The position numbers and the translations under genes are program-made. This document shows positions 1 through 64,000 of a stretch of 64,000 nucleotides of DNA, in pieces (position 1 is the stretch's first letter; each line of letters begins with the position of its first letter). The notes under the pieces are model-generated. The model worked only from the letters and a program-made list of their open reading frames with translations, did not search any database and had not been told where the DNA came from. Source of the DNA: Branchiostoma floridae (lineage: Eukaryota; Chordata; Leptocardii; Amphioxiformes; Branchiostomatidae); the NCBI RefSeq assembly GCF_000003815.2, contig NC_049990.1, positions 16,153,548-16,217,547 of the forward strand, in the 5' to 3' direction.

Positions 1-2896
1 GGTAACCAATACTAGAAAAACATAGCTATTTATTATTAACAATACTATTTACATTATAATAATAACTCTTCACCAAACTGGACTTTTCTTATCTTTATTT
101 ATCACAGAAACATTGTTACAATGACGATTTGATTAGATGAGTATCTGTTACAGTGTGTACAAACTTATTTCAAATACAAAAATATATTTCGTTTCACTTC
201 CTAAATATTTTTAAAGTATTGGAAGAAGTTGACACATAAACAATATTAATTGCATTATTTATGTGCAGTAAATGTGACCACATGCTATCAATAGCCTAAT
301 AAAATGTTGGAACATGGCACAAGCGGGCTCCTCTTCTGAGTACAGAAAGGAAATGTTTTATAACATTTAGTTATGACGTAGAAAATTTCAATTGTAAAAT
401 GTACCTTTATTAACATTTACAAACAAATTGTTTTTTTCTCTTCTTAATAAATGACAACAATACAGGTAAGTAAGATGTGTTTCCTTTTATAACAGGCCAG
501 GTAAGACGCCGTACAGGTAAGTAAGGTGAGTTTCCTTTTATAGCAGACCAGGTAAGACACCGTACAGGTGAGTAAGGTGTGTTTCCTTGACTACAGACTA
601 GGTAAGACACCTTACAGGTGAGCAACGTGTATTTCCTTTCATTACAGACCAGGTAAGACATCGTACAGGTGAGTAACGTGTATTTCCTTTGATTACAGAC
701 CAGGTAAGACACCGTACAGGTGAGTAAGGTGTGTTTCCTTGACTACAGACTAGGTAAGACACCGTACAGGTGAGTAACGTGTATTTCCTTTGATTACAGA
801 CCAGGTAAGACACCGTACAGGTGAGTAAGGTGTGTTTCCTTGACTACAGGCCAAGTAAGACACCATACAGGTAAGTAAAGTGTGTTTCCTTTGATCACAG
901 ACCAGGTAAGACACCGTTCAGGTGAGTAACGTGTATTTCCTTTGATTACAGACCAGGTAAGACACCATACAGGTGAGTAACGTGTATTTCCTTTGTTCAC
1001 AGACCAGGTAAGACACCGTACAGGTGAGTAACGTGTATTTCCTTTCATTACAGACCAGGTAAGACACCGTACAGGCGATTAAGGTGTGTTTCCTTTTATA
1101 ACAGACTAGGTAAGACACCGTACAGGTAAGTAACGTGTATTTCCTTTCAGTACAGACCAGGTAAGACACCGTACAGGTGAGTAAGGTGTGTTTCCTTTTA
1201 TAACAGACTAGGTAAGACACCGTACAGGTAAGTAACGTGTATTTCCTTTCAGTACAGACCAGGTAAGACACCGTACAGGTGAGTAAGGTGTGTTTCCTTG
1301 ACTACAGACTACGTAAGACACCGTACAGGTGAGTAACGTGTATTTCCTCTGATTACAGACCAGGTAAGACACCATACAGGTGAGTAACGTGTATTTCCTT
1401 TCATTACAGACCATGTAAGACACCGCACAGGTGAGTAAGGTGTGTTTCCTTTGTCTATAGACCAGATAGGGTATTACACAGGTGAGTAAGGCGTCTTTCC
1501 TTTGCCTATATACCATATAGGCCATTATACAGGTGAATAAGGTGTCTTTCCTTTGCCTATAGACCAGATAGGGTATTATGCAGGTGAGTAAAGCAACTTT
1601 CCTTTGCCTGTAGACCAGATAGGGTATTATACAGGTAAGTAAGGTGTCTTTCCCTTGCCTATATACCAGATAGGCCATTATACAGGTGAATAAGGTGTCT
1701 TTCCTTTGCCTATAGACCAGATAGGCCATTAAACAGGTGAGTAGGGTGTCTTTCCTTTGCCTATAGACCAGATAGGCCATTATACAGGTAAGTAAGATGT
1801 CTTTACTTTGCCTATAGACCAGACAGGGTATTATACAGGTGAGTAAAGCAACTTTCCTTTGCCTATATACTACCATATAGGCCATTATACAGGTGAGTAA
1901 AGCGTCTTTCCTTTGCCTATAGACCAGATGAAATACACGTTACTCACCTGTATGGTGTCTAACCTGCTCTGTAATCAAAGGAAATACACGTTACTCACCT
2001 GTATGGTGTCTTACCTGGTCTGTAATCAAAAGAAATACACGTTACTCACCTGTACGGTGTCTTACCTGGTCTGTTATAAAAGGAAACACACCTTACTTAC
2101 CTGTATGGTGTCTTACCTGGCCTGTAGTCAAGGAAACACACCTTACTCACCTGTACGGTGTCTTACCTGGTCTGTAATCAAAGGAAATACACGTTACTCA
2201 CCTGTACGGTGTCTTACCTAGTCTGTAGTCAAGGAAACATACCTTACTCACCTGTACGGTGTCTTACCTGGTCTGTAATGAAAGGAAATACACGTTGCTC
2301 ACCTGTAAGGTGTCTTGCCTACTCTGTAGTCAAGGAAACACACCTTACTCACCTGTACGGTGTCTTACCTGGTCTGCTATAAAAGGAAACACACCTTACT
2401 TACCTGTACGGCGTCTTACCTGGCCTGTTATAAAAGGAAACACACCTTACTTACCTGTATTGTTGTCATTTATTAAGAAGAGAAAAAAACAATTTGTTTG
2501 TAAATGTTAATAAAGGTACATTTTACAATTGAAATTTTCTACGTCATAACTAAATGTTATAAAACATTTCCTTTCTGTACTCAGAAGGGGAGCCCGCTTG
2601 TGCCATGTTTCAACATTTTATTAGGCTATTGATAGCATGTGGTCACATTTTACTGCACATAAATAATGCAATTAATATAAAAATAAAAATATTTAGGAAG
2701 TGAAACGAAATACATTTTTGTATTTGAAATAAGTTTGTACACACTGTAACAGATACTCATCTAATCAAATCGTCATTGTAACAATGTTTCTGTGATAAAT
2801 AAAGATAAGAAAAGTCCAGTTTGGTGAAGAGTTATTATTATAATGTAAATAGTATTGTTAATAATAAATAGCTATGTTTTTCTAGTATTGGTTACC
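1..2896. mobile_element. Long fold-back (inverted-repeat) element with minisatellite core
   Basis: The first bases (GGTAACCAATACTAG...) recur as their reverse complement at the right end (...CTAGTATTGGTTACC, ending at 2896). The two arms match over roughly 450 bp with small indels; for example, the left arm has about 30 extra or different bases near 215-245. Between the arms lies a 51-bp tandem repeat, in one orientation from about 465 to 1920 and inverted from about 1925 to 2470, so the whole element is close to a giant palindrome. No transposase-like reading frame is visible. It looks like a non-autonomous fold-back DNA element. The left boundary coincides with the window edge, so a target-site duplication cannot be checked. 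It probably sits in an intron of the mucin-like gene that follows. Confidence 0.8.
465..2470. repeat. 51-bp minisatellite built from splice-site-like motifs
   Basis: About 28 units in one orientation (465-1920) and about 10-11 inverted units (1925-2470). Each unit carries a donor-like CAG|GTGAGT, then a pyrimidine-rich TTTCCTTTGATTACAG acceptor-like stretch, a 5-base ACCAG, a second donor-like GTAAGA and a TACAG. A diverged subfamily (core CCAGATAGGCCATTATACAG) occupies about 1440-1920 near the symmetry centre. Because 51 is a multiple of three, several frames stay open and read as 17-residue peptide repeats on both strands. I regard these as artefacts of the period, not genes. Confidence 0.9.
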
Positions 2897-3986
2897 TGCC
2901 CCTATTCAGGTTTATAACACTAATGTGTCTGAGCCTTTTGTACATTAATTGGGCACTGAGGTGAATCAATATCCATATTTGCACTAAGTTCCTCAAACCT
3001 GGGTAATAATAGCACAGAAAAAATGACCACGTTGTAATTATCAGTCAGATGATAGCACTATGAAATGAAAATCTTCTTCAGAATTCACTCTAAAATGGTT
3101 GTTTGAGAAGCTATGCTACAACAGTCCCTCCCGCGATACTTATAGAACAGTCCCGCAAGGAGGTCACATGACTAGTGCCCGCCATTTTGAATTGCTATAG
3201 TTAAAGTATGGTAGTATCGTCGCCGTACATTTTGACCAAAAACAGGGACTTAAAATGCTTGTAAAGCACGGAAACTCCGTACACATCAATGGGACACCAT
3301 CTTGAACATGTTTGTGGCGGTAGGTTTAGGTGTCGTTGCGCGACGGCCGATATTTTTGTGGATATAGTGGGCATTCGCTAAAAAGACATTTTGCTGGGCG
3401 TTCGCTAAAAAGACCATCGAGAATCGAAAACTTTGATTTATGTCACTTCGGGTCAATGGATTGACTTGAAACTCAGGATTAATACATGGGAGCACAACGT
3501 GGACATATTCCAAGCAAAAAAATGAGATTCGTGCAGCGCGGACTTCTCTAGAGTGGGCGTTTGTGGGCATTCGCTAAAAAGACCATGCGCGATAGCAGGT
3601 ATGAGTTTAAAATTAATTTTTTTGGACTTTTGACCAATAGATCCATTTCTAGCACCCGCGGTCATTTGGAAATTAAGTAACTCCCACGAGAGGACACTAT
3701 AGCATAATTTTACGAGATATTCCGCAAAATGAGGTTTGCGATGGGCATCCAGTTCTGGATTGGCAATGGCTGACACTTTTGCTGACATCAGGTGTTCGTT
3801 GGGTCACGTGTTCGTCAGGTCATGCGATTGCTCATTGGAACTTGAAGTAGGCCATATTAACGACAGCTAACGCTCTCGAACACATTTTAGATTTATATCA
3901 ACCATGTTATCAGCCAACAAAGACGAACGTTCATACAGACAAATTATAGGATTGATGTACATGTAATTTTCTTCTTACCGATGTAG
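2897..3986. other. Intronic sequence, no coding exon seen
   Basis: About 1.1 kb between the fold-back element and the first recognisable exon of the mucin-like gene. The motif GGGC(A/G)TTCGCTAAAAAGAC occurs about three times at 3365-3590, suggesting a degenerate repeat. Open frames here are short and show no recognisable domain. Confidence 0.5.
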
Positions 3987-6900
3987 GAAGTAAACATGCC
4001 ACTGTGTTCACCGCCATCGTGTCCGCCGAGCGAAACCGCGTACCGATTCAGATCAATCTGGTGGGAACGTCAGGTCTGCAGCTCCACGTTAACGGGACGG
4101 ACATCAACATGGCGGTGTTCAGAGACAGCGAGTACGAACTGGAAGTGGACGACAGCGCAGTTGTGAGCGGTCCTGAACAGAACACGCTTCTCGTCGTCTT
4201 CTTCAATGGGATTACTGCAAAAATTACGGCAGACAAGGTTAGGATATGCTTAAAAAGTATCTTAACTGACGTCATGACAAGCATCGTACCTACGTTCATT
4301 TGGGCGGTGGCAGGTATCAACTTCTTGTCACCATTGATCGATTCATAATTAAGGTCACCATTTTAGATGATCATTGCGTGTCAGAAAACAGGTGAATTCT
4401 GGTTGAAGGCCGATGGGAATGTCCGAAATTCATCATGTCGTTTAAAAAAAAATAGACTTGAAAATCTTTTTGGTAACATACCTCCAATTACTTACAGTGT
4501 GATGGGCTCTTTAACGTGCTCGTCAAACACATGACCTCCATTTAAACTCCTATCGGAGGCATGTCCGCAACCGAAGCTAGGAACTCATTTTCACCAAATG
4601 AGGAAATTTGTGTAAAGTGCCTTACCCTAGGAAGTGTACAGGGTTGCTGTAATATAAACAGATCTGATCCCGGGCTAGGACCTCTGGGTCATAGGCTAAA
4701 CTCCCTGCCGTTACGTAACTTGACCCCACTTTATACTCAATCACATCACGCCATTAAAGACTAAATCATATCACGATTTCCATTCTACAGGCGATGTTAT
4801 TTGTGCAGTTCTCAGCCCCACCAGAGTACATGAACAGAACGCAAGGTCTGCTGGGAAGATGGGACGGTGACAAGTCAAACGACTTCGAGGCCTTTGATGG
4901 AACCATGCTTTCCGCCAACGCCTCGGAGAGACAGCTGTATGAGATATTCGGGCAGTCATGTAAGTGAAATTCGATACCACCATGTTCTATGCAAATAACA
5001 AGAACATTCTAGCATTAACCTGCATTTAAACCTCATGTAGAAGATACGTCTTGCGGTTCAGAAATCTTAGAGTTTTTTTTTGTGTGAGATGAGTAAAGAA
5101 GGCGAAAAAAATACATGCGTCAGGGCCAATTGATTAACCCAATTGGACCGGGAGGGCGGCAGGTATCGACTTCCTGGGAACCTTTGACCCACTCATGACG
5201 TCACACTTCCCTAAGATCAGTGCGCGTCATGAAAGTAAGCCTAATAAGGGCCGATTAATACATTAAAAATTATTATGCATAAACTTTGTATCATCTGCAG
5301 GGCAAGTAACGGAAGAAGATGGACCCAAGAAGTCGCTTTTCTACTACGCCAACGGGGTGGGTCCTAAAAACTTCACCCTCGCGTCATACGAGCCGGCCTT
5401 TACAGACGAGATCGTGTTCGCCAGTGCCGAGCTGGAGCAGCAGGCGCGGACTGTGTGTGGGGAGGACAAGACCTGCCTGTTCGACATCAGCCATACTGGA
5501 GACGTGCAGGTCGGGGAGGTGTCGCTGGCGGCGTTGCAGACTTTTGAAGACGAGGTATCGGGGAGAGGTAGGAGTGATCTGTTGCATAGGCTCTTTCACA
5601 CGTCCGAGTACGCTCGTACAGCGACAGGAGTTGCAGGTAATATGTCAAAAGTGAAGTCCCCTGACTTGCAAAAAGTTCTTGTCTCAACCATGCATATGCA
5701 TAGCAATGTCCAGAAGTGCTTTGTTTATGTCCATAAGGGCCTTTACCTTTTGACATTTTACCCATAGTTTCTGTCGCTGCACATGAGTACTCGGAATTGT
5801 TGAAGAGCTTGATAATATTCGTCTATCTGTAGAGTGATCTCCACCCAAAACTTTAAAATGTTAAATTGCGGCTTACCCACAATGTTTCTACTCAACAGCA
5901 CCAGTATTTGTCAAGGAATTGGCAATCAATTACTTCGATGACGTCGATTTCTTTAAGACACGTGACTCAATAACCAGTGAATCAAAAGCTACAGAAAATC
6001 TGCAGCGTCCCCCGACTCTTCTTGGGGTACATTTAGTAGATTTAGGCCAAAGTATCATACAAGAACTCAAAGCACCGTTATATCCTATAGAGACACTTTA
6101 TTGAATAATAGAAGTGCAGCATAATTTTATTTTGTTTACTCCATTTACCGAAGACGCAAATGATGAGTCATGACTACATAAATGTATCCCTTTTAAATAT
6201 TTGCAATGTTATGCCATTTTTCCATGCAGAAAGTTTCCCGCCGGCGATATCCGGGCCGGTTGCTTTGTATCTCTCACCCGGGGAGGTGGTAGAGATAGAG
6301 CTGAACGCTACGGACCCTCAGGATCTACCGATCACGTTTGAGATAGGACCTGACGTACCGCCAGATGTCGTCTTAATCACCAATGGCAACTACGCAAAAG
6401 TAACTTGGAACGTCACAGATAAAACTGTCTTTAATCTTCAGGTAATGCTACCTTTCATACACATCACAATAATCTATTATAGCTGCACATGTGTAACATC
6501 TTATCACATTTATGCCCCAGATCCCTTTATAACAATATATGACTAGAAAGTGACGTTAGTGCCGAGTTGAATAACAAAAACACCCCTGCAGTTCCTGAAC
6601 CAACGGCTAGGCGACGCTCACATATACCATGTGCCACTGTCTGCCGACCCCAAATGCCATCTAACACTGAAAATGAAAACCATTTCCAAAACAGGGTATA
6701 TGAAAACTGGAAACCCTTTGTAGTGCAATGAAAAGCCCCTAGGAGGCCCACAAATAATCATCACAATCCAAACACGATAACTACTTCAAACAGTAGTACA
6801 CATGCATACGGACATTCCGTTTCACTGAGGTAATAACAGTACATATCTTTTATGACGAACAGGTGACGGCGATAAACTCCCGAAACAGCTCTACCGAGTA

Positions 6901-9900
6901 CCGGCCTGTCCTGTACCTGTGTTCCTGCATGCATGGTGGCCGCTGTAACGCCAGCAACGATCTAGATCCGTCGCTTGTGGGATATGATGATAGGTGAGCA
7001 ACTTTTGAGTTGTTTCTTTGAGTTTGAAGGCTGCAAAAGATTAATATAGTCGACAAAGCTATACAAGCCAGCAGCTGTGTGTTTCATACAAACAAGCACA
7101 ATTTTAAGAAAAAAAGATGTCAAAATGTCGAGAATGGACGCGAAATAGACGCGATCACCACAAATAGCTTTTTATGAATCGTAATCATTTGCACATTTCT
7201 TTGTATTTTACCCGTGTGTCACGCGTCTGAGTGTGGTCGCAGTGCAGTGGGAAACTGAGAAAAAAATCGTAAAATTGCCGCAATAATTTGTCGCCAACAG
7301 GCGTGGCTCAGTGAGATACCTGCGCTTATCATTTACATACGGGCAGTAGAGAATATAATACAGTCTTGTCAAATCATAGCGCATCAGTCAAATCGATCGT
7401 GAAAATCTCTCCTTTTGTACTAGATTCGTCATCCAGACATGTCTGTGCGAGGAGGGGTACACTGGGGAGCACTGTGAGAGTGACATCGACGCATGCGCGG
7501 AGAACTTTGACCCATGTTTCCCAGGAGTCATCTGTACGGATCTCCCGCCACCTGCCGGCTTGGAGGACGGTTACACGTGTGGTGACTGTCCCCTGGGGTA
7601 CGAAGGCAACGGGACGTCTTGCCAAGGTGAGCATTCTTAAGAAATGTATACACATATGACTGTGGTTTATAAAATGCCTCCATTTGTCGCTCAAACTGAG
7701 TACAATATAGAGTACGCGTTGCAAACTGGGCTTGCTTGGAACTGTTGGTTCTACGGACTCTACAGATAACATAGAATTTGAAGGATTTTGTATTCTAGCG
7801 CAGATTTACGTAGCAATGTTGGTACAAAATTTAAGATAACATAAAATTTGAAGGATTTTGTATTCTAACGCAGATTTACGCAGCAATGTTCGCTGAGGTA
7901 AATTTTCTTTTAATATGTTTCTCCGCAAGACATCGACGAATGTGAGTTGGAAGAGGCAACATTGTGCCAACACATCTGTGTGAACTATGTGGGCAACTTC
8001 ACTTGCGGCTGCAATGAAGGATTCAAGGTGGCCGAGGACGGACATTCATGTATAGGTAAAACAAACTTAAGCATTCAAAACCCGTACTCTGTTTTAGTTT
8101 GGAAGACTTCAATCGTTCAACTTATTTCTTCTGAAGTCTCTCACTTGTTTACTGCGTGTTTTGTGTTTCCTAAGAATCCATGCCATTCTAGCGGCATAAA
8201 GTCCTCTGATCGCCTGTATATTATGTTACTGTCCTATTTGCACCGGTGTCCGTAGGGACAGTGTAGCCCTGGCCGGGTTACGAAGCCACAAATTTGTCCC
8301 GATGGACTGTCAGGTATCTTTGGGGACCTTTCAGCGTTTTCACGACTAGGTCACAACGTCGAGATCTATTTGTCACTGGGTCCTGTGTTGATTTTAAATA
8401 CGAGTACTGAAAACAACACAGGGCCCCGCGATGCCCCCAAATAGCCTGATAGCCACAGGGTGTCCCACGGGCAATGTAGGAGTAACGGCCGAAAGTGCAA
8501 AAAAATACAGCCCAAAAGCTACCGGGAGGGACAAAATGGGACCGTAGCATTAACGGGTGACATGTTGACAGAATATTTGACAGGGAAGCGAATTGAAGCT
8601 AGAATAAGATATCATAGATGCAAGGCTAATTTTGTGTTCCTCTCCCGCCAGACTTAGATGAGTGTGCACTGCCCAACAACTGCAGTCAGCTGTGTGAAAA
8701 CACGAACGGGTCGTACACGTGTGGATGTTTTGCGGGGTTTAAGTTCGACCAAGACGGCCAATGTCAACGTAAGTGTAGCTTAAGTTAGTTTAGTTTAAGA
8801 CATATTAGTTTAAGACGTTCTGCAATTCATTGTCCTGAATAGTTACACCAGGGCGGCACATAAATTGACAATACAGTTTGCTGTACAACTAAATGGTCTT
8901 TCTGCCAATGTTTCAGAAGTCCTTGCTTTTTAAGCTTCCTCTGGACGAGAATCTGGATCTAAGTCCCACCGCTTGGTGGCGCTCCAGTGAGAAGACTGTG
9001 GTCCCAAACGTTACTGCGCTTGTATCCCCCTCGTCATAACGCAGCTACTGGCTTTGGTCGTAATGATAATCTAAGGGTTGAATTATGTAGTGCAACAACG
9101 CATAACAGTAATAAGTAATAAAGATTCTGTATCAGAATCGCTTAAAGGCCAACGAATAAAAAATAAAAACGTATTGAGCAAAATTTCTTTGTTATAGCCG
9201 AAAAGAGTTGTACAGACGAGGACAACCCTGAGTGTGACCTGACCACAAGCTGGTGCACTATGAATGACACTGGCCATGCGCAGTGCATCTGTTTCAACGG
9301 ATTTGAGGTGGTTGAAAACGGGACCATGTGTCAAGGTAAGCACATGATATGTCACCCTTCATTTTTATATTTTTTTTTACAACGGATAGCAAAACCTGTT
9401 ATGTTTTTACTAATGTGCATGGCTCCGCCATATTTGTGACGTCATGGTTCTCAACCAATCATTGAATGGCTTACCCAGACCAGTCACAAGTTAGAAGTCA
9501 TAACGTCAACTACGTCAATACGTCACCCACGTCACTTCGGCTCTCGTATAGTTATATTCTTAACCCCAACCCTAACCCTTACCCTAACCCCTAACTCTAG
9601 CACTAACCCTTTCCCTAACCCTTAGCACTAACCCCTAATCGTAACCCTAACCCTAACCCTAACCAGAACCCTAACCCTAACCCTAACCCTAACACTAACC
9701 CTAACCCTAACCCTAGCCCTAACCCTAACCAGAACCCTAGCTATGGCACGTACAGGCAGTTACAGGCAAATTTCTGAGTGGAATGCCCTGCTTGGCACGG
9801 TGGTAATTGCCTGTTGTATCCAACTTTCGTCAGTATCTAACTTTCGTAATATGCCGAATCCTGGATATCCAGGAATCGTCCTGAGCAGAAGGACGATTCC

Positions 9901-12900
9901 TGGATATCCAGAAATCGTCGCAAACAGGACGTTTCCTGGATAGACGACGGTGTTTATCCAAAACGTGTACGTGGGGGTGGAGCTTCCTGTTTTCGAGGGA
10001 GGAGACTATGCGGAGGGCGGGGGCATGTTGTTTTCGTCAGAAAGCCGCTATCTTTGTATCTCCCGGCAAGAAGATCGTGTAGTTTATTCTGTTGATCCTG
10101 GTGTTACAGAACTTAAACGAATGTTGATAATGATACTTTGATGTTTACATGTTACTTACGTATCAGGCCCAAAATTCTTTTTGCGTAATGAATTAACAAA
10201 TGGCAGTCAAGATGGGATAAAGTTACTGTTGTTTTCCGTATAGCGACACATTCACGGTAAAGTGTTAATAGCATCCAGATGGCGTCCCTTTGTCACACAA
10301 GGCCTGGTCCACATCCTGGATAACCACGATACGGCTTGAACAGGAGGACGAATCCTGGATATCCAGAAAACGGCTTGAACAGGAGGACGCTTCCTGGATA
10401 TCCAGAAAACGGCTTGAGGAGGCTCAGGACGAATCCTGGATATTCAGAAAACGGCTTGAACAGGCTCAGGACGAATCCTGGATATCCAGAAAACGGCCTG
10501 AACAGGAGGACGATTCCTGGATATCCAGAAAACGGCCTGAACGCCTGACGAAAATAAGGAATTCTCCCGCCATTTTTGATTTGCGAGCAAGCGGTCACTG
10601 TGGGTCACGCACGCACCGCAATGGTATCCTGCACCGCGGGTGTCCCGTAATACTCTGAACGCATGTCTAAAGACAACCGTTGTCCACAACGATAGACAAT
10701 AACAGTCGCACGACTATATATGTGTTGTGTGTTTGAAGTTGTTTTTCGTGTAGCGTCACATTCTATCTACATGTTAGTAGCATTCAGATGACGTCCTATC
10801 ATGGGGAGTGCAGCGGTCACTTCCGGGTTTTAATCTCTCGCAACTTGAGTCTGTCGAGGTCTCACGAGGTCGACCCATATATGGAAACATGGGCGTGCAT
10901 AATAATGTTTTCTGTCCTGTCAATCACCATGATTGACGGCACCGGAAGTACGAATCCTGGATATCTAGTTTTCGTAAGGTTTTTTGACGATTCCTGGAGC
11001 CGCCGAAAAGTAGATGCGACATTGCCTCCACCGTTGAGTCCTTCCGTGCCAGATAGGAGACCTGTCAGCCCTAACCCGGACCTCTACCCCCCCCCCCCCC
11101 CCCTACGCTCTGGCAAAGTGAACCGAACAATATGTGGTACTTTGTTACTCTTCTACCGCAAAGTAGAACAATGTTTAATGTTTAACCTCCTTGGTAGAAC
11201 ACACTTCTATGACCTTCTATCCCAAAATACTATTGACATTACACCTTTTACCTTTAACAGATAAAGATGAGTGCACCACTGGGACGCATCACTGTGACCA
11301 GGTGTGTACGAACACACCAGGTGCGTACACCTGCCACTGTCTCGACGGATACATGATGGCTGATGATCCACTACATGGTTGCGAAGGTAATTGTTTGAAC
11401 TTTGAACGTCGGTGCATATATCTACATCGTTATACGTTGATTTATTTTAGACTCCCTTGCAGTCTTCGGACGGGGCTGGGTTTTTTTGGGGGGTGTGGGG
11501 TAGCCGTGATAGGGAAACTCGCTATCACGGCAAACTCCCTTCCACAGCAAACTCCCTTCCTCGACAAACTCCCTTTCCCGGCACAAGAGAGCATGGCCAA
11601 CGTTGAAAATCGCGAACCAACCAGCCCCAGCCCCGTCCGAAGACTGCAAGGGAGTCTAGATAGATTTCTTTCATTTCATTGCAAGCAACGTTAAAGGAAA
11701 GTGCCCTAAATAGTTTTGTTCTGGTAAGCAGATGATTTTACTAGTTTACTTGTACTTAAATTTTTGTACAAAATTTAAAAGAATATCCAGTAGTACTGCG
11801 CATGCACAGGTCAGAGGTACTAACGGAAGTCGGTACTTTGTTGTTGTTTACTAGTATGTTGTGTTTATGATATAACGTATACCATCACATGGCGGGGTAT
11901 GGAACGTATTTCTTTGCTGTGCACCTAGATGTAGACGAGTGCTCAGACTGGCTTCATGACTGCGAAGGTAACGAAGTTTGCGTGAACGAGCCCGGGGGAT
12001 ATTCGTGCGTCTGCGCACCAGGAACCAATAGACACCAAGGATTTTGCATACCAGGTACGTCACATGATTTTATATAGAAATGCGTGCATTTTATCCAAAC
12101 GCCTGTTCGTCACCCACCCTTTTCCGCTTTCCACGAGAATTAAAGAGATATTCACGTGACACGTACAATTGCGCCAAGGAACCCATCGTAATCAAACGCT
12201 ACCCCTTTTTTCTAATCTCCAAGCAAATTTACCAGTGGTAAGACAGTATCCAAAAGGGTCAAACTAGTATTCAATTGGTTAACAAGTTACGGTCATGCCA
12301 CCGATAAATCTGCTTGGAGTTTGCCCTCCACCATGGCTATGTAAGATACAAACACAATTGTATTTTCTCCACATAACAGACATTGATGACTGCGGGTCCG
12401 CCCCGTGTGCTCATGGCGTCTGTACGGACGGTCCCACCAACTACACATGCACGTGCAGTTTAGGCTGGGAAGGTCATAACTGCGACACTAAGATGTCTGC
12501 CGACGACAACTCGGTTGTGGTGGAAGTAGACATGGATGTAGCAGAGGTAATTTACATTTTTAATTAGAAAGTAGTAATTAAAAACTTCATGCAATACAAA
12601 AACAGATGACCTACCAACTCTTTAGTGGCCGTATTCTTTTGGCGTTCATCAGGAGTTCAATCCATTTCCTGACGCGTACTGATTTTAGGGACGTGTAACG
12701 TCAGTAGTGGGTCAAAGGTGACAGGAAGTTGATACCTGCCGCCGTCACTGACTTTAGAGGCGTGTGACGTCAGGAATGGGTCAAAGGTGATGGGAAGTCA
12801 ATACCTGCCGCCGTCACTGACTTTAGAGGCGTGTGATGTCATCAGGAGTGGGTCAAAGATGACGGAAAGTCGATACCTGCCGCCAGGGTTGTAGCCAGCC

Positions 12901-15900
12901 TGAAATCATTTTCAGTCCCCTCGATTTTGAAAGGGAATCCTATCGAGCACCGAAGGTATGGTGTGACGTTGCGCGCCATTTCTAGGGGGTCTGGGTCCCA
13001 GAAAATTTTAAAATCAAGACCCCTGAAACACTATTTCCTGCATTTTGAGGTGCAAATTTTGCTTGTAGACTAAGCTATTCAATGGCATCTGTTTTAGTGA
13101 AGAAGAATACACGGGTTTCAGTTTTTTTTAATATCTTTATATATCAATTTTTGTCTGTCCCAGGGGACGGAATGGGGAAATTTTTTTTCAGCCTGCCGTT
13201 ACGTACTGTTCAACGTGGAGTGATTCTTGTAAAAAGAGGGGAAATGAAACAAATGACCCAAAAGACCCAAAGTTGATTCTTGTAAAATGAAATTAAGCGA
13301 ATGTTCGGTTCTAATGTTTGGCTATCTCTTGTAGTTCACAGAAGAAAGGGAAGCACTGCTGAAGGCGGCTGTGGCATCCGGACTGACAAACTTCTGTATG
13401 AAACACTTGCGGGAGTATCGTGCATGTGAGGCGCCTCCTCCTTCTGGCTGGCTCCGTATCCGCAGGTCAGTTTTACCCTTCCGGTGTTTCCAAGATTACT
13501 TGAAAGCGGGTTTATTTTAACTGCGAGTCAAGAAATATTTGGGGCCCAATTGTGCCCCAAACACCTCGGTAGCCATAGGTTATTCGACATAGGGGTCTCG
13601 CCCCAAAGTGACAAAAATAGTCCGTAAACTACCCGGCGGGGCCCCTTTTCCCAATTCTGGTCGTTTTATAAGTCTAAACCCTATTGTTAAAACACCGGCA
13701 GGGCCCCCGACGGGAACCCGGCTGTTGTTTTACAGTTTCTCTTGTTCGTTATCTGATTTTGATAAGAGTAAATCTTGGAGGAATCAACCTGTTACCGACT
13801 AAAAGATTCATCAAATTTTATTCTACTAAGTGGCCTGATTTCTTTGTACATGTGTCGTTATGCACGTGTGACGTCGGGACTGAGTCAAAAGTTATTGAAA
13901 GAAGTCGATATCGCCCCCTGTCCCGGTTAAGAGAAAGTTGGCATGCCCTTGTGGTTTGCGTTGTTACCCTCATAAAGTAGGCCAGTATGCAGAACATCAA
14001 CCAAAGGCAATATAGTGATGCCATGGTTTTATTGTATTAAAAATGGTTTAATTTTATTGTATTAAAACATGTAAAGTCCCAGTTGAAAAATAGGTCAAAG
14101 TTAGACCTGTATAAATGAATAAATACAGTGAAATGAAGGAAAGTAAAGTAATTTAATTTCAAAATATATAGAGAGACGACTGCAGCTGCGATTGGCCCAT
14201 CAGACATCCACGTGCAAGTGGTTGTTCCTCACGCTCCAACCGCTGACCACCACACGGCATTGAGAATCTACGCCAGATACCCCGGTCCTGATGACGTACT
14301 CATCCTCCACGGTGATGTCCTCCGTCTCGTCATCACTCACATCAAGATGGAGATAGAGATGTTGCTAGGCAACAGTCACGTGGTGTCCATCAGCATCTTC
14401 CAGGCTGACGCCTATGGGACGAGATCACCCACACAACAGCAGGATCATCTTTCTACAGTTGGTCCAGCTGTTTACAAAGACGACGCGCTCAGTTTTAAGG
14501 AGATGATCGCTGCCCTATCGGTGGTTGCCTGTGTTGTGATTGCTGTGGTAGTCCTTATCATCTACAAGAAGTAAGTCAATGATTTATCGTGTTTAATGTG
14601 CTCATCAATGAATAGATAGGTGTATTTGTGAAGGTAGACGGTTTTAAAGGTGTTTGATCCGGGACGAGTTTCATAGTTTTCAATGGTAATTGTACAACAA
14701 TATTACCGGTGTGACAGCGATCTCGCCCCCCCGTGATCTCGCCCCCCCGGGGGCGAAATCACTAGCGATCTCGCCCCCCCGGGGCGAAATCACTAGTGAT
14801 CTCGCCCTCCCCGGCTAGTGATCTCGCCCCCCTACCTCGCCCCCCTTTAGCGATTTCGCCCCCCCCCCAAAAAAAACGGGTTTACATGACATTTTAGAAG
14901 TTGATTGGTATAAATCACAAAATGCAGTTTCAGAATGATATAAGTACACGAGTTTGATACATAACTCAACTCATAGTATCAATATTAACGTAATTACATG
15001 GTAATAAGATAGTTGAACTTGTTTCAGACAAGGAGGGTTGGGTCCCTTGTATTCCCATTATTGCATATACCTGAGTCTTGACAGAAGATGTATTTCATTG
15101 TATTCACCTGTCCTCGAGCAACCTATATATCTCCAATATGAAGTCTCTACCATGAAGTGACCACAAAAGAACTATGTAATGTCTTTATTAATTATGCAAA
15201 TATTAGGTATTAATTAGAATAACGCACATTTTGGTATATGCACCTGGCCAAGGAATATCTTCACCTCCAACATGACTGTTTTTTCTAGTATTTAGGAACT
15301 GATGCATTTACCCGTGTTTCTTAAGACTGGTACTTTACCAGTGTTTGTGTAGCATTTATCAACAGCTATATCAACTTGCGCGTAGATAGTGTTTATAATG
15401 AGAAACTATTATTCACGTGTGTTTTTGTTAGTGCTTTGGAAATGTTTCCAGCACAAGAAAGAAAGCACTTTTACAAATTGAAAACATATAGCTGACGTAT
15501 TCCGTACCATAGACGGTGTTGATTTATACGTTCGCAGTAGCACTGTTTTTATACCACCTCAGCTGCAAAAATTGTCTTTTTCAATTCAATGTCATGTTTG
15601 CACCGAACAATATAGTATGGACTTTCGAGACATCTTACGGTACGGTAATAAGGTGCCATATAGGTACCAGGTAACACACCATATACGTTACTCCCCAGGT
15701 GCAGTATAGTACCAGGTAGCGCACCTGTAATATGTAGTAACCAGCTGCTCTTGGGGGGGGGGGGGGGCTAAAACGCTAAAGGGGGGCGAAAACGCTAGTG
15801 ATCTCCCCCCCGGGGGGGCGAAATCCCCGGGGGGGGGCGAAATCCCTGTCACACCGGTACACAACCGTTTTATTAATTAACCGTTTCAGTGACCGCCTGT

Positions 15901-16441
15901 TGCCTTTTTCAGGGAAGTTGTGATTGCTTAACTTTGCACTGCATCATAGATGTCACTGATTATACATACGGTCCCAAGCATAAAGTATTCACAAATATTC
16001 ATAGATAGTTAACGCAGTGTTACGCTTAGCAGCTATTACGTTTGGTGTAGCATCTGTAAACAGCGACGCCTATGCTGCAGTGCAATGCGAATCAGTCAGA
16101 ATAACTTATCCCGAGGACGGTGACAGACAATCACAGAGACGACGTTTGAATAAAACATTTGGTTATGTGCAAAAAAAATCTTGTTATTCATATAGTTCTT
16201 CCTAGAATTGACAAAAATCATAGTCCCGAAAAAAATAGCCCGATAGATACTTCAAGTTACTTGTGAGAGTTGTGTACGATTTAAAAAAAGACTAATACTC
16301 AATGTTATCTAATCTCTCCACAGAGCCAACACAAAGAAGATTGTTCCCAATGCTCCCCAAGCATGGACGCAAAACATCACGTTCCAACCTGATCTGGTGG
16401 ATAATGTCCAGAAAGGCGAAAAGTCAACCAGAATTATCTGA
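3987..16441 (+). CDS. Mucin-like vWD/EGF transmembrane protein (MUC4-like), 3' part
   Basis: Fifteen coding exons: 3987-4237, 4791-4959, 5301-5567, 6230-6441, 6863-6993, 7424-7626, 7930-8055, 8652-8768, 9198-9335, 11261-11386, 11929-12054, 12380-12546, 13335-13465, 14172-14570, 16324-16441. All have GT-AG borders, phases agree throughout, and they give 893 residues plus stop. Order: the C-terminal part of a MUC4/SUSD2-type vWD domain (RTQGLLGRWDGDKSNDF; later CLFDISHTGDVQVGE), a cadherin-like stretch (AISGPVALYLSPGEVVEIEL), eight EGF modules, a membrane-proximal domain I cannot assign, one TM helix (VVACVVIAVVVLIIYKK) and a short cytoplasmic tail ending STRII. Several EGF modules have DxDEC calcium motifs and C-x-N/D-x4-F/Y-x-C-x-C hydroxylation consensus. 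Exons 6-11 are bounded by phase-1 introns at both ends except the first, the usual signature of module shuffling. The vWD start and signal peptide must lie upstream of the window. Likely a cell-surface adhesion or mucus protein; ligand unknown. Confidence 0.85.
4495..4580 (-). repeat. Fragment of dispersed SINE-like repeat
   Basis: Contains GGGCTCTTTAACGTGCTCG followed by CAAACACATGACCTCCATTTAA. The same block occurs at 34045-34205, 50490-50640 and 58110-58290, and reverse-complemented near 36930-37040 and 63270-63410. It looks like the body of a dispersed retroposon. Confidence 0.55.
5110..5235 (-). repeat. Interspersed repeat (TGACGTCA...GGGTCAAAGG...ACCTGCCGCC family)
   Basis: Reverse-strand copy of the unit tandemly repeated at 12663-12887. 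The shared landmarks are GGCGGCAGGTATCGACTTCC, a CCTTTGACCCACTC stretch and ATGACGTCAC, in the same order. Further weak copies lie near 4300-4335 and 13865-13915, all within introns of the mucin-like gene. Confidence 0.6.
7770..7895. repeat. Two-copy direct tandem repeat of about 76 bp
   Basis: The stretch ATTTGAAGGATTTTGTATTC followed by TA(G/A)CGCAGATTTACG(T/C)AGCAATGTT occurs twice, 76 bases apart, in the intron before the first calcium-binding EGF exon. No coding potential. Confidence 0.75.
9560..9740. repeat. Interstitial telomere-like (CCCTAA)n tract
   Basis: About 180 bp of perfect and degenerate CCCTAA units (reverse complement TTAGGG, the metazoan/deuterostome telomere repeat), with variants such as CACTAA and CCAGAA. 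It sits in the intron between EGF exons ending at 9335 and starting at 11261, flanked by unique sequence and coding exons, so it is interstitial rather than a chromosome end. Confidence 0.9.
9855..9945. repeat. Short array around palindromic core CTGGATATCCAG
   Basis: Three copies of a unit containing (G/C)TTCCTGGATATCCAG or a variant, lying just after the telomere-like tract and related to the array at 10330-10545. A single further copy lies near 10950. Confidence 0.7.
10330..10545. repeat. 39/42-bp minisatellite with palindromic core
   Basis: Five units of 39 or 42 bp, each with ACGAATCCTGGATATCCAG or a close variant followed by AAAACGGCTTGAACAGG. The 12-bp core CTGGATATCCAG is a perfect palindrome. 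Both unit lengths are multiples of three, so repetitive open frames appear on both strands; they have no domain and lie inside an intron. Confidence 0.85.
11085..11105. repeat. Poly-C tract
   Basis: A run of about 14-15 C bases in the intron before the EGF exon at 11261. It marks low complexity only, although such a run could form unusual structure. Confidence 0.8.
11448..11659. mobile_element. Small TIR element (MITE) with TA ends
   Basis: Terminal inverted repeats of about 31 bp. The left begins TAGACTCCCTTGCAGTCTTC, and the right ends with its reverse complement at 11658. A TA flanks both ends, consistent with a Tc1/mariner-type target duplication. The interior repeats CAAACTCCCTTCC. No coding capacity, so it would be non-autonomous. 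Confidence 0.8.
12663..12887 (+). repeat. Three-copy tandem repeat of 69-72 bp
   Basis: Each unit contains GTGACGTCA or a variant, GGGTCAAAG, a GGAAGT and ATACCTGCCGCC. It lies in the intron after the last EGF exon and is the same family as the dispersed copies at 5110-5235 and 13865-13915. Confidence 0.8.
14707..15860. mobile_element. TIR element with G/C-run subterminal repeats
   Basis: Ends are CCGGTGTGACAG (left) and CTGTCACACCGG (right), both flanked by TA. Inside each end lie repeated blocks of GCGATCTCGCCCCCC on the left and their complements GGGGGGGCGAAATC on the right. The 1-kb interior is AT-rich without a transposase-like frame. It is probably a non-autonomous DNA transposon in the last intron of the mucin-like gene. 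The G-runs could form quadruplexes and may also carry assembly errors. Confidence 0.75.
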
Positions 16442-18943
16442 GGAAGCCTTGTAGATGTGTATATTCAGCTTTATAAAGATAAAAGAGAGAGAACTTCGAC
16501 CTGAGGTGTGCGGATCAGCTTTCTTTGCCGAAAGTCAGATATCCACTTCTCTCTAGTTGAAGTAGGCATTGGAAGGGAATCCTCAGCTGGACATTTCGAC
16601 AAAGTCTTCGTAAATTCCATTGCATAAGGTACACGACCCACACAGCTCTGATTACAATTCACCCTTATCCCCCCCCCCCCCACTTATCTATTGATTTTTA
16701 AACAAACGTCGACTGGAAATTAATGATTGAAACTTCGGTGGATATCGAAAAAAAAGATTCATAATATATGATTGTTCCTCATAATTGAGTTGTGCACCTA
16801 TGCCTTTATAAGGGCCGAAAACGTATTGAAATGTGTACCCCGTAGGACGGGGAACAACAGAAAACAAACGGGGTATATGTGTTTTCGTGTGTGTTGCGTA
16901 TGTGTTTTGTATGTGTTTGTGATTTGCTTCAAATTTGATCTATAAATGCTTGTTCTGGTATTCTACCATTGTGCTTACATTGATGTATACAAAGGCATGC
17001 TCATAATGTAGCGTATTTTTGTGAAAATTACAATTTTGATACCGTGTGCATTCACTATTATAATATGCCATGACAAATATTCCATTGAATGTGCTATGCT
17101 TCATCAATTGTGTGTACAAAGATAAATAATTTTTCAAATATATCTATTTTGCTCTGCACCGCCAAGCACTATCTACCTAAAAAGTAGACAAACAACGTTA
17201 CACATGTAAAAATGTATTTTACAATCACACTGTATGTCATACCTATATAAACTTACATTATAAAACACCTTGAAACATATATATCTTTCTACATTTATGT
17301 ACATTTGTCGTATCATTTCATATATTAAAAGTTCTAAAAAATGTACCCAGTCTGATTATCTTAAACTATTGCACAAACCATAGCCCGATTCCATAGTTCC
17401 AAAGCATAAATATTAAGACTAAAAGCAAGAATGATGAATACACGAAGGTATTTAGTGCTGCAATTCTTAAATGGGTCTTTTCCAAAAATATGACGAAACA
17501 ATGTTGTATCGTGAGTTAAATCTCCCTTTACCTACTGAATTAACTTCAGCAACTCCTGAACATGTGAATTGCAAACGTACAACAATGTTCACACACAATT
17601 CAATCTTTACAACTGGAACGTCCGGAAGCAATCTTTGAATCTTATTCAGGGGTAGACTTGCCTTTACACCATGTTATAAAGAAATATCATTTGTTACCTT
17701 TACACATGTCACCAAAGCAATGAGAAAAACTTTTCATCAAAAACCATATCATGGATTCCACTGCACGATGAGAGACGCAGAGCACTCTGGGTAACAAAGA
17801 GCCAATCAACATCATCCACATGTGCGTAATTTGTATCTAGTGCAGTGTAATGTGGTCCCATATTACCCATAGTGCCCTGTTTCTCCCAGCAGGCAATGGG
17901 ATCCCCGAAAACAATCACAATGGAAGACAGAAAAGACATCATACAGTATAAGGCCACTATCTGAGCTCTGAAATAATCGAGCAACTGTACAGTAAAAGTA
18001 ACATTACTGAATAGGACTTAACTGTATTCAATATCATCCCCCCACAAAACTATCCTTCTGTTTGGGAAAAATATATGAATCAAATCTGACTTCTAAAAGA
18101 AATACTAAAAAGGAATTTCCTGAGGTAAAAGTAAAACGTTGCCATTTCTCTTCTTTGTTAAGAAAATTAAAAAAAAAATGGCACATTTCAGTATTTTCCA
18201 GTATAATTCTTCGTTAAAATTTATGATGCTGTCACTACAAATATTCCAATGTAACCTTCAAACATTACTTATACACAGAAGTACATAATAATAATGAACG
18301 ATTTATTACTAGATACAGTTTGTTTGTTTCTCATCTATCAACAGCTCTGGCTGCCATACAACACTGTAGTACTAGAAGAATTCTTGTCAATATTGAGGTA
18401 GAAAGTTAAACATCATTAGGACACAAGATGCAGAAATCTGATGCAGAACCAAGTGCCACATAAGCCATATGCAAATTATTCAATTACTGACTCTAATTGC
18501 GTAGATAGCAGAAGTTAAACACTGTTAGAAACAACTGTGGTATTGCAGTGGAAAGGTTGTGTCTGCATATAATAAAATCCAAAACAAGACAAAGAAAATA
18601 TCTACAACGATAAACAAAATTAAAATCTTAACTCCTCTCAAATCTAAAAATGGTTTTCCTTGTAAAGTTTGTAGAGAGTATTGACACAGGTTAGATATAG
18701 AGATTGTTGTTCAGTATGTACTACTGGCAGCATGGCTTTGGTTAAAACGTGTAAATCTCATGCAAAAGTGTTGTGTAATACTGAATTGATGCCGCATTGT
18801 ACATGGTAAACATTGCTGTGAAATTACTGTGCCAGTTGGCACCAATGATACATTGCAGTGGCATCAAAACTTTGAGCACTAGGGCAACATTACACTGACC
18901 ACTTTTGCAAGGGAAGGTACACTTCCTAGGACTGCACTGTCAG
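16442..18943. other. Convergent intergenic/3'UTR region, no gene seen
   Basis: The mucin-like gene ends at 16441 on the plus strand and the patatin-like gene ends at 18944 on the minus strand, so both 3' UTRs lie here. The region is AT-rich, with a poly-C run at about 16670-16681 and GT-rich sequence near 16870-16920. Short open frames show no domain. Confidence 0.6.
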
Positions 18944-21900
18944 CTATACAGTAGTCTCTCTTTCTACATACAGTCCATTCTGTACTTCTACATTGTAGTA
19001 GCCATTCTCTTTAAGATATCTCTCTGTATCTTGGAATCCTCTCGTATAGTATTCCTCCAAGACTTCCTGTTTGGGTGGTTTGAGTGCGTGAATGCCGCGC
19101 CGTGTGTTGGAAGGGTTCACCCTTAGGGACTGGTTTGCCACCTTCAAACGCCAGTTGCGTCCGGGATTGTCCTGCGGAGAGATGTCGTGGTCGCCTGAAA
19201 ACGGCGACACGGTGATGGTGGGGCCTCCAAACTGTGGTCTCGGGAGGTTGTCCGTCCATCCTCCGTCTAGCCACTTCTACATGCAGAAAAGGATATGTGG
19301 TGAGGGAGTCTCCAAAGTTTCAGATAAAAATGCCCTTGCAGTTCAAAAACAAGCTGCCAGGAGGCCCAAACTTATATCACTTCTCCCAGAACTAAAAAAC
19401 TAAAAATCTTCCATCCAAAAATAAAGACCATCGTTATTCCATAAACGTAGGTTCCACTGCAATATGAGGGAAAGTTGCTAGGAGGCCTGTAAATAATCTT
19501 TGGAATCGCAACTGCACATTCTTACCTCTCCTCTGAAGACAGGATAATCTCTGCCACAGTAGTAGGGAATGAAGCAGCTTCCTAAAAGAATCTGCAACAA
19601 TTAATTTGAATAGAATTAGTTAACAGTGTCAGTATGTGAACTCTTGCACAGGACTGCACAGGAATACCTTAAAACCAATACTATGAGAAGGCTCACCCCT
19701 AAGTTGTCGACAAAATATGTCTGTGTACTAATACATGTACAGTAGCAATGATTACATATAAAGAACTAATTTAAAGGCAAGTGGTGTTGTATCCCAAATG
19801 GGTTGTCATCTCAGATAGGCTCCTAGACCCAACTGGATATTCCAAACAGTTTACAGTAACAACTGCCCATCTTTAATCTTAAGTCTTCATTCTATCCAAA
19901 CAAGTCAACTAAATACGGAAACTTGTTTACAACTTGCAGTCCTGTCAATCACCATGATTAACAGCACTTGAACGAACTTAATGGGATATCTATTTCTTAT
20001 TTGTATCTCAAGCACGACACGTCTTGGATAAGGCCTGAATGGGATACAACAAAGGCTTCTACTGACCAGAATCAGTTCTTCCCTGCTGTTGAATGTTGAG
20101 ATGATTTCACCCCTTGAGTCCCTCACCCTTGTCACGGCTATGTGCAGTCTGTGATTGGCCAGCTCGTGAGCGTTGCTAGGCAACATGTCCTCCAGGAAAT
20201 GCCTGAGTTTCTCCAGCATGTTAAACCTGTCATTTGTACAGAACAACAAATAATTGTTTATTGTGATGAATATGAACAAATTACTCCATCTAATTAGCCC
20301 TTAAACTGCCAGAGTTTCAGCACTATAAAATGCCATCAGTGCCAGGGTTGGCTGCTGACCTCCAAAAAGAACCCCCCGAACAAGGCCCTAACTTCCGGGG
20401 TTCGTGCGCTACGTGCGCGCCAAGTTGCTACTTCGTGGGAATGCACTATCCCGGATATATCCGGGTGTGGCACACAGGACATGTATATGTGTGCCGGATA
20501 TATCCGGGTTTGCCAGTTTAAGGGTTAGGATTACTAAGGAAGACATGGACAAGTTTTAGCTTACATTTGCAATGTACTTTCAAGTGCCCATCCCTTGGGA
20601 CTGTAGACTAGACTTTATGAAAGATTGAAAAAAAAGATTGTTAGTGGGATTGGCTACAGAGTGGGAACCAACTCAAGGAAAATGGAACAATGAAGAAGTT
20701 TATTTGCAAGTTCGTGCCTGAGGGCTAATTGCAAGTACATGGTATAAACATAGTAGATATACAAGTGACAATGGACAGTTATGAACAATATTCTACTGTA
20801 ATACTAGTGTTAGCTATTTCTAAACAGGTTGGGTTTGACTTCTTTTTTGGAAGCAGAGGCAGACGAAAAGCCCCACCTTTTCTAAAATTTGTGGGTTCTG
20901 CGATTTCAAGAGAAAAGTGGCTGCACAACTCTCATTGAGCCCTTAGAGGAGAGACCAGGACTCCAGCAGTAAGCCGAATTAATATTATTAATTTGTATTA
21001 GGCATAGTGTTATTAACACTATGCCTAATACAAATTATCTGTCACTTGTACTACCAGAACTCGAGTACAGTCATCAAGAGGGCATAGTCGGGCCCTGTGA
21101 ATCATTTTCCTTGGGAGGAAGATGCAGCATACCTGAACTGCCCACACTGAAAGTGAGACGGGAGGAGGCAGCAGTGCAGCTGTTAGAACAAATGCTTAGG
21201 AAGGACCACCCTCTGCATGACTTGGTACCACCCACAAGAACAGGGGCCACGGGACTCTCACTTAGGAACTCTAGCTCAATCAGTGTACCAAAAGCCCGAC
21301 CTACAGAGCTTAGCAACTCCTTCCTTCATTGCACCATCCATCTCTATAACAAGGCAATTACCCAGTAGTAGCATCAACACTTAGCCATTATGTGCACAGT
21401 TTGTACAAGAACAGGAGCCGAGGGAATCTCACTTAGAAACTCTAGCTCCATCAGTGTACTGAAAGCCTGTACTATATACCCTGGGACGCAGCATTCCTAA
21501 ACTGCCAACACTTAAATTGAGATGGGAGGAGTCAGCGGTGTAGCTGTTCGAACAAATACATTTGTACTTAGGAAGGACCACCCCCTACATGACTTGGTAC
21601 CACCCACAAGAATAGGAGCCACGGGACTCTCACTGTAGGAACTCTAGCTCAATCAGTGTACCGAAAGCTCATACTACAAGGCTTATTTGCATTACTCCTT
21701 TCTTCGTTGCGCCATCTGTCTCTATAACAAGGCAATTACCCAGTAGTACCATCAACACAGCCATTTTCTGCACAGTTTGTACAAGAACAGGGGCCACGGG
21801 ACTCTCACTCAGAAACTCTAGCTAAATCAGTGTACCGAAAGCTCGTACTACAAGGCTTAGCAAGTCCTTTCTTCATTGCACCATCCGTCACTATAACAAT

Positions 21901-23167
21901 ACCCAGTAGTACCATCAACACTTATTAGCCATTATGTGCACAGTTTGTACAAGAACAGCCACGGGACTCTCACTTAAAAACTCTAGCTCAATCAGCGTAT
22001 CGAAAGCTTGTATATATACTACAAGGCTTAGCAAGTCCTTTCTTCATTGCGCCATCCATCACTATAACAATACTCAGTAGTACCATCAACACGAAGCCAT
22101 TATCTACACAGTTTGTACAAGAACAGGAGCCACGGGACTCTCAGTGACGCTTAGAAACTCTAGCTCAATCAGTGTATCGAAAGCCCGTACTACAAGGCTT
22201 AGCAAGTCCCGTCTTCATTGCGCCATCCGTCACTATAATAAAGCTCAGTAGTACCATCAACACTTAGCCACTATCAATATGTAGTCTGGTAGAGACTATA
22301 AACCCTACCGTGGATTGAAAGCTCCCAGTGGAAGGTCCCTGATCTCTGCTGCTACTCCATAGGTGAAGTCTAGAGAGTACTGCAGGGAAAAGTGAGACAT
22401 TTCAGTATTTATCTACAATCTATATTAATCATCATTAACGATAACATTACAAGTGGTTAGGATTGTTGAATTATAGAATCTAAAAGTGTTGAGTCTGAAT
22501 TCCAAGGAGATATAAAAGTTGTATCTTGCATCTTTGGTAAAGGCACTGACAATTTCTCCACACAACTAGTAGTAGTATCCAGTATTTGATTACTGAGGCG
22601 AAAATGAAAACCTTGCTACTGTTAGTGTTATCCTCTTGGAAGAGAGTCATCTAGAGCACATAAAAGAACCCACCACACTTATCAATATCTAGTTGAGTAG
22701 TTGATCAAACTTATCAATAATGTACCCAGGACGCCAAGTCACAAACCCAGATGCTAAACCGTTATGCCAAAAGGCTCAAAGCTGTTTGCCATTGTCAGTT
22801 TAGCAGTCCTTGAACACTTAGTAACTGTTACAAGTGCTTTATTTATATGCATCCCCAACCAACCAAAAAACCAATCAAGCAAGCAACCAAACAACCAACC
22901 TCCAACTGACCCACAAAAAAATCAACAAACCACCAAAGAAAAAAAAACAAAAAAAACAAACAAACAGAAACTTGCCTGTAGCCTGTCCCTCCCCAGAACC
23001 ATCATGGCAGCTGCCAGTGACCCGGCCGACGCCCCTGCAAAGCACGTGACCTGGCTGAGTAGCGCCTGGCCGTGCTTCAGTAGGCAGGACGTCACGCCCA
23101 GGTGGTAGATTCCCAGGAAACCGCACCCCGCGAAGGTCATGTTCATCCGCGAGATGCCCTGGTGCAT
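18944..23167 (-). CDS. Patatin-like phospholipase/lipase (PNPLA2/ATGL group)
   Basis: Five coding exons on the minus strand: 23167-22976, 22379-22309, 20226-20067, 19591-19526, 19276-18944, giving 273 residues. The patatin core is complete: oxyanion loop AGCGFLGIYHLG (residues 13-24), nucleophile motif GASAG (about 45-49) and catalytic Asp in LDGGWTDNLP, followed by TVSPFSGDHDISPQD, a motif typical of the PNPLA1-5 group. The role would be triacylglycerol or acylglycerol hydrolysis at lipid droplets or membranes, inferred from the family. It lacks the long C-terminal region of vertebrate PNPLA2, so it is nearly a bare catalytic domain. Start chosen at ATG 23167; in-frame ATGs follow at residues 8 and 10, and an acceptor-like TGTGTAG lies just upstream, so a 5' noncoding or coding exon is possible. 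The first intron uses a GC donor. Confidence 0.85.
20298..20524. mobile_element. 227-bp MITE with CCCTTAAACTG ends and TTAG flanks
   Basis: Left end CCCTTAAACTGCCAG and right end CCAGTTTAAGGG are inverted repeats, flanked on both sides by TTAG (20294-20297 and 20525-20528), a likely 4-bp target duplication. The interior carries two palindromes of the form CCCGGATATATCCGGG, about 40 bp apart. It lies in an intron of the patatin-like gene. Confidence 0.7.
20991..21037. repeat. Perfect 23-bp hairpin with 1-nt loop
   Basis: The left arm 20991-21013 (AATTTGTATTAGGCATAGTG then TTA) is exactly the reverse complement of 21015-21037, with a single T between them. It lies in the intron between patatin exons at 20226 and 22309. 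Confidence 0.85.
21180..22265. repeat. Minisatellite of about 165-190 bp units
   Basis: About six diverged units, each with ACAAGAACAGG, CACGGGACTCTCACT, AACTCTAGCTCAATCAGTGT, a CTACAAGGCTTAGC block and GCCATCCGTC. GGAAGGACCACCC recurs at a longer spacing (about 21205 and 21570), suggesting a higher-order pair. It is intronic in the patatin-like gene; open frames here are repeat artefacts. Confidence 0.8.
22850..22972. repeat. CAAC/CAAA-rich low-complexity tract
   Basis: Plus-strand sequence dominated by CCAAC, CAAA and A runs, so the minus-strand transcript is U- and GU-rich. It lies directly downstream of the GC donor of the patatin-like gene. Confidence 0.8.
22974..22975 (-). other. Non-canonical GC donor of patatin-like intron 1
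   Basis: Exon 1 ends CTACAG and the intron starts GCAAGT, the classic consensus for GC-AG introns. The phase (0) matches the next exon, and the joined protein (GRDRLQ then YSLDFTYG) aligns in length with PNPLA2-type proteins. No GT donor fits nearby. On the transcribed strand the next 60 bases are very T-rich (TTTGTTTG and long T runs). Confidence 0.7.
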
Positions 23168-23932
23168 TGTGGGTCTGCCCAACCTCCTACACAAAGTAGA
23201 GACCGTTATCAACCATAACAGTTGAGAGACTCTTTACATGTTCTTACATAAGTTACAATACAAATGCTACAGAGTTGGACAAGTCCACGAGCCCTATTGT
23301 CCAGGGCAAGTGAAAGTGCTGATCAGGCAAGTGCAAGACCTACAATTTGGACACCACTTGCCGGCAAGGAAGATTTTTCCAATGAGATTTTTAACTAATT
23401 GTTACTTTTTACGGTCATGACATCAAGCAATGGTCAACATTGAAAAATATAGGCAATAATAAGAATTCCATTGCTGGAAGTGAAACTGCACATTAAAGTG
23501 ACATTTGAAGTTTGGGCAAGTGAACATTTGGTTCGGGAAAGTCAATTTTTATGTGCTTGCCCGATGGGACAAATGAATTTTTAGAAAACTTGTCCAACCC
23601 TGAAATGCTACTGTAACAGTCCTTTTGAAAAAAACGGCCTCCTCTGAGTACTTTATTTACATGCTGCTATAACTAGGGCACAGGATTTTTTTGGTGGCGC
23701 AATTAAAATCAACCTGGAACCCGGCAGCAAATAGACGCCATGACCTAAACATGAAAACAATGAGGGGTGCTCTGCAGTATCTGGCTGTCCTCCCAGATAT
23801 ATTTGTGGCTTCGGGGACCAACTGGGCATTAATTCCATCTTCTTAGATCAGGCTAATTTTTTTAACTGAAAAAAAAATCAGTACTGCATCTTGAAAATAA
23901 AATATTCAAAATGTTGCTCTTGTTAAACCATC

Positions 23933-24116
23933 TACTGTAAATGCATTTAAGTGTGCGGGGATTCAATTTCACGGTAGCAGGAAAAAGGACTTTTTGCGTT
24001 GGTTTTAATTTTGCTGTAGCACCATGCACAGTGGTCTCTTACTGCTATGGAAAAATGTTCGCAGTGGTTTAAACCACGCACATTAAACCACCACAAAAGT
24101 TTCTGCATTTACAGTA
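23933..24116. mobile_element. MITE family A (TACTGTAAATGCATTTAAG ends)
   Basis: Begins TACTGTAAATGCATTTAAG and ends TTTCTGCATTTACAGTA, an inverted repeat. The interior carries inverted versions of ATTTCACGGTAGCAG-like and ACCACxAAA-like blocks. Relatives lie at 35926-36103, 44160-44318 and 59757-59930. Here it lies upstream of the patatin-like coding exons. Confidence 0.75.
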
Positions 24117-24269
24117 TTCTTCTGCTAGACGTGGCCTCTTGGTGCTGGAAGTTTTTTTGCAACCTCTCTTGGTGAACTTCTTACAACCTAAAGTAAAGTT
24201 AAACATTGCTTCCTACCTCGTAAACCTTGCAGGCTGACTGGACAGGATGTGTGGGTCTAACATGGACAT

Positions 24270-24560
24270 GTTGAGTCGTACTAGGTTCTTCTGCATGACA
24301 CACCTGCAACAGGGATGGGACAGGCATGTCATATCAGTGGCACATCACAGAATGTCAAATCTACCTAACACCAGATCCTTCTGTATGACACACCTGCAAC
24401 AGGGATGGGACAGGCATGTCATATCACAAAATGTCAAACCTACCTAACACCAGGTTCTTCTGCATGACACACCTGCAACAGGGATGGGATAGGCATGTCA
24501 TACCACAGGAATGTCAAACCTACCTAACACCAGTTTCTTCTGCATGACACACCCATGACA
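24270..24560. repeat. Tandem repeat of about 85-90 bp, three-plus copies
   Basis: Each unit contains CACCAGGTTCTTCTGCATGA or a variant, CACACCTGCAACAGGGATGG and GACAGGCATGTCATA(T/C), plus a short A-rich spacer. Noncoding, between the patatin-like and PUDP genes. Confidence 0.8.
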
Positions 24561-24842
24561 TGCTATCAATGTTGTTTCCTTGGCCAAAGGCATTATTTCA
24601 AATTTCTTTACTCCACACAGGTGTAAAAATGGGTACCTGACTTTGGTTGGGAAGTAAAACTAAAAGGTAATGGATGGAGAGGGATATGGGCCCTGATTTC
24701 CAATTGTCCTAGACACAGTGGCATGGATAACAACCCATTTTAAATCTGGATAATGCCCCTTTTGTTGGGGTAAAGCACACTTTTTAATTGCCTGGTAACT
24801 AGCCCCAAAAGGCAATGGGACTACCTTTACCCAATCAAGCTT

Positions 24843-25212
24843 AAGGCACGATCTAGACACAGCTTTTTCTGATATCTGCGAGCCGACAACCTCTCGCCGA
24901 CAGCTTTTTTTTAGCGTCTAGATGGAACTGCAATATTGCCATCAAGATATCGGCAGAATTTCTCTAGAAAGGTCCGGAGCATTTGCCTGATAGCTTAGCA
25001 GGGTCCCCGATAGCTTAGCAGGGGTCCCCGATAACTTCAGCGTGCGTGTAGATGCGTCCCGACATTGGGAGGGCTCATTAGGCTAAATAGCTGTTTATAC
25101 TATGATACTGTTTATGACTACAAGCGCCACGGGTGTTCCACAGCCAACGTTCCAGATCCCTCCCGACATCTCCATAGATATCGGTAAAAACTGTGTCTAG
25201 ATTGGGCCTTAT
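24843..25212. mobile_element. MITE with ATCTAGACACAG ends
   Basis: The left end AAGGCACGATCTAGACACAG is matched by its inverted counterpart at the right (CTGTGTCTAGATTGGGCCTT), and the inner parts of both arms include GATATC. TA lies at both outer edges. About 370 bp with no coding capacity. The interior has short direct repeats CCCGATAGCTTAGCAGG. Confidence 0.75.
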
Positions 25213-25889
25213 GGTTCTTTGGTATGTGTTTGTAAAGAAAGTCTTTATCATTAAGGGTCTATCATTTGGAGGGTCACTAGGGTGATTCAATCAGGCTTAC
25301 TGAAAATGTTTTTTGTCTCAGTTAGTGACAGCTGTACAAGATAAGACATAGACAACAAAGGTTTGATTAATTTCAGCTCAGTGCGATTCATCGATTGTCT
25401 ATAAATAATACAGTCTGATATAACACAGCTGTGGTCATTACAAATTTGTAGTGGATACAAGTATCACTGCGACATCATAGCATTATAAACAACTCATACA
25501 TACAAATGTATTGTACCTAGCTACATTTTTATATAGCTTTGAACCCGCATAATTTGTTTGCGGCATTATGATATTAAAAGTTCTGACAAATTTACAATAA
25601 CACAGTCAAAGTTTGAAATATTACTTTTCAACAATCAATAGTTGAAATACTTGTTAAAACGTCTTTGAACTGGAATTTTGATAACTGTTATAACGTTTCT
25701 TTTTTGCAGGTGAGAAAAACTGGTTGTGCAAAAGAAAACTCTTGAGTTTATTTTACATTTTAGCTTAACGTTACAGTCTCAGTGTTGTCATTCATAACGC
25801 TATCAAAATAATTTGCCAGATTTTTATGCTAGCAAATTGGTAACTAATTTGGTGACAAATAAAAGAAAAATATAAACTTTAAACGTTAA

Positions 25890-26254
25890 ACTTACCGCTT
25901 CTCACATTGACGTTAGAAATGTTCTTGCTGAAACAACCTAACGTTGTGGGGAGGGGGGCAAAACCTCAGCTAGCAGACGACATAGCGTTCACTGGGCACA
26001 AACGCTCTCTACCTAGCTATATGTATACACCATCAACAAAAATAGAAAGTCCTGGCTGTCTCTGTACTGTCTTAGTACGTAAAGAATGCCACAAAAAGGG
26101 GAAGAATCCCTTTAGACAAAGGCAAAGGGGGTTGGGCAAGTCTGGTGACTCCGAAAGTGTGGTTACCGGAAGTGACGTGTCCGGTTAAAAACTAGGGCAA
26201 AGGTCACGCATTGCGGCGATCAGCTGTTGTGTTGTAGCAAGACGAGAAGAAGGC
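25890..26254. promoter_or_regulatory. Candidate divergent promoter between PNPLA-like gene and PUDP
   Basis: PUDP begins at 26255 on the plus strand. On the minus strand GTGAGAAGCG|GTAAGTTT near 25885-25900 resembles a donor, which would fit a noncoding first exon of the patatin-like gene starting in this interval. If so, the two genes share a head-to-head promoter. No TATA box is evident. This is inference from one splice-site-like match. Confidence 0.35.
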
Positions 26255-29200
26255 ATGGCGAACACGGGGAAGTATAAACCGGTGACCCATGTTATCTTTG
26301 ACATGGACGGACTCTTACTGGGTGAGTACGGGTGGAAAAGGCGTTGATTATGACGTTAAAAAGAACTGTGTCTGAAGTTAACTTTAATTAATAATCTTTA
26401 AGGACGTCCAGATCTTTAAGGCGCCCCGCCCCCTCCTAATAACGTTATAACTTTTACTTATAGCAAGGAGCTTTCATGGTAATAGCTAATAATGAAGAGA
26501 GTTCTGAAGTGCTAGTGTTAAAGCTAGAGAACAGTAGAGTTGAGGTAATTTCTAGAGTAGAGTGCTGAGTACAGTGCAGTACACTACGTACAGTAGAGTA
26601 GAGTTGAGTAGAGTAGAGTTGAGTTGAGTAGAGTAGAACAGAGAGGGTCTGAGCAGAGCAGAGTAGAGTCTAGATCAGAGCAGAGTAGAATAGAGTAGAG
26701 TAAAGAACAGTAGAGTAAAGCAGAGTAGAGTTGAGTAGAGTTACGTACAGTGGAATAGAGTACTAGTATTATTGTAGAGTAGAGTAGAGTAGAGATCAAG
26801 GAGTTTTAATTTTTATAAAAAAGGCTTGGTAACATAGGCTTATAATATATACAGCCTGCAAAGTTATGTTTTAAGTAAATATATTATTCATACATTTGTA
26901 GGAATAAAAAATCTCACATCTTAGTGTTTTAAGTAAGACAAATGAAAATGCAACATAACATAAGTAATTGCTATGCATAGGCAGTGCTACCTTTAGTTAT
27001 CTGTACGATATTATGTTACCTTTGGCTAACGTTATATCTTTAATTTGTTGGTGCAGGTATATGCTTGAATGGTTATTTTTTTTCTAAAATATATTTCAGT
27101 GAGAGCGCTATTGTGCCAATAACATGGTTTCAGACTACAATACTTTGATTTGCATGGGTTGAACTCTTGTGAACCCGGAAGTGTTTTTGTGAAATTTTCC
27201 AAACGCAACCAGTATCAAATTACATAGATATCAACAATACAATCTGTTACTATCAATAGTTGAACAATTTGCCATGCCTTTTAATAGTCTGAATTTTATG
27301 TAATACATTTATCACACATTTTCTTGCCAATCGTGTAAATATTTAACTTTACCTACCGATGCGTTCAGTGTCAAAGGTCGTTTGCTTTGCGAGCTGGCAG
27401 TCGCCATTTTCCGTACCGACAGAGGTGCGACTTTTGCACCGAAAATGGCTGAAAATCGATAAATTTTCGTCACCGATTGCTGTTTAAGGACGTGGGACGT
27501 GCGTATGTGCATCTCGACTCTTGTGACGACGCTCTTAAAGGGACTTCACGTGTGTTGTGTTCCTCCTGACATCGTTTCTCGCTGTTGTCAGAGGCAAGTC
27601 ACGTAACCCACAACGGAACCTCAGCTCTGTCACGAGTATTTTTGTATACACAGCCGGGTAGGAATTTGTTTGGACGCCAGCGCTCAAATTCTGTGTAGAA
27701 ACCGTGGAATTCTTTCTGCAAAATCGTCAGCTTTGTCTCAGGAAGTTTGTTTCTTCAGGAAAAAGTCTTAGATTTTGTGTGCATCGTCTGAGTTGCGTTG
27801 GGACTGTGTTGTAGAACAAACAAGAGGAAGCCGGAACAACGTTTCATCGGGAGAAAGACTTCCTGACAGGAACTTTTTTTGGCGGGAAATGCGTCTGCAG
27901 ACGATAGTATCACCTCCCAGACCACAGTAACTGTTTCGTAGTTGTTATTACGAGATTAGTCGTGATGTTTTCGGCGCTGAAGAAGCTAGTAGGAAGCGAG
28001 CAGGGGAGGGGCGGGGCCAACATGCCGCCCGGGATGCAGTCACTCAACCCTGCACTGCAGAGGAAATTCGCCAGGGGCGTCCAGTACAATATGAAAATTG
28101 TCATCAAGGTCAGTGACACTCATGTAACTTGTAAATTTAATTAGAATGGTTTCATAATTTACTTTGCCCCAGGGGAATGGGGGAAAATGATAAGGAGATA
28201 TTTTCCCAAAAGTCAGCTCTGCCTATGCATATGCATACAAAGCAGTATGCGAAGATGTATGAATTTTATGGGATGTATGAATCACAAATGCATGAACCGT
28301 ACGGGGTATACAGTGATTTTATGGAAAGAAACTAACTGCTCCGTGTCACATGACAGACACAAATGTGGGATTCGAAAATACGGTGTGACACACCAAAATG
28401 AAGCCAAAGAGCTATAAAATATATTTTTGTGACTGAACTTCCTTGGTGGCCCATTTTAGTCTTATTTACATGTAATTGATTAAATGCCAGATGTTTCCTT
28501 GATTGCAGGGTGACCGTAACACGGGGAAGACCTGCCTGTTCCACCGACTACAGGGACACAAGTTTGTAGAGGAATATCTCCCTACTCATGAACTACAGGT
28601 GAGAACACCTCTGTAGGGCAGTGACCACTTATTTGCGCAGTCTCAAATTAGTCAGAAGGCCCAGTTTGAGTCTATACAGCATTTTAGCCTATTCCAGACT
28701 TGTAGCAGCCCTTTTCAAGGAAAATGTAAGAGAAATTTCATATTGATGAGACAGTGTAGGGTGCAAACCATCGATCAGATTTGGCAAAAAAAAGCAAGAT
28801 TTTGCTCCATTTTTAGGCCTATGCAGACCCCATATTGACGTGGTCAGTCCCTAAATTGACGTCATCAGAAACCAAGATGGCGGCATTTTGAGAACTGCAA
28901 TAACTTCCGCCGATCACGATTTTTTGAAATCAAACTTTTGGACACTTGTGATAGCGGGCTGCTATGTGGGGTGAGTTACTATGACCTGGAATGTTTACGG
29001 ATGAGATTATGACACCCTGAAATTGCCTATTTTTTACATTATCGCCTATACAGTATGGTATCCTTTGCCCTGTAGGACATTTTGTAAGTATATAAATGTA
29101 ACCACTGCAAGACTATGCCTCAAGTCCAATTGCAAACAAAGTAAAACAGTGGTATACAGAATTGTATACTTAACAAAGAAGAAAAATTTATATAGATGAT

Positions 29201-32200
29201 GTCTATTTCTACTCAAACCATTTTCTGTATGCAACTTGGCAGTTGAATTGTCCAACATTTCTGATAAACAGGTTGGATGACTTAAGCAAGAAGATGGTTT
29301 TTTTTATTTATCGGCTAGGTGTGAGAGCTGAGAAAATTTTAAAAGATTTCTGGGACTAATTTATTCATTTATGTTGCCTCTGTAGGTTGCCACCATAGTT
29401 TGGAACTACAAAGCCACTGATGACGTAGTAAAGGTTGAGGTGTGGGACGTCGTTGACAAAGCCAAGAAACGCAAGAAATCGGACTCGCTCAAGCTAGAGA
29501 ACGATCCAGACCTCGCAGACGAGTTTGCGCAGGCTCTCGACGCTGAATTCCTCGACGTGTACAAGAACTGTAACGGCGTGATAATGATGGTTGATATCAC
29601 CAAGCAGTGGACGTTCGATTACGTGGCACGCGAGTTACCCAAAGTGCCCGCGCACATCCCCGTATTGATTCTGGCGAATTTTCGCGACATGGGCGAGCAT
29701 CGTGTCATCAGCGCCGACCACCTCATCTATTGGATCGAGGGGCTGGACAGACCGGAGGGTGCGGCGGACATACGGTTCGCCGAGTCTTCCATGAGGAACG
29801 GGTTTGGACTGAAGTATCTCCACAAGTTCTTCAACATCCCCTTTCTTCAGCTACAAAGGGAGACGTTGCTACGGCAACTGGAGACAAACAAGCGGGACAT
29901 GATGGCGATGATCGAGGAACTCGGCATCCACTCGGAATCGGAGGAGCAGAATTACGACTTGTACATCCAGGGATTGGCCAAGAAGAGGAGGCCGACGCCC
30001 ACCCGACCCACGCACCTTCCCACGGAAGCCCAGAATGGCGGCGGGAATGCCGAGAACCAATCAGATTCGGCCGCGACAACGCCCGCACGATCCAACCTCT
30101 CCACTCCTGCAACCACGCCATCCATGTCGAATACAGCCACCCCAGCCACCACCCCAGGGGGGTACACCCCTGCGTCAACCCCCGGGGGTTACACACCCTC
30201 CCCCACCCCTGGGGCAACCACGCCAGCCACCACCCCAGCCCAGGAGAACAAGCCAACCCCACAGAAGCAAGGTTTCATGTCGAGATTGTTCGGGAACTCC
30301 AGCCCTGCCCAGCAGGACACAGCTGCCCCTGACCCAGGGGCTGGCACCACCACCCCAACCTCCCCACCCTCGGGGGCCATCAAGGCCGTGGAGGACTTTG
30401 TTCCTGATGAAGGTTTAGACAGCCGGTTTTTGGACGAACCGGAACCTTCCAAACCTGCACCGGTCCGGACTGCGGATCCAGCCAATATGGAGGACTCAGA
30501 CAGTGATGTTGAAGGTAATATTTATTAGTTTATTCATTTGTTTGTTTGAGCAATGATGAAAGTTTTTATTAGATTGTAACATCCACCCACTAGTTTTTTA
30601 CGTCTCCTCTGACATGCTGTTCTAACTCTGTGTCACTTCAGTCTTCGAGTGCCACAAAGGAGAGTATTGTATGGGGAGTTCCAGGGGTATCCTTCCTCAG
30701 AAAATGTTGAATTTCATAACTCTGACTCTCTAAAACACTATTTCTTGCATTTTGATGTGCAAATTTTGTGGAATACGGCAGTTACTTTCAGACAGGTCAC
30801 TTGTGATGTAATAATATCCATGTTCAATCAGAATGTTCTGCTTGTCAGAGAATCTGCTCCCCAGGGTAAGGGGTGTCTTTAGGTGCCTTGCCTTAAAGGG
30901 GGTCAAATTCCTTTATTCTTTTTAGAACCGTGCATCAAAATGCATAGATGACTGTTTCCCTATAGTCTGGCAAACATCTCCAATTAAATGTGTGGCCCAT
31001 ATGAATTACTTCGTTACTTCTTTCAGAATATCTATAAAAGCAGCTAGTAAAGCGGGGATCAAACTTCAGAATGCCTGTCAAAGCACATTTTCAATCCTGA
31101 AGACACAACTGTACAGCTTGGGGCAAGTATGTGTGTGGATATTCAATTATGCTAATCTATTAATAAGAGATGGACCATGTTTATGAGACTGGCCAATCTC
31201 TACAGGGTAAGATACTATGCATAGTAGGTTATGTAATGTAATGCAATACTCTCTTCCTATGCAATGTGAAATAAAACACCTTTTTATCTTCATTTCTCAT
31301 GTTCTGACAATAGGAAACCCCATGGTGGCAGGCTTTGCAGAGGAGATCGATTCGGAGGATGAGATGCCCAATCAGGCGCCCGCGAAATTGGCGTCCGCAA
31401 GTCTGGACATCGACCTTTCCAGTGACGAAGACGAACCCGTGGTCGCCAAGGACGCAGACATCGAAGACGACCTACCAACCCCCATCCTACAGCCACAGAA
31501 AACAACAGATTCCCTCAAACCCCTTTCTGATCCCTTCACTACAAAACCTCACACTGTGTCAAACGATGCAGAAGAGGTCCAAGAGACTGTCCAATCAGAC
31601 GGTGATGAGGACACGAATCAACCAATCATAGCTGCCGATGTAGACATTTCCAGTGAGGATGAACAGAAGGGACTTGATGATTGGTTAGGAGGAGGAGGGG
31701 GGGAGGGTAAAGTTGATGGGTTGGTATCAAAGGTAGATGATATCAGCTTAGATGGAGCGGAAGCTGCAGTAGAACTTAAGAAAGAGGATTTCGATTTCTT
31801 AGAGAAAGTCAGCAAGCCGTTGTCAGGACAAGAGTCGGGAGAAGGGGACAGGGAAGACATCAGCCAGAAGAAGAAGAAGAAGAAAAAGAAAGATCGCAGG
31901 AGTGATGGAGAGGAAGATGGAGAGAAGTCCCACAAGAAGAAGCACAAGAAACACCGGGAGAAAGAGAAGGAGAAAGTGTCAGATGAAGGAGAAGGGAAGA
32001 AGAAAAAGAAGAAGCACAAAAAGAAGGAAGTGGACGAATTGGAAGAGTTTCTGGGGGGTGGGGTAGGTAAAGGGGGAGGGGGTGGGGAAGGGTACGAGAT
32101 ATTTTGATTGGTAGCCAAGAGCCATCCGAAGCACACTGTACTTAAAATAAGACATAATTTAAGAGATGAAAAAAAGCCAAAGTTTCTTACAATGTCCTAA

Positions 32201-35200
32201 TCAGATTTATGTATCATAAAGGTTTCCTCTCGATACAAGAATAGTATACACATGTTCATATATGACAGTGTACCTTATTGCAAACAATTTGTTTTGTTGC
32301 TGTAAACAATTTATATTGGAGCACTGATTGAAAGAGAGATTTGATGCCAAACTCATTTGACAACATATCATATAATATGTATATTGTTGAATGGCATTCC
32401 TTGTATTTGATACATTTCATCCCATGGCATCCAAACTGTATGATACCCACTGAGGATCATACAAATATACTTTATGATAGTATGTCTTGTTTTTTTGGCA
32501 ATACCACAGGAGTGGAGGCATTTTCCCACTTCTGAGGCCAATGAAAATAAATGTGTCTCCAGTTAACTGACTGACTCTAGCAAAGACCTGTTGACCCTAG
32601 CAGTTTAGCTTATCAATATATTTTTGCTTGCCCATGTATATCTGTATCATTACAATGTGAAAATACCAGTGCCTGATGCATTTCAGTTTTACATTGCTTA
32701 AATGGATTTGGCATAATACTTCACCCTAAATCTAGGAAAAGAGAAATATTTCTTAAACCAGAAACACTTCTTATTTTTCCTAAGCCTAACTACAGATCAT
32801 ACAGAATCTGATGTACTTTATGATAGTATTGTGTTTTTTTCGCAATGTCTTAAGAGTGGAGGCATTTTTTTCACTACTAATGCCTTTATTCATGCTCAAA
32901 GTAGGATAGATAATATTGTATACTACTATCATCAGATGCTTTTTGCCCTAACTACATCTGCTGTAACTTGTATGTCTGTTTTAATTGAAATGTCTGAAGA
33001 TTTGACTTGTAGAAATGCTTGGTATTTAATGTAATCTTGATAGTATAGTGTTGTTACTATCATGATGGTTTACATTTGGCACATGTGATCTGAGTTGTAT
33101 TATCCACAATAGCAAACTTTAATTTTTAGTTCTGGAATGATATCTCTTTAGTTAAAAACCCAACAGTAATGTGTTGCAGTAGGTAGAAGATTTTGGTGAA
33201 TTTATTCTTCATGCATGACAAAAACTTCTTTTGCTGGACAGAAATAACATTTCGAGAACGCGAACTTATTGATCACCCCTCATACAGGTACATTGAATGA
33301 ACTGTATTCTAAGATTTGTCCAAGTGCAGTTTTAAATGTATTTGTGCAAGATGCATCAATCCAATATTCTGCATACAAACTTTGATTTCTTTTGACCTCA
33401 GGAAAAAAGGATGTTAGAATAGTTAATTTTGTGTGTGTGGCAAAATTTCTGGTGTCCAAATCCTTACACTTCTCTTCATGAGTGTTGTGTAGTACTAGTT
33501 GACCTTTATCCGTGTGGTAACCTATATCCATTGTTTTTAAAAACAGTATTTAGGGATGTCAAGTCGATGGATATTGGTGTCAAACTGCAATGTTTTGAAA
33601 ATATTTCAATTTAAAACTACCGTCCATTGATGTGAACTTGATGTCCCAAAGTACCCTTTTTCTGAAATTGATATTACCCCACAGATAAAGGTGAACTAGT
33701 GTTATGTGCAGTTTCTTTGCTAAATACCATATTAAGGTACACATTGAACTTTAAATGCCTCATGCCTTGCTGCTTGTAGTGTTATTTCATACCCTTTAAG
33801 TATATGTAGTTGAATAAAACGCAAGGCGACAAGGAACTGCACTTATGAATTTCAAAATGAATTTAGTAAGATAAGTGATGGAAGCAGTACGAATATCTGT
33901 ATATTGATTGAATAAATTTTACTGCTGTTCAAGGAACAAGTCACTTCGTCATGTCCGCTCATTCATTGCCATTTATGATTTGTTTGTAAAGCATACACGC
34001 TTAACTGCTGCATCTTTAGAATAAACAGTATATGATGCATATCTAGACAGATCTAGAAGTGTTTGATCCACTCACACCGGGAAGGACACCTACTCTTTTC
34101 GATAAGTGTGGTGGGTTCTTTAACGTGCTTGAGGTGTGGCTCTCCTCAAACACGAGACCTCTATTTAATGTCCTATCCGAGGAAGTCCCTAGCCAAGGGC
34201 GGCCCTAACTGTGTACAGTAGTGTCCTAGATAACCTCAACATACCAACCAATTTGCATGTTGTCTCTGACAGGCTCAAAGGACACGTACACAAAGTGTTG
34301 AATGACACTTCCCTCTTAAGATAGACCCCAGAGATATATAACACAGTAGGAGTACTAGTGCCAATTAAAGTTGTTGCTGAGAGCTAGAAGACAGACGCGT
34401 GTATGTAGTATAAGGCACCACACAAACTACAATTTGTAGGTTACCAGTTTGAGTAACTGGTGAAAATGATAACCCCACTGCATTGCCATCTGAATCAATT
34501 TGCAGGGATCCGTAGGCCAGAGGTCGAGTCTATGCTTGTATAGGGTCAACCCCAGATTGTTCCAAGGATGTAACGTCCTTGATTGGACATGTTGTAAGGA
34601 GATTGCATTTGTCATTTCGGATGGTGACATAAACCCGGAGGCCTCGTGTATGAGGGACCTTCAGGTGTAAGTTAAAAAGTCAAAGTTAAAGTTAATACAT
34701 CTAAGATGCGTAGGGTGGCGCCCATCTCCACTTCGAAGCCTGTGGGCCACACATTTGTGCAAGTCACTACAGCAGGGGGCTGGTCCGCTGGTAGTGATGT
34801 GCGTTTAACTCCCATACACTTCCTCATTAGTGCTGAGTGCTAAGCAGAGAAAGCAGTATGTACCATTTTTAGAGTCTTTGGTATGACTCGGCCGGGGATC
34901 AAACTCGCGACCTTCCGTATGCAAGGCGAACACTCTACCCACTCGGCCATTGCACCGGCTAACACTCAGGCGTAAGCCTAATATAGCATTAAACCTCTGC
35001 TCATAAAAGAGCCCAACACACTTGTCCTTGCCTAAAACATGCAAGCTGTAGTTAAGTCACATTGCTTTACAAGCATATATACGAAGCTTTACTAGCGTAC
35101 GAAAAAGCGTCATGCTTAGAATGTCGTCAGTCTGAGATTCAATCACTTGACCCTATTCATTAATGGCAATATGGTTTTGAACTGATGGCAAAAAAAGGTA

Positions 35201-37584
35201 ATTTTGCGTAGTAAGATTGGGTAGATTTCTGACTGATTGTTAACCTCAACTGAAACCTATATTTTCAAACCTTTCCTGCAGACACAGAAGACATCTACAC
35301 CAGAGTGTTCCAGGAACTTGTGACACCATATGGCAAGACATTTGATTGGACCATCAAGGCCAAAATGATGGGGATGAAACCTCAACAGGGTGCCTCGTAC
35401 CTTATTCAGACATTAGGTACTGATTTGAACTTGAAAGTTCATCTGTGTTGGTAGAAGTCATTATTACAGTTTAACTGGTTCAATAAATTTAAAATAGGTA
35501 CTGATTTGGTTTATGCTTGTTGTGCTGTCTGGACAAGATAGCTTTTTCCATCAGCCCACAAAGCAGTCAAAGACATGTTGAATTGTGTATCCAGAATTTG
35601 CATTTGGAATTGAATCAGACATTTTATTTTACTCATTCTACAGGTATATGCTGGACAGGTGTGGTTTATGCTTCTTTCTACTGTTCTATATACTAGTGTA
35701 GTTTAAGCAGTCATGTTGAACTATGTATCCAGAATTTGCATTTTTGATTGAATGAGACATTTTATTTTACTTATTCTAATATATACATCTGAATACCCAC
35801 AGACCTTCCCATGACTGAGGAACATTACCATGAATGGACCACCAAAAGATATGCTGAACTCATGCCCACAGCGGAGCTGCTACCTGGTTAGTGTACCTGA
35901 ATATGTTGTATCTTTTGGGGGAATTTCTGTAAATGCATTTAAGTTTGTGGGATTTAATTTTGCAGTAGCAGAAAAATGAAGTGTTTGAGGTGGTCAAATA
36001 CAACTTAGTGGAAAATGTTTGTGGTGGTTTTGAGATTGCAGGGAAGTGGCCACCACAAAAAAGTGGTTATAAAACCGCCGCAAACATTTCTGCATTTACA
36101 GTACTGTTCCCTGAGATGACTTCTTTGGCAGTTTTAGTTTTAATCAGTTCATTAGGTGTCTAGAAATGACATAACAGCACTGACATGCAAAAAAGCAATT
36201 ATTCAAGCAACAAATATAATTATGATTTTGGAAATGGTCAGCCATGATGATCAGATAGAGGAGATATTCAGTTGCTTGTCAAATGAGTAACTGCTTTTTG
36301 GCGTATCTTGTTACCTACATGTCTGACTTCATCGACAAAGCACTGACATGGTGCAAAATGTTTTTGTGAGTTGATTCTTTGGTTATGTCTTTGTACATAT
36401 AAGAAGATTTCTCGATGACGATGTGTACAAATGTATGTCCTTCAAGGCGCAGAGAAGGTCGTACGTCACCTTCACAAACACAAGGTCCCCATCGGTCTCT
36501 CCACGGGATCGGACGTGGAGAAGTTCAACACCAAGACGACCAATCACAGGGAGTTCTTCAAGCTGTTTGACCCCTTGGTGACCTGTGGCAGTGACCTGGA
36601 AGTGAAACATGGCAAGCCTCATGCTGATGCATTCCTGGTGCCTGCGACAAGGTTTCCTGACAAACCCAACCCAGCACAGGTGAGGATATTGTCTTAGGGT
36701 TGCATTCCTAAAAGAAACATAATTTTGTGGTGTCAGTGTTGCATAATTTTAGGGTGTGCGGCCCAGACCCAAGAGGTTCTGGGTTCAAATTTCCTAACAT
36801 GCTCCATTGACATACATTGTAGTGCCCTTGGGGAAGGCATTTTACATGACTTTCCTAATTTCACTCAGATAGAAATGAGTACCAACCTGCAGTTACCGGG
36901 TATATAGGGATGACCCTTGAATAGGATGTTGAATCGAGGGACCTGCCACGTGTTTGAGGAGAAGAACTCATCACACTTGTAAAAACTAAGGGGTAGACCC
37001 TTCCCTGTGCGAGTGGTTCAAATAAATCTGTCCAGAGTCCAGACATCCAGGTTCTATTCAGTAGAAACCTGGTGTGTAACTCCATGAGGCAGTTTACCGG
37101 TTACACTACACAATACAGAGAAACAAACAAAACAGTTTACCTGAGCTGACCCAAACATCCCCATGATCCCAGCTTCCTACCACATGAACGAAATTCCAAT
37201 TCACATTCATCGAGGCTAACATTCCATACATGCCTGTGGAAACATGCCTAGCATGCCTGTGGAAACATACCTGTGCAATTCCTAGAATTTTTGCAGATTG
37301 AACCTAATATATACCAATTGGCTCGCCCCTGAGGCATCGCCAAAAAGTCATGTTGTATATTTTTGCTGAGCATTCTTATTGAGAAAATTCCGTTTCTTTT
37401 TCAGTGCTTGGCATTTGAAGACTCCCCTAACGGAGTGGACTCTGCACTGAATGCTGGGATGCAGGTTGTCATGGTGCCACACCCAAACCTGGACCGAAGT
37501 CTCTGCACCAATGGCACTCTCGTTTTAAACTCGCTGGAGGATTTCCGTCCAGAAGAGTTTGGACTACCTGCTTATGCTAGCTAG
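26255..37584 (+). CDS. PUDP: Pseudouridine-5'-phosphatase, HAD family (copy 1, complete)
   Basis: Five exons: 26255-26321, 35282-35416, 35803-35886, 36447-36679, 37405-37584; phases agree, about 232 residues. HAD motifs are in order: nucleophile motif [13 protein letters not shown] (formed across the exon 1/2 junction), motif II LSTGSD, motif III lysine in [11 protein letters not shown], and motif [17 protein letters not shown], followed by [11 protein letters not shown] and the conserved end [14 protein letters not shown]. This matches animal PUDP (HDHD1), which removes phosphate from pseudouridine 5'-monophosphate during RNA turnover in the cytosol. Start: only ATG at 26255 precedes the DMDG motif ([13 protein letters not shown]). 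Intron 1 is about 9 kb and contains the whole RABL6 gene on the same strand. An AATAAA lies at 37637-37642. Confidence 0.9.
26540..26800. repeat. (GTAGA)n-type degenerate pentanucleotide microsatellite
   Basis: About 250 bp of GAGTA/GAGTT/GAGCA-type units. It yields artificial Tyr/Ser/Leu-rich frames on the minus strand. It lies in PUDP intron 1, upstream of RABL6. Confidence 0.9.
26801..27964. other. Upstream region of RABL6 within PUDP intron 1
   Basis: No coding exon seen. The part from about 27360 becomes GC-richer, with CpG-containing stretches, and probably holds the RABL6 promoter and 5' UTR, which would end at ATG 27965. The exact start site is not visible. Confidence 0.45.
27965..32107 (+). 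CDS. RABL6: Rab-like GTP-binding protein 6 (copy 1, complete)
   Basis: Four exons: 27965-28108, 28509-28598, 29386-30514, 31314-32107; about 718 residues, phases consistent. The N-terminus [13 protein letters not shown] and the P-loop GDRNTGKT (residues 49-56) open a Rab-like GTPase domain. The switch-II position reads VEVWDVVD instead of WDTAGQ and the NKxD position reads NFRD, as in RABL6, so nucleotide handling is atypical. A conserved block ([11 protein letters not shown]-like, here [19 protein letters not shown]) follows. Then comes a Pro/Thr-rich linker with TPGGYTP repeats, an acidic [16 protein letters not shown] region, a Lys-rich nuclear-localisation-like tract and the conserved [10 protein letters not shown] end. 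RABL6 (PARF) is linked to growth control and ARF binding in mammals. Entirely nested in PUDP intron 1. Confidence 0.93.
32440..32885. repeat. Direct duplication inside RABL6 3' region
   Basis: A block beginning GATCATACA and containing CTTTATGATAGTAT, a T-run with a GCAAT motif and GAGTGGAGGCATTTT occurs at about 32454-32530 and again at 32793-32880. Copy 2 keeps both members (about 56545-56620 and 56895-56975), so the duplication predates the split of the two blocks. Confidence 0.65.
32546..32551 (+). promoter_or_regulatory. Candidate RABL6 poly(A) signal
   Basis: AATAAA 439 bases after the RABL6 stop. The same hexamer is kept in copy 2 at 56637-56642. Further AATAAA hexamers at 33813-33818 and 33911-33916 could be alternative sites. 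Confidence 0.4.
32886..34044. other. PUDP intron 1, downstream of RABL6; no exon seen
   Basis: AT-rich sequence, partly RABL6 3' UTR, aligned with the 57000-58100 part of copy 2 except where that copy has an N gap. No recognisable coding exon or RNA gene. Confidence 0.5.
34045..34205 (-). repeat. SINE-like repeat body
   Basis: Contains GATCCACTCACACCGGGAAG, GTGGTGGGTTCTTTAACGTG and CTCCTCAAACACGAGACCTC. The equivalent place in copy 2 (58110-58290) holds the same repeat, so this insertion predates the divergence of the two blocks. Confidence 0.6.
34672..34965 (-). mobile_element. tRNA-derived SINE with 11-bp target duplication
   Basis: Read on the minus strand, the head (34965 downward) has an A-box-like TGGCCGAGTGGGT and a B-box-like GGTCGCGAGTTTGATCC, as in tRNA-derived SINEs. 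A 200-bp body follows, and then a simple AACTTTAACTTTGACTTTTT tail. It is flanked by TCAGGTGTAAG (34661-34671) and TCAGGCGTAAG (34966-34976). Copy 2 reads CTTCAGGCATAATTGG at the equivalent site (near 58511) without the element. Confidence 0.85.
35926..36103. mobile_element. MITE family A copy in PUDP intron 3 (copy 1)
   Basis: Starts CTGTAAATGCATTTAAG and ends TTTCTGCATTTACAGTA. The equivalent intron of copy 2 carries the same element at 59757-59930, so it was present before the two blocks diverged. Confidence 0.75.
36745..37060 (+). repeat. SINE-like element in PUDP intron 4 (copy 1)
   Basis: A B-box-like GAGGTTCTGGGTTCAAATTT is followed by GTGCCCTTGGGGAAGGCATT, ACATGACTTTCCTAA and GAGTACC. 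Then comes the reverse-complement version of the repeat body found at 34045-34205. In copy 2 the same element is split by a transposon at the CCCTTGGG site. Confidence 0.6.
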
Positions 37585-39483
37585 CCCATGTATGGTGATC
37601 ATGGTTTTTAGCATTTTGGTATTCTTCATTTTTTCAAATAAAAAGTACTGTTTAATTGATTAAAGTATGCACTTTTTTAACTTCTCAAAATCCAAAATGT
37701 GCTTCAAGTTAGGCCCAAGTTGGGGGCATACGTAGGGTGTTGCTCAGATATGTATATGGTGATAAGAGAACTGGTCCAGCTAGAAATAACAGTTTCGTAC
37801 CAGTATTAATTTGTACCGACACAACCATGGCATACATTATCAGTAGACAATTTGTCTTTCTCAGGGTACTATAATTATAAATAGACTTGTCTAATAGTAT
37901 ATGATGATGTGTGCATGTATCAATGATGTTAACCCTTCAAAGAAGCTTCAAAAATAGCTTGGGCGGGGGGTAATTGGAAATGGATATTTATGTCACACAA
38001 TACCACAGTGACTTTACCTGTTGAAAATGTACTGATTTTGTCGAAAACTGACTCCTCGGACAAAATATATTTTGAGCTCTGAGCACAGTCTTCCATAAGA
38101 TTAGTAGTAACTAAAAAAGGAATCATTATCTGGTATATCATGTAAGTTCATTCATTTGTAAGACCTTCCTGATTAAATGCAATGAAGGAAACTTTTTTGA
38201 TCCCGACTTTTATCTTTTTTGCAATGTTTGCAAGAGCTTTGCAGTGTTACAAGGATGTCATACATGTAATCAAATCAGTATTGCATAAAACAATTATGAT
38301 CTTTGGAAAGTGAAACACTGACAGATGATAATTATGCAAATGAATCCAATTTGCATGATTAATGTTAAAGTGCTATAAAATAATAGGAATCACCTATTTG
38401 TGATGTTAGTTAAAGGTTTACATAGATCATGTAAATATCAAATTCATTTGAATAATTTATGATAGAATATTAACAACATGTAATTTTGCCATATTAAAGG
38501 ATTTATACACAAACAATGCATGCTGTAGAGACGACCAAAATAAAAGATCAAGCTTTTTACAGCTTTATTTGCATAATCAACGAGACAATCAATATGAAGC
38601 ATATACTTAAGCTCAAAATATTTTATGGATGTCTAAAGGTTTTTGTATATTGGTCTTGATAATCGTGTTATAAGTGGTAAATGGCGAAATCGTATCTTAT
38701 GATAACTGTTAGATTTTCTTGTAAATAATGCATTTTCATTGTCTAAAATTCAGGAGACTTTCAATCTAGAGTGCCATTTACAATAGATTCCAACTGCCTT
38801 GTTCTGGTTCTCATCATCATATTCTTAGAAACTATCTGAGATCTGCTGCCTGAGGATCATAAACATGTCAAAAGTGATCTTTACCCGAACAAACATATGA
38901 GTGCATTAATCTAATAGCAATTTTAGGAATGTATTAATGATTGACTGATCGATGTTGCTCTAGAGCTGTCGATGTATGTGTAGACGTCACACATTCTGTG
39001 AGTGGACATTTTCACCAACTAGGACCACCTTTCGACCAAATTACAAAGACTAGAGATACATTTTTCATATTTAAGTTGATTTTGCTGTAAGGGAATTTTC
39101 TATGGCAAAAACTGTTGGCCGTCAACTGCCTAAACTGCCTCATTCCATAGGAAGCTCATCTAAGCTATTCTCAGATTAATTGTCTCTAGTTTCTGAGTTG
39201 TGTACCGGCACTTTGGTACGTGTTGATTACAGCACCGCAAACTGCGTTGATAACAATGTGGCTTAATTGCTCTTCAAAGTCACCAGGCATGTTTTATGTT
39301 CAAAGTAATGAACAAAATTTCTTTATATACTGCACTGTACCTGTCTAAGATTATCAGGTACATTTACTTCCAACTGAAGTTAGGCCATAACATTTAACTA
39401 TAACTGTCACAGGACCCAGGCCACATCATAATACTAGACTCATTTTACTCTAACTGTAGCTGTCCCATGTCATCAGACCCATT
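37585..39483. other. Convergent intergenic region between PUDP and the ankyrin-Roc-COR gene
   Basis: Holds both 3' UTRs. The first 250 bases match the right edge of the window (63735-64000), so the duplicated block extends past the PUDP stop. The rest is AT-rich without recognisable genes. Degenerate 39-bp units lie at 39425-39483, just past the stop of the minus-strand gene. Confidence 0.6.
37637..37642 (+). promoter_or_regulatory. Candidate PUDP copy 1 poly(A) signal
   Basis: AATAAA 53 bases after the stop codon. The aligned place in copy 2 reads TAATTGAAAG, so the hexamer is absent there; an ATTAAA downstream is present in both copies (copy 2: 63820-63825). Confidence 0.6.
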
Positions 39484-39708
39484 TTACTCCAACTGAAGCT
39501 GTCTCAGGTCAGCAGGTACTTTCTCTTCCAACTGTAGCTGTCCCAGGTCAGCAGGTACATTCTCTTCCAACTGTAGCTGTCCCGGGTCATCAGGTACATT
39601 CTCTTCCAACTGTAGCTGTCCCGGGTCAGCAGGCACATTCCCTTCCAACTGTAGCTGTCCCAGGTCATCGGACAAACTTCCTTCCAACTGAAGCTGTCCC
39701 AGGTCACC
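39425..39708 (-). repeat. 39-bp minisatellite encoding 13-residue repeats
   Basis: Units encode D(L/P)GQLQLEGxxxx or D(L/P)GQLQLEExVPA/D, about six copies inside the reading frame of the ankyrin-Roc-COR protein. The last coding copy ends QLQLE then TAA. At least one more degenerate unit (39425-39483) lies beyond the stop, so the stop arose inside the array. Confidence 0.85.
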
Positions 39709-42700
39709 TTGCATGACGCTTGGCATGTCGATGTGAGCATGATCCCCTGCTGTGATTAACACGTTCCCGTACACGATCGACTGTGGGACCGCGTTTCCAA
39801 CAGCTCCTTGTTCCTCTTCTTCGTCGTCTCTTCCGCCATACAGGAGGTCATCGACGTCTTCTGAGAAGCCAAGGATGTCGTGATAGACGATGCCGTCCTC
39901 TGCTTTGGCCTTGTCGATCTGATCCATGCTGTAGGAGAAAACTTCTTCTCTGTGTTCCCTCAATGCACGAGCGCTGAGCACCCTCTCCTCTGTAGTGGTG
40001 CCTGGGCTGCACTCGTCGAGCTCGTTGGTCAGGATGTTCTCTATCAGCTGGAGCATCTGTCGGCAGCTCGGCTTGTCGGCCTGCTCGCTCCGCACACAGA
40101 TGTTGACCGCACGGCCGTCTGGGGACAGCTTGATGAGGCTTTCCACGTTACAGTCGAAACACTTGGCTCCGTCCCTCCATAGCAGTGGGCGATTCTTCAG
40201 CTGCCTCATCAGGCGGGTCTGCACACGGGGAAAGAACCCGGAGGAGAACATGTCGGTGGTGTCGGCACACTGGACTTGCTTGCCGAAGTACACGGTCTTG
40301 GCGGGGTCTGCGGTTGGCTGCCACTTCTCTGGAGGCATGGTCTGTGTCAGCAGCCCGGGGATGATGAACTCCTGTCCATCAAAGGTGTGGCAGAGCTGGA
40401 ACTCTTGCAGCAGGGTGATCAGGAGATCGACATCGGTGGTGACATCTTTGAACACTTTTTGGATCTCTTCTCTTGTGACGATACCAATGCCCTCACGTCT
40501 TCTCAGATGGATGGGGAAGTTTTCTGGTGCCATGACTTTGCCGAAGACATCCGTGCAGAGCCAGTTGGGTTCCAGGACAACAATGGGCTCAGCAGTGGAG
40601 GAGACCAACACGATCTGGAACAATATAGGAAGAAAAATGTGTACGTAATAAGTGATTAATGACCTACATATAACCTTTGCAGTATCATAAATATTACATA
40701 GTTGAAAGTGCTCACGACACCAATTGCAATGACGTTGAAATTGAAATTCCCACGAAATCACATCAGATAATGATGATAATATTGTGTAATAACATTACAT
40801 TTGCACAATACAAACCCACTTCTGATGTTATTAAACATAGAACTTCGTAAAAGTATAACTCCAGCTCTTGAAGTTTTCCACCAAGTAAAGAGACTAAACC
40901 ATGACTGTAGCTGTTAGGACGTCACAATGAACATTGCAGGCGTTTTGGAGCTAAGCAGTACCGCTTACCGGCAAAGAAAGTTATTTGGTAAATAAAAATT
41001 ACTTCATTGGGTTGGTAGAATTTAGGACTTCGAGGCTTCTTTTAGATGACCAGACTGTCTCATACCTGCTGATGTTTCAATGCCTGTCAGACATCACCCT
41101 CTAAGCGTGCAACTGGTGTTCTGCTTCTGCCCCGTTTGGCAGAGCTCCATTTACAAGCTTTGAGGAAGATGTCTGATAGACATCCAAACGTCAGTAGGTA
41201 AGAGGTAGTCTGGTTGTGTAAAAGAAACCTCAATATATACAGATATATATTTGAAAAGGAAAGGAAGCTAATATTGTATTTTTTTTGTAATAACGAAATT
41301 CAACTACTGTTTGTCTAACAACCACGTTTTTTGCCAGCTATAGTGCCAGATTTAGAATCGGAATTGGTTCCTCGTAACGTTCAGGGTTTCAACATTACCT
41401 GGAGTCAATGATCAAGAGCTAGAAGTATGGTTTTGATCGTTAGACGTTCAATGACAATGACATCAGAAAGTGTAAACGTTTAAGTTCACAAATGATACTA
41501 TTCTTGCTACTTAAAATAAGAAACCAATGTACATTGGTGCCATAAACACTTTAAATAAATGGTTTGATCATAACACCCATTCAGTAGAATCATTATATCA
41601 TTTACATGTTCTTTGGAATGGCAAAAAGAACTCTTACGTCATTTTTCTTGACACTGTTTCAATAATTTACCTCCCCAAGTTGGTTCAGATACTTCGAAGA
41701 CTCCTTGAGAAAATCTTCTTCAGCCAAGCTGTCGATCCCCATCATCACCATCACCGCCTCCTTGTACTCTGTCCATCTCAAAACGGGACACTTTGGGCTG
41801 CACCTCTCTTTGGTCCATTTGGGTAGACACTTGATGATTTCAGCACACAGTTTGGGTATGGCTCGCTGATGCTATATAATAAAAATAAACATTGATTGAA
41901 TGAAACAACTGAGTAGGCGGATGTATAACCAAGACATCATGGAATTGAGCTGTTACATCTACAAAAGTCATCTTGACACATTTTTTGTATTTTTTGATAA
42001 TCTAGTCTGCTAAAATTATATAAGGACAGTGTTAATATTAAGCGAATAACGTTTGTCTAAAATATTTAAAAGGAAATACTTTGAACATTGTAACTAGACG
42101 ACACCACTCACTGTTATAAGCTGGGTCTTCAGTCTCGTCAAAAGGTCTTTAAGACGCCGCATGTCAGTTTGACGAGTCTTTCTGCAGTCAAGCAGGACAA
42201 CTTCGTCTGAGATGTCCAGTTGATTCCTGAACTGTGATGTCATCAGCTCAAGGAGAGAAGATGCCTTTTGGTGTCCTCCTAGCAATAATAATATACGTAT
42301 GTGGAGTAGATGAAATTGGTATGGAAGAATGTTATTGAGAGGACATCATATCATAAGAAATCTAAAATGGCTTTCATCTTTCCTTGTTTTAGTAGTAGCT
42401 CTACACGTGTGATACTTGTAAGTAAATGACAGGAACCATGATGTTACGTAACAAACCTGCATCAGTCTGGTCCGCATGACTGGCCACGAGGATGACGTTA
42501 GGTTTACTCTTTGTGTTGCAGGACTTGATGAAACACAGCCACCAGTGGACCTGTGAGTTATGATGGATATCAATTTAGATGAATTGAAAAAGAATCATCT
42601 AAGTAATATACTTATGTAGATGATACCTTGTAGTCACCTTTTTCTCTTGTGTACGTGTATCTTCCATGATGCTGTACATTACAACGAAGATTGTGTTCTC

Positions 42701-45700
42701 TGCATTCATGAACATGCTGTGGGTTACCGCGTACTCCGACTGCCCAGCGAAGTCCCACACACTGACCTCCCCCACACCGGGAATGTTGGTTGTTCCCACA
42801 TTCACACCAGGGGTGGGCTCGTGTGGCTGATGGTCTGGAGTCATTTGGTCCCGGAAGAAGGCGGTGAAAGGTCCCTACATGAAAGTATAAAATGGAAAGC
42901 AAAAACATTGTAAGATCATTATAAAGATATTTATAACAAATGTGCCATTATTACCGGTAATTGGTACTATACCAGTACGATTTTACCAATTCAAACCTGT
43001 AGTGGAACTTTTTTTCAGCCTAATCTAAAACAACATTGAAACATGAGAATAATAGATATAACGGGCCCGCCCTAAGATGCCCGCTTTTTTACGCGCTCGA
43101 ACTCACGGCGCTCCATCACTAGTTGCCAATCACTAGTTGCCAAAGTTTTGATCAATGAATTTTTAACACATTCATCTAGAGACCACACTTGAATAAGGAA
43201 GGCATTCATACTTTTCATGAACTCTTCACGCTTTACGTTACAACTGGCAAACACCGAGGACGTTATCGTGAATATAAATTCCAATTTTGAGCCGAGTTAA
43301 ACAGTGCACCCTAACTTGCCCCGCTTTTGGAATTTGCTCTCTAGCTCTTCGGAAGCTGGAGACCAATTTAGACAAACATAAATAAAAATTCAAATTTTAT
43401 GATATATTAGGTTTCTTTTGACAGTAGAATTGTGATTGTGTGTGCTTCTTGCCTCCCGCGAGGAGGGCTAAATCTTTCACAATCCAGGTCGTGTTTTCAT
43501 GGGAAATGGGTGAAATGCACTGATCATGAATGCGTCGGCCCGACTAACAAAATCATTACGAAAACCGACAACGCCAAAATCACAAAAAAACTCTGTCTAC
43601 GTATTGGGAAACATATTCGACATCACTCTGTGAAATTTCATTTTTATAGACGGTACGAATCATTTGTTAGAGTAACAATTCTTTTGGGCGTTCGCTCGTC
43701 TGCCACCTGCGGGGCCACGCTCCCTGGGGAAAACAACGGCGGTGATGATTGTGTTTTTATATTTCAGCCATACCATATATGGTATGGTGAAATATATTGT
43801 ATTCGTAATGTTTCTTTCTCCTGTCAAATCGAATAATCTCCGTCGTTCCGAGACCGAATGACCTGAAATTTGGCACAAGGGGAGAGTGGGTCAATACCCA
43901 GGAGGATTTTTCTCATTTTTTCATATCTGCCTCTAAAATGATTTTATTGAAGTTCAAAGGTCATGTTTTGACCAAAACGGGGTATTTTTGGCCCACTGTA
44001 CCCTGGTCTTACAATGGTATGGTCTGAAATTTGGTGTAGATAGGCATTAGATAGTTGGTAAAATGATCCAAGTAAAATTTTTGGCATAAACTACTTTAAA
44101 ATGCTTCATTTTAGCTCTTTTCTGAGGGGAAATTGGTTTTCTGTCGGCTTCCTGCCGTGAACTCCAGTGACCGCGAACATAAATCCACCGCGAACATTTT
44201 TCTATTATGGTATTAGACTGCCGTCTATGGTGTTACCGCGAAATTTAAAACACCGCGAAAAGCCCTTTTCCCGCTACCGCGAAATTGAATCCCCGCGAAC
44301 TTAAATGCATTGACAGTATTTCTAATCGATTTGCAATATTTCTCGTCATAATTATTTAAGCTGTAAATCTAAACAACTGGCTTACATGTGCAATTTTTAT
44401 ATGAATGAAGATCAGTGGGTACGTAAATTATGTGTAACTTATTGCTCTTTGTCAATAGATCAGAATTTTTTCTATAGTGGCCATATGTCTATAGTGGCAA
44501 CATTTCTCTCACTGTACTGGAAAGAAAAGTGATGTATTTTTTCCCGAACAAATGTAGGTACTTCTAGTTCACGAGGAGCTTATAACGGTACTTAGACCTA
44601 GTTATTGTAGTGGAAATTGTTGAATGGCTTAATGTTATTTCATGATGAAAATTTTCTGAATCGAAGGTGCGTTTTTTTTCACTTTCGGAAAAATAGGAGC
44701 TGCCGCGATTCTAATAACCAATTCGTTATGCATATGGGCTCCTGTGGAAGAGTCTATTTTTCCACATGGGCCCGGGGCATATTGGGCAGGCTCTGTTTTG
44801 ACCTGGAATCAATTCACAGCATTAGTTTCCTTTTGGGGATAAGTTATTGTTCAAATGTTCCATTTTGCGCAGGGGTGACTTGGCACAGTCCAATGTTGCG
44901 TGGGAATGGGTATGGCTGAAATATGCTGTATTTGCACCCAAGCAAATGTCGGCCTTTCTAGTTTTTCTATGAACGGTCTTTTACTCAACAAACATTTGAA
45001 GACCAATATTTGTAGTGTTTTGTGAAGCTTTGTTTCTGATGTGTATGACAGTTGTGTGGCTGTTTTGTAATGGTTGTTTATTTGTGGACACGAGCCACCA
45101 ATACCTAGTAACAGTTGACCACAGTGATTCGGCGCTACCAACATTATTGTGAAAATTCTGTCTTCAAAAAAAGGGAAGTGAACATGTGTAAAAAAAATCA
45201 ATAGAAAAAAAGCTGTTTGTTTGGACTTGGTTTATTTACCTTTCTAATCATCATAGTCAGTGGCAACAAACATGACGTACTTATGCATAATAAAATCAGC
45301 AAAAAATCCGGGTATCTTAGGACAGGGGGCATCTTAGGGCGGCTCCCGTTAGTAACGAAACAGCAATTGACCGGCAGATTCATGCCTTTCTGCACAGCAG
45401 ACAAGATCTAAGATGAATTTTTCTTTTTGCACAATCGATGTTTAATTTTATATAGAAAAGGAAGAGAAGCTCTAATTGAAGAGGAATTTTAGTATATATA
45501 ATAGTATAAAAAAGATCGTACCGTTTGCAGACTTTCCTTCAGCGTAGATTTGCCAGCTTCCTGTGGTCCACAGATGCACAGTTTAAACCTGTCGACTTTC
45601 ACCCCACCGGACTGTTTCATCAGTTTGTGGTAGGAAACCTCTTTGGCCAGATTCTAGATAATAAATGAAATCGCTCATCTTTCGTCATCCAAAAATGCAG

Positions 45701-48700
45701 CCTTTCTGTACGGAGACTTTGCCTGAATTTAGTTTCTGCCTACACTTAACCTAAAGTTTTTAAATAAAGTAAAATCAAAATATGCTATTTAAATAAATAA
45801 ATCTATCGAGATGACAAAAGGTAACTGTGTGCAGTAGGCTCCCAAATGTAAATACGGTTGACTCCATAAAAAGACTATAACTTATATTCTATCAAAATTA
45901 ATTTCATTAAAAGCCTTTGCTTACCTTCATGAAACGTCGGTGTTCTTGATCATGTACGAAGTCCAGTGGTTTTGCCCCATTCTGTGAACGCGTACGAGAA
46001 TAATTCATCGTAGTTTTCATGCAATGTTTTCATTTCCATTTCATTTTGCTGCTCATAAAAGAAGCTTTTTTTTCATTTCCTTTTTTTGGTGCTCATTAAA
46101 TTTGTGAATTTAAAAAGTGAATTTTATGTCTATACATGTGCATACATACATACATGTGCATACATATACATATATGTTTACATATACATGTAATTCCGCT
46201 TAATATTTCGGTCGGAAATTTCAGCGGTTGGTAAAAGGGAGTAAATCACGGCTTTTTAGCGGTGGGAGAAAATTTCATCGTCTCAAATGAGGAGTGATCA
46301 AATAATTGCGATTCTAGCGGTTGAATAGCAATCTTTGAAATTAAGTTACGATAACATATCAACACTTTACTGGTCACTATTCGACTACCAAAATCGCAAT
46401 CATTTGATTGATACAATGCTAACAGGTATTCTAATCTGACAGAAATTTCTAGAGTAGTGAGTCTATCTTTTCGCACTGAAGGGCTCTGTTTGCGCCGTGA
46501 ATTTCTCCCGCTTTTCAGTAAACCTTAACTTTAACAGGATATAAATCTGTCATTTGTCACTTCTATAAGTTACACATTTATAGACAATTCTCGAAGGTAG
46601 TACAAGTATCCCTGCTAAATTTTCCCCTTGTCATAGCTAACTAACTATCCTAAGTCGACAGATCAGGGAACTAGACTAGTAAAAATTTCTTAACAATCAT
46701 CAATTGTCCCTTTATTCTTACTACTCTTACTGATTATCTGTGCTGACCTTGTCTTTCGCCTCCACATTAGCGCCAAGTTGAATCAGCAGCTTCACCACCC
46801 CAGGGTTCTCTTTCCTGCTGGCCACATGGAGTGCGGTCCCGCCATACTGTGTGAACAGACAGAGGAACAAATAAAGCCGTTTTGACTTTTGTATATCTAC
46901 GGATCCAAAAAGACCCCCGGGGATAGAAGGCTATAATGACTGTCCATCGTTGAAAAACCCAAACTTAAACAGAAAATCTAATCGTCAATTGTTACTTCTA
47001 TACGATAAATTGATATAATGGTCGAAGGTAGTAAAATATTACTACGTACAATGTATTCAACCGCTGTCATCGGGGAGCATTCTAAGACTAGCAAACATTT
47101 CTAAACTATCATTATCTGTCCCTTCATTCTCTCTAAATGAGATGATTTTCTGTATTTACCATGTTTTTCGCCTCCACATTAGCGCTGAGTTGAACCAGCA
47201 GCTTCACCATCTCAGTGTTCCTTTTCATGCTGGCCCAATGGAGTGCGGTCCAGCCATCCTGAGTGAACAGACGGAGAAACAAATGAAGCCGTTTTGTGAG
47301 CCGCCGGATTCAAATAAACAAACGAGGATAGCAGGCAATAATGACTGTCCATCATTGTAAAACCTAAACTTACACATAAAATATAATTTTCAATTGTCAC
47401 TTTTTTACGATACATTAGTATGATTGTCGAAGATAGTACAAATACTCCGACTAACTTGAAAATTTAACCACTGTCATGGCTAATCGACCTAAGCCAAGAG
47501 ATCAGGAGACATTCGAAGACTAGTAAACATTGCCCAGCAATCATTTATTGTCCATTTATTCTGACTCATCATCATCGTGGGCTGACTAAATGAGATGGTT
47601 TTCTGTACTTACCTTGTCCTCTGCCTCCACATTAGCTCCGAGTTGAACCAGCAGCTTCACCATGTCAGTGTTCCCGTTCATGCTGGCCCAATGGAGTGCG
47701 GTGCAGTCATCCTGCGTGAACAGGTGGAAAAGCAAATGAAGCCGTTTTGTAAATCGGCGGATTTAAACAGACCTCCAAGGACAGCATAACGTAATTACTG
47801 TCCATCATGATTGTAGAACCTAAAGTTTTACAGGAAATATAACTTTCAGTCACTTTAGAATACATAGTTATAACTTTGGAATGTATCACAAATATTCCTA
47901 CTGAAACTGAACTCCTATCATGACTTAGGCCATGTTGATTTGATTATATAGATGACATCCTACCGTAACCCTAAAACTGGTGCGAGCATGCGAATAAAAA
48001 AGTTTGACCATAAAGTTTCCCTCTCTTTAACAAATGAGTAATACGGTACATACTCAACAATGCTCTTTATGTAACATCTTCTTTTTTGACATCTATAATT
48101 ATTTTCTTGGCATCCTATGCCATAAATTTTCTATCATAATATTTTCCGACATCTTTAGCAGTCTAAGTCATATATATGCTCATTTTGTAGCTGCTATGTA
48201 TGGTTTACAGTATGGTTGAAAACTTTATTTCTTTGGAAATGTCCGACAATTGATGCGCGCGTGGATGTCATCCATATATTAATCAAATCAACATGACTAT
48301 TGAGCATAAGCGGGAGACAGAAAAAAAACTTTAAGACTAGCAGGTATTTTATTGTATTTTAATTGTTATGAAATACCTGTACTACACTTAAAGGTTATAT
48401 GCAATCATTTCCTACGTAAGATAGATATGGTTTATTCATCGCACGACACATGTACATGTACTAGTATACAGAGCTCGAGTGAAAACTGGAAACACTGTGT
48501 ATTCCCATTGGAATTGCATGAATCGGACACCTAATAACAAGGTTTTGGAGTGGGAATGCTTGAATCTCTACTCGCTGAAAAAAATTATGTGATGCCAATG
48601 ACAAATCTGCATATGGAGTACGAACAAGCAAAGTGATATAAGAAGGGATAGAAACGCCAACCTCCCAAATCCTAAACACACATAAGCTGTAGTTACCCTT

Positions 48701-48804
48701 ACCACTGTCAACCTCTGATTGACGTCCCTCCCAGCCTGAAGACCCCTCCTCACGGTCTGCACGTCACCTTTTCGCACAGCATCCCAAAACTCGGCCTCGT
48801 CCAT
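39484..48804 (-). CDS. Ankyrin-Roc-COR (ROCO family) protein with C-terminal repeats
   Basis: Eleven exons on the minus strand: 48804-48703, 47711-47613, 47258-47160, 46846-46748, 45981-45925, 45653-45522, 42874-42638, 42550-42457, 42278-42112, 41871-41671, 40614-39484; phases agree, 805 residues. Residues 1-34 (MDEAEFWDAVRKGDVQTVRR) and three 33-residue exons (for example DGWTALHWASMKRNTEMVKL) form ankyrin repeats, one exon per repeat. A Roc GTPase domain follows with P-loop GPQEAGKST, DFAGQSEY as G3 and SHAD as G4. Then comes a COR-like region (LEPNWLCTDVFGKVM). The C-terminus is acidic (GGRDDEEEEQ) and ends in a 13-residue repeat. The Roc-COR part resembles DAPK1 and MFHAS1, but no kinase, LRR or death domain is visible. 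Likely a GTP-regulated scaffold; partners unknown. The intron 45521-42875 carries a 2.3-kb TIR element. Confidence 0.88.
43061..45349. mobile_element. 2.3-kb TIR element in the Roc-gene intron
   Basis: Left end ACGGGCCCGCCCTAAGATGC and right end GCATCTTAGGGCGGCTCCCGT are inverted repeats, with TA at both outer borders (43059-43060 and 45350-45351). Open frames inside are short and show no recognisable transposase. A MITE family A copy (44160-44318) and a fragment with CTATAGTGGCCA (about 44400-44510) related to the pogo-like element at 51515-53091 are nested inside. Confidence 0.7.
44160..44318. mobile_element. MITE family A copy, nested
   Basis: Ends in TTAAATGCATTGACAGTA. The interior has CCGCGAACAT, TACCGCGAAATTTAAA and their inverted partners, matching the layout of the copies in the patatin and PUDP regions. 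The left end is degraded. Confidence 0.65.
46233..46516. mobile_element. MITE with AAAAGGGAGTAAATCACGGC ends
   Basis: The left end AAAAGGGAGTAAATCACGGC pairs with right end GCCGTGAATTTCTCCCGCTT. The interior has a second imperfect inverted repeat (TCAAATAATTGCGATT with AATCGCAATCATTTGA). It is noncoding and lies in an intron between ankyrin exons. Confidence 0.7.
47931..48295. mobile_element. MITE with CATGTTGATTTGATTA ends
   Basis: Left CATGTTGATTTGATTATATA then GATGACATCC is mirrored at the right by GGATGTCATCCATATATTAA then TCAAATCAACATG, arms of about 33 bp. It lies in intron 1 of the ankyrin-Roc-COR gene. Confidence 0.75.
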
Positions 48805-50280
48805 GGCAGGTCGTTACTTCTGACACCTGTTATTAAGATGTATAAATACTTAAACTGCTGGCATTTGTGGTTATGTATTTTTTCACAAATATTGATTGCA
48901 CAAAAAGAAGGTTTAGTTCCCATAATTCCACTTGCAATGAGTTAACATTAACCTTTGCACCCACATTTTAAGTTACACGATGTTTGTTGTACTGATAACA
49001 GCGGCTCATGGAGTTTGGGAGTTAGAACGTCATGAATATTGATGTTCAAACCATCAAGATATTTGGCGATTTCATATCAACACCAACTGTAACATCAAAT
49101 AGAACTTGAAAAAATGTTCACTATGTGTCTGTGGAATTCAAAATAATCAATCAATCAAAATATCTTTGAAAGATTGAAAAGGTGTCGCCATTACACAGTC
49201 ACTCCTCTCGGTGCTGAATAAAAGAGTCTACAATATAAAAAGAATAAACAGATGGCCAGTGCTCTAGTGCATTGTGTACTTTATTTCGACTTATTTTCAC
49301 AAACCATTCAACTTTGCCAAATATTCCTTTATTGTACATATAAACTCACATCTTAGTATTATTTTCCACAGACCTTGTTTACTTTGAACATAACAATGAT
49401 GCATTGGTGCGAACCAGCGTTGATTTGTAACATATAGAATGACTGCCGTGCATGTTAGTACGTGACCGGATACAGTTAGCGCGACGTGCACTTTGATCAG
49501 CCCGAGTTTCAACTGAGCATTTGATTGGTTGTACCTCGAGAGCTACGGGGTACGGTATTATTAACATGTAAGGTATATTGGTGGGGCTTCCTGGTCAGAA
49601 AGGTACCGATCACCTTTACTTACAACAAGTTTTCATGGCAGTATTTTCAACCTTGTCGCGAAAGGTACATTCATATTCGTCTTACTACACATAATATTTG
49701 TGCCAGGATTTTCAGTTAGGTCACAGTGACAGAACTTACCGTGGATAAGGGTCTCCTTATAACACCTTCCCTCACATGACAGCTATGTTTACACCACACG
49801 TCGGCAATCTTATTAACACTCAATTGTTAACCTATCGAACGATGAATCAGACTGAGCCGTAACAAACGCAATAGGTATTTAAGTACTATAAAAGTATATG
49901 GCGAATGTGCCTACTTCGATGTTGGTTTTTCAATGGATTGTGAGTGGTTAGTTGAATAAAACATAAGACGTGGCTATATTAGTTTAAATGTTGCACATAT
50001 GGATTCAAATCTATCTTAACATAACGTCTCATGCATCTCTAACAATAAACACAATAAAACTTACCTGTACTTGTACCTGTTCCTTTTGTCTACCCGAAGG
50101 AAAACATGATCTCAAACCTCCAGCCACTCGCAGCTAGTACCGTACCCAAAATGGCGGTGTCGTAAAGTTCCGCTTTTTAGTTAATGAATAACCAATGACG
50201 TCGTTAACGAGGTTGACTGGTCAGGGTTCGCATACGAGTTCTTCGCCATCAGGTCCGAGATTGCGTCATAAAAATTACGC
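48805..50280 (-). promoter_or_regulatory. 5' region of the ankyrin-Roc-COR gene
   Basis: No further coding exon seen. On the minus strand GTACAG|GTAAGTTT near 50060-50068 and ACG|GTAAGTTC near 49733-49740 resemble donors and may end noncoding first exons. AAAATGGCGG at about 50147-50157 resembles a YY1-type promoter element. These are motif matches only. Confidence 0.35.
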
Positions 50281-50489
50281 TCAAAGATGGCTTTACAGCG
50301 TCTAGCTTTAGCTTTCATCAATTGAAATCAATTGGGAAGGCATTTACGCCTTGAGATGTTCGAAGATAGGGATAAATTTTGTTCTTGGTACAAGATATTG
50401 TTCCATGAATATAATCAATATTGTTGTGTTGTATACCAGGTAAACCGCCTGGCGTAACGCATTAGGTTTGTTCTCAATAGTACAAGCTG

Positions 50490-50640
50490 CATATCCGGAC
50501 AGATTTAATTGATCAGCTCACACCGGGAAGGTCCCCTACACCACTTTTGCATAAGTGTTGTTGGTTCTTGAGGTGTATCTCTCTTAAAACACGGGACCTC
50601 CATTTAATGTCGTATCCGAAGGACGGCCCTAATTACACTC
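50490..50640 (-). repeat. SINE-like repeat body
   Basis: Contains TCACACCGGGAAGGTCCCC, a GTTGGTTCTTGAGGTG block and AAAACACGGGACCTCCATTT, the family seen at 34045-34205. Confidence 0.6.
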
Positions 50641-51607
50641 TGGTCAATTACGGCATGTGACACGGTTCTAGTTAGTTGAAAACACGCGTATTCTTGTCAC
50701 TTTTTAACGCATGGTCGTATTGTAACGAAACTTCATACAGAGTTAGTACCATGTGATACCTATGAAATGCACCTGTAATCTCAATTGATGCACTGTAATT
50801 TAGGGTTAGAAATAACGATTTTGGTTACTGTTGATTCGTTGATGTATGGATTCACCAGCGGGGACACGGAATATATCCTTGATTTTTTACGAGATAAAGA
50901 GTTTATTTACAACGGAAATAATCTGTCCAAGGGTATTTTGGATTATGAAACGAAATGGAGATAATTTTGGGGCAAAAACATCAAAAACAAAGATTTTTCC
51001 TCCTTTTTTTCGCAAACATATCGTTGTTACAAAAATATCATAATTCTAAGTTCAAATACCCCTGGATAATATTTATCTGCAAGCTATAATGCCAATAAAA
51101 TAACCACTTTTTCTATCAATTTTACAATTTTTACCGCGGGGAAATAGCATTTAAAAGTAGTCAACACGTTCCGCTGTCAGCCGGGCCTCTCATCCCCGTT
51201 TTCGCGCCATTTCACTCTCCTGGGGGTAGGAACGCGGTCGGAAGGTACCATTATGCTGCTTTCGCGGGGGTGCCTTTTTCGTTATATGTTCATATTTGAC
51301 AAACACTTGGCCGTTATATATAACGGGTGCCATTCAAAAGACTTCCCATAATGAATGTTTGTGTGCCATAGATTGTAACTTCCTTTTCTTTTAAAAATCC
51401 AATGCAGATTTGTATGTAAATTGACTATTCTGACGGCTCACGCTTCCTTGGGGTTACGCGCGGTCACTGGTTCGTCCGACCCGATTTTGCGGCTAAATGG
51501 GGTCCGTTTTGATGTACAGTCAAACCTGTATTAGCGGCCACCTTTGCAACCGGCCACCTGCCCATAGTGGCCACTTTATCTCGGTCCCTTGGATTCGTAA
51601 TGATTAA

Positions 51608-52264
51608 AGGGGCATTCCACTCCAGAAGGGAGTCTTGTTTTCCAATAGATAATGTGTCAATGAATACATAATCAGCCGAATTTTGTGGAATTCACCTTGG
51701 GATGAATTACGTGATGTGTGTTTTATAAAACAATAATGACTCACTAAACCCATGCAGACCCTACCCATTCATTAACTATACGCATAGACACTTTGTTTAT
51801 CGTACATATTTTCGGTTGGTCGACGGGTACGCTAAGCACACCGAGAAGTAAATTGCTCATAAGATAGCAAAGTTTACTCGTACACGACGCTAATTTATGT
51901 GCGCTCCTGAAGTTTGTTTGGTATCGTGGCCTACAAGTTATGCCTTGTAGTTCGGGATAGCATTCTTATATCAGGTTGGTTCTGAAATGNNNNNNNNNNN
52001 NNNNNNNNNNNNNNNNNNNNNNNNNNNNNNNNNNNNNNNNNNNNNNNNNNNNNNNNNNNNNNNNNNNNNNNNNNNNNNNNNNNNNNNNNATAGGATTATA
52101 CAATTAGAGGGTACTTGGGGAGTTTAGTAGAAGAGTGAATGCTTTTGAGGCATGTGGAGCAACTGGGTACTTTATCGTATAATGTGAAGTAGTACTGCAG
52201 TTATCACTTCCTAAAATTAATATTTATCGGAAAATAACACTCCCGTGTGGACTGGAATGCCCCT
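51608..52264. mobile_element. TTAA-flanked TIR element nested in the pogo-like element
   Basis: Left end AGGGGCATTCCACTCCAG and right end CTGGAATGCCCCT, with TTAA at both borders (51604-51607 and 52265-52268), as for piggyBac-type insertions. The interior contains the 100-N gap, so its content is only partly known. Removing it and one TTAA makes the host element continuous. Confidence 0.7.
51990..52089. other. Assembly gap (100 N)
   Basis: Exactly 100 N, probably a gap of unknown size. It lies between the ankyrin-Roc-COR gene and the second RABL6 copy, where the missing RABL6 exon 1 might be expected. Confidence 0.95.
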
Positions 52265-53214
52265 TTAAGAAATAGGCTTAGCAGCAACCTGTCCAACGCG
52301 GCCACGGCCACACGATTTCTGGTCCCGCAGGTACAAAAACATTGCCGATTATGGCCACGGGGACCGCTGATCTATGTTTCGGCACGCGTTCGGCCATATA
52401 CAGCAGCCGAATCGTCACCCTACGCCGGATTTAAAACCTCTTTGACTTATTTTCAAAACAAAACTTCGTAAACTGGCGCTACCCATACCCGCTGACAAAC
52501 GAGGTCATATAAGGTCAATAGACGACACCAATGTTACGGAGGTTAATTGTGTTAAAGTTACGTTCTAATACACTATCGCCTAGGTTAATTTACATCACAA
52601 AAACTTTCTAAATAAATTGTTACAAAGACAAAATGATATGAACTTCAGACTATGGTGGATTTTATTCCTACATTTATTAAGAGATAAGTCTAAAATGACG
52701 AGACTTTTCTTGTGAATACCACATTAGTATAATGGGCGAATCTGACGTGTGAACGCGAGTGGGAACACTCAGACGGCGAAGTATCAAAGGATACAAGACG
52801 AAAGATCAAAGAAATATGACGATACCGGTCTCTTCAGACAATATCAACTGTAGAACATTTAAAACTTTTTATAGCTTTTGTTTTCTTAATACACATAGTG
52901 TAAAAATCATTGCAGTAACGTTACATGTACAGTACTGTATTATGTGAATAAAGATCAGTGGGTACTAAAACCATGTGTAACTTATTGCTTGTGGTCAATT
53001 AATTAGCATATTCTCTATAGTGGCCACCTCTCTATAGTGGCCAATTTTTACCAGTCCCTTGAGTGGCCGCTATAGACAGGTTTGACTGTACTTACTACTC
53101 TGTGTCTCTTATCATGCAATCGCTATATAATCTGTCTAAAGTAAAGGTGTACTAGTATGCTTGTGTTGATGTTTCATTCTAAATCTAATATCTGGTCTGA
53201 TGTTATATATACAG

Positions 53215-56206
53215 GGTGACCGTAACACAGGGAAGACCTGCCTGTTCCACCGACTACAGGGACACAAATTTGTGGAGGAATATCTCCCTACTCATGAACT
53301 ACAGGTGAGACATTTTGTAGCCACTGCAAGACCATACCCGTAGTCCAATTGCAAACAGCATAAGACAGTGGCATACACATGTACAGAGTTAAATAGGAAC
53401 TAACATCTATTCTATGTCTATTTCCACTCAAACTATTTGAAATCAAAAGCTTCACATCTATTCTATGTCTATTTCCACTCAAACTATTTGAAATCAAAAG
53501 CTACACATCTATTCTATGTCTATTTCCCCTCAAACTATTTGAAATCAAAAGCTACACATCTATTCTATGTCTATTTCCACTCAAACTATTTGAAATCAAA
53601 AGCTACACATCTATTCTATGTCTATTTCCACTCAAACTATTTGAAATCAAAAGCTTTTCCGTATGCAGTCGGAGATAAATATTTTTCACAGATAATTGGG
53701 TTTGCTACCTAAGCAAGAAGTTTTTTATTGTTCGGTAAGATGTGAGAGATTTCTGGGACTAATGTATTCATTTATTTTGCCTCTGTAGGTTGCCACCATA
53801 GTTTGGAACTACAAAGCCACTGATGACGTCGTAAAGGTGGAGGTGTGGGACGTCGTGGACAAAGCCAAGAAACGCAAAAAATCGGACTCGCTCAAGCTTG
53901 AGAACGATCCGGACCTCGCAGACGAGTTGGCACAGGCTCTCGACGCCGAATTCCTCGACGTATACAAGAACTGTAACGGTGTGATCATGATGGTTGATAT
54001 CACCAAGCAGTGGACGTTCGATTACGTGGCACGCGAGCTACCCAAAGTACCCGCTCACATCCCCGTCTTGATACTGGCGAATTTTCGCGACATGGGCGAG
54101 CATCGTGTCATCAGCGCCGACCACCTCATCTATTGGATCGAGGGGCTGGACAGACCGGAGGGTGCGGCGGACATACGGTTCGCCGAGTCTTCCATGAGGA
54201 ACGGGTTCGGACTGAAGTATCTCCACAAGTTCTTCAACATCCCCTTTCTTCAGCTACAGAGGGAGACGTTGCTACGGCAACTGGAGACAAACAAGCGGGA
54301 CATGATGGCGATGATCGAGGAACTCGGCATCCACTCGGAATCGGAGGAGCAGAATTACGACCTGTACATCCAGGGATTGGCCAAGAAGAGGAGGCCGACG
54401 CCCACCCGACCCACCCACCTTCCCACGGAAGCCCAGAACGGCGGCGGGAATGCCGAGAACCAATCAGATTCGGCCGCGACGACGCCCGCACGATCCAACC
54501 TCTCCACTCCCGCCACCACGTCATCCATGTCCAATGCAGCCACTCCAGCCACCACTCCAGGGGGTATACCCCTGCGTCAACCCCCGGGGGTTACACACCT
54601 TCCCCCACTCCTGGGGCAACCACGCCAGCCACCACCCCCGCCCAGGAGAACAAGCCGACCCCACAGAAGCAAGGTTTCATGTCGAGATTGTTCGGGAACT
54701 CCAGCCCTGCCCAGCAGGACACAGCTGCCCATGACCCAGGGGCTGGCACCCCCACCCCAGCCTCCCCACCCACGGGGGCCATCAAGGCGGTGGAGGACTT
54801 TGTTCCAGATGAAGGTTTAGACAGCCGGTTTTTGGACGAACCGGAACCTGCCAAACCTGCACCGGTCCGGACTGCAGATCCAGCAAATATGGAGGACTCA
54901 GACAGTGATGTTGAAGGTAATGATATTACCGGTAATGTTTAACTTTAAGCAGTGATTTTAAGCAATGATAAAAGTTTGAATTAGATTGTTACTTCCACCC
55001 ATTAGTTTTTAGGTCTCCACTTGCAATTGCTATTCTAACTCTGGGTGACTCCAGTCTTCGAGCGCCACAAAGGAGAGGGGCGCCCAAGGGCATCCTCCCT
55101 CAAAAAATGTTGAAATTCATACAACTGTAAATCTCTAAAACACTATCTCTTGCATTTTGAGATGCAAATTTTGTTGAATACAGCAAAGTTAATGTCAGAC
55201 AGGTCATATGCGACATAGTATGATATATAGTATCCCTGGTCAATCAGAATTTTCTGCTTGTCAGAGAATCCATTGTTTTGAGAACAGTGCATCCATTTAA
55301 ATGTTTAGCCCTTACATCATTATGTTTATGTAATAGGTTATGGAAATTGTTTGAAAGAATGCTCTTTTCCTATGAAATAAAACATCTTTTTATTTTCATG
55401 ATCTGTCAATAGGAAACCCCATGGTGGCAGGCTTTGCGGAGGAGATTGATTCAGAGGATGAGATGCCCAATCAGGCTCCTGCGAAATTGGCGTCCGCAAC
55501 GCTGGACATCGACCTTTCCAGTGACGAAGACAAACCCGTGGTCGCCAAGGACGCAGACATCGAAGACGACCTACCAACCCCCATCCTACAGCCACAAAAA
55601 ACAACAGATTCCCTCAAACCCCTTTCTGATCCCTTCACTTCAAAATCTCACACTGTGTCAAGCGATGCAGAAGAGGTCCAAGAGACTGTCCAATCAGACG
55701 GTGATGAGGACACAAATCAACCAATCGTAGCTGCCGATGTAGACATTTCCAGTGAGGATGAACAGAAGGGGCTTGATGATTGGTTAGGAGGAGGAGGGGG
55801 GGAGGGTAAAGTTGATGGGTTGGTATCAAAGGTAGATGATATCAGCTTAGATGGAGCAGAAGCTGCAGTAGAACTTAAGAAAGAGGATTTCGATTTCTTA
55901 GAGAAAGTCAGCAAGCCGTTGTCAGGACAAGAGTCGGGAGAAGGGGACAGGGAAGACATCGGCCAGAAGAAGAAGAAGAAGAAAAAGAAGGATCGCAGGA
56001 GTGATGTAGAGGAAGATGGAGAGAAGTCTCACAAGAAGAAACACAAGAAACACCGGGAGAGAGAAAAGGAGAAAGTGTCAGACGAAGGAGAAGGGAAGAA
56101 GAAAAAGAAGAAGCACCAAAAGAAGGAAGTGGACGAATTGGAAGAGTTTCTGGGGGGTGGGGTAGGTAAAGGGGGAGGGGGTGGGGAAGGGTACGAGATA
56201 TTTTGA
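53215..56206 (+). pseudogene. RABL6: Second RABL6 copy, lacking exon 1 and frameshifted
   Basis: Exons equivalent to RABL6 exons 2-4 lie at 53215-53304, 53789-54916 and 55413-56206. The P-loop GDRNTGKT and the GTPase core are intact and nearly identical to copy 1. No equivalent of exon 1 (48 residues with the start codon) is seen upstream. The large exon is 1128 bp against 1129 in copy 1. A run of six G in copy 1 (30157-30162) is five here (54560-54564), shifting the frame inside the Pro/Thr linker and reaching a stop at 54818-54820. Downstream of the shift the original frame is otherwise open, and the last exon is intact (ends [10 protein letters not shown]...). So it is either a recent pseudogene, an allele carrying one lesion, or a homopolymer sequencing error. 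Confidence 0.7.
53403..53655. repeat. 51-bp tandem repeat in RABL6 copy 2 intron 2
   Basis: About five nearly identical units of 51 bp, each with CACATCTATTCTATGTCTAT, TTCCACTCAAACTATTTGAA and ATCAAAAGCT. Copy 1 has a single related stretch (about 29195-29230). The open frames here are artefacts of a period divisible by three. Confidence 0.9.
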
Positions 56207-56636
56207 TTGGTAGCCTAGAGCCATCTGAAGCACACTGTACTTAGAATAAGACATAATTTAAGAGATGATAAAAGCCAAAGTTTTTTGCAATGTCCTAATC
56301 AGATTTATGTATCATAAAGGTTTCCTCTTAATACAAGAAGAGTATACACATGTTCATATATGACAGTGTACTTTATTGCAAACAATTTGTTTCTTGCTGT
56401 AAACATATTGGAGCACTGATTGAAAGAGAGATTTGATGCCAAACTCATTTGACAACATATCATATAATATGTGTATTGTTGAATGGCATTCTTTGTATTT
56501 GATATATTTCGTCCCATGGCATTCAACTTTATGATACCTACAGAGGATCATACCAATGTACTTTATGATAGTATGTCTTGTTTTTTTGGTAATGCCACAG
56601 GAGTGGAGGCATTTTCCCACTTCTGAGGCCAATGAA

Positions 56637-56642
56637 AATAAA
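56637..56642 (+). promoter_or_regulatory. Candidate poly(A) signal, RABL6 copy 2
   Basis: AATAAA at the position equivalent to 32546-32551 in copy 1. Confidence 0.35.
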
Positions 56643-57416
56643 TGTGTCTCCAGTTAACCGACTGACCCAGCAAAGACCTGTTGACCCTAGCAGTTTAGCT
56701 TATCAATATATTTTTGCTTGCCCATATATATCTGTATCATTACAATGTGATGTTGAAAATACCAGTGCCTGATGCATTTCAGTTTTGCATTGCTTAAATG
56801 GATTTGGCATAATACTTCACCCTAAATCTAGGAAAAGAGAAATATTTCTTAAACCAGAAACACATCTTATTTTTCCTAAGCCTAACTACGTACAGATCAT
56901 ACAGAATCTGATGTACTTTATGATAGTATTGTGTTTTTTTTTCGCAATGTCTTAAGAGTGGAGGCATTTTTTCACTACTAATGCCTTTATTCATGCTCAA
57001 AGTAGGATAGATTATATTGTATACTACTATCATCAGATGCTTTTTGCCCTAACTACATCTGTTGTAACTTGTATGTCTGTTTTAATTGAAATGTCTGAAG
57101 ATTTGACTTGTAGAAACGCTTGGTATTTAATGTAATTTTGATAGTATAGTGTTGTTACTATCATGATGGTTTACATTTGGCACATGTCATCTGAGTTGTA
57201 TGTATGTCTGCAGTATGATCCACAATAGCAAACTTTAATTTTTAGTTGTGGAATGATATTTCTTCAGTTGAAAACCCAACAGTAATGTGTTGCAGTAGGT
57301 AGAAGATTTTGGTGAATTTTCGTATTCTTCAGAGAACGTGAACTTATTGATCACCCCTCATACAGGTACATTGAATGAACTGTATTCTAAGATTTGTCCA
57401 AGTGCGGTTTTAAATG

Positions 57417-57791
57417 NNNNNNNNNNNNNNNNNNNNNNNNNNNNNNNNNNNNNNNNNNNNNNNNNNNNNNNNNNNNNNNNNNNNNNNNNNNNNNNNNNNN
57501 NNNNNNNNNNNNNNNNNNNNNNNNNNNNNNNNNNNNNNNNNNNNNNNNNNNNNNNNNNNNNNNNNNNNNNNNNNNNNNNNNNNNNNNNNNNNNNNNNNNN
57601 NNNNNNNNNNNNNNNNNNNNNNNNNNNNNNNNNNNNNNNNNNNNNNNNNNNNNNNNNNNNNNNNNNNNNNNNNNNNNNNNNNNNNNNNNNNNNNNNNNNN
57701 NNNNNNNNNNNNNNNNNNNNNNNNNNNNNNNNNNNNNNNNNNNNNNNNNNNNNNNNNNNNNNNNNNNNNNNNNNNNNNNNNNNNNNNNNNN
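57417..57791. other. Assembly gap (375 N)
   Basis: A run of 375 N in the copy 2 block. Copy 1 has ordinary AT-rich sequence of nearly the same length here (about 33341-33713), so no exon is expected to be hidden in it. Long frames spanning it are meaningless. Confidence 0.95.
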
Positions 57792-58109
57792 TCTTTGCTA
57801 AATACCATATTAAGGAACACATTGAACTTTTGAATGCCTCATGCCTTGCTGCTTGTAGTGTTATTTCATAGCCTTTGAGTATATGTAGTTGAATAAAACG
57901 CAAGGCGACAAGGAACTGCACTTATGTGAATTTCAAAATGAATTTAGTAGGATAAGTGATGGAAGCAGTACGAATATCTGTATATTGATTGAATAAATTT
58001 TACTGCTGTTCAAGGAACTAGTCACTTTGTCATGTCCACTCAATAATTGTGATGTATGATTTGTTTGTAATGCTAACTTTAAGCTGCTTCATAGAGCAAA
58101 CAGTATGCA

Positions 58110-58290
58110 ACTTCTGTATCTGGACAGATTTGTTTGAGCCTATCACACGAGGAAGGAATCCTACTCTTTTTGATAAGTGCGGTCGGTAACATGCTTGAAG
58201 TGTGGCTGTCCTCAAACACGGGACCTCCACGGATAAGACGTTAAATAAACTAACGTCCTATCTGAGGATGTCCCTAGCCAAGGGCGGTTC
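58110..58290 (-). repeat. SINE-like repeat body (copy 2 equivalent of 34045-34205)
   Basis: Same block order as in copy 1 (CTATCACACGAGGAAGGAAT, CTCAAACACGGGACCTCC, CCCTAGCCAAGGGCGG), with an extra short insertion after ACCTCC. Confidence 0.6.
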
Positions 58291-58904
58291 AAACTACAAT
58301 TTGTAGGTTACCTGTTTGAGTAACTGAAATGATAACCCTGCTGCTTTGCCATCTAAACTGATGTGCGTGGATCCGTAGACCAGAGTTTGATTCTAGCAAT
58401 GTCTAGGGTCAACCCCAGCTCGGACAGACCCCAGCTCGGACAGGTTGTAAGGGATTGCATTCATCATTTAGGATGGTGACGTAAATCGAGGGTCCCCGTG
58501 TATGAGAGACCTTCAGGCATAATTGGCCATGTGGCACGTTGGATCCAAACGATCCCGCGATCACAGAAGTTAAGCAACACTCAGTCGGGTCAGTTCTTGG
58601 ATGGAAGTCCCCCAACCGAGGACGACTGGATGCTGTAGCCTCATGAAGCTTTCCATGAAATTGTCTTCCAGGAGGGACGTAAAACGGGGGTCCCGTGATC
58701 GAGGAGGCGCCTTGACCATGTTAATCATCGGCTGAAGCCATATTACTCTACTAGCTAACAAAAGAGTGTCTTCTACTTCTTTATGGCAGTGTGGTTTTAA
58801 ACTGATGGGAAAAAAGGTAATTATCCTTTTATGCAGTAAGATTGGGTAGATTTCTGTTTATTTTAACCTCACCTCAAACCTATGTTTTCCCATCTTTCCT
58901 GCAG

Positions 58905-61900
58905 ACACAGAAGACATCTACACCAAAGTGTTCCAGGAGCTCGTGGCACCGTATGGCAAGACATTTAATTGGACGATCAAGGCCAAAATGATGGGGATGA
59001 CGCCTCAACAGGGTGCCTCATACCTTATTAAGACATTAGGTACTGGTTGGTTTATGCTTGTTACACTGTGCGGACTGGACAGCTTTTTCCGCAAATCCAC
59101 AACGTCCATTGTACCTTTAATGGTGCTAAGGAAAAGATTTTTCGACCAATCCTAACAAAAAACATGTGCTGATCTAAGTCTTTTATTTTAGGAGGGAGGG
59201 GGAAGGACCATCGACAAGGGACTAATACTTTCCATTAAACATGTGATGAAAATATCAATTTGTAGAATCATTTTCCATTCGACCTGTCCTCATTTCTGTT
59301 GTGACAGGATAAGTCATATATTAAACAGACCCTCCCATCCTAGGACCCCTTTATTTTGAGAAACAGTGTATAGTATTGTAGATGTAATGCTATATTAGTG
59401 AAATGATAAAAATGCTGGTGTCTTCAATCTTTCATTTCATTTTGTATTTGTAACTTAAATTGTGTTTATTGGATTGCTTTGATCAAAATCTGAAAAAGAT
59501 GAGCAATCTAAATTTTTTTCAGGACATTTTTATGCAATAGTTCAAGTAGTTATGTTGTCAATTATGTTTTCTGTATTTGCATATGGAATTGAATTTTATT
59601 TCCTCCATTTCACTCACTTCTGAATACCCACAGACCTTCCCATGACTGAGGAGCATTACCATGAGTGGACCACCAAAAGATATGCTGAACTCATGCCAAC
59701 AGCGGAGATGCTACCTGGTTAGTGTACCTGAATATGTTGTATCTTTTAGGGGGAATTACTATGCATTTAATTTTATGGTAGCGAGAAAATGGAGTAGTTT
59801 TGAGTTATATTATACTGTAGTCACCGATACAGTAGTGGAAATATTTGCGGTGGTTTTGAGGTTGCTGTGAAGTGGCCACCACGAAAACTGATTATCAAAC
59901 CAGATTACAAACATTTCTGCATTTACAGTACTGTTCCCTGAGAGGTCGTATTTGGCAGTTATAAATTTAGTTGTGATCTGTAAATATCCCCACTTTAAAT
60001 ACTTGAATAGTAAAGAGAAATTTATATTCCTGACAACTTTTGATAAACCAACTCTAACTAACCATACAGCTAGCTACATTTATACAATTACCAAGAAGCG
60101 AGAGGAAGTCGAATGTCCTAGAATAGATTAGACGCATGTCCTCACATATATAGATGTGTATGACTGTTTCCATTGTTACATATATGTGATTCTTACCGTG
60201 TGACCTGTACTTAGCCCAGTGGGGCAAAAATGTGCAATAAAGGTCTTCATTCATTATGGATTTGCAAATTACAAAACAGGGCTGACATGCCAAAAAGCAG
60301 TTACTCAAGCAACTAGATATGATTTTGGAAATGGTTAGATTATCAGATCGCATGCACTACCTTTTTTTTTTATTCACATTTATTTAACGAGGATTTGACA
60401 AAAAGCAAAGTTGCTTATCTGAGTCTTCTCCTCTTACACATGACAAAAATAAGGACACACATACAAAATAACGAACACTAAATAACATAGTCAAAAGATA
60501 ATGATAACGACGTGAAAATAAACAAGGAATCAAGTAACAGAGTGAACGTGCAGCTGGTTTACAAACTTAGGAATAATCAAATATAGGCTATATAATCAAC
60601 TAAAATCAAAAACGACCTGTCTGTTGGATGAACTTGAATACAACATCAAATAAAAGACAATTTTGAATGGGAGATAAGAGTGCATTTCCCCTAAGTAGAG
60701 TTGAACATACAATATTTTCAGTGGTGTGTCTTGGGTCAAATGGTAAGATACCCTGCATGAACATAGTGGTTAAAGATGACAACATATCAACACTACCTTT
60801 GTCAGTGATAATGAGGACTCCGACCCTGAGATATCTTCTTTTTTGGCATATTTGCTACTAGGATGTGTAACCTTTATCGACCAAATAGTGACATGGTGTA
60901 AAATGTTTTTGGGAGTTGATTCTGTAACTTATCTCTTGGTACATTTTTAAAGAAGATTTCTTTATGAGAATTCATATGTCCTTCAAGGTGCAGAGAAGGT
61001 TGTACGTCACCTTCACAAACACAGGGTCCCCATTGGTCTCTCCACGGGATCGGACGCGGAGAAGTTCAACACCAAGACGACCAATCACAGGGAGTTCTTC
61101 AAGCTGTTTGACCCCTTGGTGACCTGTGGCAGTGACCCGGAAGTGAAACATGGCAAGCCTCATGCTGATGCATTCCTGGTGCCTGCAACAAGGTTTCCTG
61201 ACAAACCCAACCCAGCCCAGGTAGGTATATACTATAAGTAAGAGCGAGTTAACTTACTAGTTGCATGTAGTAAGATAACTCGCTCTTACTTCACAAGAAC
61301 GAGTTCTTATACTTAGACTATTCAGAAATACTCAGGTCATTCAACATTGTTCAGTAGGGGTGTGCACCTAAACTAAGGCTAAAGTGAAATAAACATTGCG
61401 GCGTCAGTGTGGCTTAGTCCAAAGAGGTCCTGGGCTCAGATCTCCTAACATGCCCCATTGACGTTGTGCCCTTGGGGACTGTACGATATTTATCAGGGGG
61501 GGAGGGCTGGTGCGTTAGGGGGGGAGGGCCATGTTAAATTTTTTTGAGGTGGGGGGAGGGCCATGTTAATTTTTTTTGAGATAGGGGGAAGGCCATGTTA
61601 TTTTTTTGAAAGAATTGTAAATACTATTTTTTGTTTTGATATCTTGACATGGCCCTAAAACTGATAAAATAAGCCTTCTGAATTGCCTAAAATGCAAGAG
61701 CTTCCGGGGGGCTTCGCCCCCCTAGGCCCCCCAAAGTGGCGCTGCCCTGGACCAGCGTTCCCGCCAGGCATACGTCATTCCGTCTCCGGACTTATTTTTT
61801 TCTGGAAAGATGCACTCGGCTCGGCTGAGTTTCCCCAAATATTTAAGTTACAAAAGCGGTGCGCGGTAAATATGTGAAGAATCCAAAACTATACACTTTA

Positions 61901-63734
61901 TTTTTTATTTACAACATTTCTTTTGTTTCAAAGGGACAAAATTTGCGGCAGAAAAGGGGCCGCGATATTGTTGTCAAGCGTCGATCGAGTCGGCTGTGCA
62001 CTGGCATTGTCTGTGGCACATGGCGCGGCACGCCCCCCTCCCCAGACGGACTGTCGATCGCAGCGCCCAGCACGTTGGGACGTCTTTTCTGGCTACTCCT
62101 TCAAGGCTACACCGGCACTGATCACTGCCAAAGACGCAGCAGATCACCGTCCTTCGTATAATGTATAACGTTCTTGGTCTCTATGTAAAAAGAAATCCAG
62201 CGGTGAGCCAAAGATTTCACGCCGAAAACGGGGTTACCTGAGGTCGCACGAAACAAACGCACGCTCGTGGAAAATGACGGCGCGGCCTTGTAAAACCCGA
62301 CCGATTCGATAAATGATAAATTTTAGTAAAATCATCGGGCAAAATAGAAAAAAAACACAAGGTGTGATGGCGCCGTTATTTTATCCTCTGGAAAAACTAC
62401 TATTTGATGCGGGAGGGCGCAACATCGATCGCACGAGGTAGGCATTCTTTATTCAATGTCGGAAAAAAATTGGCAGGATTTTTCCATGGGCTGACGAACT
62501 CACTTGCTAGAGCCCTGTTTGGAAGCATCAAAAACCAAAAATTTTCATATAGACATGACTGGACAAATAATACCCGGGCCAGATCACGGACTGCTGATTC
62601 CCCGAGCTAATAGTTATAACATATTTTTGGGGGAGGGCGGACGTCGATTACTGAAAAACGGGAGTAAAAAAGGCAACCGGCATCCAATCTCAAGGGCATA
62701 ATTTTCCTCTGAAAATGCAGGAAATTCTGTTTTAGAGGGTTTGAAAATCCAAATTTTCCTGGGGGAGCATGCCCCCGGACCCCTGCCCCGACGCTGTGAA
62801 AGAATCCTGGCGAGAACACTGGGCCCTTGTGCCCTGACGTCTATATTACTAAGATTATTTTATCGGTTGTTTTTCTACCCGTTTGATTATGCCTGTCGGG
62901 GGGGAGGGCCATGTTAATTTTTTTGAGGTGGAGGGGGAGGGTCACGTTAGAATTTTTTGAGATGGGGGGGAGGGCCATCAAAAAATTTTTTGATCCGACT
63001 TCCAATGCACCAGCCCTCCCCCCCCGATAAATATCGTACGGTCCCTTGGGAAAGGCACTTAATAGTCAACTTTCCTCACTATGTCATTGGTCGACATGCT
63101 TTCACACTATCAGGGTTATACCGCCCCTTATAGGGTGACATACCCTTTTGATAGCTGAATACAAGATGGGAATGCACATGATGTTGATCACCATACCTCG
63201 CTAGACTCAGGTGAAATTGAGGTGACAATTGTACCTACATGTACATGTAACTGCAGCCAAAATTGTATGAATGTCCCTCTAATAGGACGTTACATGGGGG
63301 CTCTGTGTTTGAGGAGAGCCACATCTCAAAAACATTAAAGAACCCACTACACTTGCAAAAACCTGAAATAGAGGTCCTTCTCGTTGTGAGTATTTCAAAC
63401 AAATCTGCCTGAATATGCAGCCTGTATTTTTACTGTATTATTGGTGTGTTACGTTATGAGACAGTTTATCGGGTATACAATACAATACAGAGACACAAAC
63501 ATGTTGTATATTTTGCAGGGCATTTTTATTGAGAAAAGTTTCTTTCTGTTTCAGTGCTTGGCTTTTGAAGACTCACCGAATGGTGTGGACTCTGCACTGA
63601 ATGCTGGGATGCAGGTTGTCATGGTGCCACACCCAAACCTGGACCGAAGTCTCTGCACCAATGGCACTCTCGTTTTAAACTCGCTAGAGGATTTCCGTCC
63701 AGAAGAGTTTGGACTACCTGCTTATGATAGCTAG
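58905..63734 (+). CDS. PUDP: Second PUDP copy, exons 2-5 only (no exon 1 seen)
   Basis: Exons at 58905-59039, 59634-59717, 60988-61220 and 63555-63734 match PUDP exons 2-5 in length (135, 84, 233, 180) and phase and have no stops. Motifs II-IV are present ([30 protein letters not shown]). The exon encoding the nucleophile motif FDMDG is not found here, so as it stands this copy cannot make an active phosphatase. It would need the exon at 26255 or an exon outside the assembled sequence. Exon 2 differs from copy 1 at about 12 of 135 bases, with several amino-acid changes (for example KTFDWT to KTFNWT), far more than the RABL6 exons. Intron 4 is enlarged by a 1566-bp transposon. Gene fragment, second locus or alternative haplotype cannot be told apart here. 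Confidence 0.75.
59757..59930. mobile_element. MITE family A copy in PUDP intron 3 (copy 2)
   Basis: Equivalent to 35926-36103; ends TTTCTGCATTTACAGTA. The left end has lost a few bases relative to copy 1. Confidence 0.7.
61238..61289. repeat. 21-bp inverted repeat (hairpin)
   Basis: GTAAGAGCGAGTTAACTTACT is followed about ten bases later by its reverse complement with one mismatch. It starts about 18 bases after the exon 4 donor of PUDP copy 2 and has no counterpart in copy 1. Confidence 0.8.
61477..63042. mobile_element. 1566-bp TIR transposon with 8-bp target duplication
   Basis: Ends are GACTGTACGATATTTATC (left) and the reverse complement of GACCGTACGATATTTATC (right), followed inward by G-runs and GGAGGGCTGGTGC. 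It is flanked by CCCTTGGG on both sides (61469-61476 and 63043-63050). Copy 1 has the uninterrupted site (GTGCCCTTGGGGAAGGCATT), so the borders are directly demonstrated. An 8-bp duplication fits the hAT or P superfamilies. Internal subterminal repeats contain GGGGGGAGGGCCATGTTA. Frames inside are short, so it is probably non-autonomous. Confidence 0.9.
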
Positions 63735-64000
63735 CCCATGTAAAGTGATGGTTTTTAACTCTTAGGTAATTCTACATAGTTTTTACATGCATTTCTAATT
63801 GAAAGGTACTGTTTTCGTCATTAAAGAGTGCACTTTAACTTCTCAAAATCCAAAATGTGATTCAAGTTAGGCCCATGCAAGTTGGGTGCATACTTTAGTA
63901 GGGTGTTGCTCAGATATGTATATGGTGAGAGGACTGATCCAGCAAGAAATATCAGTTTTGTACCAGTACCATATAGCGATACACACCCAACTATGGCATA

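Follow-up and report, generated by a model that had tools for sequence, protein, structure and literature searches.

What kind of DNA carries dozens of splice-site-like motifs inside a sequence able to fold back on itself, and how could a gene live with it? This question is raised by the beginning of the window, the whole 64,000-nt stretch of Branchiostoma floridae DNA that was analysed (G000:C12:16153548-16217547), where a sequence-only reading had described a fold-back element with a minisatellite of such motifs. The genome searched for copies was the window's own (513 Mb, 431 contigs). Our results make it likely that the stretch is a transposable element of Foldback/Mutator type, in whose arms a mirage-like minisatellite of splice-boundary character was amplified and is tolerated as a set of decoys.

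Limits, arms and copies of the transposon

Alignment to other copies showed that the stretch belongs to a fold-back DNA transposon of 4,284 bp (G000:C12:16152853-16157136), of which 3,589 bp lie inside the window (positions 1-3589, no strand assigned) and 695 bp upstream of it (G000:C12:16152853-16153547). The extent of 1-2896 first proposed was too short on both sides, as the repeat also covers about 694 bp after position 2896 and stops at 3589. The 15-bp "terminus" of the same reading (GGTAACCAATACTAG) turned out to be internal sequence, an artefact of the window edge cutting through the element. The true ends, which lie further out, are GGGAGGGTC... and CGCATGGTC...; from the alignment with other copies they read GGGAGGGTCTTTTTAGCGAATGCCC and CGCATGGTCTTTTTAGCGAATGCCC. 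The sole difference between the two ends is in their outermost 5 bp, GGGAG versus CGCAT, after which the common GGTCTTTTTAGCGAATG follows.

For the genome search for target duplications that had been suggested, two-ended copies were collected from 26 merged stretches by a script accepting four end variants, which makes their count a lower bound, and 1 of 14 rows was left out as a mispairing across two neighbouring elements. Perfect 9-bp target duplications were found in 11 of the 13 two-ended copies, and their sequences differ from copy to copy. The two copies lacking one are the window copy and C14_14499043, in both of which the left end is altered. Apart from these, the family shows the dispersed copies with constant-length target duplications of FB-type elements, together with the very long inverted repeats and inner tandem repeats of variable copy number that mark this type.

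The fold-back structure itself was confirmed by aligning the inverted arms within the window, which gave 213 nt at 100%, 420 nt at 98% and 409 nt at 94%, the last displaced by one repeat unit. Positions 1-460 (+) hold the non-tandem inner portion of the left terminal inverted repeat, as indicated by genome matches of 98-100% identity and by the arm alignment. It is followed by an A-type array at 461-1440 (+), whose 51-bp unit (50 bp in some cases) contains a donor CAG/GTGAGT, an acceptor TTACAG/, the 5 nt ACCAG and a donor /GTAAGA, and by a central B-type array of 51-bp units at about 1426-1928 (+), in which the second donor is lost. An inverted A-type array lies at 1930-2459 (-), its outer unit order mirroring that of the left arm, so that this order is common to both arms. 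The right terminal inverted repeat of about 1.13 kb extends over 2460-3589 (-) and ends in CCATGCG. Overall, 26.8 copies of the unit were found at 461-1822 (+) and 10.5 at 1930-2459 (-), in good agreement with the earlier estimate of about 28 sense and 10 inverted units. By direct reading, the terminal motif TCTTTTTAGCGAA recurs twice in subterminal position at 3368-3415 (-), and close to one end of another element it stands three times; these subterminal repeats are likely transposase-binding sites.

The same general plan was seen across the family: in each arm the unique repeat of about 1.13 kb comes first and 51-bp units pointing inward come next, with A-type units outermost and B-type units toward the centre. 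Among the 12 elements whose ends could be classified, B units are more numerous in the GGGAGGG arm in 10, the exceptions being C17_11826888 and C3_56581 (the ends of C14_14499043 are not classifiable); unit counts come from an ungapped scanner that misses 50-bp units and are lower bounds. The opposed arrays are 14-31 bp apart in 18 of 26 stretches, and a transposase gene therefore has no room in those 18. They are wider apart in three, namely C7_16714763 and C3_56581, which hold assembly gaps of 561 and 593 N, and C11_17450438 (about 80 bp), and a single array was seen in the other five. A 243-aa minus-strand open frame in the array was taken to be mechanical, the 51-bp unit being 17 codons; in repeats of whole-codon length, chance alone often leaves a frame open. 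At the gathering threshold, the window had 0 matches to Rfam.

With the 460-bp inner terminal repeat as query, 40 scored matches among 233 candidates showed 98-100% identity, corresponding by pairing to 32 elements, of which 20 stretches were first retrieved. Because these matches are so similar, the family appears to have spread recently. Terminal repeats are 0.9895 identical within copies, 0.9896 and 0.9894 between same-type ends of different copies, and 0.9866 between opposite ends; the equality within and between copies fits a recent burst. When 384 bp of the array served as query, 40 of 195 candidates were scored and contained 281 matches; the 150 matches listed fell into 40 array regions, in 25 of which both strands carry arrays, while in 15 a single strand does. 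Among the 15, 6 were elements known from the terminal-repeat matches, and the terminal repeat adjoins the array in 9 of the remaining 9. In this sample, that is, within the 40 regions among the matches listed, the 51-bp unit is confined to the element, and the 150 of 281 matches listed from 40 of 195 candidates showed no gene from which the unit could have come.

Splice-site likeness of the 51-bp unit

The units were scored with mammalian splice-site frequencies, not trained on amphioxus, and dinucleotide shuffles and random 51-mers served as controls. By these frequencies, which may not be those of amphioxus, the A-unit donors reached 12.5 bits (CAG/GTGAGT) and 11.0 bits (CAG/GTAAGA), and their sum was matched by 0 of 20,000 shuffles and 0 of 20,000 random 51-mers. 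This supported the conclusion that the two donor motifs, both named in the sequence-only reading, are not chance, and for the donors it spoke against scores no better than those of shuffled units. Two acceptors per unit had also been claimed. One is present and modest (8.5 bits by mammalian frequencies, a score that 277 of 20,000 shuffles and 411 of 20,000 random 51-mers attain); the second, TACAG before GTGAGT, scored 1.3 bits and does not stand, the two-acceptor sum being reached by 1,158 of 20,000 shuffles. The 5-base pseudo-exon was found as described, with ACCAG read between the acceptor and the second donor. The antisense strand of the A unit showed ordinary splice scores. In the B unit a single strong donor remains, along with an acceptor, and 8 of 20,000 shuffles reached its best-donor-plus-acceptor sum. 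Among the window's 30 TRF rows with a period of at least 14 (overlapping rows counted separately), those of this array scored highest, followed by the row at 24344-24553, itself mirage-like.

The units, with 3 of 631 left out for containing N, differed by type in how well the motifs are kept. Of the 405 A units, 404 have an intact acceptor AG, 400 the donor-2 GT, 372 the donor-1 AG/GT and 314 the full CAGGTRAGT. The 223 B units keep the acceptor AG in 160 and have lost it in 63, and the donor-2 GT is kept in 1. Common variants at the splice columns of A units (n = 10) cost on average 0.15 bits versus 3.09 expected (P 0.0001), or versus 1.55 expected without the AG/GT core (P 0.002); rare variants at these columns are not splice-neutral. 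When the splice layout was shifted through all 51 positions, its true phase came second in how well it agreed with column diversity.

These results, together with the extreme donor scores and the near-complete retention of the acceptor AG and donor-2 GT, would fit a reading in which the splice-like sites are selected cargo. Arrays of donors with strong U1 complementarity would then bring U1 snRNP to the growing transcript, where it would prevent premature polyadenylation within the AT-rich arms or past them, or would keep intronic insertions harmless in some other way. A sense AATAAA is present in 13 of 13 copies, as this reading would have it, although the motif is expected anyway in AT-rich DNA. 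The variable columns of A units are however linked (r2 up to 0.86), and the variant P values therefore overstate. Splice columns are about as diverse as the others (0.101 versus 0.110) and are variable about as often (9 of 33 versus 4 of 18), and B units, with their frequent loss of the acceptor AG, gave no splice-neutrality signal (P 0.24). The avoidance of damaging splice positions by common A-unit variants is suggestive only, and we hold selection for such a cargo to be unlikely.

Several spacer columns of the unit, outside the splice motifs, are likewise conserved. This is consistent with the motifs being DNA-binding repeats of a transposase or host factor, their splice likeness coincidental, and inner tandem repeats are usual in Foldback arms (PMC4079207, PMC3169594). 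We consider such binding repeats possible but somewhat improbable: two donors so strong in one unit are unexpected by chance, and the terminal motif TCTTTTTAGCGAA was not seen in the unit by reading.

The host intron and the expected behaviour of the array in RNA

The host of the window copy is a mucin-4-like gene, one intron of which, 4,730 nt long, contains the copy with its larger array in sense. The intron, whose ends were placed by eye, starts at G000:C12:16152804 with the donor AAG/GTAGGA and covers positions 1-3986 (+) of the window; the exon ending in this donor stands 49 nt before the element. Downstream host exons fall within 3987-5578 (+), where domain matches to the C-terminal part of VWD (about 4794-4901, +, E 4.4e-5) and to C8-3_MUC4 (within 5291-5578, +, E 9.2e-13) were found. 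Upstream of the window, on the + strand, a NIDO match stood at the cut-off with 25.0 bits (21.7 bits in a longer scan), and a weak VWD start was below the cut-off (E 0.042). The earlier statement that the array runs in the sense of a mucin-like gene was thus borne out, the copy lying between exons of that gene on the same strand. For the other copies, a six-frame scan covered eight flanks of 2.8-4.3 kb, each from a single side of its element, and a Pfam domain above the cut-off was seen in three (CUB in L039, PPDK_N in L050 and DUF4616 in L033), sub-cut-off matches only in three (L036, L042 and L046) and none in two (L032 and L040). With three of eight one-sided flanks, the evidence that other copies are intronic is thin.

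By mammalian frequencies, all 52 of the sense donors in the host intron that score at least as high as its real donor lie in the array, as do 29 of the 37 acceptors scoring at least as high as the real acceptor. Since the window copy stands between same-strand mucin-like exons, and its donor motifs are not chance, the pre-mRNA would carry dozens of decoys within a foldable palindrome, as the sequence-only reading had supposed.

That reading had also suggested that the element might hide itself by being spliced out. This would make it introner-like, and the splice-like motifs and the 9-bp duplications are both present; inverted repeats and duplications of 3-9 bp are known from some introners (PMC9860276). 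By reading, however, the left edge of the element has no donor and the right edge no acceptor, and the sense sites of the array start more than 1.1 kb inside each end, with those of the far arm in antisense. Splicing at these sites therefore could not take the element out cleanly, and splicing-out was rejected on the anatomy of the element, which leaves introner-like behaviour extremely improbable. Introners, likewise mobile DNA with a part in splicing, turn into introns whose splice sites are located at the boundaries or arise from the target duplication (PMC9860276); here the splice-like sites lie deep inside an element that itself sits inside a larger intron.

We prefer the reading in which the motifs are tolerated decoys. 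The spacing from an acceptor to the next donors gives pseudo-exons of 5 or 21 nt, to which multiples of 51 may be added, and from GTGAGT to the next acceptor it is 30 nt. Exon and intron definition generally needs longer distances than these. With such pseudo-exons and "introns" of about 30 nt, and with part of the array predicted to pair into double-stranded RNA, the donors and acceptors of an intronic array would act as decoys that normally fail. These spacings favour tolerated decoys and leave U1 recruitment as the bold alternative. In its strongest form, the family would have amplified strong U1-binding 5' splice sites, so that intronic copies coat nascent RNA with U1 snRNP as a "sponge" and stay harmless, and it could also seed amphioxus splice-site minisatellites; we regard this as quite unlikely. 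If transcribed, an intronic copy would show in a natural setting how the spliceosome passes over dozens of strong decoys packed closely together, and the locus offers a concrete case for the size limits of exon definition, for U1 occupancy and for a shielding effect of double-stranded RNA.

Transposon class and closest known systems

The 9-bp target duplications agree with the value of about 9 bp for Mutator elements, a range taken in part from PMC4079207 and PMC3169594. Because of these duplications and of asymmetric tips like those of Tm1, a Mutator-like transposase probably moves the element in trans. In the mechanism we propose, a fold-back DNA transposon with no room for a transposase gene would be mobilised by a partner, each arm consisting of the unique terminal repeat of about 1.13 kb and an inner minisatellite that varies in length among copies and is mirrored between arms. 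The 51-bp unit, a mirage-like splice-boundary repeat, was probably captured by the element or grew inside it. Eight of the 27 MULE-domain matches in the genome were examined as candidate autonomous partners, with 2-3 kb on each side; within these stretches none had these ends, the terminal motif or a long repeat match, the best match being 21 bp at 90% (L059, E 0.005). One MULE-domain locus (L055, G000:C9:6718500-6723700) carries inverted repeats of about 358 bp that are 84% identical and may be another Mutator-like element.

Tm1, a Mutator/Foldback family of root-knot nematodes with target duplications of 8-10 and commonly 9 bp, is a close counterpart in the available part of its report (PMC3169594). 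It shares the variable-length composite inverted repeats, inner tandem repeats, short asymmetric end motifs, commonly 9-bp duplications and copies without coding potential. Its repeats are however 13-15 bp long and not described as splice-like there, and some Tm1 copies have a putative Phantom-type transposase, whereas no partner was found among the eight MULE-domain loci examined for the lancelet element, in which end asymmetry is limited to the outermost 5 bp. Tetris, a foldback element of Drosophila virilis, likewise has long arms with a unique outer and a tandem-repeat inner part, no apparent coding capacity and 8-10 bp duplications; it differs in its repeats of about 220 bp, a source of satellite DNA, with no splice motif described in the available part of the report (PMC4079207).

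In amphioxus, intron-exon boundaries duplicated in the manner of a minisatellite are called mirages; many contain AG/GT signals, and they are reported to leave regular splicing undisturbed (PMC3087553, PMC3902484). The 51-bp array shares with them minisatellite-like tandem repeats with splice signals and unstable length. In contrast to mirages, which stand at real exon boundaries of single genes, it is carried by a dispersed transposon. The 40 array regions among the matches listed do not repeat an adjacent real exon-intron boundary, since they are inverted pairs or lie beside the terminal repeat, and the host exons of the window copy are outside the element. The locus joins two known oddities, Foldback transposons and amphioxus mirages. 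The earlier remark that no named family has this design stands in part: the Foldback/Mutator design and mirages are both known, and their combination, a transposon carrying a mirage-like repeat, was not found in the literature searched, which did not take in Repbase.

Other features of the window were also seen. A probable genic mirage lies at about 24300-24553 (-), with tandem 79-bp copies of an acceptor and exon start (CCCATCCCTGTTGCAG/GTGTGTCATGCAGAAG...) directly upstream of an apparent real exon; its presence speaks in favour of the mirage-like reading of the 51-bp unit. A different 51-bp tandem array (5 copies, 98% match) at 53403-53655 is unrelated in sequence by eye, and a TAACCC-like 6-bp repeat array (29 copies, 77% match) lies at 9561-9739, within a 23-Mb contig. 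Two very similar open frames are located at 29386-30528 and 53789-54820 (+), the first with a weak Ras match, and a similar pair follows at 31211 and 55376, pointing to a segmental duplication or an uncollapsed haplotype.
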